NCBI GenBank assembly: GCA_947589085.1
Contig: CANPZD010000004.1
Coordinates: 1-64,000 of the forward strand
Reading direction: 5' to 3'
From: an uncultured Clostridia bacterium
Lineage (GTDB): Bacteria; Bacillota; Clostridia; Christensenellales; Borkfalkiaceae
DNA length: 64,000 nt
The translations under genes and the position numbers were made by a program. Positions 1-64,000 of this stretch are shown here, one piece after another. Numbering within the stretch: the first letter of the stretch is position 1; the number at the start of each line of letters is the position of its first letter. The notes under the pieces were generated by a model. That model was not told where the DNA came from. It was given only the letters and a program-made list of their open reading frames with translations, and searched no databases.

Positions 1-24
1 ACGATTTCACCACCCGATTTCCGC

Positions 25-54
25 ACTCTCAAAAAGTATACTTTTTGGGAGAGT
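25..54. repeat. AT-rich inverted repeat, possible terminator
   Basis: ACTCTCAAAAAG (25-36) is complementary to CTTTTT (41-46) plus GAGAGT (49-54), with a two-base bulge. A T-rich run follows at 55-64, so it could end a transcript entering from the left on the + strand. No gene is visible to its left inside the window, so the role is inferred. Confidence 0.4.
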
Positions 55-125
55 TATTTTTTTCCTACCGCTTTTCCCGCGGTTTTTTTCGTATCTTTTC
101 ACCCCTCCGGCACTGTAATACTCTC

Positions 126-290
126 GCTGTCCCCTCGAGGGGAAAGTGGCGTGCCGCGAAGCGGCACGCCGAAAGGGGTGGCGTACGCAATCGAACGACA
201 ACACCCCCTCAGTCTCGGCCTCGCCTCGACAGCTCCCCCTCAAGGTGGCGCCAAGAGAACGCGGTGATGTTTCGACTGCGCTCAACATGA
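126..290. repeat. REP-like intergenic repeat cluster
   Basis: This gene-free stretch holds palindromes: CCCCTCGAGGGG at 131-142, and a perfect 10-bp hairpin at 148-170 (GGCGTGCCGC, loop GAA, GCGGCACGCC). A segment at 231-250 (AGCTCCCCCTCAAGGTGGCG) and the phrase GTTTCGACTGCGCTCAACAT at 269-288 resemble dispersed intergenic repeats I recall from uncultured Firmicutes genomes. No reading frame here has a ribosome site or recognisable product. Dispersed copies elsewhere in the genome cannot be tested from this window. Confidence 0.5.
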
Positions 291-323
291 CGTAATAAGA
301 ACGCCCGCGGCTGCACCCCTTTT

Positions 324-390
324 GTCATTTCGAGGAGCAAAGCGACGAGAAATCTCGGTCTTGAGATTCCTCACATTCGTTCGGAATGAC
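324..390. repeat. Imperfect hairpin repeat, GTCATTCCGA-type
   Basis: GTCATTTCGA (324-333) pairs with TCGGAATGAC (381-390) with one mismatch. Inside it, GAGAAATCTC (347-356) pairs with GAGATTCCTC (363-372), also with one mismatch. The pattern GTCATTCCGA...GAGGAATCTC is a widespread bacterial intergenic repeat motif. Function unknown. Confidence 0.55.
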
Positions 391-435
391 GGAAGAAATG
401 TTCGGAATGACGGGAAGAAACGTTCGGAATGACGG
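380..435. repeat. Three tandem copies of TTCGGAATGACGG
   Basis: The 13-mer TTCGGAATGACGG occurs at 380-392, 401-413 and 423-435, with 21- and 22-bp periods and similar linkers (RAAGAAAYG). The first copy is the right arm of the preceding hairpin repeat, so the array looks like local expansion of that arm. Confidence 0.7.
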
Positions 436-455
436 CAAAACGTATGCAGAGGACA

Positions 456-490
456 TAAAAAAACCGTCTCGCAAGGAGACGGTTTTTTTT
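456..490 (-). terminator. Intrinsic terminator of gap
   Basis: Stem CCGTCTC (464-470) / GAGACGG (476-482), flanked by an A run and a T run, so it can act in both directions. It lies 13 bp past the gap stop codon and is the natural end of that transcript. Confidence 0.85.
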
Positions 491-502
491 ATGTCGATCG
501 AT

Positions 503-1528
503 TTATTTCAGTTCCGCAAAATACTTGATCGTGCGGACCATCTGCGACGTGTACGAATTTTCGTTATCGTACCACGCGACTACCTGTACCTGATAGGTAT
601 CGTCGTCGATCTTCGCCACCATGGTCTGCGTTGCGTCGAAGAGCGAACCGTGCGTGATCCCGATGATATCGGAGGAAACCAGCTGCTCCTCGGTATACCC
701 GAATGAAGCGGACGCCGCAGCCTTCATCGCCGCGTTCACGCTGTCTTTCGTCACGTCCTTGCCCTTGACAACCGCAACCAGAATCGTCGTCGATCCCGTG
801 GGAACGGGAACCCGCTGCGCCGACCCGATCAGCTTGCCGTTGAGCGCGGGAATCACAAGCCCGATCGCCTTTGCCGCACCCGTGGAGTTGGGAACAATGT
901 TCACGGAAGCCGCGCGCGCTCTTCTCAAATCGCCCTTGCGGTGCGGCCCGTCGAGCACCATCTGGTCGCCCGTGAAGGCGTGAACCGTCGTCATGATGCC
1001 CGAAACGATCGGATATGCGTTGTTCAGCGTGTTCGCCATGGGCGCAAGGCAGTTCGTCGTGCAGGAAGCCGCCGAAATGATCGTATCCGACGGTTTGAGC
1101 GTCTTTTCGTTGACGCCGTACACGATCGTCGGCAGATCGTTGCCCGCGGGTGCGGAGATCACGACCTTCTTCGCGCCGGCGTCGATGTGCGCCTGCGATT
1201 TCGCCTTCGAGGTGTAAAAGCCCGTGCATTCCAGAACAACGTCGACGTCGAGTTCCTTCCACGGAAGGTTGACCGCGTCCTTTTCCTTATAAATACGGAT
1301 CGTCGTGCCGTCTACGGTGAGCGTTCCCTCTTCGTCGCTCGCGGATACTTTGTCTGCAAGCGCATATCTGCCCTGCGCGCTGTCGTACTTCAGCAAGTGC
1401 GCCAGCATGGAAGGACTCGTAAGATCGTTGATCGCTACGATCTCGTATCCCTTCGCGTTGAACATCTGCCGGAACGCAAGGCGGCCGATCCGCCCGAATC
1501 CGTTGATCGCAACTTTTACGTTTGCCAT
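503..1528 (-). CDS. gap: Glyceraldehyde-3-phosphate dehydrogenase, class I
   Basis: This cytosolic glycolytic enzyme converts glyceraldehyde 3-phosphate, NAD+ and phosphate to 1,3-bisphosphoglycerate. The 341 residues match the family length. Visible motifs are the Rossmann NGFGRIGR (9-16), Asp35 typical of NAD preference, and the active-site SCTTN with Cys156. The substrate-binding stretch [19 protein letters not shown] is also present. An ATG with GGAGG upstream fixes the start. It has its own strong promoter and terminator and is divergent from fba, so two glycolytic genes share one intergenic region. Identification is secure. Confidence 0.98.
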
Positions 1529-1588
1529 TGGTTTTCTTTCCTCCGATATTCGTTTTAGCGCTTTTTCCGCGCCCTGATTCAGCTCTGT

Positions 1589-1617
1589 ATTATACCACGA
1601 TTTTACGCGTACGTCAA
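1589..1617 (-). promoter_or_regulatory. sigma-A promoter of gap
   Basis: -35 TTGACG (1612-1617), 17-bp spacer, -10 TATAAT (1589-1594) on the minus strand. The leader of about 55 nt contains the GGAGG ribosome site. Confidence 0.85.
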
Positions 1618-1724
1618 CGCTTTTTTCCCGAATTTTTCCTGCCGCGTATCTTTCTGTCAGATTGCGCTTTTCTTGTGATTTTTATTCGCCTTGCCGAAAA
1701 TTTTCACTTGCCGCGCCTTTCCCC

Positions 1725-1753
1725 TTGCTTTTTTTTCTCAAAAGTTTTATAAT
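1725..1753 (+). promoter_or_regulatory. sigma-A promoter of fba
   Basis: -35 TTGCTT (1725-1730), 17-bp spacer, -10 TATAAT (1748-1753). The start is expected near 1760, giving a short leader with GGAGG at 1770-1774 before the ATG at 1782. Confidence 0.8.
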
Positions 1754-1781
1754 TGTGAAAAAGCCTTTCGGAGGAATTTTT

Positions 1782-2717
1782 ATGCCCCTGGTCACTACGA
1801 CTGAAATGTTCAAAAAAGCCTACGCGGGCGGCTATGCCGTCGGCGCGTTCAACGTCAACAATATGGAGATGATCCAGGCCATCGTCGAAGCCGCCAACGA
1901 ATGCCGCTCCCCCGTGATCCTGCAAGTTTCCGCCGGCGCAAGAAAATACGCGAATCCCGTGTATCTTCGCCACCTCGTGCAGGCCGCCGTGGAAACCACC
2001 GATATCCCCGTCGCCATGCACCTCGATCACGGCGCCGACTTCGAGATCTGCAAAGCGTCTATCGACGGCGGATTCACTTCCGTCATGATCGACGCCTCCT
2101 CCAAACCCTGGGAGGAAAATATCGCCCTCACGAAACAGGTCGTCGAATACGCGCACGCGCACGGCGTGGTCGTCGAGGCCGAACTCGGCAAACTCGCCGG
2201 CATCGAGGACGACGTGAAAGTCGATTCGAAAGACGCCATGTTCACTTCGCCCGACGAAGTCGAGGAGTTTACCGCAAGAACGGGCATCGATTCCCTCGCC
2301 ATCGCCATCGGAACTTCGCACGGCGCCTATAAGTTCAAACCCGGTCAGGATCCCAAACTGCGCATCGATATCCTCGAAGAGATCGGAAAACGCCTGCCCG
2401 GCTTCCCGATCGTGCTCCACGGCGCTTCCAGCGTGCCGCAGGATCAGGTCGCCATCGTCAACGAGTTCGGCGGCAGCATGCCCAACGCCATCGGGATCCC
2501 CGAAAGCGAACTCAAAAAAGCCGCCGCGCTCGCCGTCTGCAAGATCAATATCGACAGCGATCTGCGCGTCGCCTTCACCGCGGCCATCCGCAAACACTTC
2601 GCCGAAAATCCTTCCCACTTCGACCCGCGCCAGTATCTCACCGACGCCCGCGCAAGCATGAAGGCCATGGTCAAACACAAGATCTGCGACGTGCTCGGCT
2701 CCGCCGGAAAAGCGTAA
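1782..2717 (+). CDS. fba: Class II fructose-bisphosphate aldolase
   Basis: It cleaves fructose 1,6-bisphosphate to dihydroxyacetone phosphate and glyceraldehyde 3-phosphate, which gap then oxidises. The 311-residue protein has class II zinc-aldolase motifs: HLDHG with catalytic Asp82 and metal ligand His83, His180 in GTSHGAYKF, His213 in LHGASSVP, and the phosphate-binding NIDSDLR (256-262). The frame is open further upstream, but the ATG at 1782 has GGAGG at 1770-1774 and lies just after a promoter, so the longer 351-residue form is rejected. A strong terminator follows. Confidence 0.97.
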   Translation: MPLVTTTEMFKKAYAGGYAVGAFNVNNMEMIQAIVEAANECRSPVILQVSAGARKYANPVYLRHLVQAAVETTDIPVAMHLDHGADFEICKASIDGGFTSVMIDASSKPWEENIALTKQVVEYAHAHGVVVEAELGKLAGIEDDVKVDSKDAMFTSPDEVEEFTARTGIDSLAIAIGTSHGAYKFKPGQDPKLRIDILEEIGKRLPGFPIVLHGASSVPQDQVAIVNEFGGSMPNAIGIPESELKKAAALAVCKINIDSDLRVAFTAAIRKHFAENPSHFDPRQYLTDARASMKAMVKHKICDVLGSAGKA

Positions 2718-2723
2718 ATCAAC

Positions 2724-2764
2724 AAAAAAATCGTCCCGGTTGCAACCGGGACGATTTTTTTTCG
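2724..2764. terminator. Bidirectional terminator between fba and ktrA
   Basis: Perfect 26-base palindrome at 2730-2755 (ATCGTCCCGGTTG and its complement) flanked by A and T runs. It serves the convergent fba and ktrA genes. Confidence 0.9.
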
Positions 2765-2770
2765 CGCTTT

Positions 2771-3424
2771 TTACTTCTGCTTGTTCGTGAACGCAAGAAT
2801 TTTTTCGGTATTGCCGAACACCACAAGCTGATCTCCCGCCTCAAAGACGTAATCTCCGTCAAGCGAATTGATCACTTCCGAACTCTTCTTCACCGTGAGA
2901 ATGTTCATGCCCAGCCTCTTGCGCGGGTTCACGTCGATCAGCTTCTTTTTGACCCATTTGGCCGGACATGCGATCTCAAAGATCGAATACTGCGTATCCA
3001 GATCGATATAATTGATGACGTTGCTCGAATTCAGCCGCACCGCAAGTTTTTCCGCAATATCGTTGTCGGGATATATGACTTCGTCCGCCCCGACCCTGAG
3101 CAGGAATTTGCGCTGGATCTCCGTCGTCGCCCGCGAGATGACCCGCTGCGCCCCCAAATCTTTCAGATTCGACGTGATCTCCAGCGACGACTGAAATTCG
3201 TCGCCGATCGCCACGATACAGGCGTCGAACGAGGGAATATCCATCTTCCTCAGATTGTCGATGTTCATGCAATTCGCAATGAGCGCGTTCGAATAGCGCG
3301 ACGTCAGCGAATTCACAACATCCTCGTTCTTATCGACAACGGCCACTTCATCGCCCATGGCAAGCATTTTTTCGCCGAGAAGCCGCCCGAATTTTCCCAT
3401 TCCGATCAGTAAAAACGATTTCAT
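2771..3424 (-). CDS. ktrA: KtrA/TrkA-type potassium channel regulatory subunit
   Basis: Cytoplasmic RCK protein of 217 residues that gates a KtrB/TrkH potassium channel in response to bound nucleotide. The N-terminal Rossmann fold begins with LIGMGKFGRLLG (6-17), followed by a conserved acidic residue at the end of strand beta-2 (VVDKNED). The second half (from about residue 135) fits an RCK_C domain. It lies 41 bp after ktrB on the same strand with a GGGGTGAG ribosome site, the usual two-gene operon. The short length points to KtrA rather than the double-length TrkA. Confidence 0.92.
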   Translation of the reverse strand: MKSFLLIGMGKFGRLLGEKMLAMGDEVAVVDKNEDVVNSLTSRYSNALIANCMNIDNLRKMDIPSFDACIVAIGDEFQSSLEITSNLKDLGAQRVISRATTEIQRKFLLRVGADEVIYPDNDIAEKLAVRLNSSNVINYIDLDTQYSIFEIACPAKWVKKKLIDVNPRKRLGMNILTVKKSSEVINSLDGDYVFEAGDQLVVFGNTEKILAFTNKQK

Positions 3425-3465
3425 TTTCTCACCCCATTCGTATATTTTATGCGCAGCGCCCCCGC

Positions 3466-4830
3466 TCAGCCGATAAAGAACGAATCCACCGGCCGACGGA
3501 TCTCCGACGTACTCTTCTTCCGGCTCAGAGCATACGCCAACGTGAATACCCCCGCTCTGCCCGCATACATGAGCAGCATGAGCACGACTTTGGAGACGAC
3601 CGAAAGCGTATTTGTAAACGAGACCGTAAGTCCCACGGTGCCCAGCGCCGATACCGTTTCGAAGAGCGCTTTCCCAAACAGGCCGAGCGAATCGCCCCCG
3701 TCCGGCTCGACGGCGCAGATGACCAGCGTTCCCATCAGAATGAGAATGAGATACGCCGCAAAAATGGCAAGCGCGCGGCTCAACAGCTTGATATCGATCC
3801 TGCGCCTGCCGACGTTGATATCCCGCGAGCCGCGGAACGCCGCAAGCATACCCATGACGATCACGGTGAACGTTCCCACCTTGATGCCGCCCGCGGTCGA
3901 CCCCGAACTGCCCCCGATGAACATGAGGATCACGGTGAGCAGATATCCGCTTCCGGAAAACGAAGCGGGATCCGTCGTGTAAAATCCGGCCGTTCTCGCC
4001 GTGGTCGCATTGAAGAAAGAGGCAAGCAATCTCTGCCCGAAATTATACCCCGCATACGAGGGATTGTTCCGTTCGAAGAGCAGAAAGAGCAAGGTGGAAA
4101 CCGTAAGCAACAAGCTGTTTACGATGAGGATAACTTTCGTATAGAATTGAAACTTCTTCGGATTGCAGCGGCAATCCAACACGTCTCCCCAGATGCAGAA
4201 ACCAAGTCCTCCCACGATGATGAGAACGCAGATCGTGAGCGAAACGAGCGGATCCGTCGCAAAATAGGACAGAGAACCGACCCCCGCCGCCTCCGTGCCG
4301 CCGAAGAGATCGAATCCCGCATTGCAGAAGGCGGAAACGGCATGGAACACCGCATACCACATGCCCCGCGCGCCGAATTTCGGAACGAACCGGATGCAAA
4401 GGATCCCCGCGCCGAGACCTTCGAACGCGGCCGTCCCCACAAAGATGTGCCGCACGAGACGTTTCACGCTCCCCATCTGGCCGCCGACCGACTGCACGAC
4501 GGCATTCCTTTCGTACTGCCCCAGATTGCGCTTGACGGCAAGCAGGACCACGGAGATGAACGTCATAAAGCCAAGTCCGCCGCACTGGATGAGCAGCAGG
4601 ATGACGACCTGTCCGAACGTCGTCCAATGCACCCCCGTTTCGAACGGAACCAGCCCCGTGACGCATGCCGCGGAAAACGACGTGAACAGCGCGTCCACAT
4701 AGAGCGTTTCTCCCGTGCGCGAGGCGACGGGCAATACGAGAAAAACGCTGCCGATGATCACAACGACAAGATACCCCAGCGCGAGGTACATCCACACGTT
4801 CATTCTGTTTTTGATCTTCGGAAATTTCAT
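3466..4830 (-). CDS. ktrB: KtrB/TrkH-type potassium uptake channel
   Basis: Membrane K+ translocation subunit of 454 residues, partner of the downstream RCK protein. It is hydrophobic throughout, with four pore-loop repeats. The selectivity-filter glycines are recognisable in ACVTGLV, FCNAGFDLFG, TARTAGF and SALGTVGLT. The ATG at 4830 has no Shine-Dalgarno sequence; a GGAGG upstream lies inside the promoter spacer and would not be transcribed. A second Met (residue 10) also lacks a ribosome site. The predicted transcript starts only about 7 nt before the ATG. Confidence 0.94.
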   Translation of the reverse strand: MKFPKIKNRMNVWMYLALGYLVVVIIGSVFLVLPVASRTGETLYVDALFTSFSAACVTGLVPFETGVHWTTFGQVVILLLIQCGGLGFMTFISVVLLAVKRNLGQYERNAVVQSVGGQMGSVKRLVRHIFVGTAAFEGLGAGILCIRFVPKFGARGMWYAVFHAVSAFCNAGFDLFGGTEAAGVGSLSYFATDPLVSLTICVLIIVGGLGFCIWGDVLDCRCNPKKFQFYTKVILIVNSLLLTVSTLLFLLFERNNPSYAGYNFGQRLLASFFNATTARTAGFYTTDPASFSGSGYLLTVILMFIGGSSGSTAGGIKVGTFTVIVMGMLAAFRGSRDINVGRRRIDIKLLSRALAIFAAYLILILMGTLVICAVEPDGGDSLGLFGKALFETVSALGTVGLTVSFTNTLSVVSKVVLMLLMYAGRAGVFTLAYALSRKKSTSEIRRPVDSFFIG

Positions 4831-4843
4831 ACGTTACGCGCGA

Positions 4844-4872
4844 ATTGTATCACGTCCTCCGCGCTTTGTCAA
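4844..4872 (-). promoter_or_regulatory. sigma-A promoter of ktrBA, nearly leaderless
   Basis: -35 TTGACA (4867-4872), 17-bp spacer, -10 TACAAT (4844-4849). Thirteen bases separate the -10 from the ktrB ATG, so the predicted 5' leader is about 6-7 nt. It sits in the 55-bp gap after the helicase gene, where no terminator is visible. Confidence 0.75.
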
Positions 4873-4885
4873 TCGTTTTCGACGG

Positions 4886-7800
4886 TCATGCGAGCGTGAT
4901 CCTGTCGGACACGGAGCGCACAAACAGACCCTTTTCCTCTCCGTATGCAATGCAATCCCGCAGATAGACGAGGAATCTGTCGCTCGTCCGAAGTTCGCGG
5001 AAAATGCCCGAGATCAGCGCGGCGATCTCATCCGTATACAGCGCGACCCGCTCTTCCAACGCCGCTTTCACGAGGGAGACGATCTCGTATACGGTGAAAT
5101 CTTCCTCGCTCCTCCGCAGAACGGGCGCCTCCGTTTCCACGCGGAATTTGCCGATCTGGATCGCCTTGGGATTTTTATAAAAATAATCCGTTCCCATCGT
5201 GCGATCCCGCTGGAACGCGCAGGCCTCGATGAGCGCGTCGAGCCTCGCTTCCACCTTGGAACCGCTCTTCAGGATCCCGAAGCTTTGCAGACATCTCTTC
5301 CGGAGAAACGCGCGGGAGATCGGCTCTTCCGCCGCCACGATCTCCTTGAGACGGGCGACAATCAGCGCGTCGTTCTCTCCGCCCGTGACAAACGCCGCCG
5401 TTTCGCCCGCCGTGGGCTTCACGCTCTTATAGGGCTTTTTATACTTCGTAAGCCATGCGTCCGGCCGCTTTTCGGATTCCGTGAGCCGGTCGAGCACGTC
5501 TTTGATGCGTTTCAGTTCGCGCTTGGGATTGTTATAATAGTTGACGCAGTTCACCCGCAAAACATTCCAGTTCCCGCGCTTCAACGTCTGGACCTGCAAG
5601 ATGTTGCGATCCTTCACGGAGAAGCCGTTCTCCCCGTCGCACAGAATGCCGAGCACGAATCGGTGCTTGTTGCGGGGATCGACGACGGCGACGTCGAGCT
5701 TGAAATCGGAGGCTCCCACGTCGTAACGGCAATCGTATCCGTATGCGGACAGCTCCGCGGCGATAAACTTTCCGATCCCCGTTCCGCTACGCACGGAACC
5801 CGGCTTTACGGCGAGCGTCGTCCGCCCCTTTTCCGCAAATTCAAGGAACGCTTTCAACCCGGCGACGCCCTTTGAGGACGTCTTGGCAAGGTCGATCATC
5901 GCGGCGGTCATCGTGGAGAACACAAGCATCTCCTCCCGTGCGCGGGAAACCGCCACGTTGAGACGCCGCCAGCCGCCCGCCTGGTTGAGCGGGCCGAAGT
6001 TGAGCGACACGCGCCCCAACCTGTCCGGTCCGTAACAGACGGAGAACAGGATCACGTCCCGCTCATCGCCCTGTACATTTTCGAGATTTTTGACGAACAG
6101 CGGCTCCTCCCGCTCGTATGCGGCGGATTCGAGTTTGAGCCGTGCGATCTCCTTGCTCAGATACCGCTCGATGTCCTCCTGCTGCGCGCTCGAGAACGTA
6201 ACGACGCCCATGCTCGAACGGCAAAGGACGGGATCCTGCAAACGGCGGATCACCTCTTTGACGAGCGCTTCCGTCTCGCTCCTGTTCCGCTTGGTAAAAC
6301 CTCTGTCGTAAACGCCGTCCACCCGGATCAGCCTGACCTTGCTCTCCAACCCGTCCGGCGAAGGGAACGTGCACAGACGGTTGTCGTAATACATGGCGTT
6401 CGAAAAGGCGATCAGGCTTTCATGCTTGCTGCGGTAGTGCCACAGAAGGTGCCGCTCCGGCATCCCGAGCGCGAGACAATCGTCGAGCACGCTCTCGAGA
6501 TCCTCGTTTTCGAGTTCCTCCTCGTCGGTGTAAGACGAATGGAAGAACGACGTGGGCGGAAGCTGTTTGGGATCGCCCACGATCACGGCCGCCTTGGCGC
6601 GCGCGATCGAGCCGACGGCCTCCGCCGTGGACATCTGGGAAGCCTCGTCGAAGATGACGAGATCGAAGTCGTTCGCGGTCGGCTGCAGATATTGGGCGAC
6701 CGTCGTCGGACTCATGAGCAGACAGGGACAAACGACGGAAGCGAGCGTAGGGATCTCGGCAAACATGCCGCGGATCCCCGAACCGCGTAGATTGCTCTTG
6801 GAGAGCCGGGTGAACGAGGCAAGTTCCAGCGCAAGACTGCCTTCGTCCTCCGGCTTCGGCAGACGGGAGATCAGCCTGCTGCGGATAAGTTCCCGCGTGA
6901 TCTTTCCGTACTCCTCCCATGCGAGACGGAATTTTTCCACCGTATCCTCCAAAGTCCCCACCGTCATGCGGGAGAGCGCGGGATCCTGCGGAATGTTGAT
7001 CTCGAGAAAGTTCTTGTAGACGTTCTTTTCAAACCCCGCAAGCACATTCTCCACTTTCAGCCTTCCGCTCTCGAGCGCATCCGTGATGAACGTAAGTCCG
7101 CAGGAGGCGAGCTTTTTCGCGGTCCCGCGGTACATGCACCAATTCGGCAGCATATCCACGTTGTCGATGAGCGCGGAAGCCTTCGCGGAAAAATAGTCCA
7201 GAATATCCTCTCCGCGGATCTTTTCCCGGTCGCCGTTCGTGATCGTAAGAAAACTTTCTTCGGCGGCGAAATAGGCGTCCGCCGCTTTCAGACAGCCCTC
7301 CAATACCGGCATGGTATAGCCGTTTGCCGCGCGAATGCACATGCCGTTGAACGAATCGGCGTTATAATCGAGAAACGCGGACGCGCACTTCTGGTGCAGC
7401 GCATAGAGATCCGCCAGAAATTCCCCGCGCTTTTTGAAGGCGATGCGGCCGGCGCGGTCCGTGAAATTTTTCGCCAGCGCGGTGTTGGACGTGATCCGCC
7501 GCATCGCGCCGTCGATATCCGCGAGCGTTTGAAGGAACTTCGGTATATCCTCGTCCGCAAGGGGATGGACCGCCGCCTTCGCGAGGCGCTTCGCCGCGGC
7601 GCGGGCGGCTTTGTTCAGTTTCCAGTCGCCGCCCTGTTCGAGATACTTGCCGATCTCCTCGCTTCCGTCGAGATCGACCAGCGTTTTGAAATGCTTGTAG
7701 TAATACGCAAGGCAGGAATCCAGCCTCCTGTTTGCATTGAAGAAAATGTAAAACGAATTTTCGTCGACGTCGGCATAGTATTTCCGGCAGACGCCTGAGG

Positions 7801-10486
7801 CGAGAATGCGCGCGATCTCGCACAGCGAAACGAGTTTTTTGCGCGTGAGCGTGGAGATCCGCTGCCGGTAAAATTCCAGAAACAGCGCAAGAAATGCCCT
7901 CAAATGTTTGATCTCCGTGAGCATCACTTCCGAAGCGCAGAATACGCGGTCTCTCAGCGACTGCGAATATTCCGTGAGATTCACGTTCTCGAACGGCGAA
8001 TTGCATACGCCGCCGCATTCCTTTGCGGCCGCGGCCGCCGAAAGGATCATGCCCTTGTATTCCGAGAGCTTCTGCTCCGTGAGCGTATCGTAAAAAGCGC
8101 TTTCGATATCGAGAATATCCGGCGCGTTCTTATTTTCGAGATACCCGATGATGGCGCGGTATACGGAGATCCCCAGACGGCGTTTCTTGTTGAGCGCGAT
8201 CATCGGCTCTTTCAGTTCCTCCCGCAGCGACACGAGTTCGCGCGTGCGCTCGCCGAACGCGACGTCGCCGCCCCTTCCCGCCAGCTGAAGCGTCTCCTCC
8301 ATCCGCCTGAGAACGCCCGCTTTATCCGTCTTGTTGGAATGCAGCTCCAGACAGAAGTCGCCGATCCCGATGCCGTCGAGCCGCTTTTTTACAACGTCGA
8401 GCGCGGCTTTTTTCTCCGCTACGAACAGGACGCGCTTGCCCCGAGCGAGCGAATCGGCGATGATATTCGTGATCGTCTGGCTCTTTCCCGTGCCCGGAGG
8501 ACCGTGCAGCACGAACGACGCGCCCGTCCCCGCAAGCGAGATCGCCGCATACTGCGAACTGTCCGCAGAGAGCGGCAGAAGCGTCTCTTCCGGATCGCCG
8601 ACGTCCTCTTCGCTCGCCGCGGGAAACTCCCGCTTCTCCGCGCGTCCCGAGAGCAATCCCGCTACGGTGGCGTTCTTCCGAAACTCGTCGATATGCGTTC
8701 TGACGTCGTTCCAGAGCAGAAAACGCTGGAAGGAGAACGCCGAGAGATACACGTCGTCCACGACGTCCCATCCGCGCATAGAGGCGATCTCCGCGCGGAC
8801 CATGGCGAGGATCTCGGAGATCTTCAGCGCCGCGACGTCGCCGCCCAGCCCGCGGATATCGATGTTGAATTCCTGTTTGAGATATTCGAGCAGCGTCGCG
8901 TTGACGAAATATCCCTCTTCGCCCGGCGCGACGTTGAAGTCCTCGTTGCCCCTTGCGCGGGAAAGTCCCACGGGGCAGAGCACGAGCGGCGCGAATCGGA
9001 ACTTGCCGTCCTCCTTGGAGACATACCGCAGAAATCCGAACGCGAGATAGAGGATCTTCGCGCCCGACTCCTCTACCGCCTCTTTGTTGCGCCGGATGAG
9101 TTTGACCGCCGTCTCCGATACGGTCTTTGCGTCGGACAGCACGCGCAGGATCCCCTTCTGCTGTTCGAGCGCGATGAGCGCCTTTTTCTGCGGCGTGCAT
9201 TCAATGCCGAACGGCCCCTCTTCCGCGCCGCCGGCTTTGAGCTTCATGCCGCCTTTTTCCGCAAGACGGGAATACAGGCCGTCGCATTCCGCCGAAGAAA
9301 GATGCAAGGCGTTTTTCCCCGTGAATGCGAGCAGCGCGTTTTTGCTCGTGAGATCGAGCAGGCGGCGTTCCCACTGTTTGTTCTTGGGCTGCTTGCCGTC
9401 TAATTTGAGATCCTTGAATACGGGAAGGGGCGCGGGCGCTTCCTCTTCGGGGTTCTCCTCGCGATAAACTTCGTACCCCTTCAACCCTCGGCCGCGCATC
9501 GGACAGGCCCCGATCCCGCCCATGCGGCAGCGGCGCACATCCACGAAATAATCGAAATATCCCTCTTTCAATTTCGCCTTGAAATGATTTTCCGAAGGAG
9601 TAAACAGCGTATTATGCTCGACGAACAGATCTTCCGCGTCAAACATGCTCAGATTGTTGATGCCGTCCGAAACGTATTTTTCCACGATATCCGCGTCGTC
9701 CAGCACGGGATCGAGGAAACAGCTGTCGTACAGCCAGACGCCGACGCCCACGCCGCTCTTGCCGAGCGCGAGCACGGGATGCAGGTGCGCGGCTTCGAGA
9801 CAGGAGGCGACAAGCAGCGCGGCTTGGAACGAGGACGCCCTGCGATCCTTTACGATCGAGCCGTCATGCGAAGCGCGGCAGGGATTCGTCAGATCGGAGA
9901 TCTCCCCGGAGATCCCGCATGCCTTCACCGAGGCGTATACGGCCGCAAGGATCTGGCGTACGGTATTCTTATCCGTGCCCGTATATCCGTAAAATTCGGC
10001 GTCGGCCTTCCACTTTTTCAGCCGCTTGCCCGCGTCCGCCAGCACGACGGAACAATCCGAAAGACGGGGGCGCACAAAGGCGGCCACGCGTTCCGCATTG
10101 CCCGAAAGTCCCTCCCAGCAGTCGAACGGCAGCACGGTGACTTCCGTGGAGGCGGAAGCGACTTCCTTGCCCTCGTGCCGCGCCGTCACCTTGACCGTGA
10201 CCGTTTTGAGTTCGTCGTTCTCCGCAAGATAGAGCGGGGAGAAAATCCCGCTCGCTTCCAGGCGCACCGCGCTTTCAAAGGGAACTTCCACGCACTCCTC
10301 GTAGGGCACGAGCAGCCCCTCCGCGCATTCCGCGGTGATCGTAAGCGAGACCGCTTCCTCATAGCCGCTCCGCACCTGGATCTGGGCGGAACTCACGAGA
10401 AAATAATCCAGATATCCCACAAAATTTGGGAATCTGAGATCGAGCGCAATTTTTTCCCCCAGCGGATTCCTCTTTTTTCCTGTCAT
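4886..10486 (-). CDS. Giant SF1 helicase-nuclease, DUF4011/DUF3320 family
   Basis: An 1866-residue multidomain protein. Residues ~1-120 look like a beta-sandwich and ~130-320 resemble a transglutaminase-like fold (weak). A DUF4011-like segment starts at about 370 (WERRLLDLTSKNALL). The SF1 helicase follows: Walker A GPPGTGKS (~661), FDEASQM (~1277), GDPKQLPP (~1305), WHYRSKH (~1352), QGDERDV, and SRARE (~1515). A Vsr/REase-like region lies at ~1565-1640 and a DUF3320-like tail after ~1690. I recall relatives being discussed as anti-phage candidates, but the neighbours here are housekeeping genes. The ATG has GAGAGGT upstream. The DNA or RNA substrate is unknown. Confidence 0.85.
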   Translation of the reverse strand: MTGKKRNPLGEKIALDLRFPNFVGYLDYFLVSSAQIQVRSGYEEAVSLTITAECAEGLLVPYEECVEVPFESAVRLEASGIFSPLYLAENDELKTVTVKVTARHEGKEVASASTEVTVLPFDCWEGLSGNAERVAAFVRPRLSDCSVVLADAGKRLKKWKADAEFYGYTGTDKNTVRQILAAVYASVKACGISGEISDLTNPCRASHDGSIVKDRRASSFQAALLVASCLEAAHLHPVLALGKSGVGVGVWLYDSCFLDPVLDDADIVEKYVSDGINNLSMFDAEDLFVEHNTLFTPSENHFKAKLKEGYFDYFVDVRRCRMGGIGACPMRGRGLKGYEVYREENPEEEAPAPLPVFKDLKLDGKQPKNKQWERRLLDLTSKNALLAFTGKNALHLSSAECDGLYSRLAEKGGMKLKAGGAEEGPFGIECTPQKKALIALEQQKGILRVLSDAKTVSETAVKLIRRNKEAVEESGAKILYLAFGFLRYVSKEDGKFRFAPLVLCPVGLSRARGNEDFNVAPGEEGYFVNATLLEYLKQEFNIDIRGLGGDVAALKISEILAMVRAEIASMRGWDVVDDVYLSAFSFQRFLLWNDVRTHIDEFRKNATVAGLLSGRAEKREFPAASEEDVGDPEETLLPLSADSSQYAAISLAGTGASFVLHGPPGTGKSQTITNIIADSLARGKRVLFVAEKKAALDVVKKRLDGIGIGDFCLELHSNKTDKAGVLRRMEETLQLAGRGGDVAFGERTRELVSLREELKEPMIALNKKRRLGISVYRAIIGYLENKNAPDILDIESAFYDTLTEQKLSEYKGMILSAAAAAKECGGVCNSPFENVNLTEYSQSLRDRVFCASEVMLTEIKHLRAFLALFLEFYRQRISTLTRKKLVSLCEIARILASGVCRKYYADVDENSFYIFFNANRRLDSCLAYYYKHFKTLVDLDGSEEIGKYLEQGGDWKLNKAARAAAKRLAKAAVHPLADEDIPKFLQTLADIDGAMRRITSNTALAKNFTDRAGRIAFKKRGEFLADLYALHQKCASAFLDYNADSFNGMCIRAANGYTMPVLEGCLKAADAYFAAEESFLTITNGDREKIRGEDILDYFSAKASALIDNVDMLPNWCMYRGTAKKLASCGLTFITDALESGRLKVENVLAGFEKNVYKNFLEINIPQDPALSRMTVGTLEDTVEKFRLAWEEYGKITRELIRSRLISRLPKPEDEGSLALELASFTRLSKSNLRGSGIRGMFAEIPTLASVVCPCLLMSPTTVAQYLQPTANDFDLVIFDEASQMSTAEAVGSIARAKAAVIVGDPKQLPPTSFFHSSYTDEEELENEDLESVLDDCLALGMPERHLLWHYRSKHESLIAFSNAMYYDNRLCTFPSPDGLESKVRLIRVDGVYDRGFTKRNRSETEALVKEVIRRLQDPVLCRSSMGVVTFSSAQQEDIERYLSKEIARLKLESAAYEREEPLFVKNLENVQGDERDVILFSVCYGPDRLGRVSLNFGPLNQAGGWRRLNVAVSRAREEMLVFSTMTAAMIDLAKTSSKGVAGLKAFLEFAEKGRTTLAVKPGSVRSGTGIGKFIAAELSAYGYDCRYDVGASDFKLDVAVVDPRNKHRFVLGILCDGENGFSVKDRNILQVQTLKRGNWNVLRVNCVNYYNNPKRELKRIKDVLDRLTESEKRPDAWLTKYKKPYKSVKPTAGETAAFVTGGENDALIVARLKEIVAAEEPISRAFLRKRCLQSFGILKSGSKVEARLDALIEACAFQRDRTMGTDYFYKNPKAIQIGKFRVETEAPVLRRSEEDFTVYEIVSLVKAALEERVALYTDEIAALISGIFRELRTSDRFLVYLRDCIAYGEEKGLFVRSVSDRITLA

Positions 10487-10542
10487 TCTTTACCTCTCCC
10501 GCGCGCATGCGCAGGTCAAATTTATGGATTATGTTTCGACTA

Positions 10543-10571
10543 ATTATACCATTCCCCGCGCCGAAAATCAA
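10543..10571 (-). promoter_or_regulatory. sigma-A promoter of the helicase gene
   Basis: -35 TTGATT (10566-10571), 17-bp spacer, -10 TATAAT (10543-10548), about 50 nt of leader with a GAGAGG ribosome site. It lies downstream of the yraN terminator, so the helicase is a separate unit. Confidence 0.75.
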
Positions 10572-10607
10572 CTTCTCGGGGAATACTTTGGAAAATTTTT
10601 CCGACCG

Positions 10608-10638
10608 AAAAAAACCGGCGCGGCCTGTGCCGCACCGG
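10608..10638 (-). terminator. Terminator of the tmk-yraN operon
   Basis: On the minus strand a 10-bp stem (CCGGTGCGGC / GCCGCGCCGG, one wobble pair, loop ACAG) is followed by seven T. It lies 14 bp after the yraN stop. Confidence 0.8.
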
Positions 10639-10652
10639 AACCGGAATTTTCG

Positions 10653-11012
10653 TCAGATAAACGCGTTTTCGAAATATTCGACCTGCCCTTCGTATATGGA
10701 AACGACGTCGAAGCGGACGGGGATCTCGCGCCTTAACATCGTACAGTAATACCCCGCGATCATGCGGTATTTGCGCTGTTTTTCCCGCGTGACCGCCTCC
10801 GCCGGCAGACCGAACGCGTCCGTCTCCCGCGTTTTTACCTCGATAAAGCAAGTATATCCGTCTTTGAACGCCACGATATCCGCTTCGCCGAACGGGGTCG
10901 TGTAGTTCCGCTCTATGATTTTGTATTTATGCTTTTTCAGATATTTGCAGGCGAGGTCCTCACCTTGCCGTCCCAAAAGTTTTTTACGAATGTCTTTCGG
11001 TGAATCCTGCAT
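10653..11012 (-). CDS. yraN: YraN/UPF0102 family nuclease-fold protein
   Basis: A 119-residue protein of the UPF0102 family, which has a restriction-endonuclease-like fold; its biological role is not established. Key residues are Glu43 and Asp45 in GEADIVAF and Glu58 and Lys60 in IEVKTR, plus RQGEDLA and RNY near the N-terminus. The ATG at 11012 has GAGGTGGG upstream. Choosing this start makes yraN overlap rnhB by 76 nt in another frame. The family's GxxGE motif starts at residue 14, so later starts would truncate the fold. Last gene of its operon. Confidence 0.88.
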   Translation of the reverse strand: MQDSPKDIRKKLLGRQGEDLACKYLKKHKYKIIERNYTTPFGEADIVAFKDGYTCFIEVKTRETDAFGLPAEAVTREKQRKYRMIAGYYCTMLRREIPVRFDVVSIYEGQVEYFENAFI

Positions 11013-11572
11013 ATCCCCACCTCTTTGATCGCGGCGATGTGTTCTTTCGTGCCGTATCCTGCATTGCGCTCGAATCCGTATTCCGGGAACTCCTCCCGAT
11101 ATTTCGCCATGAGCGCGTCGCGGTACACCTTTGCGAGAATGCTCGCCGCCCCGATGCTGTATACAAGCGCGTCCCCCTGCACGATGCTTCGCTGCGGGAT
11201 CGCGATATCCAGCGTCATGACGCCGTCGACGAGGACCATGTCCGGAATGATGCGCAACGATTCCACGGCGCGCTTCATGCACAGCCGCGTCGCTTGCAGA
11301 ATATTGATCTCGTCGATCGTCTCTTCGCCCACCTCTTCGATGGCATAGGCGCGCGCGGTTTTTTTGATCTGTTCCGCCAACGCTTCGCGCTTTGCCTTCG
11401 AAAGTTTCTTGCTGTCGTTGATCCCCTCGATGCGGTATTCCTCCTCCGACGGCATGATCACGGCCGCGCAGACCACGGGACCCGCCAACGGTCCGCGGCC
11501 CACTTCGTCTACGCCGGCCACCGCAAAGAACCCCTTGCCTGCATATTCTCTTTCGTATACGGGAATGTCCAT
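10937..11572 (-). CDS. rnhB: Ribonuclease HII
   Basis: Removes RNA from RNA-DNA hybrids and misincorporated ribonucleotides. The 211-residue protein has the family signature VAGVDEVGRGPLAGPV with active-site Asp22 and Glu23, DSKKLS (53-58), Asp116 in VLVDG, Asp134, and the C-terminal HRKTF. The start is set by GGAGG just before the ATG at 11572, one base after the rbgA stop; an in-frame extension of 18 residues upstream has no ribosome site. Its C-terminal coding region overlaps yraN by 76 nt. Confidence 0.95.
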   Translation of the reverse strand: MDIPVYEREYAGKGFFAVAGVDEVGRGPLAGPVVCAAVIMPSEEEYRIEGINDSKKLSKAKREALAEQIKKTARAYAIEEVGEETIDEINILQATRLCMKRAVESLRIIPDMVLVDGVMTLDIAIPQRSIVQGDALVYSIGAASILAKVYRDALMAKYREEFPEYGFERNAGYGTKEHIAAIKEVGICRIHRKTFVKNFWDGKVRTSPANI

Positions 11573-11573
11573 G

Positions 11574-12449
11574 TTATTCCTCCGGTCGCGCAAGCCCGGC
11601 CGCCGCGAGATCTGCGGCCGAATCAAACGTGATCCTGCCGAGTTTTCCTTTTCGGAGATCGTCGATCACGGCGCGCTCGCCGCGCTCGTAATCGAACTCT
11701 CCGCCCCGCAGAATGAATCCGCGCGTCTTGCATACCCGATCCAGCATTTCGGCGGGCGTAAGTTCCTCTTCGATCCCGTACCGCTCCGAGAGCGCGGAAG
11801 GACGAAGCTTCGAAAGTTCCCCCAAAAGCGCCAGCGCGATCTCGTCCGTTTCGAGGATCTCGTCGTTGATACAGCCGACATAGGCAAGCCGGCGCGCAAG
11901 GATTTGATCGTCGCAGCAGGGCGGCATCGTCCCCGGCGTATCCATCAGCTCGAAACCGCCGCACTTGACCCACTGTTTCGCGCGGGTGACGCCCGCTTTA
12001 TCCCCCGTAGCGGCCTTCTTCGCGCCTGCCAGAAGATTGATCAGCGTGCTCTTGCCCGTATTCGGAATGCCGGCGATCAAAAACCGAAGCGGCTTTTTGC
12101 TCCCCTTTTCCCGCAGACGTTCCGCTTTTTCCCGCACAAGCTGCTCCATGGCCTCGCGAAGAATGCGCAGAGAGGAAGCCGCGGTGCACGAGATCCGGAT
12201 CGCCTGCCTGCCGCTTCGTCTGATCTGCGCAAGCAGCGCGTCGGTCGCGTTCGGGTCCGCAAGATCCGCTTTGTTCAGCAAAAAGAGCACAGGTTTGCTG
12301 CCCGCAAGCGCGGAAAGCCGCGCATTGTAACTTGCGGCGGGGCAGCGCGCGTCGAGTACGAATACGACCGCGTCGCACAATGTGATATTTTCCTCCATCA
12401 TGCGCACGGCCTTCGCCATATGCCCGGGGTACCATTGGATCGTTTTCAT
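11574..12449 (-). CDS. rbgA: Ribosome biogenesis GTPase RbgA (YlqF)
   Basis: Circularly permuted GTPase needed for late assembly of the 50S subunit. The 291 residues begin MKTIQWYPGHMAKA, typical of the family. G4 NKAD (59-62) precedes G1 GIPNTGKS (127-134) and G3 DTPG (170-173), the permuted order. An AGGCGGTGA sequence provides a modest ribosome site. It is 24 bp downstream of trmD and one base ahead of rnhB, consistent with one transcript. In Bacillus subtilis rplS sits between trmD and rbgA; here it is absent. Confidence 0.96.
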   Translation of the reverse strand: MKTIQWYPGHMAKAVRMMEENITLCDAVVFVLDARCPAASYNARLSALAGSKPVLFLLNKADLADPNATDALLAQIRRSGRQAIRISCTAASSLRILREAMEQLVREKAERLREKGSKKPLRFLIAGIPNTGKSTLINLLAGAKKAATGDKAGVTRAKQWVKCGGFELMDTPGTMPPCCDDQILARRLAYVGCINDEILETDEIALALLGELSKLRPSALSERYGIEEELTPAEMLDRVCKTRGFILRGGEFDYERGERAVIDDLRKGKLGRITFDSAADLAAAGLARPEE

Positions 12450-12473
12450 CGTTCACCGCCTGAAAGCGCAACT

Positions 12474-13139
12474 CTACCGGAGAAGATCCGGCCTGTTTTT
12501 TTTGGTGAGCAGAACCGACTGTTCGCGGCGCCACTTGTCGATCTCCGCGTGATTGCCGCTTCTTAAAACTTCCGGAACGGAGATCCCGCGGTATTCGACG
12601 GGACGCGTATAGTGCGGATATTCCAAAAGGCCTTCCGAAAAACTCTCGTCTACGAGGGATTCGGGAGAGAGCACGCCGTCGATATACCGCGCCACACAAT
12701 CGATCAAAACCATGGCGGGCAGCTCGCCGCCCGTGAGCACATAATCCCCGATGGAGATCTCTTCATCGATGAAGAGATCGATCGCGCGCTGATCCACTCC
12801 CTCGTAGTGCCCGCAGAGCAATACGAGCCGTTCGTTTTCGGCAAGTGAGACCACCATATCCTGCCGAAGCGTTTTCCCCTTGGGCGAAAGATAGATGCGC
12901 CGCGCCTCATGCCGCGGATCGACGGCTTCGATCGCGCTTCCCACGGGCTGCGCCATCATCACCATCCCCGCGCCCCCGCCGAAGGGATAGTCGTCGCATT
13001 TCAGATGCTTGTCCTCGGTATACTTGCGGATATCGACGACTTCGACTTCAAGTTTCTTCTCCTTCTGCGCCCGGCCGAGAATGCTCGCCCCGAGCGCGGA
13101 GAACATCTCCGGAAAGAGCGTGAGAATTGTGATCTTCAT
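12474..13139 (-). CDS. trmD: tRNA (guanine-37-N1)-methyltransferase
   Basis: Methylates G37 next to the anticodon, preventing frameshifting. The 221-residue SPOUT protein shows the trefoil-knot SAM-binding motifs LLCGHYEGVDQR (107-118) and SIGDYVLTGGELPA (129-142), plus the early MKITILTLFPEMF. The ATG overlaps the rimM stop (ATGA). The open frame runs far upstream through rimM, but the conserved N-terminus and the AGAGGT ribosome site fix the start at 13139. Confidence 0.97.
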   Translation of the reverse strand: MKITILTLFPEMFSALGASILGRAQKEKKLEVEVVDIRKYTEDKHLKCDDYPFGGGAGMVMMAQPVGSAIEAVDPRHEARRIYLSPKGKTLRQDMVVSLAENERLVLLCGHYEGVDQRAIDLFIDEEISIGDYVLTGGELPAMVLIDCVARYIDGVLSPESLVDESFSEGLLEYPHYTRPVEYRGISVPEVLRSGNHAEIDKWRREQSVLLTKKNRPDLLR

Positions 13140-13633
13140 AGCACCGCAACCTCTTCGAATCTCCGTTTGTTCACCGTGATCCGCCCCGCGGCCGCATCGA
13201 CGTTTACGACCACGCCGCTTGCGGCGGGAAAGAGGATCTCCTTCTTCCCCGTATCCAGCACATAGATATCCGTCGCGGCCTGCGTGATATCCTTGAGCGT
13301 TCCCAAAAGAACGCCCTCTTCCGTGACGATCTCGCTGCCGAGAAGATCCGCGATATAATAGCTCCCTTCTGGAAGCGCGGGCGCTTCCTCGCGGGGGATC
13401 GTGACCTGCTTCCCGCGCAAGAGTTCCGCGGCGTTGCGGTCCGCAACGCCGCGCAATCCGAGATACACGAATCCGTCTGCGCTGCGGAACGAGAGCACTC
13501 TGTACTCCGCGCCGTCCAGAAAAACGCGCTTGAACGCGGCAAACGTCTCCGCGCCGTCCGTGAACGGCTTGATCTTGATCTCTCCGCGGATCCCCTGCGG
13601 TTTGAGCACGACGCCGACCGTGAGATCGCTCAT
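13136..13633 (-). CDS. rimM: 16S rRNA processing protein RimM
   Basis: Assists maturation of the 30S head domain and binds ribosomal protein S19. The 165-residue protein has the two expected parts: an N-terminal beta-barrel starting VGVVLKPQGIRGEIKI, and a C-terminal PRC-barrel-like half with LPEGSYYIADLLGSEI and EILFPAASGVV. It overlaps tmk upstream and trmD downstream by 4 nt each (ATGA), so translation is probably coupled. A GGAGG ribosome site lies within the tmk 3' end. Confidence 0.95.
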   Translation of the reverse strand: MSDLTVGVVLKPQGIRGEIKIKPFTDGAETFAAFKRVFLDGAEYRVLSFRSADGFVYLGLRGVADRNAAELLRGKQVTIPREEAPALPEGSYYIADLLGSEIVTEEGVLLGTLKDITQAATDIYVLDTGKKEILFPAASGVVVNVDAAAGRITVNKRRFEEVAVL

Positions 13634-14262
13634 AATGTTCCTCCGAATAGCTCGTCCGCAAGGCGGCGAAGCCGTTCCTGCGTCTCCTCCTTGCTCTGAC
13701 GGCTCTTCACGACTGCGATGTTTTCGTTATCCCCGAACTGTTTGAATACTTCGAAATATTTTTCACGAATGCGTTTCTGCTGTTCCAGCGTCTCGTACCG
13801 TTCTTTTTCGCTGCGCCGTCCGACGCGCCGCATGCCCTCCTCGGGGTCTACGTCGAGGTAGATCGTGAGGTCTGCGCGCAACAGCTCCATTGCGGGGCGG
13901 TTGAGTTCCGTCACCCATTCGAGGGGGACAAATCCGCCGTTGTAGGCAAACGAGGAAAAGTAATACCGATCGCACAGCACCGTGAAACCCGCGTCCAGCT
14001 TGGCGCGGATCCCGTTGACGGAATTCTGAATGTGATCCATGCGGTCGGCCGCAAAGAGCAGGGCGATCGTGCGTTCGTCCGCGTCGATCCGTCCGTTCAT
14101 GCAGGCGCGCAGGATGGCGCCGAAGGGAGAGTCCGTCGGCTCGTGCGTCACATAGCAAGGAATGTTTTTTTCCTTGAAATACTTTGCAAGGAGACGAAGC
14201 TGCGTAGATTTTCCGCTGCCGTCCGTTCCCTCGAATACAATGAATTTTCCTCTGCTGTTCAT
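13630..14262 (-). CDS. tmk: Thymidylate kinase
   Basis: Phosphorylates dTMP to dTDP with ATP. The 210-residue protein has the P-loop FEGTDGSGKST (10-20), the DRYYFSS segment (98-104), the dTMP-contacting HEPTDSPFG (40-48) and the lid RRSEKERYE. The ATG at 14262 has no ribosome site and lies only nine bases after a perfect -10 box, so the mRNA is probably leaderless. A longer in-frame extension upstream crosses that promoter and is rejected. tmk heads the operon tmk-rimM-trmD-rbgA-rnhB-yraN. Confidence 0.96.
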   Translation of the reverse strand: MNSRGKFIVFEGTDGSGKSTQLRLLAKYFKEKNIPCYVTHEPTDSPFGAILRACMNGRIDADERTIALLFAADRMDHIQNSVNGIRAKLDAGFTVLCDRYYFSSFAYNGGFVPLEWVTELNRPAMELLRADLTIYLDVDPEEGMRRVGRRSEKERYETLEQQKRIREKYFEVFKQFGDNENIAVVKSRQSKEETQERLRRLADELFGGTL

Positions 14263-14271
14263 AACGTTCCC

Positions 14272-14300
14272 ATTATACCAAAACCCCGCGCGTTTGTCAA
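14272..14300 (-). promoter_or_regulatory. Consensus sigma-A promoter of tmk, leaderless layout
   Basis: Perfect -35 TTGACA (14295-14300), 17-bp spacer, perfect -10 TATAAT (14272-14277). Only nine bases (GGGAACGTT) separate the -10 from the tmk ATG, so the predicted leader is 2-3 nt. Confidence 0.85.
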
Positions 14301-14356
14301 TCGCACGGGGAAAAGTTGCCAAACGTTCCGCTTGCGATCCGCACATCGGAACCGGA

Positions 14357-14381
14357 TGAAAAAACGGGGCTGTCCCCCGTT
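14357..14381 (-). terminator. Terminator after mutY
   Basis: On the minus strand AACGGGG / CCCCGTT with loop GACAG is followed by T residues, just after the mutY stop. It closes the purine-fhs-mutY transcript before the tmk promoter. Confidence 0.8.
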
Positions 14382-14383
14382 CT

Positions 14384-15373
14384 TCATGTGACCCATTCCG
14401 TAAACGCTTTGAATGCGGACGGGATCGCGTATTGCCTTCTGATCTGTTCCGCGGTCGCCCAGACGAACTGCGGAAATTTTTCCTCCGCCTCGACAAGGCG
14501 CCCCGTCATGTGCCACTCAATGTGCGTAAAGACATGTTTTGCGCTTTTTTTCGCGAGAAGTTTTCCGAATTCCGGCGCATCATTTTCAAAGTTCGGAAAT
14601 TCCCAAAGGCCCGCCAGAAGTCCCTCGCCCCGCTTGCGGAGCGCGTATTCCTCCCCGCATTTTATCACGTATACGTTGAGCGAAACGATCCGCCGCGCGC
14701 GTTTTTCCGCGTGCACGGGGAATTCCTCCTCTTTGCCCGCAAGATGCGCCAGACAGAGCTTCGACCACGGACATGCCCCGCACAGAGGCGCTCCGTTGGG
14801 CACGCAGACGATCGCGCCAAGTTCCATGAGCGCCTCGCAGAATTCCCCCGCTTCCGGCGGATATTCCGCTTTCAGAAGCTCGGCAAACCGTTTTTTCGTA
14901 CCCATGTCGTCAATATTGGCGGGATCGGCAAACAAGCGGGTCAGGATCCGCAGCACGTTGCCGTCGACGGCGGGAAACGGAAGTCCCAGCGCGATAGACG
15001 AGATCGCGCCCGCGGTGTAATCTCCAACGCCGGGCAACGCTCTTACCCCCGACCATGTCTGCGGGAAACCCTCCGCGGCGATGATCTTCGCCGCTCTGTG
15101 AAGATTGCGCGCGCGGGAATAATACCCGAGGCCTTCCCAGGCTTTGAGCACTTCGTCTTGGGGTGCGGCGGCGAGCGCTTCCGCCGAGGGAAACCGCTCG
15201 AGAAACCGCACATACCGTACTTTTACGGCTTCGACGCGCGTCTGCTGCAACATGAGTTCGGAGACGAGAACGCCGTAAGGCGTGCGCGATTCCCGCCACG
15301 GAAGCTCGCGTTTGTGGATCCGGTACCAGCTCAAAAGAGGCGGGATCGCGTTCCGCAGCCGCTCTTGTTCCAT
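14384..15373 (-). CDS. mutY: Adenine DNA glycosylase MutY
   Basis: Base-excision repair enzyme that removes adenine mispaired with 8-oxoguanine. The 329-residue protein has catalytic Glu39 in SELMLQQT, the helix-hairpin-helix LPGVGDYTAGAI (113-124) and catalytic Asp137 in AVDGNVLRI. Its iron-sulfur cysteines are C190, C198, C201 and C207 (spacing 7-2-5). The C-terminal part fits the NUDIX-like 8-oxoG recognition domain. Its ATG overlaps the fhs stop by one base (TGATG) and it has no clear ribosome site, so translational coupling is likely. Its link to purine synthesis is positional only. Confidence 0.96.
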   Translation of the reverse strand: MEQERLRNAIPPLLSWYRIHKRELPWRESRTPYGVLVSELMLQQTRVEAVKVRYVRFLERFPSAEALAAAPQDEVLKAWEGLGYYSRARNLHRAAKIIAAEGFPQTWSGVRALPGVGDYTAGAISSIALGLPFPAVDGNVLRILTRLFADPANIDDMGTKKRFAELLKAEYPPEAGEFCEALMELGAIVCVPNGAPLCGACPWSKLCLAHLAGKEEEFPVHAEKRARRIVSLNVYVIKCGEEYALRKRGEGLLAGLWEFPNFENDAPEFGKLLAKKSAKHVFTHIEWHMTGRLVEAEEKFPQFVWATAEQIRRQYAIPSAFKAFTEWVT

Positions 15374-17037
15374 CAGAACAGACCCGTGATATTGCCTTCC
15401 GCGTCTACGTCGATATTCTCGGCCGCAGGTCTCTTGGGAAGCCCGGGCATCGTCATGATATTGCCCGTGAGCGCGACGACAAAGCCGGCGCCCGCCGAGA
15501 TCTTGACGCTCCGCACGGTCACTTCGAAATTTTCGGGCGCGCCGAGCTTGGCAGCGTCATCCGAGAAAGAATATTGCGTCTTGGCCATGCAGACGGGCGT
15601 CTTGCCGAATCCCAGCGCTTCGAGCCGCGCGATCTCGGCTTCCGCTTCCGGCGTATAGACGACGCCCTTTCCGCCGTATACCTTGGTGACGACGGCATAA
15701 ATCTTCTCCTTGATGGGAAGTTTTTCGTCGTAGCAGAAACGGAAATGATTCTCTTCTTCGCAGAGACGAACCACTTCTTCCGCGAGCGCGACGCCGCCCT
15801 TGCCGCCCTCCGCCCAGACGGTGGAAAGCTTCACGTTGACGCCCAGCGCCTTGCATTTTTCGATCACGAGATCGATCTCGGCGTCGGTATCCGTCGGGAA
15901 ACGGTTGACCGCGACCACCGCGGGCAGTCCGTATACGTTTTTGATATTGGAGACGTGCCGGAGAAGATTGGGCAATCCCTTTTCGAGCGCTTCGAGATTC
16001 TCGCTCGCAAGTTCCGTCTTATTCAGTCCGCCGTGCATTTTGAGCGCGCGCACCGTGGCCACGATCACGACCGCAGACGGTTTCAGTCCGGCAAAACGGC
16101 ACTTGATATCGAGGAATTTCTCCGCGCCCAGATCGGCTCCGAAGCCTGCCTCCGTCACGACGTAATCCCCGAGTTTCAGCGCGGCCTTGGTCGCGACGAC
16201 CGAATTGCATCCGTGCGCAATGTTGGCGAAAGGTCCGCCGTGCACCAGCGCGGGCGTTCCCTCGAGCGTCTGCACAAGATTGGGTTTGATCGCGTCTTTG
16301 AGAAGCGCGGTCATGGCGCCCGCCGCTTTCAGATCCCCGCAAGTTACGGGTGCGCCCTCGCGGTTGTATGCGACGACGATCCGCGAAAGACGGGCCTTGA
16401 GATCCTCGAGGGAAGTGGCGAGGCAGAGCACGGCCATGACTTCGCTCGCGACGGTGATGTCGAAGCCGTCTTTGCGCGGCACGCCCGATTTGGGGCCGCC
16501 GAATCCGTCCTCGATATAGCGAAGCTGACGGTCGTTCATATCCACGCAGCGCTTCCACGGAATGCGCTCGATATCGATATTCAGCTCGTTGCCCTGAAAG
16601 ATATGGTTGTCGAGCATGGCGGCAAGCAGATTGTTCGCGGCGCCGATCGCGTGGAAATCCCCCGTGAAGTGAAGATTGATGTCCTCCATGGGAACGACCT
16701 GCGCGTATCCGCCGCCCGCGGCGCCGCCCTTGACGCCGAACACCGGCCCCAGCGAAGGTTCTCTCAGCGCCACGACGACTTTCTTCCCGATCCGCGAAAG
16801 GCCGTCCGCAAGTCCGATGGTCGTCGTTGTTTTTCCTTCCCCTGCGGGAGTGGGCGTGATCGCGGTAACGAGAATGAGTTTCCCCTCCTTTGTGCGGCCC
16901 GCGAGCGCGGAGGACTGCAGCTTCGCCTTGTATTTTCCGTAATATTCGATATCCTCTTCCGTGAGCGAGAGCTTTTCGGCGATTTTGAGGATCGGCTCTT
17001 TTTTTGCTTCCTGTGCGATCTGAATGTCTGTTTTCAT
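15373..17037 (-). CDS. fhs: Formate-tetrahydrofolate ligase
   Basis: ATP-dependent ligase that makes 10-formyl-THF from formate and THF. The 554 residues match the family. Visible motifs are the ATP-binding [12 protein letters not shown] (61-72) and the C-terminal [14 protein letters not shown]. It has a GGAGG ribosome site and follows purL by 43 bp, without a terminator between them. Being co-transcribed with the pur genes makes sense because PurN and the AICAR transformylase use its product. It could also serve C1 or acetogenic metabolism. Confidence 0.97.
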
Positions 17038-17080
17038 AAAAACCTCCGTAAGATATGTGCCGCCGCGGGCGGCGTTGGAT

Positions 17081-20000
17081 CTATTTGAAATATGCGACGC
17101 CGCTCTCGAAGAGCTTCATCTCGTATTCTCCGGGCACATTCCGGTAAAGTCCCGCGCCCTTGCGCTCGGCGTGCCCCATCTTTCCGAAAACCCTGCCGTC
17201 CGGCGATAAGATCCCCTCTATCGCATACGCGCTCCCATTGGGATTGAAACGGATATCCATCGTCGCGTTGCCCGCAAGATCGACATACTGCGTCATGATC
17301 TGCCCCTTGGCGGCAAGTTCCCTTACAAGCGCTTCGGAACAGACGAATTTGCCCTCGCCGTGCGAAACGGGCACGGAGAACACGTCGCCCGCATTCACCC
17401 CGGAGAGCCACGGGGATCTCACCGACGCGACCCGCACGCGCACAATGCGCGATTGATGCCTGCCGATATCGTTATAGGTGAGCGTCGGGCAGGTTTCGTC
17501 GGCCTCGACGATCCTGCCGAAAGGCACAAGGCCGAGCTTGACGAGCGCCTGAAATCCGTTGCAGATGCCGCCCATCAGGCCGTCCCGTTCGCCGAGCAAA
17601 GAGGCGACCTGCTCCTTGATGATCTCGCTGCGGAAGAACGCCGTGATGAATTTTCCGGATCCGTCCGGTTCGTCCCCGCCCGAAAAGCCGCCGGGAATGA
17701 ATACGATCTGGCTGTTTTTCATTCTGCCGGCGAATTCTTCCGCAGAGCGGGAGACCTCCTCCGCCGTGCGGTTGCGGATGACATAGATATCCGTATCCGC
17801 GCCCGCGTCCGCAAACGCCTTGGCGGTATCGTATTCGCAGTTGGTGCCCGGAAATACGGGGATCAGCACGCGCGGACGCGCCGTCTTGAAATTGCAGACG
17901 AGCGGCGAACGCTCGGCATGCGTGAAATTCTCGACGGGACGAGGCTCCGCTTTGACGTTGCAGGCGTAGACCGGCTCGAGTTTGCCCTCGTAAATCGTCT
18001 GCAATTCGGAAAGCGGGATCATCTCCAGCCCGCGCGAGATCGTTTCGGAAGCCGTGGTCCTGCCGAGGACTTCGCCGACCTCCGTTTCATCGTTGAGTTC
18101 GAGCATAAACGCGCCGTAACGGTATCCGAACAGCGTCTCGAGAGGGATCGCGTCCTCGAAGCGGAAGCCGATCCCGTTTCCGAGCGCATTTTTCAGCACG
18201 CCCTCCATCACGCCGCCGAATCCGGGCGTGTATGCGGAAGCCACTTTCCCCGCGCGCATGAGCGCCGTGACCGCCTTGAAATTCGCGATCAGGGATTGCG
18301 GCACGGGCAGACCGTTTTCGTCGTATACGGGCGTGAGCAGAACGACTTTGTGCCCCGCCGATTTGAATTCGGGAGAGACGACCTCGCCGTTCAGTCCCGT
18401 CGTGACCGCAAAGGATATGAGCGTGGGCGGAACGTCGATGTTTTCAAATGTGCCGCTCATGCTGTCCTTCCCGCCGATCGCCGCAACGCCGAGATCCTTC
18501 TGCGCCTTGAATGCGCCGAGCAGCGCCGCAAACGGCTGTCCCCAGCGCGTTTCGTCTTTGCCGGGTTTCAGAAAATATTCCTGGAAAGAGAGGTAGACGT
18601 CCTCAAACGACGCGCCCGTCGCAATGAGCTTGGAAAGGCTCTCGACGACCGCGAAATACGCCCCGTGATACGGACTTTTTTCCGCAATGCGGGGATTGCC
18701 GCCCCACGCCATATACGAGACCGTATCGGTATGCCCCTCTTCCGTCGAGATCAGATGCACCATCGCCTGCGGAGGCGTGAGCTGGCGCTTCCCGCCGAAA
18801 GGCATGAGCACCGTGTTTGCGCCGATCGTGGAATCGAACCGCTCCGCAAGGCCGCGCTTGGAACACACGTTCAGATCGCCCGCCAGCGCTCTCAGGCCGT
18901 ATAAAAAATCCGAGGGGATCTGCTTCTGATACGGTTGCATCGCGGCAGGCGCAACGCGGGTATGCTTTTCCGCGCCGTTGGAATTGAGGAAAGCGCGGGA
19001 GAGATCGACGATCTTTTTGCCGTTCCAACGCATCACGAGACGGTAGGAATCCGTAACCGTTGCAACGACGGTCGCCTCCAGATTCTCCTCCTCCGCAAGG
19101 CGGATGAAGCGCTCCGCATCTCCCGGCTCCACGACGACGGCCATTCTCTCCTGCGATTCGGAAATCGCAAGTTCCGTCCCGTCGAGTCCGTCGTATTTTT
19201 TGGGTACGAGATCGAGATCGATGTCCAGCCCGTCCGCAAGCTCGCCGATGGCGACGGACACCCCGCCCGCGCCGAAATCGTTGCACCGCTTGATGAGCAG
19301 CATGGCCTCCCGGTTGCGGAAGAGCCGCTGCAATTTTCTCTCTTCGGGCGCGTTTCCTTTCTGCACCTCGGCGCCGCACACCGAAAGGGATTCGAGCGTG
19401 TGGGACTTCGAAGAACCCGTTGCGCCGCCGCAGCCGTCGCGCCCCGTCCTGCCGCCGAGCAGGATCACCTTGTCGCCGGCAACGGGCGACTCTCTGCGGA
19501 CGTTCTCCGCGGGCGTCGCCGCAATCACCGCGCCGATCTCCAGACGTTTTGCCGTATATCCTTCGTGATAGATTTCGTCAACCTGCCCCGTGGCAAGACC
19601 GATCTGGTTGCCGTAGGAAGAGTACCCCGCCGCAGCCGTCGTGACGATCTTTCGCTGGGGCAGCTTGCCCTTCATCGTTTCCTTGACGGGAGTAAGCGGA
19701 TCTCCCGCGCCCGTCACGCGCATGGCGGCATAGACGTAGCTTCGGCCCGAGAGCGGATCGCGGATCGCGCCGCCGATGCACGTCGCCGCGCCGCCGAACG
19801 GCTCGATCTCGGTGGGATGGTTGTGCGTTTCGTTCTTGAACAAAAGCAACCAATCTTCCTCCGCGCCGTCGCGCCGCACCTTGATCTTCACCGTACAGGC
19901 GTTGATCTCCTCGCTCTCGTCGAGCTTTTCGAGCAGCCCGCGTTTTTTGAGAAGTTTGCATGCGATCGTGCCGACGTCCATGAGGTTGATCGGCTTGGTT

Positions 20001-20770
20001 CTGCCGATCTCCTCCCGTGCGGCAAGATATTCGTCGTAAGCCTTTTGCAGAAGCGCGTCCTCGAACTTCACGCCGTCGATCGTTGTAAGAAACGTCGTAT
20101 GGCGGCAGTGATCCGACCAATACGTATCGATCATGCGGATCTCGGTGAGCGTGGGATCGCGATGTTCCGAACGGAAATACTCTTGGCAGAATGCGATGTC
20201 GTCGTCATCCATGGCGAGCGCGTATTTCTTTCCGAACGCGTTCAGTCCCGCTTCGTCGAGGCCGATAAATCCTTCGAGCGTCTCCACTTCCGTGGGAACG
20301 GGATGGTCGATCTTCAGCGTCTCGGGGATCGCGAGACTCGCTTCCCGGCTCTCCACGGGATTGATGACGTATTTCTTGACGGCGGAGACCGTCTCCTCGG
20401 TGATTGTTCCGTACAGGGCGTACACTTTCGCCGTCCTAATGATCGGCCGCCCCTGCATGGAGACCAGCTGAATGCACTGCGCCGCCGAATCCGCCCGCTG
20501 GTCGAACTGACCGGGAAGATATTCCACGGCAAAGACCCGCGCGCCGGAAAGATCGACGCACTCGCTTGCCCGATCCATCTGCGGTTCGGAAAATACCGTC
20601 TTTACGCAGGAACGGAACAGCTTTTCGTCGATATCCTCCGCATCGTAGCGGTTGAGAACGCGGATCTTCTCGATCCCCCGCAGCTCCAACAGCTCGCGGC
20701 ATTCGGAAAGCAGCGTCTGAGCCTCATGATCGAAGCCCGGCCGTTTTTCCACGTAGATCCGATAGACCAT
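17081..20770 (-). CDS. purL: Phosphoribosylformylglycinamidine synthase, single-chain
   Basis: Converts FGAR, glutamine and ATP to FGAM. The 1229 residues form one chain: a PurS-like N-terminal domain (~1-150), two AIR-synthase-like halves (~180-950, with [12 protein letters not shown] near 235), and a C-terminal class I glutaminase from about 965. The glutaminase nucleophile Cys is in GGICNGFQ (about 1070), with a catalytic His in SHGEGKF. Many Firmicutes instead have separate PurS, PurQ and PurL; this fused form occurs in other Clostridia and in Proteobacteria. A GGGGAGG ribosome site lies in the 3-bp gap and end of purD. Confidence 0.97.
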
Positions 20771-20773
20771 CTC

Positions 20774-22048
20774 TCACGCCTCCCCGAGCGCGGCAAGCGC
20801 TCTTTTTCCGATATCTTTTCTCATATATGCGTTCCCGAAGCGGATCTGCCCGGCAAGGGCGTACGCATGCGCGACCGCCTCTTTGAGCGTTGCGCCCGTC
20901 GCGACCGCGCCGAGCACTCTTCCGCCGGAAGTGAGCAATTTTCCGTCCTCCGCCTTTGCGCCCGCAAGGAAGATCTCCTCGTTTTCCCGCGTTAGGGGGA
21001 GCGTGATTTCGTACCCCGTCTGATATTTTTTGGGATATCCCTCGGAAGCGAGCACGACGCAGCACGCGGAAGCGGAAGAAAAGCGCACCATGTCCGGCGT
21101 GAGTTCCCCGTTGCGCACGGCGATCATGATCTCCAGAAGGTCGCTTTCAAGCAAGGGCAGAACGACCTGCGTCTCGGGATCTCCGAAACGGCAGTTGTAT
21201 TCGATGACTTTCGGCCCTTTCGGCGTGAGCATGAGTCCGAAATAAAGGCAGCCCCGGAACGTCCGCCCCTCCTTGTTCATCGCATCGACGGTGGGCAGGA
21301 AGATCTCCTCCATGCAGCGCGCGGCGATCTCGGGCGTATAGTAGGGATTGGGCGCCACCGTGCCCATGCCCCCCGTGTTCAGACCCTCGTCGCCGTCGAG
21401 CGCGCGCTTATGATCCATCGACGAGACCATGGGTACGACGATCTTCCCGTCCGTGAACGAGAGGACCGAGACTTCCGGCCCCGTGAGGAATTCCTCCACG
21501 AGAATGCGGCTCCCGCTCTCGCCGAAGATCTTATCCACCATCATCTCCCGCACCGTCCGCTCCGCCTGCGCATAGGAATCCACGATGACGGCCCCCTTGC
21601 CGAGCGCAAGTCCGTCCGCCTTGATCACTGCGGGATAGTCGCAATCTTTGAGATAGGCAAGCGCCGCCGCGGGATCCGTAAATACGCGGCTCTGCGCCGT
21701 GGGAATGCCGTATTTGTTCATGAGCTGCTTGGAAAATACCTTGCTCCCCTCGATGATCGCCGCGTTCGCGCGCGGGCCGAAGCAGGGAACGCCGATCGCC
21801 TCCAACGCGTCCACGCAGCCCAGAACGAGCGGATCGTCCGGCGTGACGACGGCAAAATCCACTTTGTGCGTTCGGGCGAACGCAACGATGCCCTCGATAT
21901 CCGTCGCTTTCACGGGATAGCATTCCGCATCCCGCGCGATCCCGCCGTTCCCGGGGAGACAGTAGATCTTCCCGCAGCGTTTGCTCTTTTTCAAAGTTCT
22001 GATGACGGCATGCTCTCTTCCGCCGCCGCCGATCACAAGAATATCCAT
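20774..22048 (-). CDS. purD: Phosphoribosylamine-glycine ligase
   Basis: ATP-grasp enzyme of 424 residues making GAR from phosphoribosylamine and glycine. It starts MDILVIGGGGREHA, the family signature, and contains LGKGAVIVDS and the metal and ATP segment YNCRFGDPETQ. A GGAG site precedes the ATG. It lies 24 bp after the AICAR transformylase gene and 3 bp before purL, in the middle of the pur operon. Confidence 0.97.
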   Translation of the reverse strand: MDILVIGGGGREHAVIRTLKKSKRCGKIYCLPGNGGIARDAECYPVKATDIEGIVAFARTHKVDFAVVTPDDPLVLGCVDALEAIGVPCFGPRANAAIIEGSKVFSKQLMNKYGIPTAQSRVFTDPAAALAYLKDCDYPAVIKADGLALGKGAVIVDSYAQAERTVREMMVDKIFGESGSRILVEEFLTGPEVSVLSFTDGKIVVPMVSSMDHKRALDGDEGLNTGGMGTVAPNPYYTPEIAARCMEEIFLPTVDAMNKEGRTFRGCLYFGLMLTPKGPKVIEYNCRFGDPETQVVLPLLESDLLEIMIAVRNGELTPDMVRFSSASACCVVLASEGYPKKYQTGYEITLPLTRENEEIFLAGAKAEDGKLLTSGGRVLGAVATGATLKEAVAHAYALAGQIRFGNAYMRKDIGKRALAALGEA

Positions 22049-22072
22049 TCGTATATCTCCGTTCTTGCCGAA

Positions 22073-23257
22073 TCAGTGATGGAACAGCCGCATGCCCGTA
22101 AACGCCATCACCATGTTATGACGGTCCGCGGCTTCGATCACAAGGTCGTCGCGCACGGATCCGCCCGGCTCGGCGACATAGCTCACGCCGCTGCGGAAAG
22201 CGCGTTCGATGTTGTCCGAAAACGGGAAGAACGCATCGCTTCCCAGAGAGACGCCCTTGATCGTTTTGAAATATTCCGCCTTTTCTTCGCGGGTAAAGGG
22301 CGCGGGACGCACGGCGAAATGATTGCGCCAAACGCCGTCGCCGAGCACCTCGTCGGCGTCGTCCGAGAGATAGAGGTCGATGATATTGTTCTTTTCGGGT
22401 CTGCCGACGCCCTCGGCAAATTTGAGGCCGAGCACCTTCTCGTGCTGGCGGAGATGCCACAGATCCGCTTTCTGCGCGGCAAGCCGCGTGCAGTGAATGC
22501 GCGACTGCTGCCCCGCACCCACGCCGATCGCCTGTCCGTCTGCGGCAAAGCAAACGGAGTTGGACTGCGTGTATTTGAGCGTGATCAGCGAGATGATGAG
22601 ATCCACCGCCTTTTCTTCCGGCAAAGTTTTGTTCTTCGTGACGATATGATCGAGCAAAGCTCTGTCGATTTTGAAATTATTTCTTCCCTGTTCGAACGTG
22701 ACCCCGAACACCTGCTTGCGCTCGATCTCCTCGGGAACATAGGAAGCGTCGATCCGGACGACGTTATAGGCGCCCTTTCGCTTGGCTTTGAGGATCGCAA
22801 GCGCTTCCGGCGTATATCCGGGGGCGATCACGCCGTCGGACACCTCGCGGGCAATGATGCGGGCCGTCGTCTCGTCGCAGACGTCGGAAAGGGCGATCCA
22901 GTCGCCGAACGACGACATGCGGTCGGTGCCGCGCGCGCGGGCGTATGCGCAGGCGAGAGGAGAATCGTCCAGCCCCTCGATATCATCGACAAAGCAGGAT
23001 CTTTTCAGCGCCTCCGAAAGTTTTTTGCCCACGGCGGCGCTCGTCGGAGAGACGTGCTTGAAGCTCGTTGCGGCCACCATGCCCGTGCTCTCTTTGATCT
23101 CTTTCACGAGCTGCCACGAGTTGAACGCGTCGAGAAAATTGATGTAACCGGGTCTGCCGTTCAAGATTTCCACGGGCAGATCGCCGCCGTTCGCCATAAA
23201 GATCCGCGCGGGCTTCTGATTGGGATTGCACCCGTATTTCAAAGAAAATTCGTTCAT
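22073..23257 (-). CDS. purH: Stand-alone AICAR formyltransferase (PurH C-domain type)
   Basis: A 394-residue protein that starts directly with the AICAR transformylase region of PurH (LKYGCNPNQKPAR) and lacks the N-terminal IMP-cyclohydrolase domain of bifunctional PurH (about 510-530 residues). Family motifs include SFKHVSPTSAAVG, KYTQSNSVCFA, GQQSRIHCTRLA and SLGSDAFFPF. It transfers formyl from 10-formyl-THF to AICAR. The missing cyclisation step is supplied by the gene immediately upstream. AAGGTGAG serves as ribosome site. The function is clear; the symbol purH is used only for the domain relationship. Confidence 0.93.
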   Translation of the reverse strand: MNEFSLKYGCNPNQKPARIFMANGGDLPVEILNGRPGYINFLDAFNSWQLVKEIKESTGMVAATSFKHVSPTSAAVGKKLSEALKRSCFVDDIEGLDDSPLACAYARARGTDRMSSFGDWIALSDVCDETTARIIAREVSDGVIAPGYTPEALAILKAKRKGAYNVVRIDASYVPEEIERKQVFGVTFEQGRNNFKIDRALLDHIVTKNKTLPEEKAVDLIISLITLKYTQSNSVCFAADGQAIGVGAGQQSRIHCTRLAAQKADLWHLRQHEKVLGLKFAEGVGRPEKNNIIDLYLSDDADEVLGDGVWRNHFAVRPAPFTREEKAEYFKTIKGVSLGSDAFFPFSDNIERAFRSGVSYVAEPGGSVRDDLVIEAADRHNMVMAFTGMRLFHH

Positions 23258-23266
23258 GCTCTCACC

Positions 23267-23986
23267 TTATTTTCCGTATTTGTTAAAGAGGATCCGTTCG
23301 ACTTTCCCCGTTTTGAGTTCCACCGAGCGGCAATAGAGCGAAATTTTATTCTCCGCATCGAGATTTCCCCAGATTTCGTCTGCGAATTCTTTCAGATCGT
23401 TGGGGACGCGCACGCGCTCCGGCTCCCCCTCGAAGGAAGGAAGCGGATCCCCGTTTTTTTGATATGTATGCAGAAAATGCCCCGTGCCGTTCACCGGCTC
23501 GTAGGCAAAGAAATAGCGATTGCACTTTTTCCCTTTGGCGTCGGCGCTCTTGAGAATGGACATTTCATAGGTGAAGCTCTTCTTCCCGAAATGAAGGATC
23601 GCGCTGATCCTCGGCGTAAAGTTGGGCGCGTCCGGCTCAAACGCGCGCTGCATGAGCGCGTGCCGGAAACAATGCCCCGCTTTCAGGCTCTCCTCGACGG
23701 TATCCGTCTGATCGCCGTTCGTCACGATCACGTCGCCGCCGACGACTTTCACGGGCGAATAAATGATGAGCGAGGGATCGGAAACTTTTTGCGGATCGAA
23801 CGGCTCCGTTCTCAGCTCGTCGCCGTACTCCGCGAATACGCGGTTGCGGCTGTTTTCGCTTCTGCCCATGATAAAATAGGCAAACATCGCCTTCTTTCCG
23901 TCCGAAGACTTTCCGACGACGATGCCGCGGCCGGGATAGCGGTTGCCCTTGAGCGCCCGCGCCATGCTCTTTCTCGTATATGACAT
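23267..23986 (-). CDS. purO: IMP cyclohydrolase, PurO type
   Basis: A 239-residue protein resembling the PurO family of IMP cyclohydrolases, first known from archaea, which closes FAICAR to IMP. Family-like features are the start GNRYPGRGIVVG, YFIMGRSENSRNRVF, TNGDQTDT, and FTPRISAIL. It is unrelated to the PurH N-domain. Position supports the call: it is 3 bp from purN and 9 bp from an AICAR transformylase that lacks a cyclohydrolase domain. AAAGGAG serves as ribosome site. I rate the family assignment high but not certain. Confidence 0.87.
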   Translation of the reverse strand: MSYTRKSMARALKGNRYPGRGIVVGKSSDGKKAMFAYFIMGRSENSRNRVFAEYGDELRTEPFDPQKVSDPSLIIYSPVKVVGGDVIVTNGDQTDTVEESLKAGHCFRHALMQRAFEPDAPNFTPRISAILHFGKKSFTYEMSILKSADAKGKKCNRYFFAYEPVNGTGHFLHTYQKNGDPLPSFEGEPERVRVPNDLKEFADEIWGNLDAENKISLYCRSVELKTGKVERILFNKYGK

Positions 23987-23989
23987 CTC

Positions 23990-24601
23990 TCATTCTCCTT
24001 TGAGTTTTTTACAGACTGTTTCGACGGCTTCGGGCAGGATCACCCATTCCGCTTCGCGCATGACGCGCTTCTGCAAGATCTCGGGGGTGTCTCCCTCTCT
24101 GACTTCCACCGCGCGCTGCGCGATGATCGGCCCGCCGTCGCATTCTTCGGTGACATAGTGCACCGTCGCTCCCGTGACCTTGACGCCCTTTGCAAGCGCC
24201 GCTTCGTGCACGTGCAGACCGTACATGCCCTTTCCGCCGAAACTCGGCAGCAGCGCCGGATGCACATTGATCGCGCGCATGGGATATGCCTTGACGAACT
24301 TTTCCGAAAGGATCGTCATGAAGCCGGCAAACACGACCAACCCGATCTGATGCTCCGCGAGAAGAGAAAGAATCTTTTCTTCCCGCGCGGCGCGGTCGCC
24401 GATCTCCCGCCTGTCTGCTACGGCCGTCTTTACGCCGTATCGTTTCGCGCGTTCCAGCACATAGGCCTCGCGGTGATCGGAGATCACGAGCACGATCTCT
24501 CCGTCGGGGATCAGACCGGCCTCGGAAGCGTTCATCACGGCCTGAAAATTCGTTCCGCCGCCCGAACAGAGGACGGCGATTCTGATACGTTCCGTTTTCA
24601 T
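23990..24601 (-). CDS. purN: Phosphoribosylglycinamide formyltransferase
   Basis: The 10-formyl-THF-dependent GAR transformylase. The 203-residue protein has the catalytic triad Asn112, His114 (INVHPALLPSF) and Asp155 (DGGPII), plus the phosphate loop LCSGGGTNFQ (11-20). The ATG overlaps the purM stop by 4 nt. Formyl donor supply by fhs from the same operon fits. There is no sign of the formate-dependent alternative PurT in this window. Confidence 0.97.
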   Translation of the reverse strand: MKTERIRIAVLCSGGGTNFQAVMNASEAGLIPDGEIVLVISDHREAYVLERAKRYGVKTAVADRREIGDRAAREEKILSLLAEHQIGLVVFAGFMTILSEKFVKAYPMRAINVHPALLPSFGGKGMYGLHVHEAALAKGVKVTGATVHYVTEECDGGPIIAQRAVEVREGDTPEILQKRVMREAEWVILPEAVETVCKKLKGE

Positions 24602-25632
24602 ACCAATTCCACGCCGTCGCCGCGGACGATCTCGCCGAGCGCATAGGCCTCGACGCCGTTTTCTTTGAGGACGGAGATCGCTTTTACGACGTCCTCTTTG
24701 CGCACCACGACGGCCATGCCCACGCCCATATTGAACGTGTTGAACATGTCGTGCTCCGAAATATTTCCCTTCTTCTGAATGAGATCGAAAATCGGAAGCA
24801 CTTTCACGTCCGCCCGTCTGATCTTCACGCCAAGTCCCTCGGGAATGGAACGGGGCATATTTTCATAAAATCCGCCGCCGGTTATGTGCGACACGCCCAG
24901 AACTTTCACGCTTTCAAAGAGCGCAAGCATGGGTTTTACGTAGATCCGGGTGGGCGTGAGCAGAGTTTCTCCGAGCGGTTTGCCCCCCAGCTCCTTCACC
25001 GGTGAAAGGAGATCGGCGTTCTCAACGTCGAAAATCTTTCTTACAAGGGAAAATCCGTTGGAATGCACGCCCGTGGAGGGAAGCGCAAGCATGACGTCCC
25101 CCGCTTGCATGGCGGTGTGATCGATGATATCGCGCTTGTCCACGACGCCCACGGTAAATCCGGCAAGATCGTAATCGTCCTCGGCCATCGTGCCGGGATG
25201 CTCCGCGGTCTCTCCGCCGATGAGCGCGCAGCCGGCCTGAACGCATCCTTCGGCGACTCCGCCCACGATCTCGGCGATCTTTTCGGGAACATTCTTCCCG
25301 CAGGCGATATAGTCCAGAAAAAAGAGCGGCTTTGCTCCGCAGCAGACGACGTCGTTCACGCACATCGCCACACAGTCGATGCCGATCGTTCCGTGAACGC
25401 CGAGAAGCTGCGCGATCCGAAGTTTGGTGCCCACGCCGTCCGTTCCGGAGACGAGCACAGGTTCCTTCATTCCCTTGCAAGCGAGCGGAAACAGTCCGCC
25501 GAACCCGCCGATATCGGCTTTGCCGTCCGGCATCGTGCGGGCAACGTGCTTTTTCATGAGTTCCACGGCCTTATAACCCGCGGTGATATCCACTCCCGCC
25601 TCTTTATAGCGCTCGGAATAGCTCTTTTCCAT
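24598..25632 (-). CDS. purM: Phosphoribosylformylglycinamidine cyclo-ligase
   Basis: AIR synthetase, 344 residues, closing FGAM to AIR with ATP. Recognisable segments are GTDGVGTKLRIAQ, CVNDVVCCGAKPLFFLDYIA, ALIGGETAEHPG and ITGGGFYENMPR. It starts 2 bp after the purF stop with an AAGGAG ribosome site and ends overlapping purN, so it is part of the tightly packed pur operon. Confidence 0.97.
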   Translation of the reverse strand: MEKSYSERYKEAGVDITAGYKAVELMKKHVARTMPDGKADIGGFGGLFPLACKGMKEPVLVSGTDGVGTKLRIAQLLGVHGTIGIDCVAMCVNDVVCCGAKPLFFLDYIACGKNVPEKIAEIVGGVAEGCVQAGCALIGGETAEHPGTMAEDDYDLAGFTVGVVDKRDIIDHTAMQAGDVMLALPSTGVHSNGFSLVRKIFDVENADLLSPVKELGGKPLGETLLTPTRIYVKPMLALFESVKVLGVSHITGGGFYENMPRSIPEGLGVKIRRADVKVLPIFDLIQKKGNISEHDMFNTFNMGVGMAVVVRKEDVVKAISVLKENGVEAYALGEIVRGDGVELV

Positions 25633-25634
25633 GA

Positions 25635-27083
25635 TTACTCCTTATTCTGAAATTTGGGATTTTCGCTGATGTGCCGCTTAAACCGTTCGAAGCGGTCCTT
25701 TTCCGTCATGACGGGTTTTTCGGTGGGGTATTCGCCGCTGAAACAAGCCGTGCAGAATCCTTCGCCGTTGCCGCCCGTGAGAAATCTCACGTCGTTGAGA
25801 TCGAGATAGCCGACGGAATCCGCGCCGATGATCTTCGCGATCTCCTCCTCCGTGTGATGCCATGCAATGAGATTTTCCTGCGAATCGATATCCGTCCCGT
25901 AATAGCAGGGATACCGGAAAGGCGGTGCGGAAGAGATCATATGGACCTCTTTCGCGCCCGCGTCGCGCAGCAGTTTCACGATGCGGCCGCAGGTCGTTCC
26001 CCGCACGATCGAATCGTCGACGAGGATCACACGCTTGCCCCGTATGGCCGAAGTGAGCACGTTGAGTTTGATCTTCACCCTGTCCTCCCGCGTCTTTTGC
26101 GCGGGCGCGATGAACGTTCTTCCGATATATTTGTTCTTGATGAATCCGATGCCGTAGGGAATGCCCGATGCCTGCGCATAGCCGAAGGCGGCGTCCAAAC
26201 CGGAATCGGGCACGCCGACCACGACGTCGGCGTCGATTTTATATTTCTTTGCGAGAAAAGCGCCCGCCTGTTTCCTCGCCTCGTGGACGGAACAGCCGTC
26301 GATCACGGAATCGGGACGGGCGATGTACAGATATTCGAATACGCAGAGGCTCTTGGCCCGGCCGCAGTGCGACCTGTCGCTCACGACGCCGTTCTTCGTA
26401 AACACGACCATCTCCCCCGGCTCGATCTCGCGTTCGAATCGTGCGCCGATCGCATCCAGCGCGCAGGATTCGGAAGCGACGATATAAGCGCCGTCGCGCT
26501 CGCCGATGCACAGGGGATGAAATCCGTGCGGATCGCGCGCGGCGATCAGCTTGGAGGGAGACATCAATACGAGCGAATAGGCGCCCTTGAGCTTGTCCAT
26601 TGCGCCGAGCACGGCCTGCTCAATCGACCCCGATCTGACGCGTTCCATCGTGATGATGTACGAAATGACCTCGCTGTCCGTCGTGGAGTGGAAAATGCTC
26701 CCGCGGCTCTCGAGTTCGGTGCGCAGCTCGTACGCGTTGACGAGATTGCCGTTGTGCGCAAGCGCCATATTGCCTTTCAGATGGTTGACGACGATGGGCT
26801 GCGCGTTTTCGCGCCCCCCCGTTCCCGTCGTGGAATAGCGCACATGCCCGACCGCCATATTCCCTTCCCCGAGTCTTGCGAGCACGTCCTCCGTGAATAC
26901 GTCGTTGACGAGACCTGCGTCTTTATGCGAAGTGAAAACGCCGTCGTCGTTGACGACGATCCCCGCCGACTCCTGTCCGCGGTGCTGCAACGCAAAGAGC
27001 GCATAGTAAGCGGTGCGTGCCACATCCTGTTTTTCGGGCGCGAAGATCCCGAACACTCCGCACTCATCGTGAATTTGAGACAT
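25635..27083 (-). CDS. purF: Amidophosphoribosyltransferase
   Basis: First committed enzyme of purine synthesis, making phosphoribosylamine from PRPP and glutamine. The 482-residue precursor starts MSQIHDECGVFG; cleavage before Cys8 would expose the N-terminal nucleophile of the glutaminase. The PRPP loop VILVDDSIVRGTT is present. Cysteines in SLCVFEYLYIARPDS, YPCYYGTD and FCTACFSG match the ligand positions of the oxygen-sensitive 4Fe-4S form known from Bacillus subtilis. A modest GGAG ribosome site lies 16 bp after purC. Confidence 0.97.
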   Translation of the reverse strand: MSQIHDECGVFGIFAPEKQDVARTAYYALFALQHRGQESAGIVVNDDGVFTSHKDAGLVNDVFTEDVLARLGEGNMAVGHVRYSTTGTGGRENAQPIVVNHLKGNMALAHNGNLVNAYELRTELESRGSIFHSTTDSEVISYIITMERVRSGSIEQAVLGAMDKLKGAYSLVLMSPSKLIAARDPHGFHPLCIGERDGAYIVASESCALDAIGARFEREIEPGEMVVFTKNGVVSDRSHCGRAKSLCVFEYLYIARPDSVIDGCSVHEARKQAGAFLAKKYKIDADVVVGVPDSGLDAAFGYAQASGIPYGIGFIKNKYIGRTFIAPAQKTREDRVKIKLNVLTSAIRGKRVILVDDSIVRGTTCGRIVKLLRDAGAKEVHMISSAPPFRYPCYYGTDIDSQENLIAWHHTEEEIAKIIGADSVGYLDLNDVRFLTGGNGEGFCTACFSGEYPTEKPVMTEKDRFERFKRHISENPKFQNKE

Positions 27084-27099
27084 AATGCTGCTCCGTGAT

Positions 27100-27813
27100 T
27101 TATTTGCCCTGCGTCACACGCTTGAAGATCTCTTTATATGCGTCCTCGACGCCGCCCAGATCGCGGCGGAAACGGTCCTTATCGAGTTTCTCGTTCGTCT
27201 TTGCGTCCCAGAAACGGCAGGTATCGGGAGAGATCTCGTCGGCAAGCACGATGGTCCCGTCTTTCAGACGGCCGAATTCAAGCTTGAAATCGATCAGCTT
27301 CACGCCGAGCGTGAGGAAATACGCCTTCAGCACTTCGTTTACTTTGAACGCATACGCCTCGATCGTCTCGATCTCCTCTTTTGTGGCAAGTTTCAGCGCA
27401 AGCGCATGGTAGGTATTGAGAAGCGGATCGCCGAGTTCATCGTTCTTGTAGGAAAATTCGATCGTGGGCCGGTCGAAGGGAATGCCCTCCTCCACGCCGT
27501 ACCGCTTGGCAAAACTGCCCGCGGAGACGTTCCGGATGATGACCTCGAGCGGAACGATGGAGACTTTCTTCACGAGCGTATCGCGCTCGCTGAGTTCCTC
27601 GACGAAATGCGTGGGAACGCCGTTCTTTTCGAGAAGCTGCATCATCATGTTCGTCATACGGTTGTTGACCACGCCCTTTCCGACGATCGTGCCCTTTTTG
27701 AGACCGTTGAATGCGGTCGCATCGTCTTTATACGAGACAATGCAGAGATCCTCGTTATCCGTCGCATACACTTTTTTTGCTTTGCCCTCGTAGAGCTGCT
27801 TCGTCTTTTCCAT
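27100..27813 (-). CDS. purC: SAICAR synthetase
   Basis: Joins CAIR and aspartate with ATP. The 237 residues are the standard bacterial length. Motifs include the start [14 protein letters not shown], the domain-defining [17 protein letters not shown], and [14 protein letters not shown]. An AAGGAG ribosome site precedes the ATG. Adenylosuccinate lyase (purB), which acts next, is not in this window. Confidence 0.97.
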
Positions 27814-27844
27814 TGTTGATATCTCCTTGAAATGATTTCCGAGT

Positions 27845-28339
27845 TTATGCGCCGCGCTTTTTATTCAGAGCGGCGTCCTTTGCGAGAACGGCTTCTTTGG
27901 CGGCCGCACGCGAAGCGAGCAGCTTTGCCTGCAAATTCCCGTCTCCGACCGCGATGATCTCCGCCGCCAAATACGCGGCGTTCTTTGCCCCGTCGATCGC
28001 CACCGTGGCCACGGGGATCCCGGAAGGCATCTGAACGGTGGAAAGGAGCGCGTCCAGCCCGCCCAATCCGCCGCTCTTCACCGGAATGCCGATGACGGGC
28101 AGCACGGTATTCGCGGCGATCGCGCCCGCAAGATGCGCCGCCATTCCCGCCGCCGCAATGATCGCGCCGAATCCGTTTTCCGCCGCGCCGAGCGCGAACG
28201 CGCGCGCCTCCTCCGGCGTGCGGTGCGCGGAAAACACGTGCGCTTCATAGGGAATGCCGAATTCTTCGAATACCGAAAACGCTTTTTCCACGACCGGAAG
28301 ATCGGAATCGCTTCCCATGACGACCGCAACTTTTTTCAT
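27845..28339 (-). CDS. purE: N5-CAIR mutase, class I PurE
   Basis: First gene of the pur operon; 164 residues. It shows [33 protein letters not shown] and the C-terminal [16 protein letters not shown]. Class I enzymes rearrange N5-CAIR made by PurK, but purK is not adjacent, so it is either elsewhere or absent. GGAGGT precedes the ATG. A promoter and a 120-nt leader with two hairpins lie upstream. Confidence 0.96.
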
Positions 28340-28349
28340 GCCGTACCTC

Positions 28350-28395
28350 CGAAAAATACAAAATGGCAGGATTTTTCTATGCGAAAAAACCTGCC
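28350..28395 (-). promoter_or_regulatory. Hairpin followed by T-rich tract in purE leader
   Basis: On the minus strand GGCAGG pairs with CCTGCC (28390-28395 with 28365-28370), extended by T/A pairs, and is followed by ATTTTGTATTTTT ending about 12 bp before the start codon. Upstream, CTCTGC/GCAGAG forms another hairpin at 28423-28439. The layout could attenuate pur transcription. No guanine-riboswitch core is recognisable. Confidence 0.45.
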
Positions 28396-28466
28396 GTTTT
28401 CAAGCGAGCGATAAATTTTTTCCTCTGCATTCCGCAGAGTTTTCTGCTTGCCCTGTTCATGGCAAT

Positions 28467-28495
28467 ATTATATTACATGCCGTGAATTTCGTCAA
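28467..28495 (-). promoter_or_regulatory. sigma-A promoter of the pur operon
   Basis: -35 TTGACG (28490-28495), 17-bp spacer, perfect -10 TATAAT (28467-28472) on the minus strand. The transcript would start near 28460, giving a leader of about 120 nt before purE. Confidence 0.85.
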
Positions 28496-28576
28496 GGATT
28501 TCAAAGGCGTTTTTAAGACGAAAAAATTCTGTCAAATTTTCTCATTCCTTGACAAATTCCGCGCGCGCATGTGAAT

Positions 28577-29491
28577 TTATTTCTGATTGAATTTCTTCTT
28601 GACGAACCAATCGGTGACGCGCTCGGGAAGCATCTTCGAAACATACCGCAAAAAGTTGTTCTTGCCCCCCACCGCCGAGACGGGCGCCGGATTGTGCTTT
28701 GCCGCGAGTTTGAGCACGGCCTCCGCAACGATCGAAGGGCTGGTCCCGCCCTGTTCCATGTTGGCGAGCGCCGCCGAAGCCTTCTTCACGGAGGGGGAAT
28801 AGGAAAGGCTTTCCGCCTCGTTGTACACTCTCCTGTTGTACGTGAAATCCGTTGCGGTCCCGCCCGGGAGCAGCGCGCTCACGCGCACGCCGTGCGGGCG
28901 AAGTTCGAGATCGGCTTCCCGCGCCAACATCGAAAGCGCCGCCTTCGAGGAAGAATAAAAGGAATCGTACGGAATGGGAAGTTCCGCCCCCATCGACCCC
29001 ACAAGAATGGCTCTCCCCCCTCTGCGTTTGAGGAAGGGCGTCGCGGCGCGCAGCGATTCGATCGCGCCGAAATAGTTGACTTCGAAGAGATACCGGTAGT
29101 CGCCGCTCTTCGCGTACTCGATGGGCGCCGCCATCGAAAATCCCGCCGAATAGACGAACAGGTCGATGGCGCCCGCTTCCTCGCCCGCGCTGCGCACGGC
29201 CTGCGCGAGTTCGCCTTCCTGCGCGGCATCCGCCGTGAACGTTTTGATCCTGTCTCCCTTGAAGGGCGTGCGCGAAACGTTGAATACCCGGTAGCCTCTG
29301 GAGAGAAGTTTCAGGGCGGTCTCCCGCCCGATCCCGGAGGATCCTCCGACGATGACCGCCGTACGTCTTGCCGACATGGGATGTTCCGTTTGCGTATGTT
29401 CGTTTGTCTTGCGGGCTTCTTCCTGCGTGTTTGCGCGCGGGGTTTGCTCTCTTTTGCGCACCTGCTGCGTTTGATTCGTTTCCTGTTTCAT
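28577..29491 (-). CDS. Short-chain dehydrogenase/reductase
   Basis: NAD(P)-dependent oxidoreductase of the SDR family; substrate unknown. The core starts at SARRTAVIVGGSSGIGRET, the glycine-rich cofactor motif, followed by an SAG variant of NNAG. The catalytic Ser is in ILVGSMGA and the catalytic Tyr-Lys pair in YSSSKAALS. The start is uncertain. The ATG chosen here (29491) adds about 38 polar, probably disordered residues before the core; the alternative ATG at 29377 begins at the core; a GTG at 29551 is also open. None has a good ribosome site. The residual C-terminal VTDWFVKKKF is unremarkable. Confidence 0.85.
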   Translation of the reverse strand: MKQETNQTQQVRKREQTPRANTQEEARKTNEHTQTEHPMSARRTAVIVGGSSGIGRETALKLLSRGYRVFNVSRTPFKGDRIKTFTADAAQEGELAQAVRSAGEEAGAIDLFVYSAGFSMAAPIEYAKSGDYRYLFEVNYFGAIESLRAATPFLKRRGGRAILVGSMGAELPIPYDSFYSSSKAALSMLAREADLELRPHGVRVSALLPGGTATDFTYNRRVYNEAESLSYSPSVKKASAALANMEQGGTSPSIVAEAVLKLAAKHNPAPVSAVGGKNNFLRYVSKMLPERVTDWFVKKKFNQK

Positions 29492-29606
29492 ACCCGAAGT
29501 ATGCGCCTCGGAAAAAGTTTTATACGCATCGCCGCTTGTTCCCGCACGCACATATCAAATGCGCCGGAACAAACATAAAAAATGCGCGTTTCCGCAAACT
29601 CGTGGT

Positions 29607-30290
29607 ATGAAGAAAAAAAATTGGAGCATTGTGATCATTGCGTGTGTCGTTATGCTCGTCCTCTTCGCCTATTTCGGCGGAAGAATGGCGGCGGCCGAAC
29701 CCGCATTCTCTTTCGCGGAAGAGCCGTGCGAAGTGTACCTGACGTTCGACGACGGCCCGAGCACCGTCGTGACGAACAGGATCCTCGATACGCTCGCCGA
29801 AGAAAACGTCAAAGCCGCCTTTTTCATCGTGGGAGAGCGCGTTCCGGGAAGAGAGGAGACCTTGCGGCGCATCGCGCGCGAGGGCCATACGCTGGGCGTG
29901 CATTCCATGACGCACCGCTATCGGGAGATCTACGCCTCCCCCGAGGCCTTTTTGAACGATGTGAACGGCTGCGCCGAAGTCATCCGCAAAACGACGGGCG
30001 TGGAGCCGAAGTTTTACCGCTTTCCCGGCGGCGGCAAGCATGAGGCGGAACGGGCCTTGCTCGCCGACCTCGGCTATACCGTCGTATCGTGGAACGCCGT
30101 CTGCGGCGACGCGGAAGGGCGGGACGCCTGCGCGGAAGAACTTGCGCAGACGGCCGCTTCCACCTCGCAGGGAAAACGCCGCGTCGTACTTCTGATGCAC
30201 GACGGCGCCTTGAATGCCGCCACCGCGGAGGCTCTGCCCGAAATCATCCGATTTTTCCGCGGGCAAGGGTACGTCTTTCGCGCTTTCTGA
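29607..30290 (+). CDS. Membrane-anchored polysaccharide deacetylase (CE4)
   Basis: A 227-residue protein with an N-terminal signal anchor (about residues 7-25 after MKKKNW) and an extracytoplasmic NodB domain. Catalytic-site motifs are TFDDGPS, the metal-binding HSMTH, RFPGGG and a C-terminal LMHDGA. Such enzymes remove N-acetyl groups from peptidoglycan or related glycans; the substrate and any role in spore cortex formation (as for PdaA) are inference. The ATG at 29607 puts the lysines directly before the hydrophobic stretch but has only a weak ribosome site. Its 3' end overlaps the convergent ATPase gene by 47 bp. Confidence 0.88.
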   Translation: MKKKNWSIVIIACVVMLVLFAYFGGRMAAAEPAFSFAEEPCEVYLTFDDGPSTVVTNRILDTLAEENVKAAFFIVGERVPGREETLRRIAREGHTLGVHSMTHRYREIYASPEAFLNDVNGCAEVIRKTTGVEPKFYRFPGGGKHEAERALLADLGYTVVSWNAVCGDAEGRDACAEELAQTAASTSQGKRRVVLLMHDGALNAATAEALPEIIRFFRGQGYVFRAF

Positions 30291-32850
30291 ACTTGCGGCA
30301 CAGGGAATCCGCCGCCTTGTAGAGTTCTCCGACGGGCACGACGAGAAGCGAAAGACCGATCGAGATCGCCCACTGCGCGCCGTCGAGCGCCGAAAGATCG
30401 AAGGCTTCCCGGAAGGGAGGCACGACGACGAGCAGCACGGAGAGCAATACTCCGACGGCCACCGTCGCAAGCAGGATCTTGTTGGAGAAGAAGTCCTTCG
30501 GGCGGGAGACCCCCTCTTCGCGCCGCACGTTGAAGGCGTGGAACAGCTCGAGATTGGAGAGCGTGACGAACGCCATTGTGCCCGCGACGGCATTTCCCCA
30601 CGCGCGGTTGGCAAAGAGAAACATCGTCACCAAAATCGCCGTCTGAACGACGCCGAAAAACGCGATCCTGCAGAGCGATCGTTTGGAAAAGATCTCCCGC
30701 TCCGAAACGGGGGGCCGCAGCATCGCGCCCTCCGTTTTTTCCACGCCGAGCGCAAGCACGGGCAGCGAATCCGTGATGAGATTCACCCACAAAAGCTGAG
30801 TGGACGTGAGAAAAGAATATCTCCACAAAAACAGCGAGACGGCAAGAACGCACAGCACTTCCGCAAGATTCGTCGCAAGAAAGAACGAGATCGTCTTTTT
30901 TACGTTGAAAAAGACGTTGCGCCCCTCCTCCACCGCGCGCACCATCGTGGTAAAATCGTCGTCCGCAAGCACCACGTCGGCGGCATTTTTCGTGACGTCT
31001 GTTCCCGACCCCATCGCCACGCCGATATCCGCGGCGCGGAGCGCGGGCGCGTCGTTGACCCCGTCTCCCGTCATAGCCACGACTTCTCCGCGCGCTTTCA
31101 GGGCATGCACGATCCTGGATTTGTGCCCGGGCGATACGCGCGCATAGACGGAAAACTCCGGCGCGCGGCGGACGAATTCTTTTTCGTCCATCGCGTCGAG
31201 TTCCTCGCCCGTCACGACTTCGGACAATCCGCCCGCAATGCCGAGACGGGAGGCGATTGCAAAGGCCGTTTCGGGACTGTCGCCCGTGATCATCACCGTG
31301 CGGATGCCTGCCGCGGCGCAAGCGCGCACGGCCTCTTTCACCCCCTCTTTCGGGGGATCGAGCATGGCCGCAAGGCCGATGAACACAAGTCCCTCCTCTT
31401 CGGACGTATTCCCATAGGCAAACCCGAGCACGCGCATGGCGCGGGAAGAAAACCCCGCGGCCGTACGGCGGATCAGCAAGCGGTCTGCCTCGGACATGGG
31501 CGCCTCTTTCGTCCCCCGCAAGAGCTTTGTACACTTTTTCAGCAGCACGTCCGCCCCGCCCTTGACGTACAGACGCTCCCCCTCGGACGAGGAAACGAAC
31601 GTGCTCATCATTTTGCGTTCCGAGGAAAAGGGCGAGCCGCCAATCGTGCGGCAGGAGAATTCAAATCCGCACGCGTCGGCGTATTCGAGAAGCGCGATCT
31701 CCGTGGGATCTCCGATATACGCGCCCGGGCTTCCCTTCACGGTATGGCAGGCGCGGATACAGCGCAGCAATTCGCGCCGTTCGCTCTGTTGGGCGCCGCT
31801 TCCGAACGTTGCGGTATCCTCGACGGTCAGGCGGTTTCGGGTGAGCGTTCCCGTCTTGTCCGAACAGATCACGCTGCAACTGCCGAGCGCTTCGACCGAG
31901 GAAAGTTTGCGCATCACGGCGCGGCTCTTTGCCATGCGCTGCACGCCCATCGCGAGGATCACCGTAACGACCGCGCCCATTCCCTCCGGGATCGCCGCCA
32001 CCGCGACGGCGACCGCCGCCATGAGATTCTGCAAGATCGTCAGCCTGCGCGCGAGAATGCCGCCCGCAAACAGCACGGCCGCCACGATGAGAACGGAGAC
32101 CGTGATGATCTTTCCGAGCTTTGCGATCGTTTTATCGAGCGGCGAGGGCGCGGGTTTATTCTCGTGCAGAAGCGCGGCGATCCGTCCCATTTCCGTATCC
32201 ATGCCGCAGCCTACGACGACGCAGCGCGCCGATCCCTTGACGCAGAACGTCGATAAAAACGCCGTATTCGTGCGTTCCGAGAGGACGGATTTCGTCACGA
32301 CGCCGTCGCGCTTTTTAACGGGCACGGATTCCCCCGTGAGCGCGGATTCGTCGCAACGGAAATTTTCGCAGGAAAGAATGCGGCAGTCCGCGGGGACTCT
32401 GTCCCCCTCCTCGAGTTCGATCACGTCGCCCACGACAAGTTCTTCCGCGTCGATCTTGACGACCTTGCCGTCCCGCACGACTTTGGCTTCGCAGCGGGAA
32501 AGTTTTTTCAGATTGGCTATGGCCGCGTCGGCGCGGTATTGCTGCAAAAATCCCACGAACGCGTTGAGGACGATCACGAGAAGAAGGATCCCCGTATCGG
32601 CAAGCTCGGAGCGCTCTCCCGTCGTGAAGGCCAGCACGCCGGAGAGCACCGCCGCCGCGATGAGAATGAGCGTCATGAGATCCTTGAATTGCGCAAAAAA
32701 GAGCATGAGTTTGCTCTTTTTTTTGCCCTCTTTGAGCACGTTCCGGCCGTTTTTTTCAAGGCGGCAACGCGCTTCTTCGGAGGAAAGTCCTCCCGCATTG
32801 CCGCGTATGCGCGCAAGGACTTCTTCTACCGGCTGCTGATACTGTTCCAT
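30244..32850 (-). CDS. P-type calcium-transporting ATPase (P2 family)
   Basis: An 868-residue membrane ion pump. Motifs: N-terminal cation-ATPase domain, PEGMGAVVT (M4, about 288), the phosphorylated Asp331 in SDKTGTLT, KGGADVLL, and TGDGVNDAPAL (about 588). Hydrophobic segments fit ten membrane helices. M4 with PEG and the SERCA-like layout suggest Ca2+ export, though Mn2+ is possible. The closest familiar relative is Bacillus YloB, expressed in sporulation. The ATG has no ribosome site and lies six bases after a sigma-E-like -10 box. The last 15 codons overlap the convergent deacetylase gene. Confidence 0.93.
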   Translation of the reverse strand: MEQYQQPVEEVLARIRGNAGGLSSEEARCRLEKNGRNVLKEGKKKSKLMLFFAQFKDLMTLILIAAAVLSGVLAFTTGERSELADTGILLLVIVLNAFVGFLQQYRADAAIANLKKLSRCEAKVVRDGKVVKIDAEELVVGDVIELEEGDRVPADCRILSCENFRCDESALTGESVPVKKRDGVVTKSVLSERTNTAFLSTFCVKGSARCVVVGCGMDTEMGRIAALLHENKPAPSPLDKTIAKLGKIITVSVLIVAAVLFAGGILARRLTILQNLMAAVAVAVAAIPEGMGAVVTVILAMGVQRMAKSRAVMRKLSSVEALGSCSVICSDKTGTLTRNRLTVEDTATFGSGAQQSERRELLRCIRACHTVKGSPGAYIGDPTEIALLEYADACGFEFSCRTIGGSPFSSERKMMSTFVSSSEGERLYVKGGADVLLKKCTKLLRGTKEAPMSEADRLLIRRTAAGFSSRAMRVLGFAYGNTSEEEGLVFIGLAAMLDPPKEGVKEAVRACAAAGIRTVMITGDSPETAFAIASRLGIAGGLSEVVTGEELDAMDEKEFVRRAPEFSVYARVSPGHKSRIVHALKARGEVVAMTGDGVNDAPALRAADIGVAMGSGTDVTKNAADVVLADDDFTTMVRAVEEGRNVFFNVKKTISFFLATNLAEVLCVLAVSLFLWRYSFLTSTQLLWVNLITDSLPVLALGVEKTEGAMLRPPVSEREIFSKRSLCRIAFFGVVQTAILVTMFLFANRAWGNAVAGTMAFVTLSNLELFHAFNVRREEGVSRPKDFFSNKILLATVAVGVLLSVLLVVVPPFREAFDLSALDGAQWAISIGLSLLVVPVGELYKAADSLCRKFRKRERRTLARGKIG

Positions 32851-32856
32851 ACGGAT

Positions 32857-32885
32857 AACGTATGAACCCGCGCCGGGATTTATGA
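32857..32885 (-). promoter_or_regulatory. Possible sigma-E-like promoter of the Ca2+-ATPase
   Basis: On the minus strand TCATAAA (32879-32885), 14-bp spacer, CATACGTT (32857-32864). This compares with the sporulation sigma-E consensus KMATATT-N14-CATACANT: 5 of 7 and 7 of 8 matches. The predicted start falls on or next to the A of the ATG. No good sigma-A promoter is seen here. Confidence 0.45.
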
Positions 32886-32891
32886 TTGTGC

Positions 32892-32928
32892 GAAACGGCG
32901 CGCGAACAACCCGTCCGTGCGCCGTTTC
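32892..32928. repeat. 10-bp inverted repeat after pyrE
   Basis: GAAACGGCGC (32892-32901) and GCGCCGTTTC (32919-32928) form a perfect 10-bp stem with a 17-base loop. There is no T tract on the downstream side for pyrE transcription, so it is not a canonical terminator. It lies beside the putative ATPase promoter. Confidence 0.55.
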
Positions 32929-32959
32929 AAAAAATATTCCGATCGTCGCCGATCCGATT

Positions 32960-33613
32960 TCAGGCGCCGTAAAGCGCGCGATAGCTTTGCATCGCCTGCA
33001 AATACTCTTTCCCGCCGATGACGCCCTGCTCGATCGCCTCGATGATATCCTCCATTGTCACGATCGCATGCACGCGGACGCCGTATTCTTCCAACGCCTC
33101 GCGTACGGCGGACCGTTCGCCCGTACCTCTCTCCTGCCGGTCGACGGAAATGATCATATCGCGCACCTCGACGTCCGCCTCCGCTCTGAGCTTGGGCAGG
33201 ATCTCGCGGAGCGCCTTGCCCGAAGTCATGACGTCCTCGATTATGCACACTTTGTCGCCCTTTTTGAGCTGCTGCCCCACGAACATGCCGCCTTCGCCGT
33301 GATCCTTGGCTTCCTTGCGGTCGAAACAGTACCCGATCTCCCTTCCGTGATGTTCGGCAAGCGCGATCGCCGTCGCAACCGAGAGCGGGATCCCCTTATA
33401 CGCGGGGCCGACCAGAACTTCGGCGTCCACTTCGTTTTCCAGAAAACACTGCGCGTAATATTCCCCCAAACGGGCGAGCTGCGCGCCCGTACGGTACTTG
33501 CCCGCATTCATGAAATAGGGCGCCTTTCTGCCGCTTTTGAGCGTGAATTCCCCGAACAGAAGCACGCCGTTCTCCACCATGAATCTGATGAAATTCTGCT
33601 TATACGTCAACAT
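32960..33613 (-). CDS. pyrE: Orotate phosphoribosyltransferase
   Basis: Makes OMP from orotate and PRPP. The 217-residue protein has the PRPP-binding motif VCIIEDVMTSGKA (122-134) and TLKSGRKAPYFMNAG near the N-terminus. A GGAGAAG ribosome site lies before the ATG. It is the last gene of the pyr operon, 15 bp after pyrD. Confidence 0.96.
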   Translation of the reverse strand: MLTYKQNFIRFMVENGVLLFGEFTLKSGRKAPYFMNAGKYRTGAQLARLGEYYAQCFLENEVDAEVLVGPAYKGIPLSVATAIALAEHHGREIGYCFDRKEAKDHGEGGMFVGQQLKKGDKVCIIEDVMTSGKALREILPKLRAEADVEVRDMIISVDRQERGTGERSAVREALEEYGVRVHAIVTMEDIIEAIEQGVIGGKEYLQAMQSYRALYGA

Positions 33614-33628
33614 TTCTCTTCTCCGATC

Positions 33629-34540
33629 CTATGTATTCGGGCAAAGCGTGCCCGTCAGCTCCGAGATCGCCTTCACGCCGTGCGCGTCGCACCAGCGGTT
33701 CAATCCCTCGATGATCTTCGGGCACGCAAGCGTATCCGTAAAGTTCTGCGTGCCGACCTGTACGGCGGTCGCCCCCGCCATCAGAAATTCGATCGCGTCT
33801 TCCGCGCACGTGACGCCGCCCATGCCGACGACGGGGATCGTTACCGCGCGGGACGCTTCGTATACCATCCGCACCGCGATGGGCCTGATCCCCGCGCCCG
33901 AGACCCCGCCCGTGTTGTTGGCGAGGATCGGACGTCTGCGTTCGATATCCACCGCAAGTCCCGTAAACGTGTTGACGAGGGAAATGCAGTCCGCGCCGCC
34001 CTCTTCCGCAGCCGTCGCGTTCGCCGCAATGCTCTCGACGTTGGGAGAGAGTTTTACGATGAGCGGCGTATGTTCGCAGGCGCGCTTGGCGACGCGCGTG
34101 ACTTCCGCGACATTTTCCGGGCGGACCCCGAACGCCATTCCGCCCGCCTTTACGTTGGGGCAGGAAATGTTCAGTTCGATGAAATCAACAAGTCCGTCGA
34201 GCTTTGCGCAGATCGCTTCGTAATCCGAAAGCGTTTTCCCTGCCACGTTGGCGATCACGCGGGTCTTGCTTTTCAGCCATGCGAGATCGTTGGAAAGAAA
34301 CCCTTCTACGCCGGGATTCTGCAATCCCACCGCGTTGAGGATCACGCCGTGCCCTTCCGCGATCCGGGGCACGGGATTGCCCGCGCGCGGCTCCAGAGTA
34401 AGCCCCTTCGTCGCGACCGCGCCGAGGCAGGAAATATCGTAAATTTCATTGAATTCCCTTCCGAATCCGAACGTGCCGGAAGCCGGAATTACGGGGTTTT
34501 TCAGCTCCACCCCGCAGAGCGTGACGCGAAGATCCGCCAT
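33629..34540 (-). CDS. pyrD: Dihydroorotate dehydrogenase B, catalytic subunit
   Basis: Class 1B enzyme that oxidises dihydroorotate using NAD+ through PyrK. The 303-residue FMN barrel has active-site Cys127 in NISCPNVKAGG and the FMN-contact segments ASGTFGFGREF and GMGGVTCAEDA. Its ATG overlaps the pyrK stop by one base (TGATG), as expected for two subunits made together. Confidence 0.96.
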   Translation of the reverse strand: MADLRVTLCGVELKNPVIPASGTFGFGREFNEIYDISCLGAVATKGLTLEPRAGNPVPRIAEGHGVILNAVGLQNPGVEGFLSNDLAWLKSKTRVIANVAGKTLSDYEAICAKLDGLVDFIELNISCPNVKAGGMAFGVRPENVAEVTRVAKRACEHTPLIVKLSPNVESIAANATAAEEGGADCISLVNTFTGLAVDIERRRPILANNTGGVSGAGIRPIAVRMVYEASRAVTIPVVGMGGVTCAEDAIEFLMAGATAVQVGTQNFTDTLACPKIIEGLNRWCDAHGVKAISELTGTLCPNT

Positions 34541-35292
34541 CAGAGGACCACCTCCCCCGCTTCAAATACCGGCCCGTCCTTGCAGATGCGCGCTTTTTTT
34601 CCGTTCGTGCGGTCGCATACGCACACGAGGCACGCGCCGATCCCGCATCCCATGCGTTCCTCCAAAGAGACATAGACGGGGATCCCCATGCCCGCGGTCG
34701 CAGCTTTCAGAGCGCGCAGCATCGGGAGAGGCCCGCAGGCGAAGATCACGTCCGGACGGGCGTTTGAAAAATCATTCTTGAAGGCCTGCACCGCATTGCC
34801 GCAAAAACCGTACGAACCGTCATCCGTGGCGATCACGAGGCGCTTCGCCCGCTGCATTTCGTATTCCATGCAGATCGCGGCTTTATTCCGGAACCCCATA
34901 TAGGCATAGATCTCTTTTTGAGCCGCATATGCGCGGATCGCCGAGATGAGCGGAAAGATCCCCACGCCGCCGCCCACAACGGCGATGCGCTTCTCCGATT
35001 CTTCGGCATAAAACCCGTTCCCGAGCGGCAGAAGCACCTGAAGTTTCTCTCCCGCGCGGTACTGCGAGGCAAGTTTGCGCGTGCCTTCGCCTTTCAGACG
35101 GTAACATACGGTGATGCGTTCTCCCTCCGCCTTGCAGATCGCGATCGGCCGCTTCAACGGAAAATTCTCCACGCCGATCATGCAGAACTGCCCGGGACGC
35201 ACGGCTTGCTCCTCTTCGAGCGCAAACGTCAGCGACCAGATCTCCTCCGCAATGCAGACGTTTTCCAATACCGTCGCCGTAAATTCACGCAT
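34540..35292 (-). CDS. pyrK: Dihydroorotate dehydrogenase B, electron-transfer subunit
   Basis: FAD and 2Fe-2S subunit that passes electrons from PyrD to NAD+. The 250-residue protein has the FAD-binding LKRPIAICK, the NAD-binding GGGVGIFPL (107-115) and four cluster cysteines, C216, C221, C224 and C237 (spacing 4-2-12). It overlaps pyrF by 8 nt and has a strong GGGGGAGA ribosome site inside the end of pyrF. Confidence 0.95.
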   Translation of the reverse strand: MREFTATVLENVCIAEEIWSLTFALEEEQAVRPGQFCMIGVENFPLKRPIAICKAEGERITVCYRLKGEGTRKLASQYRAGEKLQVLLPLGNGFYAEESEKRIAVVGGGVGIFPLISAIRAYAAQKEIYAYMGFRNKAAICMEYEMQRAKRLVIATDDGSYGFCGNAVQAFKNDFSNARPDVIFACGPLPMLRALKAATAGMGIPVYVSLEERMGCGIGACLVCVCDRTNGKKARICKDGPVFEAGEVVL

Positions 35293-36190
35293 GGATCTCC
35301 CCCAAAACCGACAAGAGGTCGGCCTTCATTTCAAGCACGGCTTCGCGCGCAGCGGTATCATAGCTGCCCCCGCGCTTCCGGTACGCAAGCAGGATCCCGC
35401 GGGAATTGTTCACGATGCCGCCCAGTCCGTTCCGATCGAAACAGCCGCGGAGCATCTCCGCGTTGCCGCCCTGTGCGCCGTAGCCGGGAATGAGAAAAAA
35501 TACGCCTTGCAGCCGTTTGCGCAGCGCCGCGGCCTGTTCGGGATACGTGGCGCCCACGACCGCGCCCACGCGCGAATAGCCGTATTTGCCCTTTCTGCCC
35601 CGAAAAGAGGCCACCATGTCCGCCATGACTTCGTACACGGTGCGTCCGTCCTCTAATTTCAGATCCTGCAATTCGCCCGAGGAAGGGTTGCTCGTTTTGA
35701 CGAGCGCGAACACGCCCTTATCGCGCGTGCGGCACTGTTCGACGAACGGTTTTGCGCAATCGGAACCGAGATACCAATTCACGGTGAGAAAATCGCAGGG
35801 CAGCGCCTTCTTCTCTTTTCCCGCGATCTGCGTTTTGCCGAGATACGCGTTCGCATAGCAGCTCGCCGTGGGGCCGATATCGTTGCGCTTTGCATCCGCA
35901 ATGACGATCAGACCCTTTCCCTTTGCATAGCGGCAGGTTTCGCCGAATGCCTTTATGCCGTGGTATCCGAGCTGTTCGTAGTAGGCGATCTGCACTTTCA
36001 CGGCGGGAACGACGTCGCATACGCGGTCGATGATGTTCTTGTTGAACGTCAGCACGGCCTGCGCGGCGGTGCGGAGATCCTTGACGCCCGCAAGAAGTTC
36101 CTCGGGCAGATAGTCGGGCGACGTATCCAGCCCGACGCAGGTGGGATTCTGTGTTTCGATGATTTTTTCGATCAATTTATCGACGATCAT
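35285..36190 (-). CDS. pyrF: Orotidine-5'-phosphate decarboxylase, long form
   Basis: Final step to UMP. The 301-residue protein is the longer type 2 OMP decarboxylase, beginning with CVGLDTSPDYLP and carrying the catalytic motif DAKRNDIG (Asp99, Lys101, Asp104). It has an AAGGAG ribosome site 26 bp after pyrC and overlaps pyrK downstream. Confidence 0.95.
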   Translation of the reverse strand: MIVDKLIEKIIETQNPTCVGLDTSPDYLPEELLAGVKDLRTAAQAVLTFNKNIIDRVCDVVPAVKVQIAYYEQLGYHGIKAFGETCRYAKGKGLIVIADAKRNDIGPTASCYANAYLGKTQIAGKEKKALPCDFLTVNWYLGSDCAKPFVEQCRTRDKGVFALVKTSNPSSGELQDLKLEDGRTVYEVMADMVASFRGRKGKYGYSRVGAVVGATYPEQAAALRKRLQGVFFLIPGYGAQGGNAEMLRGCFDRNGLGGIVNNSRGILLAYRKRGGSYDTAAREAVLEMKADLLSVLGEIHA

Positions 36191-36216
36191 GATTTCTTCT
36201 CCTTATCTGTGCGGCG

Positions 36217-37488
36217 TCAGCGGGCGAAGGGATATTTCACTTCGCCGTCCGCAACGGTATATTTCACGCGGCCGAACACTTCTCTTCCCGCAAAGGGCGT
36301 GTTCTTTCCCTTGCTCTCGAACGAAGCGGGATCGATCGTCCATGCCTCGTTGAGATCTGCGATCGTGAGATCCGCGGGCGCGCCCGCTTCGATGACGCCC
36401 CCCTCGAGTCCCAGGATCTTTGCGGCGGCCGTGCTCATCTTTTTTGCCAGGGCCTCCGGCGTGAGAATGCCGCTACGGACAAGCGCGGTATAGGAGAGCG
36501 CAAACGACGTCTCCAACCCGCTGATCCCGAAAGCGGCATAGTTATATTCTACATTTTTGTCGTCCGCATGGTGCGGGGCATGATCGGTGACGATACAGTC
36601 GATCGTCCCGTCCCGCAGGCCCTCGATCACCGCGAGCCTGTCCCGCTCCTCGCGCAGAGGCGGATTGACCTTGGTGTTCGTGTCGAAGTCCGCGATCGCC
36701 GCGTCCGTGAGGATGAAATAGTGCGGACAGGTCTCCGCCGTCACCTGCACGCCGCGCGCCTTTGCCTCGCGGATCAGCTGAACGCCGCTGTATGTGGACA
36801 CATGGCAGATGTGCACGGGCAGGCCGAGGCTCTCCGCAAGACAGATCTCGCGGGCGATGAGAATATCCTCCGCCGCGCGCAGACTCCCTTTGAGTCCCGT
36901 GAGCGTCGCGTAATATCCCTCGTGCACGACGCCGCCGTCGACGAGCGACGCGTCCTCGCAATGGCAGAGACATTTCAGGCCGAAATCCGCCGCATAGCGG
37001 ATGGCATTGGCCATCAGTCCCGTATTTTCAACGCTCTTTCCGTCCTCCGAAAGGGCGACGGCGCCCGCGGCCTTCATCGCGCCGATCGCGGCGAGATTCT
37101 TTCCCTCCTGCCCCTCGGTGATCGCGCCGATGGGATGGATCTTGCACAGGCCGACCTGCGCGGCCCGCGCCCTGATGTATGTGACGGTCACTTTGTTGTC
37201 GGTCACGGGTTTTGTGTTGGGCATGCAGCATATCTGCGTAAATCCGCCCTTGACGGCCGCCCGCGAACCGCTTTCGATATCTTCCTTGTATTCGAAGCCG
37301 GGATCCCTGAGATGCACGTGCATATCGATCAGCCCGGGGAATACCGTAAGACCCGTGCAGTCGAGCGTCTCTTCTCCCGCGCGGGGAGAAAGATTTTTGC
37401 CGAATCCGAGGATCTTTCCGTTTTCGATCCGGATATCCGTCTTTTTGACGCCGTTTGCAAGTACGACTTCCGCGCCGTGAATGATCAT
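36217..37488 (-). CDS. pyrC: Dihydroorotase, class I
   Basis: Zinc amidohydrolase that closes carbamoyl-aspartate to dihydroorotate. The 423-residue protein has the metal-binding HVH pair (His57, His59) in DMHVHLRDPGFEYKEDI, HICHVSTYSGV, and the catalytic Asp in CIVTDHAPHH. The ATG overlaps the pyrB stop by 4 nt with a perfect AAGGAGGT ribosome site within the end of pyrB. Class I enzymes often associate with aspartate transcarbamoylase, which is encoded immediately upstream. Confidence 0.96.
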   Translation of the reverse strand: MIIHGAEVVLANGVKKTDIRIENGKILGFGKNLSPRAGEETLDCTGLTVFPGLIDMHVHLRDPGFEYKEDIESGSRAAVKGGFTQICCMPNTKPVTDNKVTVTYIRARAAQVGLCKIHPIGAITEGQEGKNLAAIGAMKAAGAVALSEDGKSVENTGLMANAIRYAADFGLKCLCHCEDASLVDGGVVHEGYYATLTGLKGSLRAAEDILIAREICLAESLGLPVHICHVSTYSGVQLIREAKARGVQVTAETCPHYFILTDAAIADFDTNTKVNPPLREERDRLAVIEGLRDGTIDCIVTDHAPHHADDKNVEYNYAAFGISGLETSFALSYTALVRSGILTPEALAKKMSTAAAKILGLEGGVIEAGAPADLTIADLNEAWTIDPASFESKGKNTPFAGREVFGRVKYTVADGEVKYPFAR

Positions 37489-38405
37489 ACGACCTCCTTA
37501 TTCAACAGAGTCAGCACCGCCATGCGTACCGCGACCCCCGAGAGCACTTGTTCTTCGATCCTGCTTGTATCTCCGTCGATGAGCGCGGAGGTGAGTTCCA
37601 CGCCCCGGTTCACGGGGCCGGGGTGCATGATCAGCGCGCCGGGTTTGGCGAACTTGAGAACGTCCGCGTTCACCCCGTAATATTTCGCATATTCGCCGAG
37701 CGAAGGAAAATTCCCCGCATGCTGGCGTTCCAGCTGAATGCGCAGTCCCATCACGACGTCCGCATCCGCCAGCGCTTCCTCCCGCGAACGGCAAATTTCC
37801 GCCCCCATGTCGTCGATCCCGGCAGGCATGAGCGTGCGCGGCGCATACATCGAAACGCGGGCGCCGAGCTTTTTCAGCCCATAGAGATTGCTCTTGGCCA
37901 CGCGGGAATGACGGATATCCCCGAGGATCGCGACTTTGAGTCCCCCCAAGGAGCCGAAATGTTCTTTCATGGTCAGAAAGTCCAAGAGCGCCTGTGTGGG
38001 ATGCTCGTTCATGCCGTCGCCCGCATTGATCACATGCGCCTTCACCGTTTTGGCGAGCAGCCGCGGCGCGCCCCCCGCCGGATGACGAATGACAATGAAG
38101 TCGTTCTTCATCGCGTCGAGCGTCTTACCCGTATCGACGAGCGTCTCTCCTTTCCGGACCGAAGAGGTCGCCACCGAAATATTCACGACGTGCGCGCCGA
38201 GAAATTTTGCCGCAAGCTCGAACGAGGTGCGCGTGCGCGTCGAATTTTCGTAAAAAAGGATCACGACCGATTTCCCGGCCAGTTCGCTGCGGTTCTTTTC
38301 CCCCCGTTTCAGCGCTTTTTTGAATTCGAGACCGAGAGACAAAATTTCTTCGATCTCCTCCGCGGAGAGCGGACAGAGACCGAGCAGATCCTTCGAAGCT
38401 ATCAT
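37485..38405 (-). CDS. pyrB: Aspartate carbamoyltransferase, catalytic chain
   Basis: Transfers carbamoyl from carbamoyl phosphate to aspartate. The 306-residue protein carries the carbamoyl-phosphate loop STRTRTSF (55-62), the HPAGGAPRLLA segment, NAGDGMNEHPTQALLD and HPGPVNRGVE. No regulatory chain (pyrI) is present, in line with Firmicutes that regulate through PyrR. Its ATG overlaps the pyrR stop by 4 nt. Confidence 0.97.
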   Translation of the reverse strand: MIASKDLLGLCPLSAEEIEEILSLGLEFKKALKRGEKNRSELAGKSVVILFYENSTRTRTSFELAAKFLGAHVVNISVATSSVRKGETLVDTGKTLDAMKNDFIVIRHPAGGAPRLLAKTVKAHVINAGDGMNEHPTQALLDFLTMKEHFGSLGGLKVAILGDIRHSRVAKSNLYGLKKLGARVSMYAPRTLMPAGIDDMGAEICRSREEALADADVVMGLRIQLERQHAGNFPSLGEYAKYYGVNADVLKFAKPGALIMHPGPVNRGVELTSALIDGDTSRIEEQVLSGVAVRMAVLTLLNKEVV

Positions 38406-38893
38406 GCCTTCCCTCCCGTGATCGCGATCGCGTCCGCCGCGGCGCCCAGTTCTTTCAGCCGCACTTCCACGCGTTCATGCCGCGACGTGGGCACGTTCTT
38501 GCCGACGAAATCTGCCCTTACGGGAAGTTTGCGCCCGCCGCGATCGATGAGCACGAGCAGCTGAATGCGCGCAGGCCGCCCCAGACGGAAGAGCGTTTCC
38601 ACGCCCTCGATCGCCGTTTTGCCCGTATAGAGCACGGTATCGCAGAGCACAACGCATTTTCCGTCCGTCAAAACGCCGCAGGTCTCGGCCTCTTCCAGCC
38701 CCGCGCACGGAACGAGCGTATCCTGCGAGCGGGCGAAATAATCCGCAATGCGCCGCGCGACGGCGCCGCCGCCCGCTTTCATTCCGAGCAGGACGACGTT
38801 TTCCAACCCCTCGCAGCGCTCTTCGATCTCATGCGAAAGCCGCACGATACAGCGGTGCAGCGCGACCTCATCCATGATGATGTGTTCGGACAT
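38402..38893 (-). CDS. pyrR: PyrR, pyr operon attenuator protein (diverged)
   Basis: Phosphoribosyltransferase-fold regulator that binds pyr mRNA when UMP is high. The 163 residues are shorter than the roughly 180 usual. The PRPP loop reads VVLCDTVLYTGKT (81-93), where the family normally has two consecutive Asp (DDVLYTGRT); the second is Thr here. The stretch following about residue 60 also departs from the usual DITLYRDD. PyrR fits because it heads the pyr operon and its leader has an attenuator. An AAAAGGAG ribosome site precedes the ATG. Uracil phosphoribosyltransferase activity may be lost. Confidence 0.9.
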   Translation of the reverse strand: MSEHIIMDEVALHRCIVRLSHEIEERCEGLENVVLLGMKAGGGAVARRIADYFARSQDTLVPCAGLEEAETCGVLTDGKCVVLCDTVLYTGKTAIEGVETLFRLGRPARIQLLVLIDRGGRKLPVRADFVGKNVPTSRHERVEVRLKELGAAADAIAITGGKA

Positions 38894-38914
38894 TGTTTCT
38901 CCTTTTGGAATTTT

Positions 38915-38950
38915 AAGAAAAAAGTCTCACGGCAGAGTGTGCCGCAAGAC
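38915..38950 (-). terminator. pyr operon attenuator terminator
   Basis: On the minus strand GTCTTGCGGCA pairs with TGCCGTGAGAC (11 bp, two G-T wobbles, loop CACTC) followed by six T. It lies inside the pyrR leader, about 20 nt before the start codon, so it must be bypassed for pyr expression. Confidence 0.8.
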
Positions 38951-39014
38951 CATACCGGACTTGTCCCGAACGTCTTAAGAATTTTGCGTCGTCTTGTCGG
39001 CCTCGCCGTGCCGC
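38945..39014 (-). promoter_or_regulatory. Putative PyrR-binding hairpin and antiterminator
   Basis: A hairpin at 38945-38963 (CAAGTCC, loop GGTAT, GGTCTTG) uses the 5' arm of the terminator and contains AGTCCGGTATGGTC. This partly matches the PyrR site ARUCCNGNGAGGYU as I remember it. Further upstream CACGGC (39005-39010) can pair with GCCGTG of the terminator's 3' arm and would act as antiterminator. Confidence 0.6.
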
Positions 39015-39040
39015 ACTTAAAAACTCTGCTTTCTTTTAGT

Positions 39041-39069
39041 ATTATATCATACGGCCGTATAAAAGGCAA
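39041..39069 (-). promoter_or_regulatory. sigma-A promoter of the pyr operon
   Basis: -35 TTGCCT (39064-39069), 17-bp spacer, -10 TATAAT (39041-39046). The start near 39034 gives a leader of about 140 nt. It lies directly after the stop of the phosphoesterase gene. Confidence 0.8.
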
Positions 39070-39074
39070 GCCTT

Positions 39075-39767
39075 TCACGCGATTTCCACGAGAGAAAATT
39101 TCGTTTTGTCGCAGGACGTGAGAAAGTATTCGATCCCGTCTTTTTCGCAGCGCAAAGGAAAATATCCGCTGCCGTGCAAGTGCCCGAAGATGACCTTTTG
39201 CACCTTGTTCGCCTCAAACAGCTCCGTAAAGAGCGTATCTTCCTTCTTGATGTTGAAAGGCGGATAATGAATGAGAACGAGAAGCGTATCCCCGTCTCTT
39301 CGCACCTTTTCCACCTCTTTGAACGCAAGTTTGAACCGTTCCGCCTCGCGCAGGTACAGCTTTACGTCGCGGTCGGTGAAATCCGCGCTGCCCGGGCAGG
39401 TCCACCCGCGGGATCCGGCGATCACGTAATCGCCCAGCCTGAGACAGTCGTTCTGCAAAAAGTAGCAGTGCGGCGGCGCGTTTTCGCGGATCCGCGTGAT
39501 GCCGCTCCACCAGAAATCGTGATTGCCGCGGACGAATACTTTTTCGCCGGGAAGTTCTTCGAGCGAGCGGACGTCGTACATTCCCTCCTCGAACTTCATG
39601 CCCCACGAAATGTCGCCGCCGATGAGCACGATGTCCCCTTCCCGCACTCTTTCCGACCAATCGCGTTTGATTTTTTCGAAATGCCCTTCCCAGCCCGATC
39701 CGAACACGTCCATCGGCTTATCCGAAAGACCGGAAAGATGCAAATCGCTGATCGCAAACACTTTCAT
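39075..39767 (-). CDS. Calcineurin-like metallophosphoesterase
   Basis: Cytosolic hydrolase of 230 residues with the full two-metal phosphoesterase motif set: SDLHL (Asp8, His10), GGDISWG, GNHDFWW, HYPPFN and GHLHGSG. The real substrate is unknown. The ATG at 39767 has no ribosome site and lies nine bases after a TATACT -10 box, so the mRNA is probably leaderless. It stands alone between the mgtE terminator and the pyr promoter. Confidence 0.9.
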   Translation of the reverse strand: MKVFAISDLHLSGLSDKPMDVFGSGWEGHFEKIKRDWSERVREGDIVLIGGDISWGMKFEEGMYDVRSLEELPGEKVFVRGNHDFWWSGITRIRENAPPHCYFLQNDCLRLGDYVIAGSRGWTCPGSADFTDRDVKLYLREAERFKLAFKEVEKVRRDGDTLLVLIHYPPFNIKKEDTLFTELFEANKVQKVIFGHLHGSGYFPLRCEKDGIEYFLTSCDKTKFSLVEIA

Positions 39768-39776
39768 AACAAACCG

Positions 39777-39805
39777 AGTATATCATACCGTGCAAAAAAA
39801 ATCAA
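39777..39805 (-). promoter_or_regulatory. Promoter of the phosphoesterase gene, leaderless layout
   Basis: -35 TTGATT (39800-39805), 17-bp spacer, -10 TATACT (39777-39782). The -10 is followed by nine bases (CGGTTTGTT) and then the ATG, predicting a 2-3 nt leader. Confidence 0.7.
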
Positions 39806-39858
39806 GCCGGCGCCCGACCGAATTTCGCCCGCCCCGCGGGCGGACTTCCGCATGCCGC

Positions 39859-39886
39859 AAAAAAAACGGAGCGCACGCTCCGTTTT
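39859..39886 (-). terminator. Terminator of mgtE
   Basis: On the minus strand AACGGAGC / GCTCCGTT with loop GTGC is followed by eight T, directly after the mgtE stop. Confidence 0.88.
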
Positions 39887-39890
39887 CCGG

Positions 39891-41549
39891 TCATCCGAAG
39901 ATCACAAACGCCAGACCGCAATAGATCAGAAGGGAAACGGCGTCTACGATCGTTGTGATAAACGGGCTTGCCACGGCCGCAGGATCGAGTTTGCACTTCT
40001 TCACGAGAAGCGGCAGCATGCAGCCGACAAATTTGGCCATGACGACCGTGCAGAACAGGGCAAGCGAAGTGACGAGACACGTTACGATATCGTAGTCGAA
40101 GCGGAACAGCAACACGTCGATGAGCATGAGCTTCGCAAAACAAGCGACGCCGAGCGTGACGGCAAGCAGCAGAGACGCGCGGAATTCCTTCCATAACACT
40201 TTTCCCGCGTCCCGCGTGGTGAGTTCGCCGAGCGCAAGCGCGCGGATCACGGTAACGGAGGCCTGCGAACCGGAATTTCCTCCCGTATCCATGAGCATGG
40301 GTACGCACGCGAGCATCGCCGTGGAAAGCAGTCCCTCGAATTTATTCAGAATCAGTCCCGTGAACGTCGCGCTTACGAGCAAGATGAGCAGCCACGGCAC
40401 GCGTTTTTTCCAGATCGAGAACACGCTCGTCTTTAAGTACGGCTTGTTGTCGTGCACGATACCGACCATTCGCTCGAGGTCCTCGGTGTTTTCCTCCTCG
40501 ATGACGTCGATCGCGTCGTCGACGGTGACGATCCCGACGAGCCTTCTCTCGTCGTCTACCACGGGGATCGCGAGAAACCCGTAATCGGAAATTTTCCGCG
40601 CCACGACTTCCTTATCGTCGCGCGTGTTCACATAGATGACGTTGTCCTCCATGATCTCGGAGATCAGCTGTCCCTTTCGGGCGAGCATGAGGTCCTTCGC
40701 GGTGACGAGGCCGATGAGTTTGTTTTCGGAATCCGTCACATAGCAGGTGTAGATGGTCTCCTTGTCGATCGCCGTCTCGCGGATGCGGTCGAATGCGGCC
40801 TCTACGGTCATCGTGGGCAGGAATCGGACAAATTCGATCGTCATGATGCTGCCCGCGCTGTCCTTGGGATATTTCAGGATCTCGTTGATGTAAGCGCGCG
40901 TTTCGTTGTCGCTCTGCGCCAGCAGCCGCTTGACCACGTTGGCGGGCATTTCCTCGACAAGATCCACCGTATCGTCGAGGAAAAGTTCGTCCATGACGTC
41001 TTTGATTTCTTTATCGTTGAGCTTTTTGAGCAGCTTTTGCTGCGTGTCGGAATCGATCTCAACGAACATCTGCGCCGCAAGATCCTTGGGCAATATGCGG
41101 AAAAGAATGGGCAGATCCTCTTCCTTCGCGCTCTCGAATACGGCCGCGAGATCGATCTCGTTCATCTCCGCAAGCAGCGGTTTGAGCACGGCGAATTTTC
41201 GCTCCGCCAGAAGCGCGAGGATCTCCTCTTCTTCCGCGATGCGCCGCGCGACATTCTCGGGCAGATCCTCGATGATATCCACCGTATCGTCGACGGAGAC
41301 GTCCTCCATGACTTCCTGAAGTTCGTCGTCGTGCAGGCCCGCAATGATCTTCTGCTGCAGAGGCGCGTCGAGCAGAACGAGCACGTCCGCAAGCAGATCG
41401 CTCTCCAAAGCGCGGGAAAACGGAATCAGATCCTTCTCCGGCAGCTCGGAAAAAATATGCGCCACCACTTCGGGAGTTTCTTTCTTCACCGAATCGGCAG
41501 CGCTTTCATAATCTTTTAAATCCAGAAATTCTTTCAGTTCTTCTTTCAT
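39891..41549 (-). CDS. mgtE: Magnesium transporter MgtE with duplicated N domain
   Basis: A Mg2+ channel of 552 residues, about 100 longer than usual. It has cytoplasmic N domains, a CBS pair (~250-375) and about five membrane helices (from ~385) with the conserved LMDTGGNSGSQAS. The extra length is a second MgtE_N-like unit: LHDDELQEVMEDVSVDDTVD in the first copy corresponds to LNDKEIKDVMDELFLDDTVD in the second. Mg2+ binding to the N and CBS domains closes the pore in known members. The ATG at 41549 has GAGGTGG; an adjoining GTG one codon earlier is less likely. A structured leader precedes it. Confidence 0.95.
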   Translation of the reverse strand: MKEELKEFLDLKDYESAADSVKKETPEVVAHIFSELPEKDLIPFSRALESDLLADVLVLLDAPLQQKIIAGLHDDELQEVMEDVSVDDTVDIIEDLPENVARRIAEEEEILALLAERKFAVLKPLLAEMNEIDLAAVFESAKEEDLPILFRILPKDLAAQMFVEIDSDTQQKLLKKLNDKEIKDVMDELFLDDTVDLVEEMPANVVKRLLAQSDNETRAYINEILKYPKDSAGSIMTIEFVRFLPTMTVEAAFDRIRETAIDKETIYTCYVTDSENKLIGLVTAKDLMLARKGQLISEIMEDNVIYVNTRDDKEVVARKISDYGFLAIPVVDDERRLVGIVTVDDAIDVIEEENTEDLERMVGIVHDNKPYLKTSVFSIWKKRVPWLLILLVSATFTGLILNKFEGLLSTAMLACVPMLMDTGGNSGSQASVTVIRALALGELTTRDAGKVLWKEFRASLLLAVTLGVACFAKLMLIDVLLFRFDYDIVTCLVTSLALFCTVVMAKFVGCMLPLLVKKCKLDPAAVASPFITTIVDAVSLLIYCGLAFVIFG

Positions 41550-41697
41550 CACTCCACCTCACAAGGTATTCGAACACCGGCGGCGCAGCCGAAAGAAGCC
41601 GTTTGATCTTACGCGGGAAAGCAGACCGCGCAAAACGGCTTGTTGTTTCGGTCTACGCATGGACTTGGCCCTTCCACAGTCTGTCTCCTTTTGTTTT
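41550..41697 (-). promoter_or_regulatory. Structured mgtE leader, riboswitch candidate
   Basis: The ~148-nt leader contains two pairs of complementary segments in interleaved order. AGACCG (41649-41654) pairs with CGGTCT (41623-41628), and AAGCCGTTT (41633-41641) pairs with AAACGGCTT (41596-41604). They can form a pseudoknot or two exclusive states. GGAAG/CTTTCC could add an outer helix. No M-box core (AGGTGAGGCTCC type) is present. Control by Mg2+ is inferred from the downstream gene only. Confidence 0.5.
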
Positions 41698-41703
41698 TAT
41701 ATT

Positions 41704-41732
41704 ATTATAGCGCGGGAAAATAAAATTGTCAA
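41704..41732 (-). promoter_or_regulatory. Consensus sigma-A promoter of mgtE
   Basis: Perfect -35 TTGACA (41727-41732), 17-bp spacer, perfect -10 TATAAT (41704-41709). The start near 41697 leaves a long leader before the mgtE ATG. Confidence 0.88.
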
Positions 41733-41749
41733 CTGCGACGCAAAAAAGA

Positions 41750-42154
41750 CTACGCCGAAACCGACGGAAAATATTCGACCACCGCGGCAGTATGCAATTC
41801 CCGGCGGATTGCCTTCACGCAGATAAGGCAGAACGACGGATCCTCCGCCGAACTGTAATATTTCAGCAGATTCGGGCAATCTTTCAGCATGGCCGCCTTT
41901 TTTTCAAGCGATCCGCAAATGCTCGCAACGCCGTCGATGCGGATCCAATCGCGCGTACCGCTCTTGAGCGCCACGATCTGCACGTTCCCGTTTCCGACGA
42001 TCTGACGATACACCGCCTTGTGCGCATCCGTGCTGAGATACAGATCGCCGTCGATCTCGGCGACCGCGCCGAACGGCCGCCCCGCCGGTCTGTCGCCGTC
42101 TACGGTCAACAGCATGAACGCGCCGCACGCTTTCAGAAATTCAATCGTTTCCAT
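41750..42154 (-). CDS. Pyridoxamine 5'-phosphate oxidase-like flavin protein
   Basis: A 134-residue split-barrel protein of the pyridoxamine-phosphate-oxidase-like superfamily, usually binding FMN or F420. The fold is suggested by AFMLLTVDGDRPAGRPFGAV, DLYLSTDAHKAVYRQI and NVQIVALKSGTRDWIRIDG. The substrate is unknown. The ATG at 42154 has a good GGGAGGAAC ribosome site and overlaps the upstream MmcQ-like gene by 14 nt, so the two are probably co-expressed. A longer frame with ten more residues lacks a ribosome site. Confidence 0.8.
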   Translation of the reverse strand: METIEFLKACGAFMLLTVDGDRPAGRPFGAVAEIDGDLYLSTDAHKAVYRQIVGNGNVQIVALKSGTRDWIRIDGVASICGSLEKKAAMLKDCPNLLKYYSSAEDPSFCLICVKAIRRELHTAAVVEYFPSVSA

Positions 42155-42836
42155 GAGTTCCTCCCGTTTTTTTACCCGCCGCAAGCATGCGGCTCGTTTC
42201 GATCCGCGCCTCGATCTCCGGATCGGACATGGTATCGTCCAGCGGAACCGTGATCCAGTGCGCTTTGTTCATGTGCCAGCCGGGCAGAATGCGCACGCCG
42301 TCCACACAGCGCGCGATCTCCCCGGGATCCGCGCGCAAGTCGAGAATTTCGGCCTTGCCCTCTCCCGAAAGTCCGAGCTTTTTCCGCTCCGCCGTAAGGA
42401 ATGCCGCATACCACTTGCCGTTATCCTTGCGCCGCAGCACCGCGTCGTCCGGGAATTTTTCCCATAGAAATTCCGGCTCGTCGCCGTATATTTTGCGCAC
42501 ATGGGTCATGATTCTGTGCGCTTGTCCGCGTTTGGACGCGCGGAAGAAACATGCGCGCGCAATGGATTCGAGCGCCGCAAGATACGCCGCGCGGACGCTG
42601 CCGACAAATTCGCCCGACGCTTCCTCCACGAGGTGCAGGGTATACAATTCGCCCGTGAGAACATCGATCAGCTCCGTTTCGGTCTCCCCGTTCCGCCCGA
42701 CGCGCACATGAAGCTCGAATGCGCCGTCGAGAATGCGGACATGGTACCGCCAAACGCCGTCGAATTCCCGAAATCCGTACGCTTTCATCTTCTCGAAATC
42801 GGGAGTAAGATCCCGGAATAAATCTTCCACGGTCAA
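42141..42836 (-). CDS. MmcQ/YjbR family protein, TTG start
   Basis: A 231-residue protein whose C-terminal half (~120-220) matches the MmcQ/YjbR family: KFPDDAVLRRKDNGKWYAA, EILDLRADPGEIA, GVRILPGWHMNKAHWITV. That fold resembles cyanophage or DNA-binding domains, but the function is unknown. The N-terminal ~110 residues form a separate domain I do not recognise. The likely start is TTG at 42836, which overlaps the mnmA stop (TTGA) and has GAGGAG five bases upstream, inside mnmA. A GTG two codons later is the alternative. Confidence 0.72.
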   Translation of the reverse strand: MTVEDLFRDLTPDFEKMKAYGFREFDGVWRYHVRILDGAFELHVRVGRNGETETELIDVLTGELYTLHLVEEASGEFVGSVRAAYLAALESIARACFFRASKRGQAHRIMTHVRKIYGDEPEFLWEKFPDDAVLRRKDNGKWYAAFLTAERKKLGLSGEGKAEILDLRADPGEIARCVDGVRILPGWHMNKAHWITVPLDDTMSDPEIEARIETSRMLAAGKKTGGTHGND

Positions 42837-43912
42837 AACGTCTCCTCGATCACGCCGCCGCCGAGGCAACGGGTTTCATCGTAGATCACGGCGAACTGGC
42901 CGGGCGTGACCGCCCTTTGCGGCGTTTCATACACGATCTCCGCCGTATCCCGGCCCGTGCGCTTGAACAAAACCCGCTGCTCGCTCTGCCGATAGCGGAA
43001 TTTCGCCGTACAGCAAAACGACTCATTTCGGGGTTCTGCGGGAATGTAATTCATGTGCGAGAGACGGCACCCCGCGGAATAGAGCGGCGATTCGTCCCCA
43101 TGGGAAACATAGAGAATATTGCGTTCCAGATCCTTCTTTACGACAAACCAACGGCCCTCTTCGCCGCGTTTTCCGCCCAGATCCAGCCCGCGCCTCTGCC
43201 CGAGCGTATAATACATCAGTCCGAGATGTTCACCGACTTCTTCGCCCTCGAGCGTGAGGATCTTCCCGCGCTTGGCCGGCAGATACTCCTGCAAAAATTT
43301 GCGGAAGTTCCGTTCGCCGATAAAGCAGATCCCCGTGGAATCCTTTTTTTCGGCCGTCGCAAGTCCGTACTGCGCGGCGAGGGCGCGTACTTCGGATTTT
43401 TCAAGCGAAGCAAGCGGAAACAATACGCCTTCGAGCTGCCTCTGCGAGAGCTGATTGAGAAAATACGTCTGATCTTTCGAGGCGTCCTTCGCCTTGAGCA
43501 GACAGTGCACGCCGTTTTCGTGCGAAATGCCGCAGTAATGGCCTGTCGCAATCAGATCCGCTCCCAATTTTTCGGCATATTCTTTGAACGGCCCGAATTT
43601 GATCTCCCGGTTGCATAAAACGTCGGGGTTCGGCGTTCTTCCCGCACTGTATTCCGCAAGAAAATAGGAAAACACGCGCTCCCGATATTCTTTCGCGAAA
43701 TTGACGGTGTAATAAGGGATCTCCAGCAACGAGCTTACGCGCTTGACGTCCTCGAAATCTTCCTCCGCGGTACATACCCCGTTTGCGTCCCGCTCTTCCC
43801 AATTGCGCATAAAAAGTCCCACGACTTCATATCCCTGTTGTTTGAGCAAGAGCGCCGCAACGGAACTATCCACACCGCCGCTCATGCCGACGACGACTCT
43901 CTGTTTCGGCAT
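42833..43912 (-). CDS. mnmA: tRNA-specific 2-thiouridylase
   Basis: Installs the 2-thio group on U34 of Lys, Glu and Gln tRNAs. The 359-residue protein has the PP-loop SGGVDSS (11-17), catalytic cysteines C100 (NPDVLCNREIKF) and C196 (TGICFIGER), and the conserved TGHYC and KDQTYFL. A GGGAGG ribosome site precedes the ATG. Sulfur would come from a cysteine desulfurase; one is encoded near 60.2 kb. A TAAAAT box at about 43945 with a poor -35 may be its promoter. Confidence 0.97.
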   Translation of the reverse strand: MPKQRVVVGMSGGVDSSVAALLLKQQGYEVVGLFMRNWEERDANGVCTAEEDFEDVKRVSSLLEIPYYTVNFAKEYRERVFSYFLAEYSAGRTPNPDVLCNREIKFGPFKEYAEKLGADLIATGHYCGISHENGVHCLLKAKDASKDQTYFLNQLSQRQLEGVLFPLASLEKSEVRALAAQYGLATAEKKDSTGICFIGERNFRKFLQEYLPAKRGKILTLEGEEVGEHLGLMYYTLGQRRGLDLGGKRGEEGRWFVVKKDLERNILYVSHGDESPLYSAGCRLSHMNYIPAEPRNESFCCTAKFRYRQSEQRVLFKRTGRDTAEIVYETPQRAVTPGQFAVIYDETRCLGGGVIEETF

Positions 43913-44066
43913 GTTTTGCCGCCTCCCGAAAAATTTTCCTCTATTTTACCATATTCGCACAAAAATATAAAGCAATTTTCCGAAGAATGTGTTATAATGT
44001 GTTCATTGATATCCGTTCGGCGCGTGCAACGAACGCATTTCCGCCCGAATTGCCATCAATCAATAT

Positions 44067-44304
44067 TTACGGCCTCCGATTGCCGCACTTCGATTGTGCG
44101 ACCTTGTGCGGCTCACGAGCCGCTCGCGGCGAAGTACGCCGTCGACCAAATAAATATGTACTCGTGTGTAATTGGATAACATTACGGATTCCGATTGCCG
44201 CGCTTCGACTGTGCGACCTTGTGCGGCTCACGAGCCGCTTGCGGCGAAGTACGCCGTCGATCAAATGAAATATGTACTCGTAGTGTAATTGGATAACATT
44301 ACGG
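44067..44304 (+). repeat. Two ~116-bp tandem repeats carrying the 5' half of tRNA-Arg
   Basis: Units at about 44067-44181 and 44182-44298 share the order TTACGG..TCCGATTGCCGC, CTTCGA.TGTGCGACC, a GCGGCTCACGAGCCGC hairpin, CGGCGAAGTACGCCG, then ATGTACTCGT..TGTAATTGGATAACA. The last part is the 5' half of tRNA-Arg (first base at 44158 in copy 1, 44274 in the intact gene). Each copy loses tRNA identity at the anticodon loop, whereas the third passage continues into the complete tRNA. Confidence 0.8.
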
Positions 44305-44350
44305 CCTCCGACGCCGTCGACTCCGGGTTCGACCCCCGGCGGGTACACCA
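44274..44350 (+). tRNA. tRNA-Arg (anticodon CCG)
   Basis: A complete 77-base cloverleaf with encoded CCA. Acceptor GTACTCG/CGGGTAC (one G-T pair); D stem GTGT/ACAT with AATTGGATA loop; anticodon stem ACGGC/GCCGT and loop CTCCGAC, giving anticodon CCG for codon CGG. The variable loop has five bases (CGACT), and the T stem is CCGGG/CCCGG with loop TTCGACC. Its last bases form part of the terminator stem that follows. Folded by hand. Confidence 0.9.
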
Positions 44351-44386
44351 AATTGCCCCCTGCGCTTTTACGCAGGGGGCAATTTG
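44349..44386. terminator. Bidirectional terminator, tRNA-Arg / LRR gene
   Basis: A 16-bp perfect stem (44349-44364 with 44371-44386, CAAATTGCCCCCTGCG and complement) around loop CTTTTA. It begins within the tRNA CCA end and also lies just after the convergent LRR gene. There is no long T run outside the stem, so efficiency is inferred. Confidence 0.75.
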
Positions 44387-44412
44387 ATATGGCAAGACTT
44401 TTTATATTTGAA

Positions 44413-47400
44413 TTATTGCTTCACCCATTCGACGACTTTTTCCATTTCATCAAAGTGCCACCAATAATCATATTCCGTCCATTGCTTCCCGCTCGGTTCC
44501 GTCAAAGAGAAGTAATATCGAATGGCTGAAGTAAGATAGGAATTATCAGAACCTATTTGCATCTCTTCCCAGTCCTCTTGCGTTCCGACATAATATACCT
44601 TTTCAAGTGAACTGCAACTCTTAAATACTCTCTCTCTGATTGTTGTTAAGCCCCCGGGAAGCACTATCTCGGTCACATCCCCTTGAGGGCGATATCCAAG
44701 CAGTACGCCGTCGACAATGAAGAATCCGTTTTCGTCACATAATTTGGAATAATCATTGATGAAATCATACCAGAATTCTGCATTGGCGAAATTGCCGCCA
44801 GTGATGCTTTCAAGGGCACTTCCTCCGCCTCCCCACTCATCTACACCAAACACCAACCAGCCGTAACTAGTTATGGAATTAGGCAGAATAACCTCACGCA
44901 GGGTCTCCAAACCAAAGAAAGCTTTACCATGAATTTCTTTCAATTTCGTTGCATTTGAGAGGTCAATTTTGTCAATTTGGAATGTGATACTGGCAAGTTG
45001 TGCATCAATAGTCCAATTCGGAACAAATTCTACAGCTTCATCACCGTCTTTTCCGTCTCTTAAATCAAGTCCATCGCTCCAATCAGGCTTTCCAAACCAT
45101 GATGTCGGATAATAAACCGAAGCGGGCGCAAAAGTAAATGCGCCGATCGTTTCAAGATGCGAATCTTCTTCGACGGAAAGCGTGTGGATATGAACGTAGC
45201 TTAGTTCGAGACGATATTCTTCCCAATCCTCATCATAAGTGATCTCGTTCCCATACGAGGAAGTCATGATGCTAAATAGATTATGTATGAAAGTCATTTC
45301 TTTCGGGAGAACAAGATCTCCGTCAAAATTAGCAGGTATATAAACAAGGCTCGTCCGATCTTTTGAATAGACAACATTGCCAAAAGAGGATAGCTCGGCG
45401 TTTTTCTCGCTGACCAGGATCTTTTCGGGATAAAAAGCCGCACCGCAGCCGGATGACGACATGCTCGAACTTTCGTATCCGTAAATAAATTTAATAAACT
45501 CTTCGAAGGAGATTCCCGCTCCTACAGTAAGATCTTTTACGGAATACGCTTCCACGCTACCCGCTACGGAAGTTACAGTATCGGGAATGACAAGTTGTGC
45601 CGTATCGCTTTCGACAAATAGAAGGCGTGAAATGTCCTTATTGTAAACTGCGCCGTCTTGTACAACCATATCTCCGTCATCGTAAATTTGAATTTCTTTA
45701 CATAAATTCATACTTGTGCGCCCTCCGCGGTTGTTCCCGAAAAGTTTCTCAAAGGTATCGTCACTACTGCCCCAACGCTTTCCGAGGATGAGTTTGTCTA
45801 CTTCGAGCGCCGCAATCAACGCGTCCTCAACTTCTTCAATATTATCCGGAAGCCAAAACTCTGTGTAGTGTCCGCCAAGAACACTACTCTTGATCCGAGT
45901 AGCCTTTTCCCACGGAGTAAACGGGCCTACATAAGCAGGTGCACCATAGATCATATCGCCGTTCCTTCGATTATAGACGATGCTATTTATACAGATCATG
46001 TTTTCATTAACGAAGGAAATTTCTATGTTTGCAAGGTCATAAGAATGTATATTTGTAAAGAAAGCCGTCTCCATGAGAGGCGCCTTTGCGCCAAGCGTAA
46101 GTGATTGAAGATTGCTACAGTTTGTAAACGCATAAGCGTCGAGTATGCCAACATTGTCGGGAATAATAATTGAAGTATAAGCACCGTCGTCAAAAGCATG
46201 CGAGCGGATCGTCGTTACCGTCTCGGGGATCTTTACTGTGTCAAGCTGTTTGTTTCGAAAAGATTCTTCACCGACAATAACGATCCCATTCGGTATTTTC
46301 GAGGCGGAAACAACAGAAGCAACAAGAATTTTTTCCGGCTTATAGACAAGGCAACCGTTCACGACCTCAAAATAGGGATTGCTTGCAGGGACTGTAAGAA
46401 CCTCTAAATTGGCAGGATAATTGGGAGCCAACTGGCTGTATTTATAAGATGCAGACAGGTGCAATTCGGTAAGAATACAGCCTCCCAACCCATTGGATAT
46501 AAAGTCTGTCGGAAAAACACTCTCTGAAGCCCACATAACAGAATCTGAAAATGTCAAGCTCTTCAATTTTGAACAGTAATAGAAAGCTCCGGATGCGACG
46601 ACTTTCGTTCCTTCTTTTACGGTATAATCCGTCAAATCCGTTACGTTCCAAACACCCGCCTTTCCGTCGCCGTTCTTATCCTCCGTACCATACCCGACGC
46701 CGAGACAAGCTTGTTCCCAATAGAAAACAGAAACACCATTCCTTACGTCTTTCGTCATTTTTGCAAGCATCTTCGGAGATGTAGCAAAAATATCTGCCTG
46801 AATATACGCGAATCCATCTCCCGCGGGAAAATTTACATTCTCAAGTTCAGTACAATTCTCAAAGGCTCCGGCCGCAATCTGTTCGATCTCATCCGGTAGG
46901 ACAATCTTTTTCAAGGAAGTGCAATCCTTGAATGCTTTTGTGAAAATTGCATAAATCGTTTTTGGTAAAACAATTTCCGTAAGGTTGGTACATCCTGCAA
47001 ATCCGCTACTTTCCACTCGCTTGATCTCTTTCCCTTTATAGCGGGTTGGCAGAAGAATGGCACCAAATAATTCCTTTTCGGCTCCTTTCTTTACGGAAAC
47101 GGTATAGCCGGAACCCATCATTCGCAATTCAAGTTTTGAGATGTCGATTTTATCGCTCCATTTTGCATACAACGTTAAGTCTCCATTCACTGTTAACCCT
47201 GTTTCCGTTAAAGCAGGATGAGAACCTGCTTCATCGAGATACCATCCAAGAAAGTTGTAAACGGTGTTGCCGCCATCCTCTTCGCGTTCTACAATGGGAA
47301 GGGAATTTATGACAGAGTCATTTTGTACGGCGATGGGATTTCTCGCTTCGCCGCCAAGAGAATCAAAGGTTACAACAGCGGCTGTCTTGATCCATTTCGC

Positions 47401-48771
47401 CTTAAGGGTGAACGATGACCACGCCGTATCGTGAGAGAAATCCCACGCATTGTCTTCATTTGCCGGCGTATAGGGAGCATACCATCCATCGAAAGTGTAC
47501 CCCGCGCGAATCGGATCCTCGATTCTTTGAACGTATCCCCTGTATTGCGTTGTAGATATTTCTTTTTTATTTTCATATCCAAAATCGAACGTTATTTGCA
47601 CGTCATCCTTTTTTGCCCAGCGAATATAGACATCATTTTTCTCTTTTTCAAATAGGAAAGGAACGGGATAAATGTTTTCGGCGGTAAACTCCGGCGTCTT
47701 ATAATACCCCGTCGCTTCATAACCCGCTTTACGGGGGGCATGTCCGTCTGTCTCGAAAGGATATGGTGTATTAGCGTTGAGAGTCGCGATAGGTAATTCT
47801 TGATGAAGGAGTCCATACATTACAGTATCCTTTTCCCCATTTTCCGGATGCACCATAAGTTTTGCATAGGTTTGATCGCTTTCTACCTCTATATATACTG
47901 CATTAAGGGTGAGTTCATCGAAATCGGTATCATAGAGGGGAAACAAAACCGCCGTAGATAAATTATACTCATAAACGGATGAAAACGTCCAATAGGAAAA
48001 ACGCAACGTATGCGCATTCCCATCGTCATCTTGATATGTGATATCCTTTGGATTATTCGGTTGTTCTAATTTAGAGCCACGTTCGATCTCCATGGGCGGA
48101 AGGATATCCTGCGAATAATCAATTATTTTATTTCCACTTGTTCCAATGACCTTCCCATCGACGATTATGTCTCCGTTCGTCGTAAAAGGCCCTGCTTCGG
48201 GTGCTATCCTAAATTTTACCACTGTCTTGTTTGCGGCAGTCCATTTTGCGTAAAAAGTAACGTCTTTCGTGACGGTATATGGGAAAAAGGCCTCGTGCGA
48301 ACAAGCTACATCGATATACCATCCACCGAAACGATATCCTTCCTTTTTCGGCTCCTGCGGAGCAGAAATTGCTTTTCCGGCTTCGCATGTCTTAAAGATA
48401 ACAATTGGGTAGCCACCGTTAACATCAAATTGCACGGCGTAGTTTTCTCCTATCTCTCCCCCTCCTTGATCGCCGCCCGGTTTGTAATCGGGATTCTTTG
48501 CTCCGCAAACGTTGCAAATACCCTCTTCATAAATGTGGCCTGTATGAAGATAGTTGCATACCGTACACTTCCCTTCTTTGTAGAGGTGCGCCGCCTCTTC
48601 GCTTCGTAGTTCCGTATGCTCGCACGTTGCTGCATGCCAATGAACTTCCGCGTTGCTCGACCACTCAGCAGAAAAAGTGTGTGCATGTACTCTAGCGCAC
48701 CCCGTTGCGCTAAACGCAAGACAAAGCGCACTTGCAAGAGCAAGTAAAATGAGCCAAAACTTCTTCTTCAT
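44413..48771 (-). CDS. BspA-type leucine-rich repeat surface lipoprotein
   Basis: A 1452-residue exported protein. The signal peptide MKKKFWLILLALASALCLAF is followed by a lipobox-like ATGC at Cys25. Then comes a Cys/His-rich segment (~50-92) with CTVCNYLHTGH and CNVCGAKNP. InlB-B/Flg_new repeats (~112-177, ~395-465, ~470-545) end in YAKW or KAKW. Long BspA-type LRRs follow (from ~560), e.g. AFKDCTSLKKIVLPDEIEQI. Such proteins mediate attachment or host and glycan contact. The gene is clearly AT-richer than its neighbours, suggesting transfer or relaxed composition. AAGGAG precedes the ATG. The ligand is unknown. Confidence 0.92.
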   Translation of the reverse strand: MKKKFWLILLALASALCLAFSATGCARVHAHTFSAEWSSNAEVHWHAATCEHTELRSEEAAHLYKEGKCTVCNYLHTGHIYEEGICNVCGAKNPDYKPGGDQGGGEIGENYAVQFDVNGGYPIVIFKTCEAGKAISAPQEPKKEGYRFGGWYIDVACSHEAFFPYTVTKDVTFYAKWTAANKTVVKFRIAPEAGPFTTNGDIIVDGKVIGTSGNKIIDYSQDILPPMEIERGSKLEQPNNPKDITYQDDDGNAHTLRFSYWTFSSVYEYNLSTAVLFPLYDTDFDELTLNAVYIEVESDQTYAKLMVHPENGEKDTVMYGLLHQELPIATLNANTPYPFETDGHAPRKAGYEATGYYKTPEFTAENIYPVPFLFEKEKNDVYIRWAKKDDVQITFDFGYENKKEISTTQYRGYVQRIEDPIRAGYTFDGWYAPYTPANEDNAWDFSHDTAWSSFTLKAKWIKTAAVVTFDSLGGEARNPIAVQNDSVINSLPIVEREEDGGNTVYNFLGWYLDEAGSHPALTETGLTVNGDLTLYAKWSDKIDISKLELRMMGSGYTVSVKKGAEKELFGAILLPTRYKGKEIKRVESSGFAGCTNLTEIVLPKTIYAIFTKAFKDCTSLKKIVLPDEIEQIAAGAFENCTELENVNFPAGDGFAYIQADIFATSPKMLAKMTKDVRNGVSVFYWEQACLGVGYGTEDKNGDGKAGVWNVTDLTDYTVKEGTKVVASGAFYYCSKLKSLTFSDSVMWASESVFPTDFISNGLGGCILTELHLSASYKYSQLAPNYPANLEVLTVPASNPYFEVVNGCLVYKPEKILVASVVSASKIPNGIVIVGEESFRNKQLDTVKIPETVTTIRSHAFDDGAYTSIIIPDNVGILDAYAFTNCSNLQSLTLGAKAPLMETAFFTNIHSYDLANIEISFVNENMICINSIVYNRRNGDMIYGAPAYVGPFTPWEKATRIKSSVLGGHYTEFWLPDNIEEVEDALIAALEVDKLILGKRWGSSDDTFEKLFGNNRGGRTSMNLCKEIQIYDDGDMVVQDGAVYNKDISRLLFVESDTAQLVIPDTVTSVAGSVEAYSVKDLTVGAGISFEEFIKFIYGYESSSMSSSGCGAAFYPEKILVSEKNAELSSFGNVVYSKDRTSLVYIPANFDGDLVLPKEMTFIHNLFSIMTSSYGNEITYDEDWEEYRLELSYVHIHTLSVEEDSHLETIGAFTFAPASVYYPTSWFGKPDWSDGLDLRDGKDGDEAVEFVPNWTIDAQLASITFQIDKIDLSNATKLKEIHGKAFFGLETLREVILPNSITSYGWLVFGVDEWGGGGSALESITGGNFANAEFWYDFINDYSKLCDENGFFIVDGVLLGYRPQGDVTEIVLPGGLTTIRERVFKSCSSLEKVYYVGTQEDWEEMQIGSDNSYLTSAIRYYFSLTEPSGKQWTEYDYWWHFDEMEKVVEWVKQ

Positions 48772-48945
48772 AAAACAACTCCTTGTAAAAAAATATTTGC
48801 GGGCAAAGAAAAGGCGCTCCCAATTCAGGGAGCGCCCGCTTCGAGTATCCCCGAATTGTTTGCGCTACAATTTCCTACATACGGAAAAAGGATACACCGA
48901 TGCCGTTGTACCATAATTGTATGTAGGATATGCAATTGTAGCGCA
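48772..48945 (-). promoter_or_regulatory. Structured LRR-gene leader with terminator, riboswitch-like
   Basis: The predicted mRNA begins with a long stem: 48919-48945 pairs with 48861-48882 over 22 bp (10 + 12) with a 5-base bulge. GTATCC in its loop (48890-48895) can pair with GGATAC just 3' of the stem (48845-48850), forming a pseudoknot. A terminator-like hairpin GGCGCTCCC/GGGAGCGCC plus TTTTCTTT (48805-48836) comes next, before the AAGGAG site. No known class is recognised. Confidence 0.5.
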
Positions 48946-48950
48946 TTTTA

Positions 48951-48979
48951 AGTATAACACAACCAAAAAATTTTTACAA
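48951..48979 (-). promoter_or_regulatory. sigma-A promoter of the LRR lipoprotein gene
   Basis: -35 TTGTAA (48974-48979), 17-bp spacer, -10 TATACT (48951-48956). The start is expected near 48944, right at the 5' arm of the leader stem. The remaining gap up to the fusA-like promoter (48980-49167) holds two small hairpins (TCTCCC/GGGAGA near 49002, CCCTC/GAGGG near 49024) and no supported gene. Confidence 0.7.
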
Positions 48980-49167
48980 GGCATTTTAAGAAAATCTCCC
49001 ATTTCGGGAGAAATACATTTCGGCCCTCGTATGAGGGGCTTTGCCCGTCTCTGCAAGTCTCGGGGAGAAAAAATGGACTACTTCTATTTCCATCAGGGGA
49101 AAAATTTCCGCTGACAGCCCCGATTGAAACATTCACACAAAAAATGCAATTTATTTTCCGTCCCCTC

Positions 49168-49196
49168 TTGATTTTTTCCGAATCAGCCTGTATAAT
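49168..49196 (+). promoter_or_regulatory. sigma-A promoter of the EF-G-like gene
   Basis: -35 TTGATT (49168-49173), 17-bp spacer, -10 TATAAT (49191-49196). The leader of about 50 nt contains AAGGGG before the ATG at 49254. Confidence 0.82.
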
Positions 49197-49253
49197 GAGA
49201 GCATGCGGGTCGCCGGAGCGTCTGCGCAAACAACTTAGTAAGGGGTACCATTT

Positions 49254-51296
49254 ATGGATCTTTCTGCAAAAAATATTCGCAATCTTGCGGTCGTAGGCCA
49301 CAGTGGCGAAGGGAAAACCACGCTCTGCGAGGCCATGCTCTTCAATGCCGGCGTCATCGAACGCATGGGCAAAATCGAAAACGGCACCACGGTGTGCGAT
49401 TTCGACGAACAGGAAATCGCGCGCAGATCTTCCGTTTCTCTCGCCGTTGCGTACCTCAACTGGAAGGACGTGAAACTTAACCTCATCGACGTCCCCGGTT
49501 TTTATGATTTCGAAGGTGAATTCAATTCCGCAATGCGGGCGGCGGGTTCTGCGCTCGTCGTGACGGGCGCAAACGGGATCGTCACGGTCGGCGCCGAAAA
49601 GGCGATCAATCTCTGCCTCAAAGCGAAAAAACCTCTCGTCGTGTTCATCAACGGAATGGATAAAGAGAACGCCGATTATTACGGCACCGTCCACGCGCTG
49701 CAAGAGCAGTATAAGGGAAAGATCGCGCCCATTCAGATCCCCATTATGGAAGGGAACAAGATGACCGGCATCGTGAACGCGCTCACGGGCAAGGCTTATA
49801 AATTTACAAACGTCGGCCCCGAGGAGATCCCCGTGCCGGAGATCTATCGGCGCGACCTCGAAGAAATGCAGTCCTCGCTCATGGAGACCGCCGCCGAAAA
49901 CGACGAAGTGCTGCTCGACAAATATTTCGAGGACGGCTTCCTCTCCCGCGAAGATACCATTCACGGGATCCGCAAGGGCATCTTCAACATCAACGTCATT
50001 CCCGTCATGGCCGGCAGCGCGCTGCAAAACAAGGGCGTGATCAATCTTCTCAATGAGATCGTCAACTATATGCCCCAGGCGGCGGAGCGCGCGGGGATCC
50101 CCGCCACCGATCTGAAAAAAGACGTCGTGACGGGCATCGCGTGCGAAGAGAACGGCCCGCTTGCGGCGCAAGTATTCAAGACCGCCGTCGATCCTTTCGT
50201 GGGAAAAATGAACTACCTCAGGGTCTGCCGCGGGACGCTCAGAACGGGCGCCGACGTGTTGAATCCCAACACGAACACCACGGAGCGCATCAACGCGCTC
50301 TATCTGGTACGCGGAAAGAAACTCGAGCCGGTCTCTGCGCTCGGCGCGGGCGACATCGGCGCGGTATCAAAACTCGCGAACACCGGCACGGGAGATACGC
50401 TCTGCGACGCGAATACCCCCGTGCGCTTCGATCCCATCCCCTTCCCCAAAGGCGTGCTCTCCATGGCGGTTTCGGCCACCGTGCGCGGCACGGAAGATAA
50501 AGTGTTCGGAGGGCTGAACCGTCTTGCGGAAGAGGACAAATCGTTCCAGATCGTCAAGAATCCCGATACGGGCGAAACGCTCGCTTGCGGACAGGGTGAA
50601 GTTCACCTCGAGATCATCAAGAAAAAACTCAAAGCAAAATTCGGTGTGGACGCCGATTTTAAAACTCCCTCCGTCGCCTATAAAGAGACGATCCGCTCCA
50701 CTTCGACCGCGGAGGGCAAGTACAAAAAACAGACCGGCGGACACGGCCAATACGGACACGTGAAAATGCGCTTCGAACCTTGCGAAAAGGATTTTGAATT
50801 TTCCGAGGAAGTCGTGGGCGGAACCGTGCCGAAGAACTATATCCCCGCAGTCGAAAAAGGGATCGTCGAATGCCTGCCCCACGGCATGCTTGCGGACTAC
50901 CCCGTCATTCGCATGAAGGCGGTTCTGTTCGACGGAAGCTCCCACCCCGTGGATTCTTCGGAGGCCGCGTTCAAAGCCGCCGCCGAGCTGGCCTTCAAGG
51001 AGGGCATGAAAAACGCCAATCCCGTGCTGCTCGAACCCATTTCCCGGCTCAAGATCGCCGTTCCCGAACAATATGTGGGAGATATTATGGGCGACCTCAA
51101 CAAGCGCCGCGGCAGGATCATCGGCATGGACGCACAGGATGACATGCAGGTGATCACCGCGGAAGCGCCGCAGGGCGAGATCCTCACGTACGCGACGTCG
51201 CTCCGCTCCATGACGCAGGGACGGGGAAAATTCTCGGAATCCTTTGCGCGCTACGAGCAGGCCCCCGACATCGTATTGCAGACCTTGAAAAAATAA
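49254..51296 (+). CDS. Elongation factor G-like GTPase (EF-G paralogue)
   Basis: A 680-residue translational GTPase with the EF-G domain order. The G motifs are diverged: G1 is GHSGEGKT (15-22) instead of AHIDAGKT, G3 is DVPGFYDF (79-86) instead of DTPGHVDF, and G4 is NGMD (133-136) instead of NKMD. The later domains keep GQGEVHLEI, TGGHGQYGHV and RRGRIIGM. This matches the EF-G-2 type paralogues of Firmicutes and others, whose role is not settled; the canonical fusA is usually beside rpsL/rpsG. A strong promoter and terminator make it a single-gene unit. Confidence 0.9.
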   Translation: MDLSAKNIRNLAVVGHSGEGKTTLCEAMLFNAGVIERMGKIENGTTVCDFDEQEIARRSSVSLAVAYLNWKDVKLNLIDVPGFYDFEGEFNSAMRAAGSALVVTGANGIVTVGAEKAINLCLKAKKPLVVFINGMDKENADYYGTVHALQEQYKGKIAPIQIPIMEGNKMTGIVNALTGKAYKFTNVGPEEIPVPEIYRRDLEEMQSSLMETAAENDEVLLDKYFEDGFLSREDTIHGIRKGIFNINVIPVMAGSALQNKGVINLLNEIVNYMPQAAERAGIPATDLKKDVVTGIACEENGPLAAQVFKTAVDPFVGKMNYLRVCRGTLRTGADVLNPNTNTTERINALYLVRGKKLEPVSALGAGDIGAVSKLANTGTGDTLCDANTPVRFDPIPFPKGVLSMAVSATVRGTEDKVFGGLNRLAEEDKSFQIVKNPDTGETLACGQGEVHLEIIKKKLKAKFGVDADFKTPSVAYKETIRSTSTAEGKYKKQTGGHGQYGHVKMRFEPCEKDFEFSEEVVGGTVPKNYIPAVEKGIVECLPHGMLADYPVIRMKAVLFDGSSHPVDSSEAAFKAAAELAFKEGMKNANPVLLEPISRLKIAVPEQYVGDIMGDLNKRRGRIIGMDAQDDMQVITAEAPQGEILTYATSLRSMTQGRGKFSESFARYEQAPDIVLQTLKK

Positions 51297-51315
51297 GTTT
51301 TTCGATCGCTTCTTT

Positions 51316-51352
51316 CAAAAAACCGTTTTGCACTCGCAAAACGGTTTTTTTT
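51316..51352. terminator. Bidirectional terminator, EF-G-like / XRE genes
   Basis: CCGTTTTGC (51323-51331), loop ACTC, GCAAAACGG (51336-51344), flanked by A and T runs. It lies between the two convergent genes. Confidence 0.9.
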
Positions 51353-51358
51353 CTTCGT

Positions 51359-51592
51359 TCAATCGCTGATCTCTCCGAAAATGGGATCATCGAAAAATTC
51401 TTTCAGCGATCCGCCCATCGTACAGACCATTTCGTATACCGTTCTCACGGCGACGCGCTCCCTGGCTCCGCTCAGAACTTGCGAAACCGTGGACTTCGCG
51501 ATCCCGCCCTTGACATAAAAATCGTACTGCGAAAAGCCCTTTTCCCTCATAAAAGACAACATGCGGATTTTGATCGCTTCCGACAAACTCAT
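51359..51592 (-). CDS. Small XRE-family transcriptional regulator
   Basis: A 77-residue helix-turn-helix protein consisting almost only of the DNA-binding domain. The recognition region is QYDFYVKGGIAKSTVSQVLSGARERVAVRTVYEMVCTM, here split across helices 2-4. GGGAGAGGG precedes the ATG. Its promoter is flanked by two copies of a GTTCTC-N4-GAGAAC palindrome, which strongly suggests autorepression. Targets beyond itself and a divergent promoter are unknown. Confidence 0.88.
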   Translation of the reverse strand: MSLSEAIKIRMLSFMREKGFSQYDFYVKGGIAKSTVSQVLSGARERVAVRTVYEMVCTMGGSLKEFFDDPIFGEISD

Positions 51593-51606
51593 AGATTCCC
51601 TCTCCC

Positions 51607-51622
51607 GTTCTCAATCAAGAAC
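51607..51622. promoter_or_regulatory. Operator-like palindrome 1 (XRE gene)
   Basis: GTTCTCAATCAAGAAC: a 16-bp palindrome with one imperfect position, lying between the -10 box and the XRE start codon. It matches operator 2 with spacing of 53 bp, about five helical turns. Confidence 0.75.
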
Positions 51623-51632
51623 CGATAATTAG

Positions 51633-51638
51633 ATTATA
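51633..51638 (-). promoter_or_regulatory. -10 box of the XRE gene
   Basis: TATAAT on the minus strand. No good -35 is found at 16-18 bp; the region there runs into operator 2. This fits a promoter that the regulator controls directly. Confidence 0.6.
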
Positions 51639-51659
51639 CAATCCGACAATTTTTTAATA

Positions 51660-51675
51660 GTTCTCGATTGAGAAC
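51660..51675. promoter_or_regulatory. Operator-like palindrome 2 (divergent promoters)
   Basis: GTTCTCGATTGAGAAC is a perfect GTTCTC-N4-GAGAAC palindrome. It overlaps the -35 zone of the XRE promoter and lies two bases from the -35 of a divergent + strand promoter, so one bound regulator could control both directions. Confidence 0.78.
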
Positions 51676-51677
51676 GC

Positions 51678-51707
51678 TTGACGGCTTTGCCGCAAACGTG
51701 ATAAAAT
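51678..51707 (+). promoter_or_regulatory. Divergent promoter opposite the XRE gene
   Basis: -35 TTGACG (51678-51683), 18-bp spacer, -10 TAAAAT (51702-51707). It points into a stretch without a convincing protein gene that ends in a strong terminator. Confidence 0.55.
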
Positions 51708-51713
51708 TATGGC

Positions 51714-51964
51714 GCAAGCGCGGATTTTACGTATCTTTGTTTCGGTTATTTCGACAGCGCGAAAAATTTTATTCCGAAGCAACGGCGAATCGGAACCTTT
51801 TTCCGTAAACAAGAGCCGATCCCCGTTTCAGCTCGGCCTTCGATTTTTTTGCGTTGATCTGAAATAAAGGCAGGCACCGGAAAAATTTTCCGATGCCTGT
51901 TCTGTCGCCAACCCCGCTCCCGTGAAAACAGGCAATTTGCCGATGCAAATTGCCTGTTTTTTTC
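51714..51964 (+). ncRNA. Candidate small RNA between XRE and ppdK
   Basis: The segment is bounded by the divergent promoter and a strong terminator at 51926-51964. It has a long hairpin at 51871-51899 (CAGGCACCGGAAAA and complement, one mismatch). The terminator hairpin repeats the words CAGGCA, CCGATGC and GCCTGTT, so the two may be related by duplication. No known RNA family is recognised. Existence as a transcript is inference. Confidence 0.4.
51926..51964. terminator. Strong terminator between the XRE region and ppdK
   Basis: A 16-bp perfect stem AAAACAGGCAATTTGC / GCAAATTGCCTGTTTT with loop CGAT, followed by T on the + strand and flanked by A runs. It can end both the + strand transcript and ppdK from the other side. 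Confidence 0.88.
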
Positions 51965-52016
51965 GATAAAAGATGACTGCCGGCGCGCTCCCGTTCGGGA
52001 AGCCTTATTCGGCCGT

Positions 52017-54662
52017 TTACTTTCTCGGATTCTTGATATTCGCCTGCGCGGCCGCAAGTCTCGCAATGGGAACTCTGTAAGGCGAGCAGGAAACATAGGT
52101 AAGCCCGATGTTGTGGCAGAATTCGATCGACGAAGGATCGCCGCCGTGTTCGCCGCAGATACCCGTGTGGAGCTTCTTGTTGCCTTTCTTTCCCTTCTTT
52201 ACGGCCATCTCCATGAGCTGGCCGACGCCCGTCGTATCCAATCTTGCGAACGGGTCGCTCTCATAGATCTTGTTGGCATAGTACGCGGGAAGGAATTTCC
52301 CTGCGTCGTCGCGGGAGAAGCCGAACGTCATCTGGGTGAGGTCGTTGGTGCCGAAGCAGAAGAAGTCCGCCTCTTTCGCGATCGCATCCGCGGTGAGTGC
52401 GGCGCGCGGGATCTCGATCATGGTACCCACTTCATACTTGATCTTCTTGTGTTTGGACTTGATCACTTCCTCCGCCGTCTTGACCACGACGTCTTTCACG
52501 AACTTGTATTCCTTGACTTCGCCCGTGAGCGGGATCATGATCTCGGGCACGACTTTCCAATCCTTATGCCGCTTTGCAACGGCGATGGCCGCCTTCATGA
52601 CCGCCCTCGTCTGCATGACGGCAATCTCGGGATAGGTGACGCAGAGGCGGCACCCGCGGTGCCCCATCATCGGGTTGAACTCATGGAGATCGGAGATGAT
52701 CTGTTTGATCTGTTGGACCGTCTTTTTCTGCGCCCTTGCGAGCGCTTCGATGTCCGCCTCTTCGGTGGGCACGAACTCGTGGAGCGGCGGATCGAGGAAA
52801 CGGATGGTGACGGGCTGGCCGCCGAGCGCCTCGAAGAGACCTTCGAAGTCCTCCTGCTGCATCGGCTCGATCTTGGCAAGCGCCTTTTCGCGCTCTTCCT
52901 TCGTATCCGCGCAGATCATTTCGCGGAACGCGCCGATCCTCTTGGGATCGAAGAACATGTGCTCGGTACGGCACAGACCGATGCCCTGCGCGCCGAACGC
53001 CGCCGCCTGTCTTGCATCCTTGGGGGTATCCGCGTTGGTGCGCACGCCCAAAGCCTTGTATTTATCGGCAAGTTCCATGATCCTTCCGAAGTAGCCGGAA
53101 TTGGGATCTGCGGGAACGGTGGGAATGAGGCAATCGTAGATGCAGCCCGTGGAACCGTCGAGAGAGAGAACGTCTCCTTCCTTGAACAGCTTCCCGGCAA
53201 GCGTGAACTGTTTGTTCTCCTCGTCCATTTTGATATCGCCGCAACCGGAGACGCAGCACGTTCCCATGCCGCGCGCAACGACCGCCGCGTGCGACGTCTG
53301 TCCGCCGCGCACCGTGAGAATGCCCTGCGCAAACTTCATGCCTTCGATATCCTCGGGCGAAGTTTCGAGACGGACAAGAACAACTTTCTTTCCCTTCTTC
53401 CCTTCGGCAACGGCGTCTTCCGCGGTGAACACGATCGTCCCCGCCGCAGCGCCGGGAGACGCCGCAATGCCTTTGCCGACGACGTTGTTCTTATCGGCCG
53501 CCTTCAAAGCCTTCGGGTCGAACTGCGGATGCAGCAGCATATCGAGCGATTTTGCGTCGATCTGCATGAGCGCTTCCTGTTCGGTGATCATTCCCTCGTC
53601 GATGAGGTCGCAGGCGATCTTGATCGCCGCCGCCGCCGTGCGTTTGCCGTTGCGCGTCTGCAACATATAGAGCTTTTCGTTCTCCACGGTGAACTCCATA
53701 TCCTGCATATCGCGATAGTGATTTTCGAGGATCTTACATACTTCCTGGAACTGTTCGTATACTTTGGGGAACACTTCGGCCATCTTTGCGATCGGCATGG
53801 GAGTGCGGACGCCGGCAACGACGTCCTCGCCCTGCGCGTTCGTGAGGAATTCGCCCATGAGACCTTTTTCGCCCGTCGCGGGGTTTCTCGTGAACGCAAC
53901 GCCCGTGCCGCAGTTGTCGCCCATGTTGCCGAACGCCATCATCTGCACGTTGACCGCCGTCCCCCACGAATAGGGAATGTCGTGATCCATACGGTAGACG
54001 TTCGCGCGGGGGTTGTCCCACGAACGGAACACCGCTTTGATCGCTTCGAAGAGCTGTTCTTTGGGATCGGCGGGGAAATCCTTCCCGAGCTGGGCCTTAT
54101 ATTCCGCCTTGAACTGTTCCGCGAGCGTTTTGAGATCGTTTGCGTCAAGCTCCACGTCCTGCGTCACGCCCTTCTTGACTTTCATGTCGTCGATGAGTTT
54201 TTCGAAATACTTCTTGCCGACTTCCATGACGACGTCCGAGAACATCTGGATGAATCTGCGGTAGCAATCCCACGCCCAACGGGGATTGTTGGATTTCTTT
54301 GCGAGGACCTCGACGACTTCTTCGTTGAGACCGAGGTTGAGAATGGTATCCATCATGCCGGGCATGGAAGCGCGTGCGCCCGAGCGAACGGAGACGAGAA
54401 GCGGATTTTCTTTATCGCCGAATTTTTTCCCGGTAATCTGCTCCATCTTATCGATGTACGTCATGATCTCCGCCTGAATTTCGGGGTTGATCTGCCTGCC
54501 GTCCTCATAGTACTGCGTGCAAGCCTCCGTCGAGATCGTGAAGCCCTGCGGGACAGGGAGACCGATGTTGGTCATTTCCGCGAGGTTTGCGCCCTTGCCG
54601 CCGAGAAGCTCCCGCATGTGCGCGTTGCCTTCGGTGAAAAGGTAACAATACTTCTTTGCCAT
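52017..54662 (-). CDS. ppdK: Pyruvate, phosphate dikinase
   Basis: Interconverts pyruvate, ATP and phosphate with PEP, AMP and PPi; in Clostridia it can replace or complement pyruvate kinase. The 881 residues show the N-terminal nucleotide-binding domain starting FTEGNAHMRELLGGKGANLAEM, the phosphohistidine motif GGQTSHAAVVARG (His about 457), GLCRTEHMFF, and the catalytic Cys in GICGEHGGDPSSI (about 834). The ATG at 54662 has AGGAGG; a Met 12 codons upstream lacks one. It has its own promoter. Confidence 0.97.
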   Translation of the reverse strand: MAKKYCYLFTEGNAHMRELLGGKGANLAEMTNIGLPVPQGFTISTEACTQYYEDGRQINPEIQAEIMTYIDKMEQITGKKFGDKENPLLVSVRSGARASMPGMMDTILNLGLNEEVVEVLAKKSNNPRWAWDCYRRFIQMFSDVVMEVGKKYFEKLIDDMKVKKGVTQDVELDANDLKTLAEQFKAEYKAQLGKDFPADPKEQLFEAIKAVFRSWDNPRANVYRMDHDIPYSWGTAVNVQMMAFGNMGDNCGTGVAFTRNPATGEKGLMGEFLTNAQGEDVVAGVRTPMPIAKMAEVFPKVYEQFQEVCKILENHYRDMQDMEFTVENEKLYMLQTRNGKRTAAAAIKIACDLIDEGMITEQEALMQIDAKSLDMLLHPQFDPKALKAADKNNVVGKGIAASPGAAAGTIVFTAEDAVAEGKKGKKVVLVRLETSPEDIEGMKFAQGILTVRGGQTSHAAVVARGMGTCCVSGCGDIKMDEENKQFTLAGKLFKEGDVLSLDGSTGCIYDCLIPTVPADPNSGYFGRIMELADKYKALGVRTNADTPKDARQAAAFGAQGIGLCRTEHMFFDPKRIGAFREMICADTKEEREKALAKIEPMQQEDFEGLFEALGGQPVTIRFLDPPLHEFVPTEEADIEALARAQKKTVQQIKQIISDLHEFNPMMGHRGCRLCVTYPEIAVMQTRAVMKAAIAVAKRHKDWKVVPEIMIPLTGEVKEYKFVKDVVVKTAEEVIKSKHKKIKYEVGTMIEIPRAALTADAIAKEADFFCFGTNDLTQMTFGFSRDDAGKFLPAYYANKIYESDPFARLDTTGVGQLMEMAVKKGKKGNKKLHTGICGEHGGDPSSIEFCHNIGLTYVSCSPYRVPIARLAAAQANIKNPRK

Positions 54663-54703
54663 GAAATAATTCCTCCTGAGATTACTGATTTTTACCAAAA
54701 GAA

Positions 54704-54732
54704 ATTATACACGATTCGATGGAAAATTACAA
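54704..54732 (-). promoter_or_regulatory. sigma-A promoter of ppdK
   Basis: -35 TTGTAA (54727-54732), 17-bp spacer, -10 TATAAT (54704-54709) on the minus strand, leader about 35 nt. Confidence 0.8.
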
Positions 54733-54868
54733 GCCTTTCGCGGGGAAATTTGAGAAAAAACAGGCACTTTTTTACACAAAAACGCCAATTTGAGAGGCGG
54801 ACTGCGCCGCCCGCGGCCTTCCCGCCCGAAAATGCGCCCCATCGGTTTTTTCTTTTGAAAACTTTTGA

Positions 54869-54897
54869 TTGACATTTTCCCGCGCATATGCTACAAT
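54869..54897 (+). promoter_or_regulatory. sigma-A promoter of the SecB-like gene
   Basis: -35 TTGACA (54869-54874), 17-bp spacer, -10 TACAAT (54892-54897), then AAGAGGT before the ATG at 54931. Confidence 0.82.
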
Positions 54898-54930
54898 GTT
54901 CGGGAAGTTCAATGAATAAGAGGTAACATT

Positions 54931-55380
54931 ATGATCGACTATACGATGCGCGGACTTTCCGCAGACGAGCTTTTCTTCAAGGTAAACCCCGTTCAGGCGC
55001 CGCCGGACAGAAAATTCGAGATCAAACCCTTTTTCTCCCGCCGCATTCAGACTTCCAAAGAGAATCCGAAGATCAATGTCGTCGCGCTCGAATGCAAGAT
55101 CGAGAGCAAGGAGGACGAACCCAAACCTTTCGATCTCACCGTGCGGCTCGTGGGCGTATTCGAGGTCAATAACATGAACTCGAACGAGGACAGAAGGATC
55201 TTCGCCGTCAATGCGACCGAGACGATGTTCCCCTATCTCCGCGCCGCCGTGACTCACCTCACTTCGGCCGCGCTCGTCAATCCGCTCGTCCTGCCCGTCG
55301 TCTCCGGCGCGACGATCTTCCCGGACGACCGCGCTTCCGATCAATACACCATCAATTTCGATCCCAAGACGGTCAACTGA
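54931..55380 (+). CDS. SecB-like protein (DUF1149-type)
   Basis: A 149-residue cytosolic protein. Its layout, a beta-rich N-terminal half followed by FPYLRAAVTHLTSAA and PLVLPVVSGATIF, resembles SecB, where a similar helix and a proline-rich strand close the fold. Firmicutes have distant SecB-like proteins of this size, some labelled DUF1149. A role in protein export or chaperoning is an inference from that resemblance. It is a single-gene unit with a good promoter, ribosome site and terminator. Confidence 0.62.
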   Translation: MIDYTMRGLSADELFFKVNPVQAPPDRKFEIKPFFSRRIQTSKENPKINVVALECKIESKEDEPKPFDLTVRLVGVFEVNNMNSNEDRRIFAVNATETMFPYLRAAVTHLTSAALVNPLVLPVVSGATIFPDDRASDQYTINFDPKTVN

Positions 55381-55408
55381 CTTTCGGATCGCAGCCGACC
55401 TCATCGAA

Positions 55409-55446
55409 AAGATCCCCCGCCGCACGGCGGAGGATCTTATTTTTTA
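55409..55446 (+). terminator. Terminator of the SecB-like gene
   Basis: AAGATCCCCCGCC / GGCGGAGGATCTT stem (one mismatch, loop GCAC) followed by ATTTTTT. Confidence 0.85.
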
Positions 55447-55468
55447 TGCACTTCGTTTTTTGTTTACG

Positions 55469-55497
55469 CATAAACGATCCGCCCGCACGGGCGGCTC
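55469..55497 (-). terminator. Hairpin after the lipase gene
   Basis: On the minus strand ACGAGCCGCCC / GGGCGGATCGT (one mismatch, loop GTGC) lies directly after the lipase stop, followed by TTATGCG. Only a short T tract, so a probable but not strong terminator. Confidence 0.6.
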
Positions 55498-55500
55498 GTT

Positions 55501-56388
55501 TCAGTTTTGCTCGAAGAATTCGAGGGGAACGTTCCACTTGCGCGCGCGGTCGCGTTTTTCGTTCAGAAACTCATGCCTGCTGTTTTCGAACAGCACAAGC
55601 GAAACGTGCTCCATCTTTGCCTTTTCCGTATAAAACCGATACAGTTTTCTGACCCCGTCCCCCATGTTTCCCACGGGATCTTCCGCGCCCGATACGAGCA
55701 GAACGGGAAGATCAGGATCCAGCCCGGCAATGTATTTTTTCGTATAGAGACTCTTCAGGCCCTTGAAAAAATCCTTATAGAACCGGAACGAACAGGTGAA
55801 TCCGCAAAAGGGATCTTCCGCATAGGCCGCGTTGTTCTCCTCATCGGCGGAGAGCCACTGACCGTCCTCGAATCGTTTTGCATATGCGCCGAAAGAGAGC
55901 TTTTCGATCAGTTTCGCGGGTTTTTTCGCGCCGAGAAACGCGCAGCCGAGCGAGGCGACCGCAGACCCGAGGCGGACCTCGAAATCTTTTTTGTAAGAGC
56001 TTCCCGCGATCACCGCCCCGTCCAGCTTGTCCCCGTATTCGGAAATATAGCTCTGCGCAAGAAACGAGCCGTAGGAAAACCCGAACAAGAAATGCCGAAG
56101 TCCCGGATATTTCGCACGATAATGATCGGTGATCGCGGCCTCGTCGCGCACGGTATCGGCAAACATGTCGCCCGCGCGATATCCGAGCGTATCCGGATCC
56201 GTTTTCCCGTGGCCGCGATGATCGTCCGCCACCACGAGATACCCGTGCGCATTGAGAAACCGCGCAAAATCCGCGTACCGCGCGCCGTGTTCCGTCATGC
56301 CGTGCACGATCTGCACGATCCCCTTCGGCTGCGCGACCTCCGTCCATTCATGGACGTATAGTTCCGTTCCGTCGAAACTTGTGATCAT
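55501..56388 (-). CDS. Alpha/beta hydrolase, monoacylglycerol lipase-like
   Basis: A 295-residue serine hydrolase resembling lysophospholipases and monoglyceride lipases. The oxyanion region is IVQIVHGMTEHGARY. The catalytic triad is Ser105 in FGFSYGS, Asp237 in SGAEDPVG and His272 in NSRHEFLNE. There is no signal peptide, so it acts in the cytosol or at the inner membrane face. AGGGGG precedes the ATG. No clear promoter was found in the 155-bp divergent region. Confidence 0.9.
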   Translation of the reverse strand: MITSFDGTELYVHEWTEVAQPKGIVQIVHGMTEHGARYADFARFLNAHGYLVVADDHRGHGKTDPDTLGYRAGDMFADTVRDEAAITDHYRAKYPGLRHFLFGFSYGSFLAQSYISEYGDKLDGAVIAGSSYKKDFEVRLGSAVASLGCAFLGAKKPAKLIEKLSFGAYAKRFEDGQWLSADEENNAAYAEDPFCGFTCSFRFYKDFFKGLKSLYTKKYIAGLDPDLPVLLVSGAEDPVGNMGDGVRKLYRFYTEKAKMEHVSLVLFENSRHEFLNEKRDRARKWNVPLEFFEQN

Positions 56389-56489
56389 AATATCCCCCTT
56401 TGCCCCTCGGATCGCTTTGATTTATTTTCGCTTAAAAAGGCCTTTGCCATATTATGTCTCCATATCCAGAATCCCACTCGGATAAAAAC

Positions 56490-56518
56490 TTGATTTGAAT
56501 GCCGCGGCATGGTATACT
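56490..56518 (+). promoter_or_regulatory. sigma-A promoter of the NlpC/P60 gene
   Basis: -35 TTGATT (56490-56495), 17-bp spacer, -10 TATACT (56513-56518), then AAGGAGGG before the ATG at 56544. Confidence 0.82.
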
Positions 56519-56543
56519 GATTGGCTGGTCCAAGGAGGGATAT

Positions 56544-57359
56544 ATGAAGAAACAATTCTTGTCGTTATTGCTTGCCGCGGGCCTTTTCGCCTTTCCCCTT
56601 GCCGCATGCGCCGAAAACGCGCCCAAAGACGGCGGGAATGTGCCGCAATGCCCGGAACAAACCGCGCCGGAACTCGATCCGCCCGCGGCGACCGAGCCGC
56701 CCGCCATGCCCGAGGAACCCGCCGTCGCAACGTACGTTTCCGTGCTTGCGAACGGGCTGAATGTCCGCACGGGCGCGGGAACTTCCTACGCTTCGCTGGG
56801 GCAGGTGGAAAAAGGCGTACTGCTCGCACGCGGCGCGCAGCGGGACGGTTGGTTCGAAACGCAGTTCCGCAACAGAAAGGCATATGTCAGCGCCGATCCC
56901 CGTTTCACCGCCCTTACGACCCTCGAAGAGGGATGCGACGAAGCGGAACGCGTGATCGCGCAGGGGCTGAAAGTTTTAGGCACCCCCTATGTGTACGGCG
57001 CGATCCGTCTGCACGACGGAACGGGCCGCAAACTCTCCGGATTTTCCGAAGATCGTTTCGATTGTTCCTCGCTCATGCAATATATCTTCTATTTCGGAGC
57101 GGATATCCTGCTCGATATGAATACCCGCACGCAAATCAGACAGGGACGCCATGTCGAACAGAGCGAGTTGCGGCGGGGAGATCTGATGTTCTTTACGAAC
57201 GACGCGCGCCGCGGCAACGCGGGCATCGAGCGCGTGGGACATGTCGCGCTGTATCTCGGAGACAACTACATTCTGCATACGGCCTCCGATTATGCGAAGA
57301 TCGAGCAGATCTCCGCAAAACGGTGGAGCTACTTTCTCGAAGCGAGAAGAATGTTCTGA
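56544..57359 (+). CDS. SH3b-NlpC/P60 peptidoglycan hydrolase lipoprotein
   Basis: A 271-residue exported cell-wall hydrolase. The signal peptide ends in a lipobox with LAAC (Cys22). A proline-rich linker follows, then an SH3b domain (~63-120, NGLNVRTGAGTSYASLG) and an NlpC/P60 domain (~130-271) with catalytic Cys174 in DCSSLMQY and His233 in VGHVALYLGD; His245 may be the third polar residue. Members cut peptidoglycan stem peptides. The ATG at 56544 has a perfect ribosome site; the frame is open 15 codons further upstream, across the promoter, and that start is rejected. Confidence 0.93.
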   Translation: MKKQFLSLLLAAGLFAFPLAACAENAPKDGGNVPQCPEQTAPELDPPAATEPPAMPEEPAVATYVSVLANGLNVRTGAGTSYASLGQVEKGVLLARGAQRDGWFETQFRNRKAYVSADPRFTALTTLEEGCDEAERVIAQGLKVLGTPYVYGAIRLHDGTGRKLSGFSEDRFDCSSLMQYIFYFGADILLDMNTRTQIRQGRHVEQSELRRGDLMFFTNDARRGNAGIERVGHVALYLGDNYILHTASDYAKIEQISAKRWSYFLEARRMF

Positions 57360-57365
57360 TAAAAC

Positions 57366-58199
57366 CTATCGCAGCAAGTTCCGATCCGTGAGAATATCCG
57401 CAAGTTTTGCGAACTGTTCGGGCGGAAGCGTCTCGCCGCGCGCGTTCGGGGCGACGCCCGCTTCCGCAAGCGCCTCTTCCGCCTGTTTTCGGGAGAGGCG
57501 GAACGCATTCACGAGGTTGTTTTCCAGCGTCTTTCTCCGCGAAGAAAATGCGGCCCGCACGACGTTCCGGTACGCCTCTTCGCTCCTGACCGGAAACCGC
57601 TCCCCGAATTCGATGCGCACGACCGCGGAATCCACGTTGGGGCGGGGGGTGAACAGCGTCCGCGAGACCTTCCGCACGATTTCGCATTTCCCCCTGCGCG
57701 CGATCGCGGCCGTGACCGCGCCGTACTCCGGCGTCCCCGCCTGCGCCGCAAACCGGGCGGCGACCTCCTCCTGCACCATCACGGTAATGCCGCGGCAGCG
57801 CTTCGCCTCCTCGACGAACCGCATCACGACCGGCGTCGTGATGTAGTACGGAAGATTGGCCGCGACCGTGTATTCCCCGAGCTTCTCTTCGAGCGCGGCA
57901 AGATCGCACTTCGAAAAATCTCCGAAGATCACCTCGGCGTTCTTTACGCCCGCAAGCGTCTCTTCGAGCACGGGACGAAGCGTTTCGTCGATCTCGAATG
58001 CGACGACGCGCCGGGCGCATTCCGCAAGCGCCCGCGTGAGCGATCCGGCGCCCGCGCCGATCTCGAGCACGACGGTATTTTCATCCACGCCCGCGTCCTG
58101 CACGATCGCGCGGAGCAGATTGGGATCGCTCAAAAAATTCTGTCCGTATTTTTTCTTGAAGCCGAACGCGTGGCGGGCAAGGATCTCGCGGATTTCCAT
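57366..58199 (-). CDS. rsmA: 16S rRNA adenine dimethyltransferase (RsmA/KsgA)
   Basis: Dimethylates two adjacent adenines in helix 45 near the 16S rRNA 3' end. The 277-residue protein has KKKYGQNFLSD near the N-terminus, SAM-binding LEIGAGAGSLT (45-55), the acidic FEIDE, and the catalytic NLPY (115-118). The ATG at 58199 has GAGAGG; a GTG 11 codons upstream lacks a site. It converges with the NlpC/P60 gene with only 6 bp between and no terminator. Confidence 0.96.
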   Translation of the reverse strand: MEIREILARHAFGFKKKYGQNFLSDPNLLRAIVQDAGVDENTVVLEIGAGAGSLTRALAECARRVVAFEIDETLRPVLEETLAGVKNAEVIFGDFSKCDLAALEEKLGEYTVAANLPYYITTPVVMRFVEEAKRCRGITVMVQEEVAARFAAQAGTPEYGAVTAAIARRGKCEIVRKVSRTLFTPRPNVDSAVVRIEFGERFPVRSEEAYRNVVRAAFSSRRKTLENNLVNAFRLSRKQAEEALAEAGVAPNARGETLPPEQFAKLADILTDRNLLR

Positions 58200-58242
58200 G
58201 CTTTTCCTCTCATAGGCGCGCTTCCGCCGCACAAACTGCGTG

Positions 58243-58302
58243 GGAGGAAGCGATCCTCCTTACAAATGATAACAAGGGCCGAAGCGTCACGCTCCGACCC
58301 TT
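58243..58302 (-). promoter_or_regulatory. Two hairpins in the rsmA leader
   Basis: On the minus strand a 13-bp hairpin (58274-58302, AAGGGTCGGAGCG and complement with wobbles) is followed by GGAGGA/TCCTCC (58243-58259). The second hairpin locks an AAGGAGG word that has no start codon behind it and loosely resembles the 16S 3' end. Possible control of rsmA; function unproven. Confidence 0.4.
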
Positions 58303-58319
58303 TGCGTTTGCCTGAATGC

Positions 58320-58348
58320 ATTATACCACGGCGCGCGCAAAATTTCAA
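58320..58348 (-). promoter_or_regulatory. sigma-A promoter of rsmA
   Basis: -35 TTGAAA (58343-58348), 17-bp spacer, -10 TATAAT (58320-58325). The start near 58313 leaves a leader of about 114 nt. Confidence 0.8.
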
Positions 58349-58354
58349 GTTGTT

Positions 58355-59179
58355 TTATGCAGCCGAAAGCAGACTTCCGAGCGGCTCCGTATACGCCCCC
58401 CGCTGCAACGCGGCCAGATACTCTTCTTCCGGGATCTCTCCCAAAAATTCTCCCTCTTCGAACAGCAGAAACGTGAGATAGCGATCCTCGCGCAGAAAAC
58501 GGATGGCGTCGCGCACGCGCAGCTTCGACGATACGGCGATCCGACGTTCCTCCACCCCGTGCTCGAACCGTTTGGGCGTAAAGACGATCCGTCCGTACTT
58601 TCCGCCGCCGAACGCGCCCGCCGCCAGCAGGACCGAAAAGGCAAGCGCCGTCCACTGCGGCTTGGAAAAACAGCTCAAAATAAAGAGAACGAGCACTCCC
58701 GCGGCGACGATCAGGCTGATCGCGCAGCTGATCGCACGCGCACGTTTTTTGCCGATGGGGTCCAGAAAAAGCCGAAGCATACGGCCGCCGTCCAGCGGAT
58801 ACGCGGGAAGCAGGTTCACGAAAAAGAGCGAAAAGGAGACGGTCGCCGCAAGCTCGGTAAAGGGATACGTTTCGGGATAGATCCACCAGAGCGCGACGAA
58901 GAAGATCCCCGTGGCCAGATTGCAGAGCGGCCCCGCGGCGAGCACCGCAAGTTCCTGCCGCTTGCCGATGCCCGAGATATCGCCCGCGATCACCGCGCCG
59001 TAGGGCATGAGAACGATTTTATCGAGGGTATACCCGTATCTGTGCGCGGCATAGGCGTGCGCGCACTCGTGTTCGAGCGCCGCAAGGGTCGCCGCGAGAA
59101 ACAGAATGAGGCCCCCCGTAAACGCAGTGAGCACGCCCACCGCCAGAAACAGCGGGTGGACGCGCAGCTTTGCTCTCAT
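58355..59179 (-). CDS. spoIVFB: SpoIVFB-type site-2 membrane protease
   Basis: An intramembrane zinc metalloprotease that in Bacillus cuts pro-sigma-K in the mother cell. The 274-residue protein has HEXXH as HECAH (His37, Glu38, His41) and the third ligand Asp130 in NLLPAYPLDGG, nearly the same spacing as B. subtilis. Several membrane segments precede a soluble C-terminal part (from ~195) that fits a degenerate CBS-like domain. The ATG overlaps the stop of the spoIVFA-like gene by one base. A related non-sporulation S2P is possible, but context argues for SpoIVFB. Confidence 0.9.
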   Translation of the reverse strand: MRAKLRVHPLFLAVGVLTAFTGGLILFLAATLAALEHECAHAYAAHRYGYTLDKIVLMPYGAVIAGDISGIGKRQELAVLAAGPLCNLATGIFFVALWWIYPETYPFTELAATVSFSLFFVNLLPAYPLDGGRMLRLFLDPIGKKRARAISCAISLIVAAGVLVLFILSCFSKPQWTALAFSVLLAAGAFGGGKYGRIVFTPKRFEHGVEERRIAVSSKLRVRDAIRFLREDRYLTFLLFEEGEFLGEIPEEEYLAALQRGAYTEPLGSLLSAA

Positions 59180-59904
59180 CAGCTCCAGGAGATCCCTTCA
59201 TCGTTCTTGACGACGTTCCGGATCAGATTTTCCCCGTCATAGAACATGATGCTCACGGCGCCCTCGCCGTCGCTGTGGGCAAGCGGCACATTCGTGCGCA
59301 CTTTGTCCCCTTCGGCAAGATAGACGTCGTCGATCCCGCTGATGATCGTCGTAAAGGAATCCGAATGGCGCAGGCGAATGGAATAGCCGTCCGTTGCGTT
59401 CCCGTAAACGGATTCCAGCGTCCCTTCCACGGGGGCGTAAACGGTGCACTCGGCCGTGAAGCTCATAACGCCCGTCTCGGAAACGGTGACTTCGGCGTCT
59501 ACATATTCATTGACCACGGGCGAAAGTTTGAAATCGGAATAGACGCGGGCGTCCGCCGTCTGCGCATTCCCCTGGAAAAGCCCGCGCACAAAGGTGTTGA
59601 TCGCGCTGTTCGGAATAAACAGATTGGTCAAAAAGATCGTCGCGCAAAGAGCAATGACCGCGACAAGCTCGACGAGCAGAACTTTCCTTGCGGGACTGCG
59701 GCGGTTGACGGTCTGCATTTCGCGCTCGATCGGCTTGCTTTCTGCATAGGCGGGATCGCTTGCTTCCATCCGGTCGTTGACCTCTTTCACAAGCTGATCG
59801 GAGAGCGGCTCCTCTCTCCACTTTTTCTTTTTTTCCTTTTTGCTGACGGTCACCGTTTCAACGGGAATTTCCAGCATTTCGGCATAACTGATCTCATCAT
59901 TCAT
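59179..59904 (-). CDS. spoIVFA: SpoIVFA-like M23-domain membrane protein
   Basis: A 241-residue single-pass membrane protein: charged N-terminus, transmembrane segment at about 75-95, then an extracytoplasmic LytM/M23-like domain (~150-235, with TDGYSIRLRHSD and AEGDKVRTNVPLA). The classical zinc ligands are not evident, so it is probably a non-catalytic scaffold. SpoIVFA anchors and restrains SpoIVFB, and the one-base overlap with that gene supports the name. AAGAGGTG precedes the ATG at 59904; a much longer frame upstream is antisense to the desulfurase gene and is rejected. A sigma-E-like promoter lies upstream. Confidence 0.8.
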   Translation of the reverse strand: MNDEISYAEMLEIPVETVTVSKKEKKKKWREEPLSDQLVKEVNDRMEASDPAYAESKPIEREMQTVNRRSPARKVLLVELVAVIALCATIFLTNLFIPNSAINTFVRGLFQGNAQTADARVYSDFKLSPVVNEYVDAEVTVSETGVMSFTAECTVYAPVEGTLESVYGNATDGYSIRLRHSDSFTTIISGIDDVYLAEGDKVRTNVPLAHSDGEGAVSIMFYDGENLIRNVVKNDEGISWS

Positions 59905-59957
59905 ATAACACCTCTTGAAATTGTGATTGCGGGGCGTCTTTTCCGCCGAGCTATAAC

Positions 59958-59986
59958 AATGTATGCAAAAAGATTTGCGAATAGAA
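59958..59986 (-). promoter_or_regulatory. sigma-E-like sporulation promoter of spoIVFAB
   Basis: On the minus strand TTCTATT (59980-59986), 14-bp spacer, CATACATT (59958-59965). The -10 matches the sigma-E consensus CATACANT exactly and the -35 matches KMATATT at 5 of 7. SpoIVF genes are sigma-E targets in Bacillus, so the match is meaningful. Confidence 0.7.
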
Positions 59987-60127
59987 GAAAAAAAAGCTGT
60001 CGAATGCACGCGAGACCGCAAGATTTTCATACAATAACGGCGAAACTTTTTCGCTCCGCCGCGCGCCGCACGGAAACTTTGGAAGAAAACTACAAAGTCC
60101 TCCCGGCGGAAGAGGACTCTTTTCGCA

Positions 60128-60156
60128 TTGACATTTGCCTGGAAAGCCGCTATAAT
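60128..60156 (+). promoter_or_regulatory. Consensus sigma-A promoter of the desulfurase gene, leaderless
   Basis: Perfect TTGACA (60128-60133), 17-bp spacer, perfect TATAAT (60151-60156). Six bases (GAAGCT) separate the -10 from the ATG at 60163, so the expected transcription start is the A of the start codon. Confidence 0.88.
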
Positions 60157-60162
60157 GAAGCT

Positions 60163-61257
60163 ATGAACGTCTATCTCGACCACGCGGCGGCAACGCCGCT
60201 GCTTCCCGAAGTATTCGAGGAAATGAAACCGCTTCTCTGCAGGGAGTTCGGCAACCCGGACTCTCTCCACGCATACGGAAGAAGAGCGGCCGCATATATC
60301 ACGGACGCGCGCGACCGCGTCGCGCGCACACTCGGCGTTGCGCCCGGCGAAGTCTACTTCACCTCGGGCGGAACGGAGGCGGATAATTGGGCGGTGCGCT
60401 GCCTCGGCGCGGGCGACCTCGTTCTCTCCCCCATCGAGCATGCCGCCGTTCTCTCCTCCGCGCCTCTGCGCGGCGGGAACGTATTTATATGCCCCGTCGG
60501 GGAGGACGGCGTCGTGACGAAGGCGCATTTGGGGCGTACCATGCCCGAGCATGCGGGCATGGTGGCCGTGATGTCCGTCAATAACGAAACGGGGGTCGTG
60601 CAACCCGTCGAAGAGCTTGCAAGGGCGGCCCATGCCTGCGGAGCGCTGTTCTTTTCCGACTGCGTGCAGGCGGCATGCAGCCGGGATCTGAAACAAATAA
60701 CCCGCGTCTGTGACGCGATCTCCCTCTCCTCGCACAAGCTGGGCGGTCCCAAGGGCGCGGGCGCGCTCATCGTAAAAAAGGGAGTCCCGCTCAAACCTCT
60801 GATCGCGGGCGGAGAACAGGAACGCGGCCTGCGCGGTGGAACGGTGAACGTTGCGGCCGGCGTCGGATTTGCGTGCGCGCTGGAACTCGCCCAGCAGCGG
60901 CGCGAAGCGTTCTGCCGGCATACGGGCGCGCTGCGCGATCTGTTTGAAGAGATCGTTCTCTCCGCGCTCGGCGGCGCGGTGCGGGTCGACGGAGAGGATC
61001 GTGCGCCGAATATTTCGCATCTGACTTTCGAGGGCGGCGGCGCGGCGCTTCTGTCCCTTCTCGATCTCAAAGGCGTGGCGTGCTCGGCCGGCGCGGCATG
61101 CTCGGCCCACGCCTCTCTTCCCTCGCACGTGCTGCGGGCCATGGGCAGAACGGAAGAACAGGCCGCTATGGGATTGAGGTTTTCGTTCGGACCGAATACC
61201 ACGGAACAAGAGACCGTGTATGCGGCAAACGTTGTAGTCGATTGTCTGCGCCGATAA
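60163..61257 (+). CDS. Cysteine desulfurase (NifS/IscS family)
   Basis: PLP enzyme of 364 residues that takes sulfur from cysteine for Fe-S clusters or tRNA thiolation. Motifs: YLDHAAATP at the N-terminus, TSGGTEADN (68-76), PLP-stacking His93, the PLP lysine Lys192 in SSHKLGGPKG, and the sulfur-accepting Cys313 in SAGAACSAHASLPS. It could supply MnmA. There is no ribosome site; the start codon coincides with the predicted transcription start. A long in-frame extension upstream crosses the promoter and has no homology. No IscU or NifU gene is next to it. Confidence 0.95.
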   Translation: MNVYLDHAAATPLLPEVFEEMKPLLCREFGNPDSLHAYGRRAAAYITDARDRVARTLGVAPGEVYFTSGGTEADNWAVRCLGAGDLVLSPIEHAAVLSSAPLRGGNVFICPVGEDGVVTKAHLGRTMPEHAGMVAVMSVNNETGVVQPVEELARAAHACGALFFSDCVQAACSRDLKQITRVCDAISLSSHKLGGPKGAGALIVKKGVPLKPLIAGGEQERGLRGGTVNVAAGVGFACALELAQQRREAFCRHTGALRDLFEEIVLSALGGAVRVDGEDRAPNISHLTFEGGGAALLSLLDLKGVACSAGAACSAHASLPSHVLRAMGRTEEQAAMGLRFSFGPNTTEQETVYAANVVVDCLRR

Positions 61258-61264
61258 AAACAGC

Positions 61265-61299
61265 AAAAAAAACCGGGGAATGTTTCCCCGGGATTTTTT
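61265..61299. terminator. Bidirectional terminator, desulfurase / kinase genes
   Basis: CCGGGGAA / TTCCCCGG (61273-61280 with 61284-61291, loop TGT), flanked by A and T runs, between the convergent genes. Confidence 0.87.
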
Positions 61300-61306
61300 T
61301 ATGCGC

Positions 61307-62047
61307 TTATTGCCAATCGCACACGTTGACCCATTTTGCCAAAAACTCCTGCTCCTCCGGTTTTTTCTTGACCGACTGCGACGCCGCAACGATGGGAAGA
61401 ATGCGCTGCACATACTGGATCGCGGTGTCCGTTTTGAGACAGAAAAGTTTGAGATATTTTTCGGCGAGTTCGTCTTTGCCGTTCAGTTTGAAGATGAGAT
61501 AGGTGCGCGCCGCGTCGGCGGAACCGTTGCCCTGTGTGGCGTGCGACCAATCGATGATATAGGGCGTGCCGTCCTTCGTCAGGATCACGTTGCTGGGCTG
61601 GTAATCCCCGTGGCACAGCTTCTTGTGGCGGGGAAGTCCGTCGAGCCGTACGTGCAGGTCGTAACGCACGGTCGCGGGGAAAGCGCTCGCCGAAATTTTG
61701 GCGTGCATCTTATCGCGCAGGTGCCCGAGAAGCGGCACTTTTTCCTTGCTCATGCGGATCTGCAGATCCACAAAAAAATCGAGATATTCATCCGTTTTTT
61801 CGGGATGCTTCTGCATGAGTTCTTCCAGCGTTTCCCCCTCGATGTATTCCCACACGAGCGACCATTTCCCGTCGATGACCGAAACGCCCAGAACTTTGGG
61901 AATATTTAGAGACGTCTCCTCCACGCGCGCCTGATTGAGCGCCTCGTTGAGGATATCCGCCTTCGAATAGCGGGCGTCGAACGATTTTACAAGGCGGTTG
62001 CCGTCGCGGAAAAGCTGCTTGCCCGCGCTTGTATGAATGAGTTCCAT
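61307..62047 (-). CDS. Aminoglycoside phosphotransferase-fold kinase
   Basis: A 246-residue protein of the APH/choline-kinase superfamily. Key motifs are the catalytic loop CHGDYQPSNV (His146, Asp148, Asn153) and the metal-binding IIDWSHA (Asp166). The N-lobe is short, with a Lys in NRLVKSFD. The substrate is unknown; similar Firmicutes proteins act on sugars, choline or fructosamines rather than antibiotics, so a resistance role should not be assumed. AAGGAGGG precedes the ATG at 62047. Confidence 0.82.
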   Translation of the reverse strand: MELIHTSAGKQLFRDGNRLVKSFDARYSKADILNEALNQARVEETSLNIPKVLGVSVIDGKWSLVWEYIEGETLEELMQKHPEKTDEYLDFFVDLQIRMSKEKVPLLGHLRDKMHAKISASAFPATVRYDLHVRLDGLPRHKKLCHGDYQPSNVILTKDGTPYIIDWSHATQGNGSADAARTYLIFKLNGKDELAEKYLKLFCLKTDTAIQYVQRILPIVAASQSVKKKPEEQEFLAKWVNVCDWQ

Positions 62048-62091
62048 ATTTCCCTCCTTAACGGCGGACCTCACCGCCTTGTTTGTTCGTA

Positions 62092-62120
62092 TTATACCCG
62101 AAAATCCTCCTTTCGTAAAT
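62092..62120 (-). promoter_or_regulatory. sigma-A promoter of the kinase-like gene
   Basis: -35 TTTACG (62115-62120), 17-bp spacer, -10 TATAAT (62092-62097), leader about 38 nt with AAGGAGGG. Confidence 0.75.
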
Positions 62121-62210
62121 ACCTTTGCGAAAAAATTTTGCGCTTTGCGTCAAAAAAATCCCCGCGCCTTTACGGGAAATTTATTTGCGGAAATCTCTAT
62201 GGCCATGTCC

Positions 62211-62239
62211 TTGCTTTTTCGCGGGACCCGTGCTATACT
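62211..62239 (+). promoter_or_regulatory. sigma-A promoter of the beta-helix gene
   Basis: -35 TTGCTT (62211-62216), 17-bp spacer, -10 TATACT (62234-62239), leader about 52 nt ending in AAAGAGAAAGG before the ATG at 62298. Confidence 0.75.
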
Positions 62240-62297
62240 TCTCCTGAAAAGAAGATGCGTGCGCCGCGGAAGATACCGCCCGCAAAGAGAAAGGCTC

Positions 62298-64000
62298 ATG
62301 GAAAAGAAGAAAACCGTAAAGATCGTTGCGATCGCGCTTGCCGCCGTCATCGTCCTTGCGATCGCGTGCAGCATTCCCTTCCTGCTCCCCCGCGGGACGG
62401 AAGAGGTCTCCTATGAATTCGAAGCCCCGACGCTCAAAGACGAAGTCTCCTATCCCAAGTCCCACGACGGAAAAAACTACTATGTAGCAGCCGACGGAAA
62501 GGACATTGACCACGCCGACGGCTCCATCGAAAATCCCTACAACATCGACGCGATCCGCTGGTTCACGCGCGACAAAAAAGAGGGCGACGAGCTAAAATTC
62601 AAGGCCGGCGACCAAATCCTATTAAAGCGCGGGGACGTCTTTGAAGACAATCTCGAGATCCGCTATTGCCACGGCGAACCCGACAACCCCATCACGATCG
62701 CAACCTACGGCGACGCGGCGGAAAGACCCCGCATTGTGATCGAACAGGATGTGCCCCGCTTGAGCGATTCCATCGGCATCGTGAGCGCCGTAATGCTCGT
62801 CCGCTGCTCGGATATCGTCGTCCGCGACCTCGAGGTCGAACTCAAATGGCATTCGAGAAAGACGACGAAAGACTGCGGCGTGGGCATCGTCGCCGAATAC
62901 GACCATGCGAACGGAAATCGCTATCAAAATCTCTACATCGTGAACAATGTCGTCCACTCCGCGTGCTATGAAGAGCCGGAAAGACCTTTCTTTGCCAACA
63001 CGGCGGGCATCAAGGTGAACGGCTTCGAGGATTTCTACGACGACACGCCCGACGTCGGATATGTGATGACGGGCGTATGGTGTACGAACAACCTTGTCTA
63101 CAACATCGGAAGGACGGGGATCGGCGCGGGCGGCTGGATCCTGAACGACGGCATGATGCAGATGAAGTTCACCACCTTCTACGACGTGCATCTCGACAAC
63201 AACGTCTGCTACAACATGGGCTGTTGCGGCATCAGCGCGGGCGCGGCGACGAACTGCACGATGAACCGCAACCTCATCCACGACGCCGGCGTCTATGTGT
63301 GCGGCGATTACGACGGGGACGACCCGCCGCAGGAGGGCGAGGGCGGCATGATGTCCATCTGTTTGCGGGACGGCGAGATCGCGTATAACGAGGTGTATGA
63401 TATCTACCGTCAGGGCACGCCTTACGACGCGATGGGCATCGACATCGACTGGAACTGCACGAATATCACCGTCAGATACAACCACACCTATAACTGCGAG
63501 GGGAGCGGCATCGCCACAATGGCAAACGCGAACGGCAAGATCCTCAACAACCGCGTGGAGGACAATCTCGCCTATACCAACCAATACGGACAGATCGCGG
63601 TGTGCGACTATGTGCCGTGGGGGCCGCAAAACGTATTGTCGCGCGAATATATCCGCAAAAATTCGCCCGACCTGCTCGCACTCACCAACCTCGAAGTCGC
63701 CGAAAATCTCATCAAAGCCGCCCCCGAAAACGGAAAGAACGTCCTCGGCGAAGATATCAAAAAAAGCATGTTCCTTGCAAAAAAGGCAAACGGCGAGGAA
63801 GAATGGAAGGGAAACAACTTTCACGACAATCGCGTCGTCTACACGGGAAACGGCGACAATTTCTACTTCAACCGCGTGATCGACGAAACGTCGGAGACCA
63901 AGAACAAGGCGCATTGGTACCGCTTTGCGGACAACAGGTACTTCGCCCCCTCCCTCTCCGCCTTCCCCTGCGTGGACACGACCCCGGACAACAAGATCAA
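62298..64000 (+). CDS. Exported right-handed beta-helix protein (3' truncated)
   Basis: About 567 residues are visible before the window ends, with no stop. An N-terminal hydrophobic segment (about 8-30, IVAIALAAVIVLAIA) serves as signal anchor or possible lipoprotein signal (AIAC). Repeating turns with Asn and Asp ladders, such as YQNLYIVNNVVHSAC, DVHLDNNVCYNMGCCGIS, TNCTMNRNLIHDAG and GEIAYNEVYDIYRQ, are typical of parallel beta-helix (pectate-lyase-like) proteins acting on polysaccharides. It starts with a YYVAADGKD.. segment common in this group. The substrate cannot be named. Confidence 0.85.
   Translation, partial: MEKKKTVKIVAIALAAVIVLAIACSIPFLLPRGTEEVSYEFEAPTLKDEVSYPKSHDGKNYYVAADGKDIDHADGSIENPYNIDAIRWFTRDKKEGDELKFKAGDQILLKRGDVFEDNLEIRYCHGEPDNPITIATYGDAAERPRIVIEQDVPRLSDSIGIVSAVMLVRCSDIVVRDLEVELKWHSRKTTKDCGVGIVAEYDHANGNRYQNLYIVNNVVHSACYEEPERPFFANTAGIKVNGFEDFYDDTPDVGYVMTGVWCTNNLVYNIGRTGIGAGGWILNDGMMQMKFTTFYDVHLDNNVCYNMGCCGISAGAATNCTMNRNLIHDAGVYVCGDYDGDDPPQEGEGGMMSICLRDGEIAYNEVYDIYRQGTPYDAMGIDIDWNCTNITVRYNHTYNCEGSGIATMANANGKILNNRVEDNLAYTNQYGQIAVCDYVPWGPQNVLSREYIRKNSPDLLALTNLEVAENLIKAAPENGKNVLGEDIKKSMFLAKKANGEEEWKGNNFHDNRVVYTGNGDNFYFNRVIDETSETKNKAHWYRFADNRYFAPSLSAFPCVDTTPDNKI

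Follow-up and report, generated by a model that had tools for sequence, protein, structure and literature searches.

A conserved set of predicted leaderless and near-leaderless genes, including a cysteine desulfurase-like gene, in a lineage of gut Clostridia

Results

A consensus promoter lies 6 nt before the start codon of a desulfurase-like gene

The DNA examined in this study, hereafter called the window, is a stretch of 64,000 nucleotides from an uncultured Clostridia bacterium (assembly GCA_947589085.1, contig CANPZD010000004.1, positions 1 to 64,000) that is assigned to Christensenellales and Borkfalkiaceae in GTDB. A gene for a cysteine desulfurase-like protein follows an intergenic region of ~220 nt, and the locus is composed of the following features.

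60128-60133, + strand: desulfurase promoter, -35 element TTGACA (consensus scan, relatives)
60151-60156, + strand: -10 element TATAAT of the same promoter, 17 nt 3' of the -35 element (consensus scan, relatives)
60157-60162, + strand: 6-nt discriminator GAAGCT (length conserved, sequence diverged)
60163-60165, + strand: desulfurase ATG, with its A as the predicted +1 (from the 7-nt spacing and the purine preference)
60163-61257, + strand: cysteine desulfurase-like protein, Aminotran_5, 364 amino acids (Pfam)
61273-61291, + strand: intrinsic terminator directly 3' of the desulfurase gene (fold z-score -3.72)

The encoded protein starts with MNVYLDHAAATP and matches the Pfam family Aminotran_5 with an E-value of 2.7e-54, as a cysteine desulfurase of the NifS/IscS-like type would. 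It includes a CSAGAACSA segment, a candidate site for the catalytic cysteine of the predicted desulfurase activity. Because the N-terminus aligns throughout a collection of 80 related loci (L001-L080), beginning with the first residues, the desulfurase start codon is well supported. The transcription unit is probably monocistronic, given that a terminator is located directly 3' of the gene.

A preliminary description of this region reported the arrangement TTGACA-17-TATAAT-GAAGCT-ATG at 60128-60165 and the lack of a ribosome-binding site, and both are present as described. The -35 and -10 elements together match the consensus at 12 of 12 positions, and no GGAGG-like or other Shine-Dalgarno site is seen directly 5' of the ATG at 60163. 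Among the leadered promoters of the same genome, 47 of 55 carry a purine 7 nt past the -10 element, and this is therefore the expected position of the +1 nucleotide. With a gap (the distance from the -10 element to the ATG) of 6, the desulfurase promoter places its predicted +1 at the start codon or within a few nucleotides of it. Furthermore, the pattern TTGACN{17,19}TATAATN{5,9}ATG is matched three times in the window, at tmk (14260-14300, - strand), at an ATG 5' of a purE-like gene (28458-28495, - strand) and at the desulfurase gene (60128-60165, + strand), versus no matches in 100 shuffles. An Rfam search of the window returned 0 matches.

Transcription might instead begin at a promoter farther upstream that escaped the scans, such that the TTGACA/TATAAT pair is accidental or of minor use. 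The length of the intergenic region leaves space for such a promoter, and consensus scans miss sites for other sigma factors. However, a scan of 59850-61400 yielded only two promoter-like sites (shuffle mean 0.4), the second of which is a 9/12 match within the desulfurase gene, and no further site was found upstream of the ATG in 59850-60163. A leader from such a promoter would also have no Shine-Dalgarno site to use, and the promoter geometry is fixed in relatives as described below, which makes this possibility very unlikely.

Promoter placement is conserved in related desulfurase genes

The closest desulfurases are encoded by uncultured Clostridia MAGs (up to 76% identity, the nearest labelled 'Lapin'), and more distant examples are found in Candidatus Gallimonas (62-64% identity), listed under Clostridia incertae sedis in the NCBI taxonomy, and in Borkfalkia (49% identity). 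Upstream regions were compared for the 80 loci noted above, of which 44 are close relatives. A promoter whose gap is precisely 6 precedes 21 of these 44 genes, at protein identities of 60-76%, and the discriminator 6-mers and spacer sequences of these 21 have diverged. The nucleotide at position -1 is a C or T in all 21 (22/22 when the window is included). For the other 23 close relatives, no promoter was found within 60 nt of the desulfurase gene, and in several of these the gene seems, by reading, to lie close behind another gene. Four additional loci with gaps of 6-9 occur among L045-L080.

A clade of 14 desulfurase genes is leadered: 11 have a promoter at a gap of 23-25, L060 has one at 15, and L065 and L067 have gaps of 28-29 (read from sequence). 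Purine-rich sites are mostly present 5' of the ATG in this clade. On a tree of 81 desulfurase sequences, 26 were scored as leaderless, 16 as leadered and 39 as having no promoter, with L046 and L048 placed in the last group though each has a promoter right at the limit of the 60 nt searched. The leaderless state requires 9 changes on this tree versus a shuffled mean of 22.1, which indicates that the states are clustered. Thus, as judged from promoter placement, one desulfurase gene exists in both predicted leaderless and leadered forms, and such pairs offer natural material for testing why either mode is used.

These comparisons also bear on two alternative readings. The AT-rich TATAAT could serve as a ribosome-binding element of a non-Shine-Dalgarno type rather than as a -10 box, as its position, 7-12 nt 5' of the ATG, is one from which an element of this type could work. 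However, a TTGACA-like hexamer is kept 17-18 nt upstream of TATAAT, and the leadered promoters of the same genome share both hexamers but differ in how far these lie from the ATG, so that this function is exceedingly improbable. Alternatively, the true desulfurase start could be located farther downstream behind a Shine-Dalgarno site, and several relatives indeed have an in-frame ATG at a gap of 63-66 with a possible site. We give this alternative almost no credence, because such a start would remove the YLD(H/Y/N)AA-like motif from the N-termini of the aligned relatives, and no such alternative is listed for the window gene.

ruvC and tmk carry promoters at similarly short distances

The preliminary description proposed that the desulfurase gene is not an isolated case, and orthologues of two other genes support this proposal. 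One of these, tmk, resides in the window.

14260-14300, - strand: tmk promoter and ATG, TTGACA-17-TATAAT-9-ATG (pattern search, genus loci)
13630-14262, - strand: thymidylate kinase gene (tmk), predicted leader of 0 to ~3 nt (Pfam, genus loci)

Matches to ruvC were found in 57 of 61 genus genomes and matches to tmk in 58 of 61, with 30 loci listed for each, including those of the window's own genome. Among the ruvC loci listed, the gap is 6 in 28, 7 in one and 9 in one. All 30 have at most one mismatch in the -35 element, at most one in the -10 element and a spacer of 17 or 18, and the -1 nucleotide is a pyrimidine in 29. For tmk, 26 of the 30 loci listed have a gap of 6-10, mostly 9, and the remaining four include one leadered gene (gap 27) and three without a promoter. 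Because the nucleotide 7 nt past the -10 element is usually a purine, the tmk leader is likely to be 2-3 nt in length.

Genes recurring at a gap of 6 or 7 in different relatives include rsmA-, TcdA- and ispE-like genes, names that we presume from their N-termini (L004, L013, L014, L018, L020, L024, L025, L027, L033, L036, L039 and L044). The ispE-like genes have a gap of 7 and a purine before the ATG. Candidates in the window's own genome with Pfam assignments are genes for a radical-SAM protein, a nucleotidyltransferase/HD protein, an acyl-ACP thioesterase, EPSP synthase and RuvC.

Some of these genes favor a variant in which the main transcription start lies 1-3 nt away from the A of the ATG, producing mRNAs that carry a leader of 1-3 nt or that lack the A, and that would be functionally similar. 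A purine 7 nt past the -10 element would give tmk, with its usual gap of 9, a 3-nt leader, and the purine at -1 of the ispE-like genes is likewise compatible with a displaced start. In contrast, the desulfurase and ruvC genes almost always combine a gap of 6 with a pyrimidine at -1 (22/22 and 29/30), which points to the A itself. We therefore view a displaced start as unlikely for the desulfurase gene.

Short promoter-to-ATG gaps are overrepresented

Gap distributions were established with promoters defined as TTGACA/TATAAT pairs with at most two mismatches. Promoters were dropped if no called gene starting with ATG was present within 150 nt or if the start was a duplicate, and the gene caller started from the own-genome model for two of the sets. 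In 464 kb of the window's own genome, 71 promoters were retained. The gap to the first ATG is 5-9 for 10 of these, one of which (L098) is doubtful given a Shine-Dalgarno start downstream in the same gene. Gaps of 10-14 occur once, 15-19 twice, 20-29 six times and 30-39 sixteen times.

One genome of another family in the order (f32, 398 kb) has gaps of 5-9 for 17 of 75 promoters and gaps of 10-14 for six, whereas a genome of family f4 (400 kb), serving as a negative control from the same order, has gaps of 5-9 for 0 of 41. Fisher tests on the uncorrected counts against f4 give p-values of 0.013 for the own genome and 0.00052 for f32. In the 'far' set taken alone, 12 of 133 promoters have a gap of 5-9, and the difference from the negative control is not significant (p = 0.071). 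Among the non-desulfurase genes of the near set with gaps of 5-9, three of 19 (L003, L021 and L030) are doubtful due to Shine-Dalgarno starts downstream.

When five sets were pooled and desulfurase, tmk and ruvC genes were omitted, a gap of 6 was observed 31 times and each gap from 10 through 19 only 0-5 times. The distribution peaks at 6, is thin at 10-19 and rises again past 20. The -1 nucleotide is a pyrimidine for 30 of the 31 pooled gap-6 starts, which include recurring orthologues and hence are not all independent, compared with fractions of 0.67-0.74 for Shine-Dalgarno starts. With tmk and ruvC removed, 58 further genus loci yielded gaps of 5-9 for 0 of 12 promoters, and histograms of unanchored gaps have a weak peak only.

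The thin zone at gaps of 10-19 fits two modes of initiation, in which the predicted leader is either absent or at most ~3 nt, or is long enough for a Shine-Dalgarno site. Such sites were searched only 3' of the -10 element, so that a very short gap left little chance of scoring one. The 16S rRNA sequence, with its anti-Shine-Dalgarno segment, was not found in the window's own MAG.

Pattern counts differ among families of the order

The strict pattern used for the window was also counted across genomes and compared with the same pattern carrying a gap of 11-15. This shifted-gap control was chosen because a reversed-pattern control is confounded by promoter density. Sums for families were added by hand and cover four of the 33 families in the order draw (f1, f4, f16 and f32). 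The counts for gaps of 5-9 versus 11-15 are as follows.

Window's own genome (1.38 Mb): 22 versus 4
Ten genus genomes, own genome included: 189 versus 74
Thirteen other genomes of the own family: 144 versus 83
Family f32, 21 genomes: 511 versus 204
Family f16, 20 genomes: 200 versus 117
Family f4, 22 genomes: 145 versus 204
Other genomes of the phylum, 28 chosen before the control was seen: 249 versus 183
Genomes of the phylum, 12 chosen for high counts: 180 versus 104

By reading of the table, the own genome has the highest density of the pattern per Mb among 398 genomes. The preliminary description anticipated a genome-wide excess at distances of 6-13 bp, and an excess is indeed present at 6-9 but does not extend beyond. 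A loose pattern, TANNNTN6ATG, exhibits no excess genome-wide (298 versus 309 in a reversed control). Some of the 12 high-count phylum genomes may also use leaderless initiation. Four genomes of one genus of the phylum (G381, G416, G525 and G661), picked for high counts, together have 72 matches versus 32, and this genus may be another leaderless user.

Discussion

A probable conserved leaderless set alongside Shine-Dalgarno genes

Conservation of the gap in relatives, the gap distribution and the negative control from within the order all support the claim, made in the preliminary description, that the desulfurase mRNA is leaderless. We consider it very probable that this is the case, and that the gene belongs to a conserved group of genes that are leaderless or nearly so and that exist beside many Shine-Dalgarno genes. 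A housekeeping sigma-70-type RNA polymerase would transcribe the gene from its perfect consensus promoter, starting at the A of the ATG, to yield an mRNA without a 5' untranslated region. Translation would then proceed by a leaderless route wherein the ribosome binds the 5'-terminal AUG. In other bacteria this occurs mostly with the 70S ribosome. A review describes the binding of 70S ribosomes to a 5'-terminal AUG in such mRNAs (PMC9031893), and by analogy the same binding step may apply to the desulfurase mRNA. The set, with leaders of 0-3 nt, would extend beyond this genus to one or more further families in the order.

A broader interpretation, which we hold to be likely, is that families of gut Clostridia in this order use two discrete modes, one for a vertically inherited set of leaderless housekeeping genes and one for genes with longer Shine-Dalgarno leaders. 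Leaders of ~4-13 nt would be avoided, and an individual gene would switch modes by a shift of its promoter relative to the ATG. The fixed set is proposed to comprise the desulfurase, ruvC and tmk genes and, in relatives, the rsmA-, ispE- and TcdA-like genes, each with a +1 at the A of the AUG or within ~3 nt of it.

Relation to known leaderless genes

Leaderless genes are already known, including in Firmicutes, and the new aspects here are the lineage and the gene-specific conservation. In the portion available to us, the survey by Zheng et al. (2011; PMC3160421) assigns the TA-led genes of Firmicutes to Lactobacillales and Mycoplasma. The genes described here resemble these TA-led genes: a -10-like hexamer lies ~10 bp 5' of the start codon, a Shine-Dalgarno site is absent, and one genome contains both these and Shine-Dalgarno genes. 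In contrast with our Clostridia examples, the word stem 'clostridi' is absent from the main text of that survey. In Streptococcus pneumoniae D39, 70 of 768 operons (9%) begin exactly on the first coding base, and translation of one leaderless gene was shown by a reporter (PMC6212727, in part). This organism is likewise a Firmicute, but it is a member of the Bacilli with mapped 5' ends, whereas the present Clostridia starts are predicted from sequence alone.

Leaderless mRNAs also exist in solventogenic clostridia, which are of the same class. The accessible parts of two reports give ~2-3% of transcripts (PMC9045289) and, by another method, 212 transcripts in C. acetobutylicum, some of which change under stress and are possibly trimmed (PMC4533764). 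Unlike these, the predicted cases in our genomes constitute 10/71 and 17/75 of recognizable promoters, a different denominator, and are set by promoter spacing and conserved. Consequently, the view in the preliminary description that leaderless mRNAs are rare in Firmicutes needs qualifying, given the pneumococcal operons, the Lactobacillales and Mycoplasma users and the clostridial transcripts.

In Mycobacterium and Deinococcus, a substantial share of the mRNAs is leaderless while Shine-Dalgarno genes are also present, as mentioned in PMC9031893 and PMC9581028, and PMC3160421 describes a degenerate TAnnnT -10 element in these high-GC groups. The lineage studied here instead keeps the full TTGACA/TATAAT consensus at 55-58% GC. 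Our search of the open-access literature found no report of leaderless genes in this lineage, which is also unmentioned in the accessible portions of PMC5397173 and PMC10783764. The leaderless arrangement is reported as uncommon in Clostridia, which are usually treated as Shine-Dalgarno organisms, and a conserved leaderless set in a Clostridia lineage would matter for the annotation of gene starts in gut MAGs.

Other candidate genes in the window

The preliminary description counted five of about fifty genes in the window as sharing the leaderless design. The desulfurase gene and tmk are strong cases and the phosphoesterase gene is a moderate one, but the ktrB and Ca2+-ATPase genes do not withstand closer inspection. 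The relevant features are listed below.

39765-39805, - strand: phosphoesterase promoter TTGATT-17-TATACT-9-ATG (read from sequence)
39075-39767, - strand: calcineurin-like phosphoesterase gene (Pfam)
4828-4872, - strand: ktrB promoter TTGACA-17-TACAAT-13-ATG (leader of ~6 nt)
3466-4830, - strand: TrkH-family (ktrB) gene (Pfam)

The phosphoesterase promoter is present but weaker than originally claimed, since its three mismatches in total put it below the cut-off used for the promoter counts. A gene at L181 whose N-terminus is similar to that of the phosphoesterase has a gap of 6. We downgraded ktrB as a leaderless gene on the basis of its gap of 13, its short leader and the variability of the gap among relatives: in 27 loci, the first ATG is 7-8 nt from the -10 element in three and 11-13 nt in three, and the remainder have it at 19 nt or more or have no good promoter. 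The Ca2+-ATPase gene (32850, - strand) was rejected, as it has only a TACGTT hexamer 6 nt upstream of the start codon, with no visible -35 element.

Two small open reading frames in the window also begin near gap-6 promoters. One such promoter opens a 27-codon ORF (28377-28472, - strand) upstream of the purE-like gene (28339, - strand), which could be either a small leaderless ORF or a chance ATG. Another opens an 11-codon ORF at 49203-49238 (site 49168-49238, + strand), just 5' of a gene at 49254-51296 that has an EF-G-like N-terminus by reading, and this ORF may encode a leaderless leader peptide.
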